A stretch of 32,082 nt of DNA, taken from a bacterium (lineage in GTDB: Bacteria; CLD3; SB21). Position numbers and translations under genes: made by a program. Every line of letters starts with the position of its first letter. The stretch's first letter is position 1. The notes under the pieces were generated by a model. The model was not told the DNA's origin. It searched no databases and saw nothing but the letters and a program-made list of their open reading frames with translations. The stretch is from the NCBI GenBank assembly GCA_008933615.1, contig WBUR01000039.1:1-32082 (forward strand), given 5' to 3'. Positions 1-32,082 of this stretch are shown here, piece by piece.

Positions 1-893
1 GTAAATATAATAAATACTAGAAAAAGGGAAACAAAGAAAGCCTGCATTACTATCATTGTGAATCCAAAAACTACGGTCGAAGCCCATCCGGGCGTCGCAT
101 AAGGCGTAAAGAACTTAACTCCTATAACCACCAGCATACTGATAATTGAAAAGACAATTAGTATTATTGAAATCATAAGGAATCTAACCGCCACTATATC
201 GATTTGAACCGAAATGGCGCTTAGTCCGTGAATTATGAGCGCCGTAATATTCATTTTCGAAACGCCACAATATCGCGCGCCTCTATTCGTTTCGATCGTA
301 GTTATCGGAAGTTTTGATCTTATTACTCCGCCTGAAAAATGATTCCATATTTCCGACACGTTGACCAACTTTTTTAGGAGTATTTGAGGAATCAGGCAGA
401 AGTTACCAAACGATATAGAAGATCCAGTCAAGATTCTGTAAACAAGTTTGTATACCTTGTATAAGAAAATAAATACAACGCCCTCGGATCTTTTTTTGCG
501 CTGCGCAAATATTATTTTCTCCCCTGACCCGATATGAGTTGCCAATAAATGTATAATATCTTCAGGTTGGTCTTCTCCGTCTGAGTCCATAACTATTACT
601 GCATCGTATACTAAAGGTCCTCTTGAAATAGAAGCTAAGGCAATCGCAATAGCCTTTTGATGCCCCACGTTCCTATTTAATGTTAAAATTTCTAAAAAGT
701 TGATCTTTTGTAACGGCCTCCATTCAGCGGAGTGCTTTTCGTATGAAGCGGTTGAACCATCATCAATCGCCATCAATGAAACATCCACCTGAGCAAATAT
801 CGGGTTCGTACAGGCCACACGATCTATTCGCTGCAGTAAAACCGTAAAAGAGTCCCAGTCATTAAAAACCGGCGTTATGATCAATATGTTCAT
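1..893 (-). CDS. GT2 glycosyltransferase, membrane-anchored (partial)
   Basis: Translating the minus strand from the ATG at 893 gives an open frame of about 297 residues that runs off the left edge. It opens MNILIITPVFNDWDS, then has the GT-A nucleotide-binding run MAIDDGST and the metal-binding motif VMDSDGEDQPED. The last ~90 visible residues form two hydrophobic segments. This layout is that of polyprenyl-phosphate sugar transferases (DPM1/GtrB/ArnC type), which move a sugar from a nucleotide donor to undecaprenyl phosphate at the inner face of the membrane. Family members are usually 310-330 residues, so only a short C-terminus should be missing. It is the most distal visible gene of the leftward glycan operon. 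Donor sugar and acceptor cannot be told from the sequence. Confidence 0.85.
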   Translation of the reverse strand, partial: MNILIITPVFNDWDSFTVLLQRIDRVACTNPIFAQVDVSLMAIDDGSTASYEKHSAEWRPLQKINFLEILTLNRNVGHQKAIAIALASISRGPLVYDAVIVMDSDGEDQPEDIIHLLATHIGSGEKIIFAQRKKRSEGVVFIFLYKVYKLVYRILTGSSISFGNFCLIPQILLKKLVNVSEIWNHFSGGVIRSKLPITTIETNRGARYCGVSKMNITALIIHGLSAISVQIDIVAVRFLMISIILIVFSIISMLVVIGVKFFTPYATPGWASTVVFGFTMIVMQAFFVSLFLVFIIF

Positions 894-999
894 ATGTTTT
901 ATATTAAAATTTTAAGTTTAGCTTGCTGCGCGCTCAATTATCTTAGAACCACAAAAACTAACTTACAAATTGATTTTACTACTTTTTTTATTATTGAAA

Positions 1000-2163
1000 T
1001 TATTGTGGAATATTTGTGACGAATCGAACTGCCTTTTCAAAGCCGAGGACACTGCTACGGATTGAAAATTTCTGAGTGACCGTATTCATCCCATTCTCGG
1101 CCAAAATAGCCATAAATTCGGGTTTTTTCAAACAATAAATGATTTTTTGCTTCAGATCGTCCACATCATTTGGATCTATGATTAGGCCGTTAATACGATC
1201 TTCTATGAGGTCTATGGTGCAACCGGCATATTTGCTGCAGAGCGTCGGTACACCGGCTGCCATGGATTCTATAGGCACCAGCCCATATAATTCTTGCGTT
1301 GATGTAAAGAGCAATAAATCAGCTAATGCAAGAAATTCCGGTAATTCTTCCTTCTGTTTAAATCCCCAAAAATAAATATGATGCAAGTCGTTATGCTCTG
1401 CCCACCTTTTCAGGTTTATTTCCTCTGGTCCGCTGCCCACGATATGAGTTCCGAAAACTGGTGAAGAGGAGTCACTTTGAATTGCCTTTACGGCCTCCAG
1501 TATAAAGTGAACGCCCTTTCTATTTTCAAGATAACCAACAAATAGGATATTCAAGTCAGGTAATTTACGTTTAGCAATGTACTCACGCTTTCGCGTCCGT
1601 AATTCCCGCACTCTCTCGCGTATGAATTCCGTATCGACTGTATTAGTCCCTATGAATATTGTCTTAGGTTTTATTCTCCATCTTTGCAAATATTTCGCGG
1701 CTTCAGTACCATAAGCCACAAAAGCTGCGGCATATTGAATTTGTACATGCCTTAGAATATTGCGCAGGCTGCGGAATCGCGAGCGAATTTTATCCTCCGC
1801 AATAGTCTCGCCACTCCAAATTATATAAGGAATATGAAACAACTTTGCATATAATAATGTCCAAAGCGTGGCTAATGAAAAGCCCCCGACAATGATAATA
1901 TTTGGTCGATTATAATACAACGATGGGAGTAGCGACAGAGCTAATGAAGTAAAGCCTTCCTTATATGCCAAATTCCAATCTCTTAGGTACTCAAAATCAA
2001 AATGAAACTCTTGTTCATTTATTTGCCATTTCCGCCTTCTGTAACTCTTTGTTAAGAAAATGACGTGAAGCGCCCAGTTTCTGCTTTTGAATTCTTCGTT
2101 CATCCGGTTGAATAGCGGAATGCGATAAGGGCTTGGAATATTTGTAATGATCACTATTTTCAA
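1000..2163 (-). CDS. GT4-type glycosyltransferase
   Basis: A GT-B fold glycosyltransferase of 387 residues if the TTG at 2163 is used. The N-terminus reads LKIVIITNIPSPYRIPLFN, typical for this family, and the C-terminal half carries the EX7E donor-binding motif in the run TQELYGLVPIESMAAGVP. The frame stays open upstream to 2217, but that stretch (WFSGIREQDWRWRF) is unlike the family. The TTG sits one base from the TGA of the preceding gene, giving a TTGA stop/start overlap, so translational coupling is likely. It probably adds one sugar to a lipid-linked repeat unit in the cytoplasm. The family call is secure; linkage and sugar are unknown. Confidence 0.88.
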   Translation of the reverse strand: MKIVIITNIPSPYRIPLFNRMNEEFKSRNWALHVIFLTKSYRRRKWQINEQEFHFDFEYLRDWNLAYKEGFTSLALSLLPSLYYNRPNIIIVGGFSLATLWTLLYAKLFHIPYIIWSGETIAEDKIRSRFRSLRNILRHVQIQYAAAFVAYGTEAAKYLQRWRIKPKTIFIGTNTVDTEFIRERVRELRTRKREYIAKRKLPDLNILFVGYLENRKGVHFILEAVKAIQSDSSSPVFGTHIVGSGPEEINLKRWAEHNDLHHIYFWGFKQKEELPEFLALADLLLFTSTQELYGLVPIESMAAGVPTLCSKYAGCTIDLIEDRINGLIIDPNDVDDLKQKIIYCLKKPEFMAILAENGMNTVTQKFSIRSSVLGFEKAVRFVTNIPQ

Positions 2164-3467
2164 GAATCGCCACCGCCAGTCTTGCTCTCTAATACCACTA
2201 AACCAACCGAGGCCCAAAAAAAGTAACTAAAAGTTGTGTTATCCCACGGCTGCATAAAAACATTCATGATGCCCGTCACCACCCAAAACATGACAAAAAC
2301 AAAAGTAAGGGTCAGATCGGCTCTGTTTTCCTTGGATTTAAACCATAAAAAATACCCCATTTTATACAAGAAAAATAACCAAACAGTTAGGCCAATAACT
2401 CCATTACGCAAAAGCCAGGCTATATATTGATTATGAGAACCGAATGAGCCTCCTGATCCAATGATTTTAGACACAACGTCCATTTTAAGATAGTGCTTTC
2501 GAGCATCGTTCCAGAGCCACATCCGGCCGGCCCCCAATCTTTTTATTTCATTGCTGTTCGTCATTTTGTCGGTATTTTCAATCCAAACCAGCTCTCTTTC
2601 AAATCTCTTCTGGGTAAGCGGAACTTGAGTAAAAATGAGAACAGTTATAGTGATTATAATAGACAAAAGAAGATACTTTTTTCGAATGATGAAGAAAAGT
2701 GTAAGAAAAATTATTAGGCATATCCACAAAGTTCGACTAAACGTGAAATACAGTACTATAGAACACAATATAGAATATGAGAGGAACATTGTCTTTAGAG
2801 TTTTGGACGTCTCAGTAAAGGCAAGCAATAAAGATAGTAAAATTCCCGTAAACATGACGATGGACAACGTGCCTGAGTCATGGTAAGTGGCATTTAAACG
2901 GTAGAACAATGCTGCGGAGTAGGGTTCTGAAACATTGGCCATCAACAGTTTAATCGAAGTGGAACTGAGTTGATACAAGCTAATGAAACATGGAATTATG
3001 GTTGAAACCAGGAAGGCGCGTAAAAAGATGATCTTGTCTTTAGATTCATTTAAGATAAATGGAACAACCAGTACTGCAGAGGCTAGATTTAGAAACCTCA
3101 AATTCCAGTCTATAATGTGTTTGAATGTTAAAGGCGAATGAGGCTGCGGCAAGAACATGAAATGGCTGTTTAAGAATCCCCATGACGCAGCGATACAATT
3201 TAAAACGAATAGCACAAGAAGCGGTTTGAAGAAGGGGTGGCTAATGACGGCTGGGCGTTTGATGAGAATATATAAGCCGCAGAATAGCGGAAACAATGCC
3301 CCTGTAATTTTCAGGATATTGAGTCCATCGACAATCGAATAATTCCAAAAGATGTCAACAGTGAACCTAGTCGAAAAAAAGAATAACAATGCCCAACGAG
3401 GGTTCTTAAAGGACAGAACTAGTAATATGCTAAGATATAAAAGCAATATGATTTGCTGAGATTCCAT
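2160..3467 (-). CDS. O-antigen polymerase/ligase-like membrane protein (Wzy/WaaL family)
   Basis: A 435-residue polytopic membrane protein with about 10-12 hydrophobic segments. A large loop around residues 285-350 contains RLGAGRMWLWNDARKHY followed by GSGGSFGSHNQYIAWLL. The sequence G(S)xxxSHNxY(I/L)xxLxxxGxxGL is the hallmark of the Wzy_C/O-antigen ligase domain, with the catalytic-type loop facing the periplasm. It would polymerise repeat units or ligate the finished glycan to its lipid carrier. It follows the GT4 gene at 3469 with one base between them and overlaps the next GT4, so it sits inside the operon. Polymerase and ligase cannot be told apart without homologues. Confidence 0.82.
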   Translation of the reverse strand: MESQQIILLLYLSILLVLSFKNPRWALLFFFSTRFTVDIFWNYSIVDGLNILKITGALFPLFCGLYILIKRPAVISHPFFKPLLVLFVLNCIAASWGFLNSHFMFLPQPHSPLTFKHIIDWNLRFLNLASAVLVVPFILNESKDKIIFLRAFLVSTIIPCFISLYQLSSTSIKLLMANVSEPYSAALFYRLNATYHDSGTLSIVMFTGILLSLLLAFTETSKTLKTMFLSYSILCSIVLYFTFSRTLWICLIIFLTLFFIIRKKYLLLSIIITITVLIFTQVPLTQKRFERELVWIENTDKMTNSNEIKRLGAGRMWLWNDARKHYLKMDVVSKIIGSGGSFGSHNQYIAWLLRNGVIGLTVWLFFLYKMGYFLWFKSKENRADLTLTFVFVMFWVVTGIMNVFMQPWDNTTFSYFFWASVGLVVLESKTGGGDS

Positions 3468-3468
3468 C

Positions 3469-4641
3469 TCACAAACCTCGACTTAACAGTTTCATAAGGA
3501 GGTCGTTCATAACATCAGCCGACTTTTCGATGTCGTGGTTTTCCATTGCATACGCGCGGGCTTTTACGCCCATTTTTCTTCGTAATTCTTCGTTTTCAAT
3601 AAGCTGCAAGACATCAACTACTAATTGATCAAAACTCCGGGAATGGAACCCTAATCCATTTTTTTCAATGATTCCGTCCGGATCATAGTTCAGGCTGACC
3701 ACCGGCGTTTCATGAAGCCAGGCCTGGATATACGTATTCGGGAAACCTTCCCGGTCAGGTAATGTTGTATTGACAAAAACAGAGGCCTTAGCAAACATTC
3801 GATTGGATTCTATCCAGGTCAAAGGTCCGATATATTGGATATTGCTGAGCTCTTTCGTCTGAGAAAATATTTCATTTTTGTACTGCTCATGAGGGATCGT
3901 ACCTGCAAATAGAAATTGAATTGGTCTGCCCTGTAATTGTTTTGCCAGCTCAACAAAAAGCTCCAAACGTTTCCTTCGCCCCGCATGGGCAATCCAGAAA
4001 ACGATCGGCGGAGCGTCCTTTTGAATATCTGCCGGCGGAATTTCGTGACTTGATGGTATAACATGCGCCGCAATATTTCGTTTTTCTTTTAACCGGGATG
4101 TTTGTTCATGAGTTTGTGCAATCACTAAATTTGATTTCTCCATCGTACTGTTGAAGAAATAGTCAGATAAAAAAGCATGGATATAGAGGATGGTCTTCTT
4201 AAGTATGTTTTTTTTGCTTTGAATAACCTCTTGTCGGCTAAATGACATGACCAAGTCATTGTTTTCAGCACAATGATAGATCAGACTCTTGCGATATCTT
4301 TGAGCGAAGCGGTACCCAGCGGGGGATGAGGTAAAAAAAGAGCGGCCGCGTTGATAGATCAGAGCCGGATTGATTGATTTCAAAAGCCTGGAAATATCCT
4401 GCCGAAAAAAAGAAAATAGCGTGCGTTTCTTAATCCAGTGTACATGGATTCCATCCAGGACGGTTACGGAACCAATTTTCTCAGGGAAAAGGGTCTGAGC
4501 TATGAAATGGACATCCCAAGTACGTTTGGCAAGATGTTTTGCGATTAAATAAGTCTGAATCTCAACTCCTCCTACCCTTTCCGAAAAAAAATGTGGCATG
4601 AGAATACAGATAGATTTTGTGTAATTATTTGAATTGGGCAT
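3469..4641 (-). CDS. GT4-type glycosyltransferase (paralogue of the one at 15677)
   Basis: A 390-residue GT-B glycosyltransferase. The acceptor-side motif GGVEIQTYLIAKHLAKR is near the N-terminus, and the C-terminal donor site contains DREGFPNTYIQAW followed by NYDPDGIIEKNGLG. The same anchor phrases recur in the protein at 15677-16837 (QTYLI, WDVH, YQRGR, VNTT, QAWL, DPDG, IEK.GLG), so the two are paralogues within one operon. It starts at an ATG eight bases downstream of the GT-C gene. It is likely a cytoplasmic enzyme building the repeat unit; the sugar is unknown. Confidence 0.88.
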   Translation of the reverse strand: MPNSNNYTKSICILMPHFFSERVGGVEIQTYLIAKHLAKRTWDVHFIAQTLFPEKIGSVTVLDGIHVHWIKKRTLFSFFRQDISRLLKSINPALIYQRGRSFFTSSPAGYRFAQRYRKSLIYHCAENNDLVMSFSRQEVIQSKKNILKKTILYIHAFLSDYFFNSTMEKSNLVIAQTHEQTSRLKEKRNIAAHVIPSSHEIPPADIQKDAPPIVFWIAHAGRRKRLELFVELAKQLQGRPIQFLFAGTIPHEQYKNEIFSQTKELSNIQYIGPLTWIESNRMFAKASVFVNTTLPDREGFPNTYIQAWLHETPVVSLNYDPDGIIEKNGLGFHSRSFDQLVVDVLQLIENEELRRKMGVKARAYAMENHDIEKSADVMNDLLMKLLSRGL

Positions 4642-4648
4642 AGCGTTT

Positions 4649-6232
4649 TTAATATCTCAATTTATAGAGGACGGCCTTGCCCCAGGAACTGTCATCAACT
4701 GCATAAATAAATTTCAATTCCTTGCGATCCCTTCCATCTAATAATTCCGCTACTCCCGGATTTTTCGTCCTTGTGTAAAAATCATCCACGACCAAATAGT
4801 CTACCTCATGTTTTTTTAGTGAAGTCAATAATGTCTCATAATTTAATGGATTATTATATCGAAAATATCGCGCTTTGGCGGAAAATGCAACATAAGGTTT
4901 ACGGTCCGCAATAAGTTTGCCTTTTGCTTCAGGATAGTGGTCCCGCATCCATTCCCCCAGCTTCTTGTGATTACCGATAACCGAATTGGTTGGCGCATGG
5001 TTCATCATTGGCGTATAGGACTGCAGGAGCAGGACAATAACCGAGCCGCCCATGAATATTTTTTTGTAGTTGGGACTTGCTATTCTTTCAGAAATTTTAA
5101 AGATGGTGTAGGCGCTAATGACCAGAAAAACGGGTACGTGCATCACAAAATAACTATCGCGCGTGGTATACCAAAGCATCATCGTCCACATAGGAAACAA
5201 GAGGGAATATAGAAAAAGGAGGGGGTATCTGTCATGCCGTTTTGCAAATACAAATGACAACAGCAAAAGTATCAGATGGAAAAATCCGATAATCGTGAGC
5301 AATGAGATCCCGTATTTTTTCACATGCGGCACGAATGCGTCCATGTCCTGGTCGAGCGAATTATATTCGCCACGAACTACAAAGGCGTTATAATTGTATT
5401 CGACATGCGGATCTTTCGGAAGCGCCCCGGCATTAATACCTAAAAAAGGCTCCACATACCCCCTGAAATGGAACCGGTTGTAGGTGGTCAATTCCCATTT
5501 GCCGGTAGCTTCATGTATGAATAGAATTTGTGGGAGTATGACTAACAATGTAACACCGCTCATAGCCCAAAGCCGCAGGTGGTCTCTCTTAAATAACCTC
5601 TTGTGCAGGAGAGTCGCAAAAAGGAATACTAAAATGATAACAAAATACTGAAAGGCTTCCGGCTTTGTAAGGTAGGCCAACCCTAAAAACAGCCCGCACG
5701 CCAGCCAATCGCGCAAGCGTGTTTTTTCGTCCTGGCGATAAGTTTTAATTATTGAAGATGTAAAATAGAATGACGCAAGTAAAAAAAAGATCAAAAGAGA
5801 TTCCGGCATGATGCGAGCGGCGATGCGAATAAGAAAACCATTTAACGCATATAAAATAGCGGCTAGTCCGGCAATCCTATCTCCGAACAGGTTTTTTACG
5901 AATCCATAAAATGGAAATAGTCCCAAACAAACCGCGAGGACCAAAATTACATGCGTAGAAGCCTGCAGGTCATCCATCACCAGACTCAGCAGGCCTATGA
6001 GTATCGACATCATGGGCCATGTGAAGGTGTTCGGCACGTCGCTGTAAGTGAATCCAATACCATGAAACAGATTATATCCGCTTAATGCATAGAATACACC
6101 GTCTGTTCCAATGCCGCGGGGATAGCCGATGAAATAGGTTAAGAGTATCGATGAGAGAAGCGATGTACAGAAAAGGAGGAGAATCGATCTGTTTTTATTA
6201 ACCAATAATCCTAAGAATTTGAGTTCAATCAC
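4649..6232 (-). CDS. GT-C (ArnT/PMT-like) membrane glycosyltransferase
   Basis: A 527-residue protein with about 10-11 hydrophobic segments and a C-terminal soluble portion (from about residue 420). The first extracytoplasmic loop carries Asp in GTDGVFYALSGYNLFHGIGFT, the position where ArnT/PMT (GT39/GT83) enzymes have their catalytic acidic residue. The loop and the long hydrophobic core match dolichyl/polyprenyl-phosphate-sugar-using transferases, which work on the periplasmic side. In this locus it would decorate the glycan or lipid using a polyprenyl-phosphate sugar made by one of the two GT2 proteins. The start ATG at 6232 is followed directly by a hydrophobic stretch. The family call is good; the substrate is unknown. 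Confidence 0.78.
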   Translation of the reverse strand: MIELKFLGLLVNKNRSILLLFCTSLLSSILLTYFIGYPRGIGTDGVFYALSGYNLFHGIGFTYSDVPNTFTWPMMSILIGLLSLVMDDLQASTHVILVLAVCLGLFPFYGFVKNLFGDRIAGLAAILYALNGFLIRIAARIMPESLLIFFLLASFYFTSSIIKTYRQDEKTRLRDWLACGLFLGLAYLTKPEAFQYFVIILVFLFATLLHKRLFKRDHLRLWAMSGVTLLVILPQILFIHEATGKWELTTYNRFHFRGYVEPFLGINAGALPKDPHVEYNYNAFVVRGEYNSLDQDMDAFVPHVKKYGISLLTIIGFFHLILLLLSFVFAKRHDRYPLLFLYSLLFPMWTMMLWYTTRDSYFVMHVPVFLVISAYTIFKISERIASPNYKKIFMGGSVIVLLLQSYTPMMNHAPTNSVIGNHKKLGEWMRDHYPEAKGKLIADRKPYVAFSAKARYFRYNNPLNYETLLTSLKKHEVDYLVVDDFYTRTKNPGVAELLDGRDRKELKFIYAVDDSSWGKAVLYKLRY

Positions 6233-6342
6233 AATGTACTAACACCTGATTAAATATGAATCCTAAATGCCATCTATCTAAAATCCATGCAGGGATCACC
6301 TATCAAAAAAAACACAAAACTCTTTATTTTCTGTATTGCATA

Positions 6343-8346
6343 TCAGCGACTGAAATCAATGATTCTGAATACTCGTCTGAAATCAGAAAAAGGAGAAAGC
6401 ACTTCCTTGAATTTTGACGTGTCACTAAGTAGCGCCGCGTTCGTTGAATCCAATGGATGCTGCAGTATTAAGTGAGTAACGCCGTTTGTCACCGCATACT
6501 CATAATTAACGAATTTTCGTGCATTCAAATAGTCAGAAAGGTTCACCATCCATCTGTGATCTACGGCAAGGTTTCCGCCTCTCGAATACAATCCGCTGAA
6601 TCTAAGGTCTGCAGGGTTACTTTGGTATTCCGATGGGTTCCTCTCATAAAGTTCCGGGTCAAATTCGGCGGATACGCCCATCATAATTGAATTTTTGGGT
6701 AAGTTCTTTCTTTGCCAATTTCCGAATTCAACTGATCTATTCATGAAGTCCCGATCGCTGGTATTGCTATAATAATATCTTACGGAAAGGAGTGAACGTG
6801 AGCTTATCCACAATGTCGATGGAAAACATGTCAAAATTACAACAAATAAAAACATGTTATTTTTAGTAAAGATTTTCTCGAATTTTCTATATTTCTGTGC
6901 AGCTATAATTAGCAGCAATGGGAGGAAAACCGTACCTAGTTCCAGATTAAAAGCTCTCTGGATATTTTTGGGGTCATCGGCAAGCGTAAATGCAGATACG
7001 ACGGCCAATCCGGAAATAAAAACTGCGATCAACACAAAAGACCAGCTAAAAAGATCACTCCTAAACTGCTTCGTCTTTACAAGCCAGTAGGTGACAATTA
7101 GAACGCCGACGATGACCGGAAGTTTGTAGAGAAGGAAAGGGAGTGACCAAAATGTCTGAAACAGCTGAGACGGATTTTTTAGCAAGAGTGTTGAATATCC
7201 GCCAATCGCCGCAATTTCGGAATTCTTGGGCAGCAGTTGGTCTCCATGAAAAAGTTTTGTAGGAATCAAGCCACCCTGAGCCAATACTATCAATCCCGTT
7301 AACGATAGCACAAGCAAAAACATCAGGATTTCTGTTTTATTATCGTAAAACTTAAGTATATGCGTTCTTAAAAGTAGCAATAATCCTATGGATACGATCG
7401 TTAATAAAAAGATCGGTTCATCGCAAAGGCAAAGAAAACTCAATAATAGAGACGAGACGCAAATGAAGACAAATGGATTTCTGTCTTGCTTCTTGAATAA
7501 AAGAATGTGAACAACAGTGAAAAAGACAGGATATTTGATGAACGCAAGCACGTGTCTCGACACGCTGATGTAGTTAGTTAAACTATATCCTAAATCTCTC
7601 CTGAAGTATGAAACGATTTCAGAAGTAGTCTCAATGCCTGTGAGAATTCTTCCAATAAAATGAACCAGATCATACAGCCCAGTCAGGGAAAAGAAGAGAA
7701 ACGCGATCCCGCAAAGCACCGCAAGCTTGTAGTTCCTGTAAAAATAAGAATAAAATAATGTGAAGAGGTATAAGAAGATCAGAACGGGAAAGATAAAATA
7801 CCACGGTCTGTGAACATCCAATTGGTCGATAAAGCAAAAACTCTGAGTTGAGGCAGCAAGCAGGTCAAAGCCATAGTGATAAGCTAAATAGCAATCAGAA
7901 TACCAAGGTGTTTTTAGAGGAAAATTGCCGTTCAACATGCTTGTGGACAAGGTTTCGTGAAAGAATGCGTCATAAGTTGGTGTGCCAAAATTGATACCAA
8001 CACTGATAAGAGTTAAAAAGAATATAATGATATAAATTTTGTGTCTGACTTTGATTTCAAATTCGAGGAATGCCTGCCTGAAAATTTTCCGTGCTTCGTG
8101 CAATACGCTGATGGAAACGCTTACGCAAATAGTCAGCAGGACTATATTCGCTATGGCGAGAGGCATTACATTAAGCAAAAGGGCCAACACTGACAGGAAA
8201 GTGAACAAACCTGTAAAAAAAGACATCACCACAATTAACAGTTTGTTTTCGTCTGGACGCGCAATGTGCATATATAACCAGAAACCGGTACAAAAAACCG
8301 AAAACATATAAATACATACCAAAAGGAACTGAATAACGATGTTCAT
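6343..8346 (-). CDS. Large polytopic membrane protein, probably GT-C superfamily
   Basis: 667 residues, with about 13 hydrophobic segments filling the first ~520 residues and a soluble C-terminal tail. The first long loop (around residues 120-180) reads FGTPTYDAFFHE and then LAYHYGFDLLAAST. A D-x-x-x-H plus YHYGxD arrangement in the first periplasmic loop resembles the metal/substrate loop of GT-C glycosyltransferases, although no family name can be given with certainty. It lies between the WecE-type aminotransferase and the ArnT-like gene, separated by 47 and 110 bases, and is probably co-transcribed. Alternatives are a glycan transport or polymerisation protein. I treat it as a membrane protein of the polysaccharide locus with inferred GT-C fold. 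Confidence 0.68.
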   Translation of the reverse strand: MNIVIQFLLVCIYMFSVFCTGFWLYMHIARPDENKLLIVVMSFFTGLFTFLSVLALLLNVMPLAIANIVLLTICVSVSISVLHEARKIFRQAFLEFEIKVRHKIYIIIFFLTLISVGINFGTPTYDAFFHETLSTSMLNGNFPLKTPWYSDCYLAYHYGFDLLAASTQSFCFIDQLDVHRPWYFIFPVLIFLYLFTLFYSYFYRNYKLAVLCGIAFLFFSLTGLYDLVHFIGRILTGIETTSEIVSYFRRDLGYSLTNYISVSRHVLAFIKYPVFFTVVHILLFKKQDRNPFVFICVSSLLLSFLCLCDEPIFLLTIVSIGLLLLLRTHILKFYDNKTEILMFLLVLSLTGLIVLAQGGLIPTKLFHGDQLLPKNSEIAAIGGYSTLLLKNPSQLFQTFWSLPFLLYKLPVIVGVLIVTYWLVKTKQFRSDLFSWSFVLIAVFISGLAVVSAFTLADDPKNIQRAFNLELGTVFLPLLLIIAAQKYRKFEKIFTKNNMFLFVVILTCFPSTLWISSRSLLSVRYYYSNTSDRDFMNRSVEFGNWQRKNLPKNSIMMGVSAEFDPELYERNPSEYQSNPADLRFSGLYSRGGNLAVDHRWMVNLSDYLNARKFVNYEYAVTNGVTHLILQHPLDSTNAALLSDTSKFKEVLSPFSDFRRVFRIIDFSR

Positions 8347-8394
8347 CTGTTTATCTGACCTTACTCAGAAAATGGGAGTTATCGTAGTGTGTTA

Positions 8395-9519
8395 TCATTT
8401 AGGTTCTAGCAAAAGCGAACATATTCGGGATATTTCATTTTCATTCAATTCATAATACATCGGCAATCGCAGTAGGCAATCGGTATAATGATCCGAATTT
8501 GGAAGCACACGGCCGTCATGTTTGTCAGTATAAAATGGGCTCTTATGTAAACTCAGATAATGAAATACAGCATAAATTTCATTTTGTTTTAAGCGTTCAA
8601 TGACACGTGTTCTTGCTTCAAGATTCTTAAATAAAACAAAGAACATATGCGCGTTATTCGTTGCATAAGCGGGGATACGCGGCAAACTAATATGGCCAGC
8701 CGTTTCCAGCGGCTTTAGATTTTCATAATAAGCATTCCATAACATTTTGCGCTTCGTTTGAATTTCATCCAAATGTTCCAGTTGGGCATACAGAAACGCA
8801 GCAATAATATCGGATGGAAGGAAAGAGGAGCCGATATCCATCCATCCGTACTTATTGACTTCTCCACGAAAAAATTCAGCTCTGTTTGTTCCCTTTTCCC
8901 AGACAATTTCGGCTCTTCGAATAAACCGGTCATCGTTGATAACCAGCATTCCGCCTTCGCCGGAAATCACATTTTTGGTTTCGTGAAATGAAAATGCGGC
9001 AAGATGGCCAATGGAGCCTAGAGGTTTATTATTATAAAAAGAGTCGATAGCTTGCGCTGCATCTTCGATCACATATAGGTTATGTTTTAGGGCGAGTTCC
9101 ATTATCTTATCCATGTTGCATGCGATACCTGCGTAATGTACAGGGATGATTGCCCTTGTCTTAGATGTAATCAATGACTCTATTTGGTCAGCATCCATAT
9201 TAGGGTTGTCCGGGCCGCTATCGGCGAAAACGATTCTGGCGCCTCTCAAAACGAATGCATTGGCCGTAGAAACAAACGTGTATGAAGGCATAATGACTTC
9301 ATCTCCGGCCTTGATGTCAATCAAAATAGCGGCCATTTCCAAAGCATCGGTACAACTGGTGGTCAGCAAACATTTTTTGAAATGATACCGTTCCTGAAAA
9401 AACTCGTGGCACTTTTTTGTAAAAGTCCCATTCCCGGAAATGATACCGGACAAAACGGCTTGATAGAGATAGTGCGCTTCTTTACCTGTGAGATACGGTT
9501 TACTAAATGGAATTTTCAT
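8395..9519 (-). CDS. wecE: dTDP-4-amino-4,6-dideoxygalactose transaminase (WecE/RffA type)
   Basis: A 374-residue PLP enzyme of the DegT/DnrJ/EryC1/StrS family. Stretches such as GDEVIMPSYTFVSTANAFVLRGA, VPVHYAGIACNMD and EKGTNR..FFRG match what I remember of enterobacterial WecE almost word for word. The PLP lysine is K182 in SFHETKN, preceded by the VIEDAAQ cofactor loop. WecE transfers an amino group from glutamate to dTDP-4-keto-6-deoxy-D-glucose, giving dTDP-D-Fuc4N. A 4-amino sugar in the glycan is therefore expected. No WecD-type N-acetyltransferase is nearby; the NeuD-like protein at 15110 could fill that role. Length equals the family norm. The rml genes for the precursor are not in the window. 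Confidence 0.9.
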   Translation of the reverse strand: MKIPFSKPYLTGKEAHYLYQAVLSGIISGNGTFTKKCHEFFQERYHFKKCLLTTSCTDALEMAAILIDIKAGDEVIMPSYTFVSTANAFVLRGARIVFADSGPDNPNMDADQIESLITSKTRAIIPVHYAGIACNMDKIMELALKHNLYVIEDAAQAIDSFYNNKPLGSIGHLAAFSFHETKNVISGEGGMLVINDDRFIRRAEIVWEKGTNRAEFFRGEVNKYGWMDIGSSFLPSDIIAAFLYAQLEHLDEIQTKRKMLWNAYYENLKPLETAGHISLPRIPAYATNNAHMFFVLFKNLEARTRVIERLKQNEIYAVFHYLSLHKSPFYTDKHDGRVLPNSDHYTDCLLRLPMYYELNENEISRICSLLLEPK

Positions 9520-9583
9520 ACGATTTGTTTCTATAAAATTGTGTTACTTTGCATGTAAAGAAAAGATAAATTTGCGAATTTTA

Positions 9584-10720
9584 TTAGTAAATGGGATGTA
9601 TATTCAGGTTGAGTCCGGCAAATTTTTCCTCAATCATTTTATGGTATTTTTTGTTTACAGCTAAAAGAAGTAATTCGACCTCATTCTCACGCAGCCATTC
9701 GGAATGGTGTATGGGGATACCGTGTTTTAAATCACCGTCTTTTTTGGTGTCATCTATACAGGCAATAATATGCTGTTTCCCAAGAGCAGTATAGGCCATA
9801 AACAATGTAAAGATTTCGCTAGCACCGAAAACTGCGATCTTTCTTAGAATTTGCTTACCTATCCAAATGTCAAAATTAGAAAATTTTGATTTCCAAAATT
9901 CTAAATTTCTCAACATAATTTCTTTATCGTTTGCAGTCGATATAGCATTGATAACTTTCTTCTCGCACACAAATAGTCCAAATCCATGATTTATCTTATG
10001 ATTATCGTCGACATGAATGACATCTAAGCCGTACTTATTTAATAGGTCTTTGAATTGAGCCGTTGTAAAATGCCAAACATGATCTGCAAACAAGAAATCA
10101 TAAGCCAGATTATTCTGTACTGGCACGGATAGAATTATTCGTCCATTTTCAGTTAAGGAATTAATAAGAATAGTTAACAAATTGCCAATATCTTCAATAT
10201 GTTCCATTACCCCCAGTAATACGAAAACATCTGATTTTGGTAATTCTTCTTCTTTAAAGATTAGTTTTTGTGAAATCTTTAGGCCTCTTCTTTTTCCTAA
10301 ATTAGCAGCCTTGTGACTGCCGTCAAATCCGATTATTTTTCTGTCTGGGTTTTCAACTGCTATCTTTTCCAATACACGACCTTCTCCGCAGCCTACCTCA
10401 ACTAATGATTCAAAAGTGTTTGGAAAGTATGGACGTATCCATTCAAAGTAAACCTGAGATCGTGAAATAGGACCTGATTCCGTATAAAAGATATGCTCGT
10501 CGGATTCGGATGTATTTAATTCATATTCAGTTCCGTATATAGCATAAAGTTCTTCGTTACTAAAAGTATGCGCGTTTGCCACAATGCCAGATTTCAAAAA
10601 AATGATTTTATGTAATTTCCCTGGAATAATCCTTTGATCACTCGTCATAACTCTATCTTCTGATGACTTGTAATATGTTGTAAAATCAGATGAACCGGTC
10701 AAAGGGCAGATTCGCATCAT
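9584..10720 (-). CDS. SAM-dependent methyltransferase with C-methyltransferase-like C-terminal domain
   Basis: 378 residues. A short N-terminal segment (ICPLTGSSDF) resembles a worn-down zinc-finger lead-in. A class I SAM-binding domain follows at about residues 100-230 with LVEVGCGEGRVLEKIA (motif I) and FVLLGVMEHIEDI (motif IV). From about residue 285 there is a second Rossmann-like part, KIAVFGASEIFTLFMAY..IIACIDD, as in sugar C-methyltransferases of the NovU/TylC3 type. It probably methylates a nucleotide-linked keto-sugar made for this locus. Its ATG overlaps the WbqC stop codon (ATGA), so the two are translationally coupled. The substrate is inferred only. Confidence 0.75.
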   Translation of the reverse strand: MMRICPLTGSSDFTTYYKSSEDRVMTSDQRIIPGKLHKIIFLKSGIVANAHTFSNEELYAIYGTEYELNTSESDEHIFYTESGPISRSQVYFEWIRPYFPNTFESLVEVGCGEGRVLEKIAVENPDRKIIGFDGSHKAANLGKRRGLKISQKLIFKEEELPKSDVFVLLGVMEHIEDIGNLLTILINSLTENGRIILSVPVQNNLAYDFLFADHVWHFTTAQFKDLLNKYGLDVIHVDDNHKINHGFGLFVCEKKVINAISTANDKEIMLRNLEFWKSKFSNFDIWIGKQILRKIAVFGASEIFTLFMAYTALGKQHIIACIDDTKKDGDLKHGIPIHHSEWLRENEVELLLLAVNKKYHKMIEEKFAGLNLNIHPIY

Positions 10721-11433
10721 AATTCTTTCTTGATATGTTCAGGGAGGGGACTACTCATCAGTATATTTTTCGATTCTTTACCGCAATTCATCATAACGTC
10801 GATGACTGACATATAGGGAACAAAATCACCCCATAATTGACGGTAGGAGGATTGTATGTAGTCCTGAAAAATTACGGTAATCCCGTTTTGTTTAAACAAT
10901 TCAATGTCAATAAAACTTTGCGCCGATTTACCATCATAAAGCAAATCAACTCCCGTAAAATGGGTGCAAATTTCAACGATCCTCGAATTTCTTTCCGTTG
11001 CTTTTTTAGGTATATTCGAAGCGTAGGAAATTGGAGTATTAATTCCAATGTAGTTGCAAATAGCGCTGTTGAGTCTGTAGTTTAGGTCAACAAGCTTCTC
11101 ATATTTGCCGAATACGATCGGTTTGATAATACCCATAATTTCTTCGAAAAAGGGAGCCTTCTTGTACCATTCCGTTATCTTATTTATTAAATCATCTTCC
11201 CATTTGCTATTGTAAGAGATCAAAGCCTCATGGATCAAAGTACTTCTTGACGCGTTTCCTACCGGAACATGTATGGGTTTAACCCCATAGGGAGACTTCA
11301 ACTGATTATTATTACGCCAGTCTTTTTTTGTGTATTGAACATCATCTAAATAAACAAAAATATCGGCAACAGCCATTTGCTCAAAGTATCCGAGCCAAGG
11401 TACGAAACAAGGTTGTATGATAGAAATAATCAT
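10717..11433 (-). CDS. WbqC-family protein
   Basis: 238 residues opening IISIIQPCFVPWLGYFEQMAVADIF and continuing FLDDVQYTKKDWRNNNQ (seen as VYLDDVQYTKKDW). This is the defining pattern of the WbqC family, with conserved QP, PW.GYF and LDDVQY. These proteins occur in O-antigen and capsule loci next to aminotransferases and methyltransferases. A role in modifying the amino group of a sugar nucleotide has been suggested, but the reaction is, as far as I know, not settled. Here it lies directly between a DegT aminotransferase (one base gap) and a methyltransferase (4-nt overlap), which fits a tailoring step on an amino sugar. Confidence 0.85.
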   Translation of the reverse strand: MIISIIQPCFVPWLGYFEQMAVADIFVYLDDVQYTKKDWRNNNQLKSPYGVKPIHVPVGNASRSTLIHEALISYNSKWEDDLINKITEWYKKAPFFEEIMGIIKPIVFGKYEKLVDLNYRLNSAICNYIGINTPISYASNIPKKATERNSRIVEICTHFTGVDLLYDGKSAQSFIDIELFKQNGITVIFQDYIQSSYRQLWGDFVPYMSVIDVMMNCGKESKNILMSSPLPEHIKKEL

Positions 11434-11434
11434 T

Positions 11435-12469
11435 TTAAAGTCCGTTTATAATATCAATTGTTTTTGAAATATCAGATTCAGTAACCCTGTGGTCCACGAA
11501 GAGATTGACCACTTTATCTCTGAAGCGGTAACTTCCATGATATTTCTTTTTGTCGACATTTTCTTCAAACAATTCGGCAATCGGCGGATACCATGTGCTC
11601 ACGAGAAGGTTGTTTTCTCTCAGTTTGCCAATAAGATCTTGGCGTTCCGGAGAGTCTACTAATAAATTATAACGCCAATAAATTTGCCCCTCTTTGTGAT
11701 CAATGTGTCGGACCTTGTTAGATCGAATCTTGGTTCGGTAGATCGAAGCTTTTTTTGCACGTAATTCGACGTTTTGCTCAAGCGTTTGCATACGCGCTAC
11801 AATCTCTTTTTTTGCCTGCGCGTCTATTTTATAGAGCAAAAAATCGGAGTAGTTTTCATACAATGGAACGTATGTTGAAGGAGCCGGGTGCTCTTTATTT
11901 AAACGAATATCTCTCAGTTGTTTTTGAAATTCACTGTCTTTTGATCTATGTATTTCGGAATATGTTTCAAGAGAGTCTGTAAGATGCTCCACTTTTTTTT
12001 TTAAGTTTTTATCTTTTACAAACGCAGCTCCTCCGAAACCATGCTCTATAATCTTCGCATATCCGAAACTAAAAATTGAGGCGTCGCCCCATGATCCTAG
12101 AGGCTTATCATAAAATTTTCCACCCAAGGAATTACAAACGTCTTCGACCATAAATAAATTATTTTTGACAGCCCATGCGCTGATTTTGTCGATGTCTAAT
12201 GGCAAACCAAAATTATGAACGGCCAGCAACACGGATTCATTGCCTGTAAAAGCGTCTTTTATATTTTCAAGCTTGGCAATTCCATCAAACTCATTCACAT
12301 CGTATAAAACAGGAACCATATCGGCTTTTTTAACAATCGGATAAACAATTTCGCAGATATTAACCGGCAGTAAAACTTTTGCATCGGGTCTGTTTAAGCT
12401 TTTAAGAATACTCCACAAGGCCGTGGAACCCCTGCCTGTAAAGATAAAATCAGCAATATCAATTTTCAT
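11435..12469 (-). CDS. DegT/DnrJ/EryC1-like aminotransferase (divergent)
   Basis: 344 residues from the ATG at 12469 (MKIDIADFIFTGRGSTALW). The frame continues to a GTG at 12478, but the ATG gives a conventional N-terminus and an 11-nt overlap with the GT2 gene. The fold-type-I PLP pattern is clear: LLPVNICEIVYPIV, VEDVCNSLGGKF (cofactor loop) and FSFGYAKIIEHGFGG with the Schiff-base lysine at K139. It is more distant from characterised sugar aminotransferases than the WecE protein. The usual GGEGG after the lysine is HGFGG. It probably aminates a keto-sugar or acts on an amino-acid-like substrate for the glycan. Neighbouring genes (WbqC, ATP-grasp, PHP) suggest an unusual side group. Confidence 0.78.
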   Translation of the reverse strand: MKIDIADFIFTGRGSTALWSILKSLNRPDAKVLLPVNICEIVYPIVKKADMVPVLYDVNEFDGIAKLENIKDAFTGNESVLLAVHNFGLPLDIDKISAWAVKNNLFMVEDVCNSLGGKFYDKPLGSWGDASIFSFGYAKIIEHGFGGAAFVKDKNLKKKVEHLTDSLETYSEIHRSKDSEFQKQLRDIRLNKEHPAPSTYVPLYENYSDFLLYKIDAQAKKEIVARMQTLEQNVELRAKKASIYRTKIRSNKVRHIDHKEGQIYWRYNLLVDSPERQDLIGKLRENNLLVSTWYPPIAELFEENVDKKKYHGSYRFRDKVVNLFVDHRVTESDISKTIDIINGL

Positions 12470-13391
12470 ATTCCACACGCTGATTATATGCTCTTCGGAA
12501 GTCGAGATTCTTGTTTATTCTTTCCAACTTAAAAACAACCATCGCGAGGAGCATGAATTGAATGCCGACGATAGCTAGAACAGAAGAAAATATTAGAAGA
12601 TTCGTCGGTAATATAGAGTGTTCGACAATTCCCCAGACGATTATTCCTAAAACAGATGCAGAGCCAAGAAATGAAAATAAGATGCCTAACGATATTAGCA
12701 ACACAAGAGTTGTTCCTCCCGTACTAAAGTTTAGTAAAGCTAACGCAATGGCATAAATCAAGTCACTGATTTTGTAGTGGCTTTTTCTGGTCTGGGTGCT
12801 ATTATATTCAACCGAATATTCCAGTATTGTGAAATTGAGATTCATCATGAGGATGGGTAGATTTTGAACCAAGATATCTTGGGCGAGTATCCTGTCAAGC
12901 GCTTTTCTTTTTAGAAGTTTAAATGTTGACCCGATATCTTTAAGTTTTGTTCCGCCGATTTTTTGAAGTAATAGTGAAATTATTTTTGAGCCGATCCTTC
13001 TGGAAAAACTTGCCGACCTTGTGATTCTGGAAGCGCTGATAATGTCCCATGTTTTATCTTCTTTGCCGTATTCAAAAAATTCTGTCATTCTCTCGGGATC
13101 GACCTGCAGATCCGAATCCATCATATATACATAGTCACCTGTCGTGTGTTTTAGAGCTATGGATGTTGCAATATGTTGCCCTGAGTTCTTGTTGAGGTGT
13201 ATTAATTTAATAAAAGGATATTGAGGCAATAACTCTTTGATTTTAGCAAGCGTATTATCGGGACTGCAGTCATCAACAAGAACTATTTCAATGTCTTCTG
13301 AAATGGACTTTAACGCCGTAACAGCGCGACGGATAAATTCCTGAATTTTCATGCCCTCATTATATACCGGGGATGCTAAAGAGACTTTCAT
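12459..13391 (-). CDS. GT2 glycosyltransferase with two C-terminal TM segments (polyprenyl-P type)
   Basis: 310 residues. The GT-A domain has MKVSLASPVYNEG, VLVDDCSPDNT, LNKNSGQHIATSIAL and the DXD-bearing YMMDSDLQVDPE. After about residue 225 come two hydrophobic helices (LLISLGILFSFLGSASVLGIIV and LLIFSSVLAIVGIQFMLLAMV). This is the GtrB/DPM1/ArnC plan. The enzyme should load a sugar onto undecaprenyl phosphate for later use by a GT-C transferase, and two GT-C-like proteins occur in the same operon. It starts at ATG 13391 nine bases after the ATP-grasp gene and overlaps the aminotransferase gene downstream. Confidence 0.87.
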   Translation of the reverse strand: MKVSLASPVYNEGMKIQEFIRRAVTALKSISEDIEIVLVDDCSPDNTLAKIKELLPQYPFIKLIHLNKNSGQHIATSIALKHTTGDYVYMMDSDLQVDPERMTEFFEYGKEDKTWDIISASRITRSASFSRRIGSKIISLLLQKIGGTKLKDIGSTFKLLKRKALDRILAQDILVQNLPILMMNLNFTILEYSVEYNSTQTRKSHYKISDLIYAIALALLNFSTGGTTLVLLISLGILFSFLGSASVLGIIVWGIVEHSILPTNLLIFSSVLAIVGIQFMLLAMVVFKLERINKNLDFRRAYNQRVEYEN

Positions 13392-13400
13392 TATTTAAAA

Positions 13401-14366
13401 TTAGTTAAAGTGATATTGCTCTTCCATAAATCTCAAAACAAATCCATGATTGATAACAGGCTGAGTAATTTCTTTACCAAAAATTACCTCATTGATCCAC
13501 ATTTCTACGTCATTAAATCCAAAATTTGCTCTAATCCCCGTTGTTCCTGAAAACCGCGGGTTAATCTCCAATATTTTAGGGCCGTCTTTCGTTACTCTAA
13601 ATTGGATATTATTCGAACCCTTCAAGTTTGTGTTTAATATGACATGTTTACAAAATTTATCCAGTTCAGGATTATTCACTGTTTCAGCGGTATTGGTCAT
13701 ACCGAATTTCAACTTTCTTTTCATAACGATGGTTAGAACCTCATTCACAGAGGTTCTGTAGGTTCCTGCTGTATATTCCTCATCATCCGGAATCAGGTAT
13801 TCCTGAATTATCGGATCAGGAACTATGGGTTGATACTTTACAACTTCTTCAAAGGAACTGACTTTGAAAATGGTTCGTGAACCGCCACCCTGCCTAGGTT
13901 TTATAAGCATAGGATAGGGAAGCGCAGTTATTTCGTTTTTCAATTCGCTCAAATTATCGGCCAGGAAAGTTTTTGGAGTCGGTAGTTTGTGATTTTCATA
14001 CCATTGATAGGCAAGCCATTTATCATTAAATCTAATAATTTCTTCATACTCGTTTATAAAAATATTGCATGCAAACTCGTTCTTAAAACTATTTTGATGT
14101 TTTGAAAGAATGAAAAATTCGAGATCCGCGGTGGGTATAACGATGTTGATTCTTTCATCTTTTACGATCCGTTTCAACGACTCAATATAATTTGCTTCGT
14201 CCTTTGCTAGGGGGACTGTATAGAATTTGTTACACCAATATTTCCCGACTACTTCGTTGTATATATCACATCCGATAAGCCGATAGGGTTGCTGCATCAG
14301 TTTTATTGCTTTGATAATAGTGAACGCAAGTTCAGAACCCACTGCTGTTACCAGTATATTTATCAT
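13401..14366 (-). CDS. ATP-grasp ligase (CarB-like)
   Basis: 321 residues. The N-terminus INILVTAVGSELAFTIIKAI is a pre-ATP-grasp Rossmann domain as in CarB-like enzymes. The ATP-grasp core follows with YPMLIKPRQGGGSRTIFKVSS, VPDPIIQEYLIPDDEEYTAGTY (ATP/metal loop) and PKILEINPRFSGTTGIRANFG, which supplies the metal-binding E-x-N. These proteins activate a carboxylate by phosphorylation and join it to an amine or thiol. In a glycan locus it could couple an amino acid or other acid to an amino sugar. The start ATG overlaps the PHP stop by 4 nt (ATGA), so the two are made together. Substrate unknown. Confidence 0.82.
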   Translation of the reverse strand: MINILVTAVGSELAFTIIKAIKLMQQPYRLIGCDIYNEVVGKYWCNKFYTVPLAKDEANYIESLKRIVKDERINIVIPTADLEFFILSKHQNSFKNEFACNIFINEYEEIIRFNDKWLAYQWYENHKLPTPKTFLADNLSELKNEITALPYPMLIKPRQGGGSRTIFKVSSFEEVVKYQPIVPDPIIQEYLIPDDEEYTAGTYRTSVNEVLTIVMKRKLKFGMTNTAETVNNPELDKFCKHVILNTNLKGSNNIQFRVTKDGPKILEINPRFSGTTGIRANFGFNDVEMWINEVIFGKEITQPVINHGFVLRFMEEQYHFN

Positions 14367-15100
14367 ACCTTTAAAGTCTTTTCAAGTTCACGAGCAATTA
14401 GACCGATATCTCCAAATCCATGCGCATTGCTGCCAAGCGCGATCATAGCGTTTTCTTCGGCGCATATTTCCAGAAAATGAATCAAAGGTTTATGGTAGAC
14501 AGGGTTTATTTCCACCGCAACATTATTTTTTGTTGCCTCCTTGATTATTTCTCTTGTGAGATGAATCGGAAACGGAGTACAATACTTACTGCAAGTTGCT
14601 CCGATATGGGCGATGGCATCTATCTCGGTACTTGCAGCCAATCCCATTAGCGTTCTATATTCCAAATCAATAGCTTCGTTTTTTGACAAATCGGCAATTT
14701 TCCTAGTTTCAAGTCCCGGGTAACGGTGAGCCGCACCAAGAACAAACTCTGCTTTTTCGACCATTTGATCCGTTAATTCAACTTGTCCCTCAAATGATAC
14801 TGCGTTGGCTTCGAGTCCAATAAAGGCTTTAATTTTATCCTGATACGTGACTCGAAAGTTCACTATTTCATGAACGTAACTCTGAAACCAGTGAGGATTA
14901 ATGGAGCGCCATGGTTCTGTGTGTTCTGTAAATATGATCACTTCAAGCTCTTCTTCTATTGCTTTTTCAAAGACCTGTTGAACGCTCGCTTTCCCGTCGG
15001 TATAATTCGTATGTATGTGAAAATCCCATTTTGGAACTCTCTTATGGTTCAAAAGGTCTGAGGCAGATATTAAATAAGCCTTATCAAATTTGGTTCGCAT
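14363..15100 (-). CDS. PHP-domain phosphoesterase-like protein
   Basis: 245 residues. PHP metal-site motifs can be followed in order: DFHIHTNYTDG (motif I, near residue 26), FTEHTEP (motif II), EIDAIAHIG (motif III region), VAVEINP and GSNAHGFGDIG (motif IV). In most PHP proteins motif IV is SDAH, whereas here Asp is replaced by Asn. Families with this fold include histidinol phosphatase (HisK) and 3',5'-nucleotide phosphatases. The protein may remove a phosphate from a glycan precursor, or may have altered metal binding. It overlaps the ATP-grasp gene by 4 nt and follows the acyltransferase gene by nine bases. Confidence 0.8.
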   Translation of the reverse strand: MRTKFDKAYLISASDLLNHKRVPKWDFHIHTNYTDGKASVQQVFEKAIEEELEVIIFTEHTEPWRSINPHWFQSYVHEIVNFRVTYQDKIKAFIGLEANAVSFEGQVELTDQMVEKAEFVLGAAHRYPGLETRKIADLSKNEAIDLEYRTLMGLAASTEIDAIAHIGATCSKYCTPFPIHLTREIIKEATKNNVAVEINPVYHKPLIHFLEICAEENAMIALGSNAHGFGDIGLIARELEKTLKV

Positions 15101-15109
15101 GGTCTTGTC

Positions 15110-15661
15110 TTATTCATGAACATTGTAATAAGTCCAGGGATCAATAAGTTGATTCAGATTGACGTGATTAGCTAGTCCAATATGACACCCTTCGCCAAGC
15201 ACGGCACTATTGCCGATTACTGACCCTGCGCCTATGAGACAAAACGGATTTATGACTACATCTTGATTAATATTTACATGGCTTAGCACACAAGAACCCT
15301 GTTTTATTATGCTTCCACTTAGAACGGAAGAATTGGGGCCGATGATCACGCCATTTTCAATTGTACAATATTTTGAGCGTATCACACTTTTATGAACCAA
15401 TGAAGGGAAATGGAATCCTTGCGCCGATTTTTCTTCAAAGATCAACTTTCTGTATTTAGGGTCACCAATGCCGATTACCAGATTTGTTGTTTTTTTTACG
15501 TCAATGTCTGTTATTTGCCCAAGGATACTATAACCGAGAACATCCTTCGAGTTAGGATAGCCGTCGTCAAAAAAGCCGGCTATCTTGAATTCATCAAGTG
15601 ACTCTATTATGTCAATAATCAACCTTGCGAGCGTACCCCCTCCAAGAACATAAACATTCAT
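15110..15661 (-). CDS. NeuD/PglD-type sugar acyltransferase (left-handed beta helix)
   Basis: 183 residues. The N-terminal part is a small Rossmann domain (MNVYVLGGGTLARLIIDII, FFDDGY, VIGIGDPKYR) that binds the UDP- or dTDP-sugar in the PglD/NeuD family. From about residue 95 there are repeated hexapeptide units (VIIGPNSSVLSGSIIKQGS, VVINPFCLIGAGSVIG) forming the acyl-CoA-binding beta helix. The usual catalytic His in the NHD run appears as NQD in VNINQDVVI, although another His lies five residues earlier (LSHVNI). It is slightly shorter than typical family members (about 200-215). Given the WecE enzyme nearby, N-acylation of a 4-amino sugar is the likeliest job. Sixteen bases separate it from the next GT4 gene. 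Confidence 0.8.
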   Translation of the reverse strand: MNVYVLGGGTLARLIIDIIESLDEFKIAGFFDDGYPNSKDVLGYSILGQITDIDVKKTTNLVIGIGDPKYRKLIFEEKSAQGFHFPSLVHKSVIRSKYCTIENGVIIGPNSSVLSGSIIKQGSCVLSHVNINQDVVINPFCLIGAGSVIGNSAVLGEGCHIGLANHVNLNQLIDPWTYYNVHE

Positions 15662-15676
15662 TATTGTATTTTATTC

Positions 15677-16837
15677 TTAATTTTGAATTAGTTTAGCTAG
15701 GTGACTATTCATTACATCTATGAGTTTGTAAGTGATCTCTTCAATCGAAAAATTATCAACTCCAAATTTTCGCGCATTATCGCTCATACTTTTCCAATAA
15801 TCCACATTCTCAACTATTTTTTCCAGTTCATTTTTCATTGCAGTTATCGATTCCACCTTTGCGCCTAATCCATATTTCTCAATCACTCCATCCGGATCCG
15901 AATGCAGGCTCAGCGTTACCGTCCCCGCCAGCCATGCCTGAACGAATGCATTGGGGAGACCTTCATATCCATTGTCCGTTGTATTAACCAGAACATGCGC
16001 TTTGGATATCAGAGCTTGACTTTCATGAAAAGGAACTGCGCCCAGATATTTTAAGTTATTCATATGCTGCATTTTCTGCAAAAGAAATGATTTTAATCTC
16101 GAGTCAACAAACTGGCCCGCCATCCAGAATTCACACTCCAAATTCCGACAAGATTCGGCTAGTTCGATAAATAGCTCCGGTCTTTTTACTGCCTTTATGC
16201 TCCCGATCCACAGTATTTTTAGCGGAGCACTACGTTCCACAGGTTCCGGGACGGGGTGGCCCGATTTAATAACCACAGAATCTAAACCAAACGTTTCTTT
16301 CAGCCTGTTTTTTTGATACTCCGTTTGAACGATAATGCGTGAAGCGTTTTCTATTCCATATTCACAGATCACATCATTGATTTTTGCTTCACACCATAAT
16401 ACAGTTTTTTTTATAAACGGTCGGTTTTTCTTTCGAAGCTGTCGTTGATATTTTCCTCTTTCAACCCCGCTCTCTCCGGCGCTTGCCCAGGCAAATGTTT
16501 TGTGATTCTTTTTGCAATAACGGGCAACAAATCCGGTAAGTATATCACGCCCTCGTTGATAATGATAGTCTGCATTGATGGCCGTCAGCACTTTCCTTAT
16601 CTTACGATACTGCAAAAGCGGAAGAAACGGGCGATGCCGTATCCAGTGCACGGTCATGCCTTCATACGATTCGAAAAAATTATCTTTTCCTTCCTTGCTG
16701 TAGGCTATGTAATGGACGTCCCAGCCGCGTTTTTTCAACTCGCTGCCGATTAAATAAGTCTGCACCATCGGCCCGGTGATAGTTGCTTTTTTATCTGAAA
16801 TAAAGAAATCCGAAACAAAACAGATTGTCCTGCTCAT
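15677..16837 (-). CDS. GT4-type glycosyltransferase (paralogue of the one at 3469)
   Basis: 386 residues with a GT-B layout. The N-terminal part has MVQTYLIGSELKKRGWDVHYIA and YHYQRGRDILTGFVARYC. The donor-binding half has ILWIGSIKAVKRPELFIELA, DNGYEGLPNAFVQAWLAG and SDPDGVIEKYGLG. It shares its anchor phrases with the GT4 at 3469-4641 over the whole length, so one is likely a duplicate of the other that took on a different linkage. The ATG overlaps the preceding methyltransferase stop by 4 nt (ATGA), showing coupled translation. Confidence 0.88.
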   Translation of the reverse strand: MSRTICFVSDFFISDKKATITGPMVQTYLIGSELKKRGWDVHYIAYSKEGKDNFFESYEGMTVHWIRHRPFLPLLQYRKIRKVLTAINADYHYQRGRDILTGFVARYCKKNHKTFAWASAGESGVERGKYQRQLRKKNRPFIKKTVLWCEAKINDVICEYGIENASRIIVQTEYQKNRLKETFGLDSVVIKSGHPVPEPVERSAPLKILWIGSIKAVKRPELFIELAESCRNLECEFWMAGQFVDSRLKSFLLQKMQHMNNLKYLGAVPFHESQALISKAHVLVNTTDNGYEGLPNAFVQAWLAGTVTLSLHSDPDGVIEKYGLGAKVESITAMKNELEKIVENVDYWKSMSDNARKFGVDNFSIEEITYKLIDVMNSHLAKLIQN

Positions 16838-17520
16838 TTTTTCACCGCCAGGATATAGAATTTTCTTGCAAATAAACCATGTAGAAATTTTGGCAATCGA
16901 AAGTTAATCGTTTTATGAAAAAGTCCGGATGCTAAAATATTGAGCCCGAAGGTTGAGGTGCTTGGATTTCTGATTTTGATTATAAATCCGGAATCTACTA
17001 TAGTTTTCTCCAGTTGCTTACGATTGTAAAATCTGTAATGATAGCCTTCACCCACGATTTCATTTCCAAACAAAATACTCATCCGGTGCCAGAAAAAATA
17101 AGGATTAGGTGTGCTCAAAATCAAAAACCCGCCTCGCTTCAAAATTCGACATGTTTCAGAAAGCAGTAGTTCCGAATGATTGATATGTTCAATTACCTCC
17201 AGCATTACTGCGCCATCAAAGGCCTCATCGGCAAAATCGGGTAGAGGTTTATTCAGATCGCACGATTTAGCTTGAAATCCGTTTGAGATTGCGTTTTGTA
17301 CATTTTCAGGGTTAATGTCTATGAATGTCACAGAACAATTTTCCTTTTGCAGAAGTCTGGAAAATTCTCCGCGGCCTCCGCCAAACTCAATAACATTCCT
17401 GTTCGCAGGGTTCCAGCTCTTTAAAAGGTTTAGGGCGAAAGAGTATTGAGGGCGGTTAAAATTTTCAGATCGTAATTCAGAATATTGATTCACTATACGC
17501 TGTTGTTTGTTTTCGAGCAT
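16834..17520 (-). CDS. Class I SAM-dependent methyltransferase; first gene of the main glycan operon
   Basis: 228 residues. Motif I is VIEFGGGRGEFSRLLQ, followed by FIDINPENVQNA (acidic loop binding the SAM ribose), then GAVMLEVIEHINHSE and LKRGGFLILSTPNPYFF. This is the Methyltransf_11/UbiG-like pattern of O-methyltransferases seen in O-antigen loci, where they cap or decorate sugars. No Shine-Dalgarno sequence is visible; the leader before the ATG at 17520 is A-rich. A promoter about 30-65 bases upstream makes this the probable first gene of the leftward operon. The acceptor is unknown. Confidence 0.83.
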   Translation of the reverse strand: MLENKQQRIVNQYSELRSENFNRPQYSFALNLLKSWNPANRNVIEFGGGRGEFSRLLQKENCSVTFIDINPENVQNAISNGFQAKSCDLNKPLPDFADEAFDGAVMLEVIEHINHSELLLSETCRILKRGGFLILSTPNPYFFWHRMSILFGNEIVGEGYHYRFYNRKQLEKTIVDSGFIIKIRNPSTSTFGLNILASGLFHKTINFRLPKFLHGLFARKFYILAVKK

Positions 17521-17555
17521 TTTTTATATTTTTTGGTTGAGATGTTAGGACGATA

Positions 17556-17585
17556 ATTATGAATCTATTAACGCCGGCTTGACAA
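17556..17585 (-). promoter_or_regulatory. Sigma70-type promoter of the glycan operon
   Basis: On the minus strand TTGTCA (17585-17580, 5 of 6 matches to TTGACA) and CATAAT (17561-17556, 5 of 6 matches to TATAAT) are 18 bases apart. Transcription would begin near 17549, about 29 bases before the methyltransferase ATG. The tract at about 17590-17620, which includes the palindrome ATTTAATTAAAT, is almost pure A/T and lies where an UP element would be. Confidence 0.55.
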
Positions 17586-17632
17586 CACAGAAACACTATT
17601 TAATTAAATATAAATTTTCTTTTTACGGGCTG

Positions 17633-17700
17633 TCTTCCTTATCCGTTGAACTCACCGTCAAATCAATCGTGGACAGCGGCGCGACCGTCATGGAACTATC
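17633..17700 (-). pseudogene. Remnant of the 3' end of a PASTA-protein gene
   Basis: These 68 bases match 19049-19116, the last 23 codons of the intact PASTA gene, at 65 of 68 positions and in the same orientation. The reading frame is kept and would end DKEDSP-stop instead of DKEDE-stop. The three differences (CCG/CCA, TCC/TCT and ACG/ACA in the A-P-L-S-T stretch) are all synonymous third positions. No upstream part of the gene is present, so it is a fragment and is not expressed as a protein. It lies between the acyltransferase gene and the glycan operon promoter and forms a direct repeat with the intact copy, so the acyltransferase gene is bracketed. Confidence 0.88.
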
Positions 17701-17765
17701 GAGATAACACGTGAAAATACCAAGCAGAAGTTCAGGATGATACAATGTTAAATACAGACATTTTA

Positions 17766-18896
17766 TCATTTCGAGTTATCTCCACTCACGATGTTAGAAA
17801 AAGATATTTTCAATTTTAAAAATATTGATTCATAATATTCGTATGAAATTGCTGCTATAAGTATTACAATAAATAAACTCAGGGGATACACTAGCCAATT
17901 TGTAGTGCAATTCATATAAATAGCTATATAGAGCGACAAAACAATGCCAATTGGATGATACATGTACAAGCCATAAGAAAGTTTTCCTAAATAATCAAAC
18001 ACCTTATTTTCTAAAGAAATCTTTAATTTACCATTTACGGCAAAATTCAAGATTATGATACCAAACAACGAGCCGTAAAATTCGTAATGGAAATAGGGCA
18101 TACGTACGCCTCTTATTATTAAGACAGAAGTAAGAATAATTGTTGTGTAAAATACAAAATTATTCATAAAAAGTTTTAAATATTTACTTTTTTCAAAAAG
18201 TAAAATGGCGTAAAAACCACCTATTGCCATGCAATCAATATTAAAACTTGACCAAAAAGTTTTTATTACATGTTTATATGGAAGGGTATCAGAATAATTA
18301 GAATTCAATATTTTTGCGATAATCAAATACAAAAAAATGATGAGCACCATTAATTTTATTCGATTCTTCTTAAAGAACTTCAAAAGGACAGGCCACACTA
18401 AATAGTATTGTTCCTCAGTTCCAATAGACCAAGTGTGTGAAGCGTAGGGGATTACGCCGAATAATGCCAAAACAAGATTTGGGAAAAAGATAGCGTATAG
18501 AATAATTTTTAAAATCAAATCCTTATACACTACATCTTTTTCGAAACCAGGCAAAGTAAAAATACTAATATTCGGAAAAATCCACAAAGCCAGAAAAATA
18601 ATTAAAAAATATAATGGCCAAATTCGCAGAACCCTGCGAATATAGAAGTTTTTTATGTTTATGTACTTAAATTTGTCTTGTTCTGCCAAAAGAAGATAAG
18701 TAATCAAAAAGCCACTTAAAACAAAAAATAGAACCACACCAAGCTTTCCAATAACATCAATAAACGGCACTACTTTCCAATAATTATCAATCTTAAAAAT
18801 TTGTTTGATTTGCTCTACATGATGTATGATTACTAAAAAGGCAGCAATAAATCTTATGCCATTTAGGTTTGGAAAATAAATTTTCTGTTTATCCAA
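17766..18896 (-). CDS. Acyltransferase 3 family (OafA-like) membrane O-acyltransferase
   Basis: 376 residues from a TTG at 18896. A GAGAGA purine stretch six bases upstream serves as ribosome-binding site. The N-terminus FPNLNGIRFIAAFLVIIHHVEQ has the family's R (R15) and catalytic-type H (H25), and SHTWSIGTEEQYYLVWPVLL is the second signature. About ten hydrophobic segments fill the rest. OafA-type proteins O-acetylate surface glycans on the periplasmic side. The gene is visibly more AT-rich than its neighbours and is bracketed by two copies of the PASTA gene end, both consistent with later arrival. It lies upstream of the main operon promoter. Confidence 0.87.
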   Translation of the reverse strand: MDKQKIYFPNLNGIRFIAAFLVIIHHVEQIKQIFKIDNYWKVVPFIDVIGKLGVVLFFVLSGFLITYLLLAEQDKFKYINIKNFYIRRVLRIWPLYFLIIFLALWIFPNISIFTLPGFEKDVVYKDLILKIILYAIFFPNLVLALFGVIPYASHTWSIGTEEQYYLVWPVLLKFFKKNRIKLMVLIIFLYLIIAKILNSNYSDTLPYKHVIKTFWSSFNIDCMAIGGFYAILLFEKSKYLKLFMNNFVFYTTIILTSVLIIRGVRMPYFHYEFYGSLFGIIILNFAVNGKLKISLENKVFDYLGKLSYGLYMYHPIGIVLSLYIAIYMNCTTNWLVYPLSLFIVILIAAISYEYYESIFLKLKISFSNIVSGDNSK

Positions 18897-19041
18897 GCAG
18901 TCTCTCTTTATTCATATTATGTCGAGCAAAGTCAACGTTGATTCTTCACTTCGCATTCTATCAAATAGTCATATACTATAGGTTCCTTGCTTTTTGAATT
19001 GTGGTCCTAGTTCAATGACTGCAGGAGCAAGTGTGTTATGT

Positions 19042-19773
19042 TTATTCATCTTCCTTATCCGTTGAACTCACCGTCAAATCAATTGTAGACAGTGGCGCGA
19101 CCGTCATGGAACTATCCAGCGATTGGGCGATCACCGTACCGGGTAAGAGTTCATGTGAATATTTTTTGACAATGATGCCCAGTCGTAATCCGGATTCCAC
19201 GATCAATGATTTTGCTTCGAGTAAACTTTTGTGTATGAGATACGGAACTTTTGCTTCTACGAGATTATTCCCAATACTCACTACAACGTCTATGGAAGCG
19301 CCGATATTAATCTTTTGATTAGGCTCGATCGACTGTTCCAGTATCACGCCTGCCGGGAACTCGTTGGAGGCTTGTGAATCGACCTTTCCCATCTTCAGAT
19401 TCAATGATTCGAGATTAAACTGAGCGTCACGTAATGTGGACAGCTTGAGAAGAGGAACATTGATCATGCGGTCATTGTCCGCGATAATAAGCTCAACGCT
19501 CCGTCCCGGTTTTACGGTGGTCATAGCTTCCGGTATTTGCTGAATCACATGATCCGGCGTGGCGAGACGATCGTAACGATTTTTTCTAATTACGGTGAGC
19601 TGTGCATGTTCCAAAATTTTTTTTGCTTCGGCAAAATCTTTGTCCACTACGTTCGGAACCCTAACCTGTTCGCCATGGGAAACATAGAATGGCATGATCC
19701 ATTTATCCATGACAAGAACGGTGAGAATAACCAGCATTGAGAGTAAAACCGAAGTTTTAATAAAATTTTTCAA
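19042..19773 (-). CDS. Membrane-anchored protein with three PASTA domains, no kinase domain
   Basis: 243 residues. A single N-terminal hydrophobic segment (about residues 8-30) is followed by three PASTA repeats: VRVPNVVDKDFAEAKKIL (about 37-105), INVPLLKLSTLRDAQFNL (about 106-172) and AKVPYLIHKSLLEAKSLI (about 173-237). Each ends in a V-E-L/D-V-V strand. PASTA domains bind muropeptides or unlinked peptidoglycan and are usually found on Ser/Thr kinases or PBPs, but here they stand alone. The frame starts at TTG 19773; an in-frame ATG at 19737 would shorten the membrane anchor. A TATAAT at 19787-19782 would leave almost no leader before the TTG but a 39-base one before the ATG. The last 68 coding bases recur at 17633. 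Confidence 0.85.
   Translation of the reverse strand: MKNFIKTSVLLSMLVILTVLVMDKWIMPFYVSHGEQVRVPNVVDKDFAEAKKILEHAQLTVIRKNRYDRLATPDHVIQQIPEAMTTVKPGRSVELIIADNDRMINVPLLKLSTLRDAQFNLESLNLKMGKVDSQASNEFPAGVILEQSIEPNQKINIGASIDVVVSIGNNLVEAKVPYLIHKSLLEAKSLIVESGLRLGIIVKKYSHELLPGTVIAQSLDSSMTVAPLSTIDLTVSSTDKEDE
19049..19116 (-). repeat. 68-bp direct repeat, intact copy inside the PASTA gene
   Basis: This is the partner of 17633-17700, with 65 of 68 bases identical and in the same orientation. The repeat covers the codons for D-S-S-M-T-V-A-P-L-S-T-I-D-L-T-V-S-S-T-D-K-E and part of the next codon. The 1,416 bases from one copy to the next hold the acyltransferase gene. Confidence 0.9.
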
Positions 19774-19781
19774 GCGTATGT

Positions 19782-19787
19782 ATTATA
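19782..19787 (-). promoter_or_regulatory. Possible -10 box for the PASTA gene
   Basis: TATAAT on the minus strand matches the sigma70 -10 consensus fully. No good -35 hexamer lies 16-19 bases upstream. It would start transcription only about three bases before the TTG at 19773, so it fits better if translation begins at the ATG at 19737. Confidence 0.3.
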
Positions 19788-19858
19788 AGCAAAAAAAGCT
19801 AATCGAAGTGAGGCAAATATATTTAAAACACCGTATAAAGGCAAACTAAAATAATAAA

Positions 19859-19887
19859 TTGACAAATCCGGTTTACTTTAGTACACT
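19859..19887 (+). promoter_or_regulatory. Sigma70-type promoter of the receiver-histidine kinase gene
   Basis: TTGACA (19859-19864, full match) and TACACT (19882-19887, 4 of 6) are exactly 17 bases apart. The start point would be near 19894, giving a leader of about 57 bases before the ATG at 19951. It lies in the divergent gap between the PASTA gene and the kinase gene. Confidence 0.6.
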
Positions 19888-19950
19888 CACCAACGGCTCT
19901 CCAGAAGTCAATTCAGACTCAATAACACTGCATAAACCCAACCCGTATTC

Positions 19951-21096
19951 ATGGAAGAAAAAAAGCACAAAATCCTTATCGTTGACGATGAAGAGTTAAA
20001 CGTTCGATTTCTGTCCACTTTCCTGCAGCGTAAGGGATATGAAATCGATGTTGCCTCAACCGGCGTCGAGGCCCTGGAGCATATTGAAAGAGGGAAACCG
20101 GATGTAGTGCTGTTAGACGCTATGATGCCGGAAATGGATGGATTCGAAGTCTGCCGTCAATTGAGAAAAAATCCTGAAACGCATCTTTTGCCGGTGATCA
20201 TGGTTACAGCGCTTCACAGTATCGAGGATGAAGTACGCGCCCTCGAAGCGGGTTCGGATGATTTTTTACCGAAGCCGATCAATAACCTTGAACTCATGGC
20301 CCGATTACGTTCTCTTTTGCGAATCAAAACACTGCACGACCAATTGCGCGAAAGTAAAAAAGAATTGGAAGAAAAAAACCAAAAACTGATCGAGCTGCAG
20401 GGGCTTCGCGATTCATTGACCCAAATGATCGTCCATGATCTGAAAAACCCCCTTACCGGGATTATGGGCTGCAGCGAGCTTCTGCAAATGATGCCGGAGA
20501 ATCTTTCTGAAAGACAGCTTTCTATCATCAAAAAAATGGATGAAAGTTCATCGGTCATTCAAAATATGATTACGGATATTTTGGACATAAGCCGTATGGA
20601 AGAAAATAAAGTCAAGCTTCGAAAAGAGCCTTTTCATATTTTGGAAATTCTTGACGCCAATCTGAATGAAATGGCCTATACCATGCAAAAAAACGGCATA
20701 AGCGGCCAACTCGATGTTGATAACGACGTACCGATGATCAGCGCCGATAAAGATATGATCCATCGCGTAGTGGCTAATTTACTGCACAACGCGGTCAAAC
20801 ATTCCGTGAAAGGCGGCAAAATCAATTTGATTGCTAAATATGAACCTGAAGTAACGCGCCTCCATGTGACAGTGAAAGACAATGGTGAAGGTATTGCCCC
20901 TCAATATACGGAAAAGATATTTGAAAAATTTGCTCAGGCCGATCTTAAAAAACTGGGACTTAAAACGGATAGGGGATTAGGATTAACTTTTTGCAAGTTG
21001 GCCGTGGAGGCTCACGGCGGAAAAATATGGGTTGAAAGTAAAGTCGGGGAAGGGAGCGAATTCAAGTTTTTCCTTCCCGGAGCGTCCGGAGTGTAA
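19951..21096 (+). CDS. Receiver-histidine kinase hybrid (REC-HisKA-HATPase)
   Basis: 381 residues with no membrane segment. Residues 7-122 are a full receiver domain: acidic pair D12/D13, phospho-acceptor D56 in VVLLDAMMPEMDG, T86 and K108 (in FLPKP). A coiled-coil linker at about 125-152 leads to HisKA with H162 in IVHDLKNPLTGIM. The ATPase has the N box with N280 (NLLHNAVKHS), G1 VKDNGEGIAP, F box EKIFEKFAQ and G2 RGLGLTFCKLAVEAHGG. An N-terminal receiver in front of a kinase core means its activity is set by an upstream phosphodonor rather than by a direct signal. A small receiver-like gene follows after four bases. No Shine-Dalgarno sequence is visible. Confidence 0.92.
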   Translation: MEEKKHKILIVDDEELNVRFLSTFLQRKGYEIDVASTGVEALEHIERGKPDVVLLDAMMPEMDGFEVCRQLRKNPETHLLPVIMVTALHSIEDEVRALEAGSDDFLPKPINNLELMARLRSLLRIKTLHDQLRESKKELEEKNQKLIELQGLRDSLTQMIVHDLKNPLTGIMGCSELLQMMPENLSERQLSIIKKMDESSSVIQNMITDILDISRMEENKVKLRKEPFHILEILDANLNEMAYTMQKNGISGQLDVDNDVPMISADKDMIHRVVANLLHNAVKHSVKGGKINLIAKYEPEVTRLHVTVKDNGEGIAPQYTEKIFEKFAQADLKKLGLKTDRGLGLTFCKLAVEAHGGKIWVESKVGEGSEFKFFLPGASGV

Positions 21097-21100
21097 TTTC

Positions 21101-21463
21101 ATGTCTAAGAGCATCGCGCTTTGTGTTGACGACATTTTATTTACCTCAAAAATTGCTGTAACGGCCAAAGCGCTTCAGATTGAGACTAACTCCATAAGCG
21201 GTAAACCTGAAACAATAGTCGAACAAATTCGCTCATTGAAACCATCGGCTATTTTAATGGACTTAAATTCCAATAAAATGAATCCTATTGTGCTGATTCA
21301 TTCATTAAAAAACGATCCGGTCACCGTATCGATCCCTATTATTGGCTTTTTATCGCACGTCGACACCGATACGCGCAATGCTGCAGTTTCCGCCGGATGC
21401 GATCAGATTATAACCCGCTCAACTTTTGTTCAAAAATTACCCGGCATTCTATCTGCCATTTAA
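21101..21463 (+). CDS. Stand-alone receiver-like protein, atypical
   Basis: 120 residues from ATG 21101. An earlier in-frame start at 21032 lies inside the kinase gene and is unlikely. The receiver fold can be traced: acidic pair D10/D11 (ALCVDDIL), possible phospho-acceptor D54 (AILMDLNSN) and S85 at the Thr/Ser switch position. The invariant Lys is R106 (QIITRSTF), and the usual MPxxDG after the Asp is absent. It is the length of a single receiver with no output domain, so it probably works by protein contacts or as a phosphate sink for the kinase encoded just before it. The four-base gap points to co-translation. Confidence 0.72.
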   Translation: MSKSIALCVDDILFTSKIAVTAKALQIETNSISGKPETIVEQIRSLKPSAILMDLNSNKMNPIVLIHSLKNDPVTVSIPIIGFLSHVDTDTRNAAVSAGCDQIITRSTFVQKLPGILSAI

Positions 21464-21478
21464 ATTTTTCTAATTACC

Positions 21479-22159
21479 ATGATCTTCTTATCCCGGTTTT
21501 TTAAATATGTAATCGAATTCATATTTCCTCCGTTCTGCATTCTATGCGACGGGCAACTGAGTTTAAATGATAAACTGGTATGCCGATCGTGTCTGATCGA
21601 TCTGAAAAAGGTAGAAGGGATTGTTCGGGAAGGAGTCATTGATTTTGACTGTATAGATGAAATCCGGGCTGGCGTATATTACGATACAAAACTACAGACG
21701 CTGATTCATCATTTTAAATATCAGCGCGCACTTGGTTTAGCGGATGCGTTCGCCGATATGCTGGCGCCGATCATTCTTGAAAACGCGCCATGGCGTGCGT
21801 CCGATTTATTAATTCCGGTTCCGCTGCACAAGGTCAAATTCAGGGAACGTTCATTCAATCAATCGGAAGAAATTGCAAAAGCGCTGTCCGACAAAGTGGA
21901 TATTCCATGCAGCGCTGACGTTTTGTTACGGAGGGCCAATACCGAATCCCAGACGCAAATGGCCGATGCGCAGGAGCGGGTAAAAAATATGGCGAACGTT
22001 TTTGTGGTCAAAAACACCCATGCTGTGAGCGGCAAAACAATCATATTGATCGATGATCTTATTACGACAGGTTCAACTGCCAATGCCTGTGCGCGGGTGT
22101 TAAAACAACATGGCGCTCAAAAAGTGTACGTCCTAACGGTTGGGAGGCCGTATTTCTAA
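21479..22159 (+). CDS. comF: ComF family phosphoribosyltransferase-like protein
   Basis: 226 residues. Two CxxC pairs near the N-terminus (FCILC and CRSC) form the small zinc site typical of ComF. The PRTase domain follows with VPLHKVKFRERSFNQSEEIAKAL and the PRPP-binding motif ILIDDLITTGSTANACARVL. ComF proteins act in DNA uptake during competence in some bacteria and are widely present in others, where the role is less clear. The length fits the family (about 220-240). It follows the receiver-like gene after 15 bases. No competence genes are visible in the window, so the physiological role here is open. Confidence 0.88.
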   Translation: MIFLSRFFKYVIEFIFPPFCILCDGQLSLNDKLVCRSCLIDLKKVEGIVREGVIDFDCIDEIRAGVYYDTKLQTLIHHFKYQRALGLADAFADMLAPIILENAPWRASDLLIPVPLHKVKFRERSFNQSEEIAKALSDKVDIPCSADVLLRRANTESQTQMADAQERVKNMANVFVVKNTHAVSGKTIILIDDLITTGSTANACARVLKQHGAQKVYVLTVGRPYF

Positions 22160-22200
22160 AAATGTAATATCAAAATCCCCGTTCAGGTGAAAATGATAAC

Positions 22201-22229
22201 TTGCAATGAATATATTTAATACCGATATT
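22201..22229 (+). promoter_or_regulatory. Weak candidate promoter before the lipid kinase gene
   Basis: TTGCAA (22201-22206) and GATATT (22224-22229) are 17 bases apart, each matching 4 of 6 consensus positions. A start near 22236 would give a leader of about 22 bases before the kinase ribosome-binding site and start. The match is weak enough to arise by chance. Confidence 0.25.
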
Positions 22230-22248
22230 CGAGCCCTTTTTACTATTC

Positions 22249-22253
22249 AGGAG
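22249..22253 (+). promoter_or_regulatory. Strong Shine-Dalgarno sequence that decides a non-AUG start
   Basis: AGGAG, extended by TGAT, stands four bases before ATT (22258) and seven bases before ATC (22261) in the lipid-kinase frame. No ATG, GTG or TTG occurs in that frame between the stop at 22207-22209 and the GTG at 22456. Other frames starting here close quickly. Confidence 0.75.
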
Positions 22254-22257
22254 TGAT

Positions 22258-23169
22258 ATTATCGATAACAAATCAAAACGTAAGGTCGGGTTTGTCGTTA
22301 ATCCCAAAGCGGGGATTAACAAAAGCGCTTACGACGAGATAAAGTCCCTTTGCAAAAAAATATTTGATGACAGCTATCAAATAGAGATTCATCTCACCCG
22401 CGGTCCCGGTGACGCAACGGCAATCTCTCAACATTATGCACAGGATAACTTTGATGTGGTTGCATCGGCAGGGGGGGATGGAACGGCTAATGAAACGGCG
22501 CAGGGATTGCTCGGGTCTGAAACCGCAATGACCATTATTCCTTATGGGTCGGGCAACGGCCTTGCCCGCGGACTCCGCATTCCTATGAATAAAGAAAAAG
22601 CGCTGCGAACGATCCTTACCGGCAGCCCGCGCCTTATTGATGTTGGAGAAATTATAGACGGGGATAAGCGTAAACTCTTCTTCGGCTTTGCCGGTATCGG
22701 ATATGACGCATTTATCGGTAAGTTGTTTAATGATCGAACAGGGCGACGAGGATTGTTTTCTTATATTTATCTTTCAATCGTGTCGTATTCCGAATTCAAA
22801 CCGGTGTCGATGAAGATCAAGGTTAACGACAAAGAAATATTTACCAATCCGTTTGTTCTGGCCGTTGCGAATACGAACGAATACGGCAATGGCGCCAAAA
22901 TCGCTCCTCACGCAATTCCGGATGACGGTTTTTTTGAATTGTGTATACTGCAGGATATGACGATGTTCAAAGGGCTTCTCCAAGGCTGGCGTTTATTTGA
23001 CGGCTCGATAGATAAGATCGCTGAAATGACCATGCTGCGCACAACAAAAGTTGAAGTGTTTCCGGAATCGTCAGTTTATTATCATGCAGATGGAGAAACA
23101 CAGCAAACATCCAACCCTTTGATTTTTAGCATTCTGCCAAGACATCTTAAAATGATCGCTCCACAATGA
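22258..23169 (+). CDS. Diacylglycerol/lipid kinase (YegS/BmrU/DgkB family) with non-AUG start
   Basis: 303 residues if read from ATT 22258. The first residues after it are DNKSKRKVGFVVNPKAG, carrying the family's NPxAG nucleotide-binding motif, and about 65 residues later comes SAGGDGTANETAQGL, the GGDGTxNE signature. Further motifs are PYGSGNGLARGL, FGFAGIGYDA and PDDGFFELCI. The enzyme phosphorylates diacylglycerol or a related lipid with ATP at the inner membrane. Beginning at the first usual codon, GTG 22456, would remove the NPxAG strand and leave a broken domain. A strong AGGAG is placed for ATT 22258 or ATC 22261. AUU starts are known in E. coli infC and pcnB. A sequencing error that removed an ATG is the main alternative. 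Confidence 0.87.
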   Translation: MIDNKSKRKVGFVVNPKAGINKSAYDEIKSLCKKIFDDSYQIEIHLTRGPGDATAISQHYAQDNFDVVASAGGDGTANETAQGLLGSETAMTIIPYGSGNGLARGLRIPMNKEKALRTILTGSPRLIDVGEIIDGDKRKLFFGFAGIGYDAFIGKLFNDRTGRRGLFSYIYLSIVSYSEFKPVSMKIKVNDKEIFTNPFVLAVANTNEYGNGAKIAPHAIPDDGFFELCILQDMTMFKGLLQGWRLFDGSIDKIAEMTMLRTTKVEVFPESSVYYHADGETQQTSNPLIFSILPRHLKMIAPQ

Positions 23170-23190
23170 CCTAATATTCTCTTGACTCTC

Positions 23191-23219
23191 ACATGCTAAA
23201 AAATTAACTTTTAGCGTGT
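23191..23219. promoter_or_regulatory. Inverted repeat upstream of the Crp/Fnr-type gene; operator candidate
   Basis: ACATGCTAAAA (23191-23201) and TTTTAGCGTGT (23209-23219) are inverted copies with one mismatch (10 of 11), separated by seven bases. It ends 36 bases before the ATG at 23256. No T-run follows, so a terminator for the upstream gene is unlikely. A dimeric regulator, perhaps the Crp-like protein itself, is a reasonable binder. Confidence 0.5.
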
Positions 23220-23255
23220 ACTCAATATTATTCTGCAAATGTAGAAACCGGCACC

Positions 23256-23957
23256 ATGAACGAAGACGTCGCGTCACTCCATAAAATTGACATTCTGAAA
23301 AAGGTTCCCATTTTCAGTGAAATCAGTTCCAAAGATCTTGAAAAGATTGTTGCGGTAACCCATCATAGGAAATACCGCAAAGATAATATGATCCTGATCG
23401 AGGAGGAAGCCGGCCAAACCATGTTCATATTGATGAGCGGGCAGGTTAAAATTTCCAGAATCAGCGAAGACGGGAGAGAAGTGATTCTTGCCGTGATGGG
23501 CGCGGGAGAATTTTTCGGCGAACTTTCCCTGTTGGACGGTCAATCACGTTCTGCGAATGTGACCGTTATTAAAGACGCCGAAATGCTTTTAATCAATCGC
23601 GACGATTTTCTGAACCTGCTCAATGAGTTTCCGAGAATTGCTATTCAATTACTCAGAGAATTAGCAAGCCGTATGCGTAAATCCGATTCACAGATCAAAA
23701 GCCTTTCACTTAAGAATGCAACCGGAAAGGTTACCGGCACCATTCACCGGCTGGCGGAGGATATCGGGATTCGAACCGGTAATCATGTCCACATTGAAAA
23801 TCTGCCCACACAGCAGGATTTGGCAAATATGGCGGGCACATCCCGTGAAACTATCTCACGCGTACTGCAAAAATTGGCCAATGAAAAATACATCACGAGA
23901 GACGGGAGTAAATTGATTATTACGGACTATGAACGATTCAAAAAGGACTTTATCTAA
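23256..23957 (+). CDS. Crp/Fnr family transcriptional regulator
   Basis: 233 residues. The cyclic-nucleotide-binding-like beta barrel spans about residues 12-130 (FILMSGQVKISRISEDGREVILAVMGAGEFFGELSLLDGQSRSANV). The long dimerisation helix lies at about 130-155 (LLRELASRMRKSDSQI). The winged helix-turn-helix ends the protein, with LPTQQDLANMAGTSRETISRVLQKL as the recognition part. There is no N-terminal cysteine cluster, so it is not an Fnr-type Fe-S sensor. GEFFGELSLLDGQSRSA matches the phosphate-binding cassette of CRP-like proteins, so a nucleotide ligand is possible. An inverted repeat lies just upstream and a strong terminator just downstream, making it a single-gene unit. Confidence 0.92.
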   Translation: MNEDVASLHKIDILKKVPIFSEISSKDLEKIVAVTHHRKYRKDNMILIEEEAGQTMFILMSGQVKISRISEDGREVILAVMGAGEFFGELSLLDGQSRSANVTVIKDAEMLLINRDDFLNLLNEFPRIAIQLLRELASRMRKSDSQIKSLSLKNATGKVTGTIHRLAEDIGIRTGNHVHIENLPTQQDLANMAGTSRETISRVLQKLANEKYITRDGSKLIITDYERFKKDFI

Positions 23958-23979
23958 AAAGAGGCCTAAACGTTAGAAT

Positions 23980-24010
23980 AAAAGCCAACCTTGAAAGGTT
24001 GGCTTTTATA
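23980..24010 (+). terminator. Rho-independent terminator after the Crp/Fnr-type gene
   Basis: AAAAGCCAACC (23980-23990) pairs perfectly with GGTTGGCTTTT (23997-24007) around a six-base loop (TTGAAA). The 3' arm runs into T-rich sequence. The 5' arm begins with A's, so it may also work for the opposite strand. It lies 23 bases after the stop codon. Confidence 0.88.
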
Positions 24011-24077
24011 TTTATGGATTTTCTGACAAAAAAAAATTATATTTATCCGCTTTTTTTTAAAGGAAATATTTCCACGG

Positions 24078-26180
24078 ATGAATACACGGTCTAAAATTTT
24101 AATCTGTGACCCGTCTCCAAAATCTGAGATGATGCTTTTGACGATCCTGGAATCTAACGATTACGAAGTAGAAAAAGCAATGGATGGGCACGAGGTATTG
24201 GATAAGGCCAAATCGCTGAATTACGATCTGGTGCTGGTGGCCTCCGATATGTCGGGCATAGATGGTTTTCAGGTCTGCCGATTGCTCAAGGAAAGCGAAA
24301 AGACACGGCATATTCCCGCCATGTTGTTGTCGGAACTGCCCGACCAGGCTGCGCGTATTAACGCGATCGAAGCGGGTGCGGATGAGTATATCCCAAAACC
24401 GTTTAACAGAGTTGAACTACTCACGCGTGTCGTGACCTTATTAAGGATCAAACACCTCCATGACCGTCTGGAAAGATTGATCGAAGAAAAAGAAGCCGAA
24501 AAGAAGAAACTTGCTGAGAAAAACCATGAATTAAAGATTTTGTCCGAGATTGCCCGCATCGTCATTTCAATAAAAGACCAACGCAAGGTTTTGACGGAAA
24601 TCTTGAATAATATTCGCGATGCGTTTAAAGTTTACGGTTGTTGTCTCGTGATTCATAAAGACGGGGAATGGATATTGGACACGTGTTCAAGTAATATGAA
24701 TCAGGAACAGTTTATCCAGACGATTTTACCCGCAAGGCCGGTTTACGACTTTGTATCGCACAGTGAAAAATCAATTATTATCAACAGCACCAAAGAAGAT
24801 GATCGTTTTCCGGATGCATGTTCCGTGTTGAATCAGATGAACGTTTTCACCATGCTTTGTTCGCCCGTCTTCATCCGCGGCCGTCTGATCGGCGTTCTGC
24901 AGGTATACAACAAAACAGATAAGTCCGAATTTACGTCCAACGATCTGGCGGTTCTAATGACTTTGTGCGGACAGGTAGCCCTTGCGATTGAAAATTTACA
25001 GCTTTTTAACAAACTTTCGGACTTTAACAAAAATTTACAGGAACAGATAGCGGCGGCTACGCATGCATTGGTTGATCTCAAGAATTTTAACGAAAGCATA
25101 CTTCAGAATATTAGTTCCGGTCTTATTACCACCGACATTTCAGGTAAGATTCTATTTGCAAATCACGCCTGTACAACTATACTTGAATATTCCGAATCCG
25201 ATCTGCTGGATCGCCACATGAATGATATTTTTGGCAATGAATCCGCCGCTGCCATGATGAAGCCCGTTATCGATCAGGATAATATGCCGGTGAGCGCAGA
25301 GTCGCGCGTTATGACAAAGAATAAACGCGATATCTATTTAGGATTTACTACCACAGTCCGGTATGACGCCGATCACCGCATGCTGGGTTATATCGTCAGT
25401 CTTCGGGATATTACTCAGATCCGGGAGATGCGTCAGACGATCATGCGGATGGACCGCCTGGCGTCGTCTGGAGTTTTGACGAGCGCGATTGCGCATGAGA
25501 TCAGGAATCCGCTTGCAGGAATTAAGACCATGGCGCAAGCTCTAGAAAAAGAAATGAAAGCGGATGATCATCGTATGGAGTACGTCCAGCGCATCATAAA
25601 GCAAATTAACCGGCTTAATGAACTTTTGAAGGCTTTCTTTACTTATGCGCGCCCCGTTCGTCCTGAGAAAAAACAATGCGATTTTAGATTGATCGTCAAG
25701 GAAATTAAAGAATTAATAAAGGGCCGGTGTGAAACCGAAAAGATCAGTATCGTGGAACTGTACGATCCGTTTCTTCCAAACGTATTTATAGATGAAAATC
25801 AAATACAGCAGGTTATGATCAATTTGATGGTCAATGCCTTGGATGCTATGGGGAAAGGCGGTAAACTTACCATAGAAGCATTACTGACGCGGCGCAGTTT
25901 ACCTCCGAAATTTCATGACGAGCGAGACGTGATCGAAATTCGCGTATCCGATACCGGAAAAGGCGTTCCGCGCGAACAATTAAAATCGATATTTGACGCT
26001 TTTTATACGACCAAACCCAACGGGATTGGCTTAGGCTTGTCCATCGTCTACCGGATTGTGGAAGAGCACGGTGGCGAGATTCTGGTTGAAAGCGTTGAAA
26101 AAAAGGGAACGACTTTCACGGTACTACTGCCGTTGCATGAAACGGTGGAATCCGTATCCGTAGTCGATTCAGTCATGTAA
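24078..26180 (+). CDS. Histidine kinase with degenerate receiver, GAF and PAS domains
   Basis: 700 residues, soluble. Residues 5-122 fold as a receiver, but the phospho-acceptor position is A55 (LVLVASDMSGIDG, where an active domain has LLD) and the second acidic residue of the pair is P12. S85 and K107 are kept. A coiled coil follows at about 128-152, a GAF domain at about 155-310 (SPVFIRGRLIGVLQVYNK), a PAS domain at about 335-460 (ISSGLITTDISGKILFANHA) and HisKA with H473 in IAHEIRNPLAGIKTM. The ATPase has VMINLMVNALDAMG, VSDTGKGVP (from about 623) and GIGLGLSIVYRIVEEHGG. The kinase core looks fully active, while the receiver seems to serve as a binding domain. The response-regulator gene follows after 23 bases. 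An AAAGGAAA ribosome site precedes the ATG. Confidence 0.92.
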   Translation: MNTRSKILICDPSPKSEMMLLTILESNDYEVEKAMDGHEVLDKAKSLNYDLVLVASDMSGIDGFQVCRLLKESEKTRHIPAMLLSELPDQAARINAIEAGADEYIPKPFNRVELLTRVVTLLRIKHLHDRLERLIEEKEAEKKKLAEKNHELKILSEIARIVISIKDQRKVLTEILNNIRDAFKVYGCCLVIHKDGEWILDTCSSNMNQEQFIQTILPARPVYDFVSHSEKSIIINSTKEDDRFPDACSVLNQMNVFTMLCSPVFIRGRLIGVLQVYNKTDKSEFTSNDLAVLMTLCGQVALAIENLQLFNKLSDFNKNLQEQIAAATHALVDLKNFNESILQNISSGLITTDISGKILFANHACTTILEYSESDLLDRHMNDIFGNESAAAMMKPVIDQDNMPVSAESRVMTKNKRDIYLGFTTTVRYDADHRMLGYIVSLRDITQIREMRQTIMRMDRLASSGVLTSAIAHEIRNPLAGIKTMAQALEKEMKADDHRMEYVQRIIKQINRLNELLKAFFTYARPVRPEKKQCDFRLIVKEIKELIKGRCETEKISIVELYDPFLPNVFIDENQIQQVMINLMVNALDAMGKGGKLTIEALLTRRSLPPKFHDERDVIEIRVSDTGKGVPREQLKSIFDAFYTTKPNGIGLGLSIVYRIVEEHGGEILVESVEKKGTTFTVLLPLHETVESVSVVDSVM

Positions 26181-26203
26181 TAAAAAAATTATTAAGGATG
26201 TAT

Positions 26204-27295
26204 ATGCGGAAAAAAGTTTTAGTAGTTGATGACGAAGAAGATCTCACATGGAGCATCTCAAAACACCTTATCAAAGATAAAGATGTGTATGAAGTTATTT
26301 GTGTGAATAACGGGCAGGAAGCATTAAATCTTCTTTCTCAGGTACCGGTGGATCTTGTTGTTAGCGATATTAAAATGCCGGGCATTTCCGGATTGGATCT
26401 GCTGGTCAAGATCAAGGAGACGTATCAATCGACCAAAGTTATTATCATGACGGCTTTCGGTTCTGCGGATGTTCAAAAGGAAGCAACCTCAAGAGGCTCG
26501 CTGTATTACATAGAAAAGCCGTTTGAGATTGAGGATCTTCGGAGTTTAATTCACAGCGCCCTGATCGAGAAAAAAGGATTCGATGGAAAGGTCACTGATT
26601 TTCAACTTTCGGACCTTATACAAATGAATGTATTGGGCCGCATGGTTATGGCTTTAGTTGTAACTAAAGACGATGAAAAGGGATTGATCTATTTTAATGA
26701 AGGTAATGTGGTTCATGCCGAGTGCGGCAATATACTGGGTGACGATGCATTTCATAAAATCGTTTCATGGGAAACCGGTAAATTTGAATTTCGAAAGGAC
26801 GAACGGCCTGAAAAAGAAACGATAACGCAAGGCTGGCAGAGCCTGCTCCTCGAGGCCATGCGCCGTAAAGATGAAGTGACACCGGAAACGAAATCAAAAA
26901 TAAAAGAAATCACTCGTCAGGAACAGTTAGATAAGATCAAGGCATCGTTGAACGATTTTATTAAAGTCAAAGGAGTAGACCTGGTTGCGATAGTGGATAA
27001 CGCCGGATTTGCGCGCGCTTCATTTTTTAACGAAAAAAAAGAACCGGTACTTGATATTACGACGTTGGTCAATTTTATACCTGCCGGAGTCGAATATATT
27101 CAGAAAGTGAATAATGAGATTAAAGGAGATGGACTGAAATTATTTACATTTGAATTTAACGAGCGAACCTTAGTCTTGGCGCAAATTCCGAATCGCCTGG
27201 AATGGCTCTTGATGGTGTGTGAAAACGAGGTGAATTTAGGCGGATTGCGTTTTGCGATAAAAAAGCAGATCCCGACGCTCAGTGAGGTACTATAA
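26204..27295 (+). CDS. Response regulator: receiver + PATAN (DUF4388) + Roadblock/LC7-like domain
   Basis: 363 residues from ATG 26204, six bases after AAGG; the upstream ATG at 26198 touches the AAGG and is less likely. The receiver (1-118) is complete: D9/D10, D55 in VVSDIKMPGISG, T83 and K105. Residues about 123-215 match the DUF4388/PATAN pattern (FDGKVTDFQLSDLIQM, GLIYFNEGNVVHAECG, GKFEFRKDE). Residues about 240-360 look like a Roadblock/LC7 domain (GVDLVAIVDNAGFARASF, LEWLLMVCE). No DNA-binding domain is present. PATAN and Roadblock modules are linked to Ras-like GTPases of the MglA/MglB kind, so the output is probably protein-protein contact in polarity, motility or surface control. 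The kinase encoded directly upstream is the likely partner. Confidence 0.85.
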   Translation: MRKKVLVVDDEEDLTWSISKHLIKDKDVYEVICVNNGQEALNLLSQVPVDLVVSDIKMPGISGLDLLVKIKETYQSTKVIIMTAFGSADVQKEATSRGSLYYIEKPFEIEDLRSLIHSALIEKKGFDGKVTDFQLSDLIQMNVLGRMVMALVVTKDDEKGLIYFNEGNVVHAECGNILGDDAFHKIVSWETGKFEFRKDERPEKETITQGWQSLLLEAMRRKDEVTPETKSKIKEITRQEQLDKIKASLNDFIKVKGVDLVAIVDNAGFARASFFNEKKEPVLDITTLVNFIPAGVEYIQKVNNEIKGDGLKLFTFEFNERTLVLAQIPNRLEWLLMVCENEVNLGGLRFAIKKQIPTLSEVL

Positions 27296-28165
27296 ATGAC
27301 AGTGAATCATAATTCTGATCCTACAATTTCGTATGCGGATCTTCACATACATTCTTATTTCTCCGACGGGTTCTTGAGCCCCACACAAGTTGTGGAATAT
27401 GCGTCAAAATCGGGATTGCGGGCGATATCGCTCACAGATCACGATACGGTGGAAGGGCTGGATGAAGCAATTGCCGCCGGCGCGGTGTTCAACGTCGAAG
27501 TCATTACCGGCATTGAATTAAGCGCAACAATTGACGATAGAGATATTCATATTCTGGGGTACTTATTCGACCACCATGACGAAAATTTCAGAAAACAAGT
27601 CGATCTGTATAGGAGGGAACGTGTGAATCGGGCTGAAAAGATTGTTCGGAAACTTAACAAATTCGGCGTTCATGTTGATATGGACCAGGTCATGGCGCGT
27701 GCGGGTAAAGGAGCTGTTGGCCGCCCCCATATTGCTGATGCGGTTGTTCTGGCCGGCTTTGCAAAAGATACCCATTCCGTTTTTCGGGATTTTCTGGGAT
27801 ACGGCGGTTCGGCTTATGAAGATAAATATAAAATCAGTCCCGAAGTTGCGATTCGTCTTATCCGCGAAGCGGGGGGTGTGTCTTTTCTTGCGCATCCTTC
27901 TTTTGGAATGAAACAGAAATACTTGCAACAGTTGATCAGCTCAGGCGTCAGCGGGATCGAGTGTACTCATCCCAAACACACCCCGGAAGCGTCGCTTTAT
28001 TTTCAGAATATAGTTCAACGGCATCACTTGCTGCAATCCGGCGGATCGGACTGCCACGCTCGCGACGGAAATATTTTTATCGGAAAATTTCCAGTTCATT
28101 ACAGCATGATCGAAAAAATGAAATTACAAGCGGCATACAACTCAAATACCTCATCCGCAACGTAA
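27296..28165 (+). CDS. PHP-domain phosphoesterase (RNase AM/TrpH-like)
   Basis: 289 residues; the ATG follows the previous stop codon with no gap. PHP motifs occur in order: ADLHIHSYFSDG (H17, H19), ISLTDHDTVEG, TGIELSATIDDRDIHILGY, GRPHIADAVV, VSFLAHPS and GSDCHARDG. The insertion between the third and fifth motifs is the layout of E. coli YciV (RNase AM/TrpH), which hydrolyses 5' nucleotides from short RNAs and 3',5'-bisphosphate nucleosides. Length agrees with YciV (about 290). All metal ligands are kept, unlike the PHP protein in the glycan operon. It is cytoplasmic and co-transcribed with the response regulator. Confidence 0.87.
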   Translation: MTVNHNSDPTISYADLHIHSYFSDGFLSPTQVVEYASKSGLRAISLTDHDTVEGLDEAIAAGAVFNVEVITGIELSATIDDRDIHILGYLFDHHDENFRKQVDLYRRERVNRAEKIVRKLNKFGVHVDMDQVMARAGKGAVGRPHIADAVVLAGFAKDTHSVFRDFLGYGGSAYEDKYKISPEVAIRLIREAGGVSFLAHPSFGMKQKYLQQLISSGVSGIECTHPKHTPEASLYFQNIVQRHHLLQSGGSDCHARDGNIFIGKFPVHYSMIEKMKLQAAYNSNTSSAT

Positions 28166-28199
28166 CCGCGCGGTTCAATCAAACAAAGCAAACACTTCA

Positions 28200-29312
28200 A
28201 TGATAAATAGTACATCGACTGTAATTCCGAAACGAGCTCCGCTCAACGACCTTTCGCCCGAAGAAGCGCTTTATATAAGTAAGATGTCCATTAGCGATCT
28301 GGAAGCGATTCGTCTCGTCTTGCAGGGAAACTCCGTCATAGATTGGTTTCGTCTGGACTTTAAGACCGATGATGAAATAGAGCTTTTTTTAAAAGTTAAC
28401 GGTTATGATATTCACAATATTCAGGATCAAAAACGCCTCGACAAAATCCGTTTAGAGTCTCTGGCATATCTCGAGGACAGATACCCTCACCGCATTCCGC
28501 CTGAACTCAAAGATCCGGGCATGACCATCCAGCGATTATTGTATTTAGCTTCGCGTTCATTTAAACGCTCTACTCTTCAGATGTATGCCTGCATGTTGCT
28601 TAAGATCATGCACACGGTTAATCATATTGACGGAAGAGAACTGCTTCATCGTTGTGAACTGAGAGGTACTGATATTTTTACTGCAGTGGAAAGAAAAGTC
28701 GAAAATGCCGTCCGCACAATGCAAGATGAAGGTTTTCATATTGTGGATTTTTATGGAAGTCACAAGGATAAATTCAGCATGATATCCAAACTATTGGCAA
28801 AAAAGGAAAACCATGCGGCGGCGATATACGATAAGATTCGGTTCAGGATTATTACTTCAACGGTTGCAGATATATTACCCATGTTATATTTTTTGGGCCG
28901 GACGATCTGCCCATTTAATTATATTATACCCGGGGGTTCACATAATAACCTGGTTTCGTTTGCAGATTTGCTGGAGCATTTTCCTTCATTCCGGCATTAT
29001 GCCGCCTATATGAAAAGGAAAAATAATATTACACGGCAACTGAGTTTCTTTAGAGAAAACGAACATACCAGCTCCGAGTTCCGTGTTATCAATTTCGTCA
29101 GCGATATTCCGATTCGCGTCGATGAGATGCTCTATACTCCTGATTTTATAGACCTGGGTCGCATAATCTATGTAACGGTGGAATTCCAGATCATGGATCA
29201 GATGAATTATCAGGACAACGAAATGGGCGAAGCCAGCCACATGAAATATAAGCAGAGACAAACCGATGCAGTGAATGATCGTCTCGGCATGCGCCACACT
29301 GAGTCGCGATAA
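28200..29312 (+). CDS. RelA/SpoT-fold nucleotidyltransferase-like protein (TIGR04552-like)
   Basis: 370 residues. I recognise the general look of the uncharacterised TIGR04552 family (opening SISDLEAIRLVLQGNSVIDWFRLDF). The middle and C-terminus carry landmarks of the RelA/SpoT synthetase fold: GSHKDKFSMISKLLAKKE (K189, K191), AIYDKIRFRIITSTVAD (D211) and VTVEFQIMD (E328), then NEMGEASHMKYK (E341, G343, H347). The spacing from E328 to H347 is 19 residues, as I recall between the EFQIRT Glu and the AAHW His of RelA proteins. The stretch from D211 to E328 (117 residues) is about twice the usual and lacks a clear GYQSIH motif. It may therefore make a different nucleotide or be inactive. No ribosome site is obvious. 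Its gene begins 34 bases after the PHP gene. Confidence 0.7.
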   Translation: MINSTSTVIPKRAPLNDLSPEEALYISKMSISDLEAIRLVLQGNSVIDWFRLDFKTDDEIELFLKVNGYDIHNIQDQKRLDKIRLESLAYLEDRYPHRIPPELKDPGMTIQRLLYLASRSFKRSTLQMYACMLLKIMHTVNHIDGRELLHRCELRGTDIFTAVERKVENAVRTMQDEGFHIVDFYGSHKDKFSMISKLLAKKENHAAAIYDKIRFRIITSTVADILPMLYFLGRTICPFNYIIPGGSHNNLVSFADLLEHFPSFRHYAAYMKRKNNITRQLSFFRENEHTSSEFRVINFVSDIPIRVDEMLYTPDFIDLGRIIYVTVEFQIMDQMNYQDNEMGEASHMKYKQRQTDAVNDRLGMRHTESR

Positions 29313-29337
29313 TATCACGAGATACGAAAGTCTTTTC

Positions 29338-30048
29338 ATGAAAATATCGATCGTTGTGCCTGTTCTCAATGAAGCAAATGTGATTGGGTCATGTTTAGCC
29401 AAGTTACTTGAATTGGAAGATGATTTTGAAATAATTGTAGCAGACGGAGGGAGCCGCGATGAGACGGTGCACATTGCGAAGCAGATGGCGGCCGGCAGCG
29501 GAAATCGTTTGCAGGTTTGTGAGCATATCAAGCCGGGACGTGCTTTTCAAATGAACGCCGGCGCGGACGCAGCCACAGGCGACGTGTTGCTGTTTTTACA
29601 TGCTGACTGCACACTACACAAGGGATCACTTAAAGCTATTTCTGAGAATTTAAAGGACGAAGCAATCATTGGCGGGGGGTTTTACAAAAAGTATTCGGTG
29701 GAAAATTTTTTTTTGCGTAGCTACCGAATTGCGATGAATGTTATTCGAACAAAATGGATGAAAAGCCTGGTGGGTACGAACGCAATTTTCGTCCGGAAGC
29801 AGACGTTCATTCAGTTAGGAAAATTCCGGGAAGTATCGTTACTTGAAGACGTCATGCTTTCTGATCGTATGAAAAAAGCAGGGCGGCTGCTTTTCCTGAA
29901 GCCTCACGTTGTTTCATCGTCACGAAGATATTACGAGGCGGGTATACTAAGGCGCATATGGATTGCTTACAAGATCATGTATTTGTATCGCATAAAACAT
30001 AAATCGCCGGATGAGTTAAAATCCATATACACGCAAATAACGCGATAA
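29338..30048 (+). CDS. GT2 glycosyltransferase, TIGR04283 type
   Basis: 236 residues from ATG 29338 (MKISIVVPVLNEANVIG). The frame is open from 29275, but that extra part lies inside the previous gene. GT-A motifs are EIIVADGGSRDET, KPGRAFQMNAGADAATGDVLLFLHADC (HADC is the DXD site) and LLEDVMLSDRMKKAGR. There is no transmembrane tail apart from a weak one. This matches the TIGR04283 transferase-2 family of about 225 residues, often encoded next to other small transferases in many phyla; its acceptor is not established. It is part of a four-gene plus-strand run with the HAD and methyltransferase genes. Confidence 0.87.
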   Translation: MKISIVVPVLNEANVIGSCLAKLLELEDDFEIIVADGGSRDETVHIAKQMAAGSGNRLQVCEHIKPGRAFQMNAGADAATGDVLLFLHADCTLHKGSLKAISENLKDEAIIGGGFYKKYSVENFFLRSYRIAMNVIRTKWMKSLVGTNAIFVRKQTFIQLGKFREVSLLEDVMLSDRMKKAGRLLFLKPHVVSSSRRYYEAGILRRIWIAYKIMYLYRIKHKSPDELKSIYTQITR

Positions 30049-30079
30049 TAATTATGAGAAAATCATATTGGATCAACGG

Positions 30080-30751
30080 ATGGATCTAAATAACATTAAC
30101 ACGGTATTATTTGATTTTGACGGCGTACTTATGCAGAGTATCGAAGATCATCATCTTTCGTGGAACGAGGTTTTTCGGACGTATGACAGAGAGATCGGAT
30201 GGGAAGAATTTTCTGTTTTAGAAGGTCAAAGCCTGTTTGCGATTGCTGAACAGTTATGCCGTCTTCATGGAATTGCCGTATCAGAATCGGAGAAAATCGG
30301 GCGTGCGAAGAATGAAATTTATTTGCAGAAGGCAAAATTTAAATTGTATGATGGCGCTATGCCGTTGCTGGATTTCCTGAAAAAGAAGAATCTCAGGCAG
30401 GGTTTGGTGACCGGAGCGCATCGAGATCGGTTTGAGAAATCTGTTGACGACCATTTTCTTTCATATTTTGACGCTATCGTTACCGCCGACGACGTGGCGC
30501 ACACGAAACCCAATCCGGAACCCTTCCTGAAAGCGGCGTCATTCATGAGCGCAGAGATCGATGAGTGTATGGTGGTGGAGAATGCGCCCCTCGGAATCAC
30601 AGCGGCCAAACGTGCGGGTATGTTATGCATTGCATTAACTTCGACATTGCCGGAACAATTCCTGACAGAAGCCGATCTGATCATAAATAATCTGAATGAA
30701 CTTAGTAAGCTTTTTGAAAGCGTAAGTATTGAAAACAACTCAGGCAAATAA
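30080..30751 (+). CDS. HAD-superfamily hydrolase (beta-phosphoglucomutase-like)
   Basis: 223 residues from ATG 30080, with GGA about eight bases upstream; the frame also allows TTG 30068. Motif I is VLFDFDGVL (nucleophile and acid D's) and motif II VTGAHRDR. Motif III has HTKPNPEPFLKA and motif IV VVENAPLGITAAKRAG. The second acid of motif IV is Asn instead of the common Asp, and the Glu is kept. The cap after motif I is the small helical C1 type of subfamily IA. Members dephosphorylate sugar phosphates or isomerise them. No substrate can be assigned. It overlaps the methyltransferase frame by 23 bases. Confidence 0.85.
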   Translation: MDLNNINTVLFDFDGVLMQSIEDHHLSWNEVFRTYDREIGWEEFSVLEGQSLFAIAEQLCRLHGIAVSESEKIGRAKNEIYLQKAKFKLYDGAMPLLDFLKKKNLRQGLVTGAHRDRFEKSVDDHFLSYFDAIVTADDVAHTKPNPEPFLKAASFMSAEIDECMVVENAPLGITAAKRAGMLCIALTSTLPEQFLTEADLIINNLNELSKLFESVSIENNSGK

Positions 30752-31481
30752 CGTTCCTCCATATTCCAAATTAGCCGCTTTTTATGACGGCATGATGGAG
30801 CATGTGGATTACTATCATTGGGCGGAGTACATCGATCAGATATTCAGAAAATCAGGAAAATCTGTAAAGGATGTCTGTGAACTTGCTTGCGGCACCGGAA
30901 CGTTTGGAGTGAGTTTATCAAAATTGGGATATACTATGACTTGTTCTGATATTTCGCCTGATATGATAAGAGTAGCGTCTGCTAAGGCAGAACGAAATGA
31001 CGTTCAGATCTCTTTTTCTGTTCAAAGTATGTTAAAATTTAATTCCAAAAAAAAATTTGATGCGGTATTGTGTTTGTATGACAGCATCAATTACCTAAAA
31101 GAAAAAAATGAGATTATTGCGTTCTTACATAATGCTGAAAAACTAGTTACCGTCGGAGGGTTGCTTATTTTTGATGCATGCACAGAACATAATTCTCTTG
31201 AGCATTTTAATCAACGCTATGAATACGACAAGGCGCATCGGTATAGGCGCAGAAGCTATTATTTGGCCGAACAACGCAGGCAGGTCAATGAAATCACCAT
31301 ACAAATTGACGGGACTTTTTATAAAGAGGAACATTCGCAGAATATTTTTGCTATTTCTGATATTGCTGAGCTGATCAGTAAAACTGCATTTAAATTAACG
31401 CACACGTTCGAAAATCTGACTTTTAACAAAGGAAAAGAGAGTTCGGAACGCGTGCATTTTGTTCTGGAGAAAAGGAAATAA
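30729..31481 (+). CDS. Class I SAM-dependent methyltransferase
   Basis: 250 residues from TTG 30729. The next Met codons (from 30792) would remove YSKLAAFYDGMM, the usual lead-in of this family, so the TTG is preferred although no strong ribosome site is seen. Motif I is VCELACGTGTFGVSLSKLG, followed by CSDISPDMIRVASAK and AVLCLYDSINYL. The C-terminal part carries beta strands (RQVNEITIQIDGTFYKEEHSQ) as in small-molecule methyltransferases of the Methyltransf_25 kind. It overlaps the HAD gene end by 23 bases, so translation is probably coupled. Target unknown. Confidence 0.85.
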   Translation: MKTTQANNVPPYSKLAAFYDGMMEHVDYYHWAEYIDQIFRKSGKSVKDVCELACGTGTFGVSLSKLGYTMTCSDISPDMIRVASAKAERNDVQISFSVQSMLKFNSKKKFDAVLCLYDSINYLKEKNEIIAFLHNAEKLVTVGGLLIFDACTEHNSLEHFNQRYEYDKAHRYRRRSYYLAEQRRQVNEITIQIDGTFYKEEHSQNIFAISDIAELISKTAFKLTHTFENLTFNKGKESSERVHFVLEKRK

Positions 31482-31500
31482 CTTATTCTTATTTAATATA

Positions 31501-32082
31501 TGACAGCATACGAAATAATACTCAAGAAGCGTGATAAACAGGAATTGACCAAAAATGAAATCAAAATGTTGGTCGATGATTTTACAGCCGGAAAAATTCC
31601 TGACTATCAGATGTCGGCGTTTCTCATGGCCGTCTATTTTAACGAGATGAACTTTAGAGAAACGACCGACCTCACGATCGCAATGCGGGACAGCGGAACG
31701 GTGATAGATCTTTCGATGATACCTGGCATAAAGGTTGATAAACACAGCACGGGAGGGGTAGGGGATAAGATTTCTCTTATTTTGGCACCCTTGGCTGCAT
31801 CGCTTGGCGTGATCGTACCGATGATCAGCGGGCGTGGGCTCGGACATACGGGTGGAACTCTCGACAAGCTGGAGTCCATTCCCGGATTCAATATTGGTTT
31901 ATCAATTTCACAATTTCAACAAACGTTAAAAGATATCGGTGTCTGTATGATAGGGAAGACCGCCGAGATAGCGCCTGCAGACAAAAAATTGTATGCATTG
32001 AGAGATGTCACCGGAACGGTCGAATCCATACCATTAATTTCTGCCAGCATTATGAGCAAAAAATTGGCGGAAGGAATTGACG
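31501..32082 (+). CDS. Pyrimidine-nucleoside (thymidine) phosphorylase, partial
   Basis: The first 194 residues are visible and the gene runs off the right edge; family members are about 430-440 residues. The helical N-terminal domain opens YEIILKKRDKQELTKNEIK. The phosphate-binding signature is VDKHSTGGVGDKISLIL, and the family signature SGRGLGHTGGTLDKLESIPGF follows. The last visible part ALRDVTGTVESIPLISASIMSKKLAEG also fits. The enzyme splits thymidine or uridine with phosphate to the base and (deoxy)ribose-1-phosphate in nucleoside salvage. The ATG at 31501 follows the methyltransferase after 19 bases. deoA and pdp cannot be told apart from this fragment. Confidence 0.93.

Follow-up and report, generated by a model that had tools for sequence, protein, structure and literature searches.

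Locus and gene

The window, by which we mean the whole stretch of 32,082 nucleotides that was analysed, contains an apparent operon (24078-32081) encoding a sensor kinase, a response regulator-DUF4388 protein, a PHP phosphoesterase, an arsenosugar-type GT2, a HAD phosphatase, a methyltransferase and a pyrimidine-nucleoside phosphorylase; for the GT2 gene, ATG 29339 is a more probable start than 29275. The gene of interest lies between those of the PHP phosphoesterase and the GT2. The features discussed below are:

27296..28165, + strand: PHP phosphoesterase, same-direction neighbour, closest to the 3',5'-nucleoside bisphosphate phosphatase model (180.8 bits against a cut-off of 400)
28200..29312, + strand: TIGR04552-family gene, whole protein of 370 aa (open reading frame and NCBIfam profile matches)
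28248..28739, + strand: all-helical, family-specific N-terminal domain, residues 17-180 (AlphaFold models)
28590..28625, + strand: C131-x3-K135-x2-H138-x3-H142, conserved stripe on helix 125-151 (conservation)
28740..29297, + strand: RelA/SpoT-type synthetase (SYNTH) domain, residues 181-366 (Pfam, hmmsearch of the PDB, hhalign, Foldseek)
28758..28805, + strand: predicted donor-phosphate motif SHKDKFSMISKLLAKK (K189, S193, K197, K201), with S187 in place of the Arg of R-x-K (alignment; roles from PMC5794853)
28824..28850, + strand: IYDKIRFRI, with the predicted catalytic/metal residue D211 and the predicted second adenine-stacking Arg R216 (D+5), aligned to SaRelP D107/R112
28932..29078, + strand: enlarged acceptor (G-) loop, residues 245-293, with conserved N249, N287 and S/T290 (spacing from the Asp to the G-loop Tyr; alignment)
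29079..29111, + strand: degenerate G-loop core and strand F294-R-V-I-N298-F-V-S-D-I-P304, aligned to NGYRSLHLIIEMP of RelP/YwaC and to NGYQSIH of Rel
29178..29198, + strand: VEFQIMD, with the predicted catalytic/metal residue E328, Q330, and D333 instead of the Thr of EIQIRT (conservation)
29220..29252, + strand: E341-x-G-x-A-x-H347-x-x-Y350-K351, predicted ribose-contact His motif, aligned to EEGIAAHWLYK of Rel

Membership of the window protein in TIGR04552 is firmly supported, with a score of 292.9 bits (cut-off 125) over positions 3-350 of the 352 in the profile. It also scores 286.5 bits (cut-off 140) with TIGR04562; the two are overlapping NCBIfam models, neither with an assigned function. 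The NCBIfam RelA model gives a weak match at residues 326-357 (E 0.003). The window genome holds one copy of the TIGR04552 gene; a long Rel of normal type, about 785 aa in length, is encoded at another place in it. In our literature search TIGR04552 was named in one paper only, which reports an indel in a Bdellovibrio member during experimental evolution (PMC9888234), and TIGR04562 in none; none of the titles returned ties Myxococcus to such an enzyme, and a keyword search of the main text of Atkinson 2011 (PMC3153485) found neither Myxococcus nor Bdellovibrio.

Homology to the RelA/SpoT synthetase domain

Alarmone synthetases carry the motif (S/R)xxKxxxSIxxKM, a catalytic Asp in DxxAxR, a catalytic Glu in ExQIRT and the motif ExGxAAHWxYK, with 19 residues from Glu to His. 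An earlier note on this DNA had recognised such landmarks in the window protein, giving the open reading frame, its strand and the positions of K189, D211, E328, G343, H347, Y350 and K351 correctly, and its reading is upheld by profile searches, hhalign, Foldseek and residue conservation alike: the predicted fold proved to be related, and D211 and E328 persist in homologues. The C-terminal half of the protein is homologous to the SYNTH domain, and its membership in this fold is near certain.

The family profile was built on 84 aligned sequences, the window protein together with relatives collected from whole genomes. Pfam RelA_SpoT matches the window protein itself with an E-value of 1.4e-5 over residues 189-232, at 25.7 bits just missing the PF04607 gathering score of 27, and it matches 61 of the 84 members at E<0.01 (best 1.4e-8); a single stray match was the sole competing Pfam domain among them. 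Searched against the PDB with phmmer, the single window sequence gave no match and the family profile was needed: with hmmsearch this found YwaC/RelP (5.9e-5) and RelSeq (2.7e-4) as the sole matches below 0.01, synthetases held its first eight ranks, and the RelSeq match had a further segment, which spans E-x-Q-I ... G-x-x-x-H-x-x-Y-K. Aligned by hhalign to the Rel synthetase domains of related genomes, the family reached a probability of 96 and an E-value of 4.4e-9 over residues 170-355, against 0.4 and 0.14 for the control with the Rel alignment reversed. The family profile likewise matched 19 Rel ORFs, whereas 300 reversed ORFs gave it no match; in the opposite direction, the TIGR04552 model weakly matched long frames of 719-780 aa that bear the Rel G-loop. 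An AlphaFold model of the window protein (pLDDT 86, pTM 0.86) was compared with the PDB by Foldseek, and all 50 matches listed were alarmone synthetases (SAS1, SAS2 or Rel; E 2.7e-5 to 1e-2). The TM-score of the whole model to these targets is about 0.5 (target-normalised), with a large global rmsd that is expected because the domain has insertions.

Donor and metal site

For the active-site assignment we used the ligand roles of SaRelP residues (PMC5794853) and the residue roles of FaRel2 (PMC11782079), and conservation was counted over 51 members of less than 80% identity. Of ten ligand positions in RelP, eight coincide with columns that are near-invariant in the family (hypergeometric estimate, P 5e-7). 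The residues predicted to bind the donor phosphates, K189, S193 and K197, are kept in 50, 48 and 51 members, and the predicted Mg2+ ligands D211 and E328 in 50 and 51. R216, predicted to stack on the adenine, is found in 47/51, Q330 in 50/51 and D333 in 49/51. The predicted ribose contact H347 is kept in 49/51, as is G343, with Y350 in 50/51 and K/R351 in every member. The spacing of 19 residues from E328 to H347, to which the earlier note had drawn attention, equals that in the window genome's own Rel sequence. Two of its landmarks need qualification: K191, named together with K189, is unconserved, and E341 of the His motif is just moderately conserved (37/51). At the position of SaRelP R78, which is the first Arg to stack on the adenine, none of the 51 members has Arg and most have Ser, Gly or Asn; this adenine-clamp Arg of R-x-K is present in 43 of the 44 long Rel compared.

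Acceptor loop

The G-loop of the family is degenerate and reads Y/F294-R-x-[IL]-N298. From the K-x-N-G-Y-x-S-x-H pattern it keeps the Tyr/Phe alone, in 51/51 members, as the predicted stacking residue for the acceptor base; Lys and Asn are absent, and the His position is taken by N298 in 36/51 and by His in 3/51. The GYQSIH motif had been called not clear: its canonical form is indeed absent, and the degenerate loop that profile alignments place at F294-R-V-I-N298 had been missed. The distance from catalytic Asp to Glu is doubled, as had been claimed, amounting to 117 residues against 60 in the genome's own Rel. Since the catalytic Asp is 83 residues from the G-loop Tyr position, against 44 in that Rel, most of this doubling comes from extra residues inserted into the acceptor loop; the loop is about 40 residues longer than in the 44 long Rel compared and has near-invariant residues of its own (N249, N287, S/T290). 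A second insertion of about 19 residues lies between the G-loop strand and E328. Residues 276-285 of the AlphaFold model are of low confidence. At loci L091 and L109 and in genomes G093-G095, G110 and G111 there are natural variants in which this insertion is far shorter; G110 and G111 carry additional TIGR04552 copies (paralogues).

N-terminal domain

The N-terminal domain was considered as an HD hydrolase or another known fold, and neither profile nor fold comparison found a PDB relative (its separate AlphaFold model has a pTM of only 0.64). The helix 125-151 carries C131 (49/51), K/R135 (51/51), H138 (45/51) and H142 (47/51), and the i, i+4, i+7, i+11 spacing puts these four on one face. 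The stripe is possibly a metal or effector site, though to see it as binding an effector or an acceptor is guesswork.

Distribution and gene neighbourhood

Among nine genomes from the phylum to which the window belongs, 7 carry the TIGR04552 gene, all seven in one family of genomes; the gene was also found in 20/20 genomes of the phylum of G507, in 133/156 of the phylum of G036, which we infer, in part from its gltI-gltJ-like genes, to be Myxococcota, and above cut-off in 23 of 386 genomes of a broad sample. It is almost always single-copy, and PF04607 is present in 56/57 genomes of the G036 phylum, mostly as one long frame. Such a distribution is more in keeping with a core gene than with a toxin. 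Scanning contigs with the single window protein returned near-identical MAG copies and nothing else, and tblastn against plasmids gave no match. The family tree has two deep subfamilies. The larger holds the window clade (support 100/100); in the smaller, D-x-x-R-[FY]-R gives way to D-x-x-G-[VI]-R, the form that small alarmone synthetases have. A degenerate relative (L099:8903-9949, genome G196) with the equivalents of K189E, D211E and H347Q sits on a long branch and is likely a pseudo-enzyme in that lineage.

The gene order HK, RR-DUF4388, PHP, TIGR04552, GT2, HAD, methyltransferase, pyrimidine phosphorylase recurs within the window's family of genomes and was unseen elsewhere. The earlier note found the PHP and two-component setting suggestive; the adjacency is real, and its conservation is confined to that family, which makes the PHP neighbour a weak candidate for a dedicated hydrolase. 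In the G036 phylum the TIGR04552 gene commonly lies directly 3' of, or 1.5-1.9 kb after, the gene of a zinc-ribbon/GYF protein, itself preceded in many loci by the gene of a giant TPR protein. A zinc-ribbon/GYF_2 (GltJ-like) gene adjoins it at eight loci (L081, L089, L091, L101, L102, L103, L131, L086) and lies 1.5-1.9 kb away at four (L095, L110, L130, L098). In order and sizes the GYF/TPR pair matches gltI-gltJ, the last genes of the G1 cluster for gliding in Myxococcus xanthus (PMC3169522); we call the proteins GltJ-like and GltI-like on the strength of domains and order. This conserved link to a cluster for gliding and envelope machinery is not universal, since no GYF_2 protein was found in the window genome.

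Proposed function

On balance we favour the view that the window protein is an active 3'-pyrophosphokinase of the RelA/SpoT synthetase superfamily with a changed acceptor, activity and product both being predictions from residue conservation and modelling. The lysines and serine of the SYNTH domain (K189, S193, K197) would hold the donor triphosphate and, as in its relatives, Asp211 and Glu328 would hold Mg2+; His347 would contact the ribose and Tyr/Phe294 stack in the acceptor loop. A nucleoside triphosphate would then donate pyrophosphate to an acceptor 3'-hydroxyl, and the donor is probably ATP. The acceptor is probably other than plain GDP or GTP, because the loop is some 40 residues larger and the Lys, Asn and His of the GDP/GTP pocket are lost. 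Against an active enzyme stand the PF04607 score, below the curated cut-off, and the loss of the first adenine-stacking Arg together with the G-loop residues, which may weaken nucleotide transfer or abolish it. Because the gene is single-copy and core, coexists with a normal Rel and had no antitoxin found with it, a house-keeping or signalling role is more likely than that of a toxin. More tentatively, TIGR04552 proteins might make a pyrophosphorylated (magic-spot-like) nucleotide other than (p)ppGpp, or modify another 3'-OH acceptor, in a core signalling pathway that Myxococcota-like and related phyla would run alongside the ordinary stringent response and that in many of them is tied genetically to the Glt gliding/envelope machinery.

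Among the alternatives, a divergent (p)ppGpp synthetase that uses ATP and GDP/GTP as a backup to Rel under particular stress would agree with the retention of every metal and most donor-site residues and of the G-loop Tyr/Phe, and with RelP/RelQ as nearest solved relatives among the Foldseek matches listed; we nevertheless think it rather unlikely, given that the R-x-K Arg is lost in 51/51, the G-loop Lys and Asn and in most members the His are gone, and the acceptor loop carries its insertion of some 40 residues. A regulatory pseudo-enzyme, binding a nucleotide such as ppGpp or ATP and signalling through the helical N-terminal domain, is improbable. The altered adenine and acceptor pockets, the C/K/H/H stripe as a conceivable effector site and the relative at L099 without K189, D211 and H347 all speak for it, but both metal carboxylates and the donor lysines are strictly kept in very divergent lineages, which is unusual for a protein that only binds. 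Of the two readings in the earlier note, that of a divergent enzyme for a nucleotide second messenger thus gains support from conservation and the structural model, and that of a pseudo-enzyme is disfavoured for the window protein because the metal and donor residues persist across deep lineages. Very improbable is a role as a toxin of the toxSAS kind or as an effector in phage defence, acting by pyrophosphorylation of tRNA or by synthesis of (pp)pApp: the fold is shared with such toxins, and the extra N-terminal helices resemble the N terminus with which FaRel2 anchors tRNA (PMC11782079), but the gene is core and single-copy (20/20 and 133/156 genomes), its own clade is monophyletic in the tree, no conserved small antitoxin partner was found among neighbours that differ between groups, and neither a PADLOC defence model nor a convincing PHROG match was obtained.

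With the window protein read as a pyrophosphokinase of altered acceptor, a gene that was so far merely a family number acquires a concrete enzyme hypothesis with named catalytic residues. If its product is not (p)ppGpp, a nucleotide signal or 3'-end modification would be added to these bacteria, social and predatory groups included, and the gltI-gltJ linkage is a place to seek a phenotype. With its changed adenine clamp and remodelled acceptor loop, the family also offers natural variation from which to learn what determines donor and acceptor choice within the SYNTH fold.

Comparison with known systems

Membership among the canonical (p)ppGpp synthetases (Rel, RelP, RelQ) is not supported by the sequence, because both the donor motif R-x-K-x3-S-x3-K with its Arg and the G-loop motif were looked for and neither was found complete. 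SaRelP has the SYNTH fold in common with the window protein, and its K80/S84/K88, D107, R112, Y151, E174 and H190 correspond to K189/S193/K197, D211, R216, F294, E328 and H347; its R78 is replaced by Ser, Gly or Asn in the TIGR04552 family, and the window protein differs further in the G-loop Lys, Asn and His (mostly absent), in a loop about 40 residues longer and in an added N-terminal helical domain of 165 residues. The toxSAS enzymes (FaRel2, CapRel, Tas1) share both the fold and N-terminal helices ahead of the domain; the window protein is unlike them as a core gene product with no antitoxin found, and R64, the adenine-clamp Arg of FaRel2, has no counterpart in the family. With the long Rel/RelA/SpoT proteins, represented by that of its own genome (G000:C28, L075), the window protein shares D-x4-R, E-x-Q-I and ExGxAxHxxYK (hhalign E 4e-9); it lacks their HD hydrolase, TGS and ACT domains, RelA_SpoT being the sole Pfam match in its 370 aa, and has a D-to-E spacing of 117 where its own Rel has 60. 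The NCBIfam families TIGR04552 and TIGR04562 are matched at full length, far over both cut-offs and with no difference.
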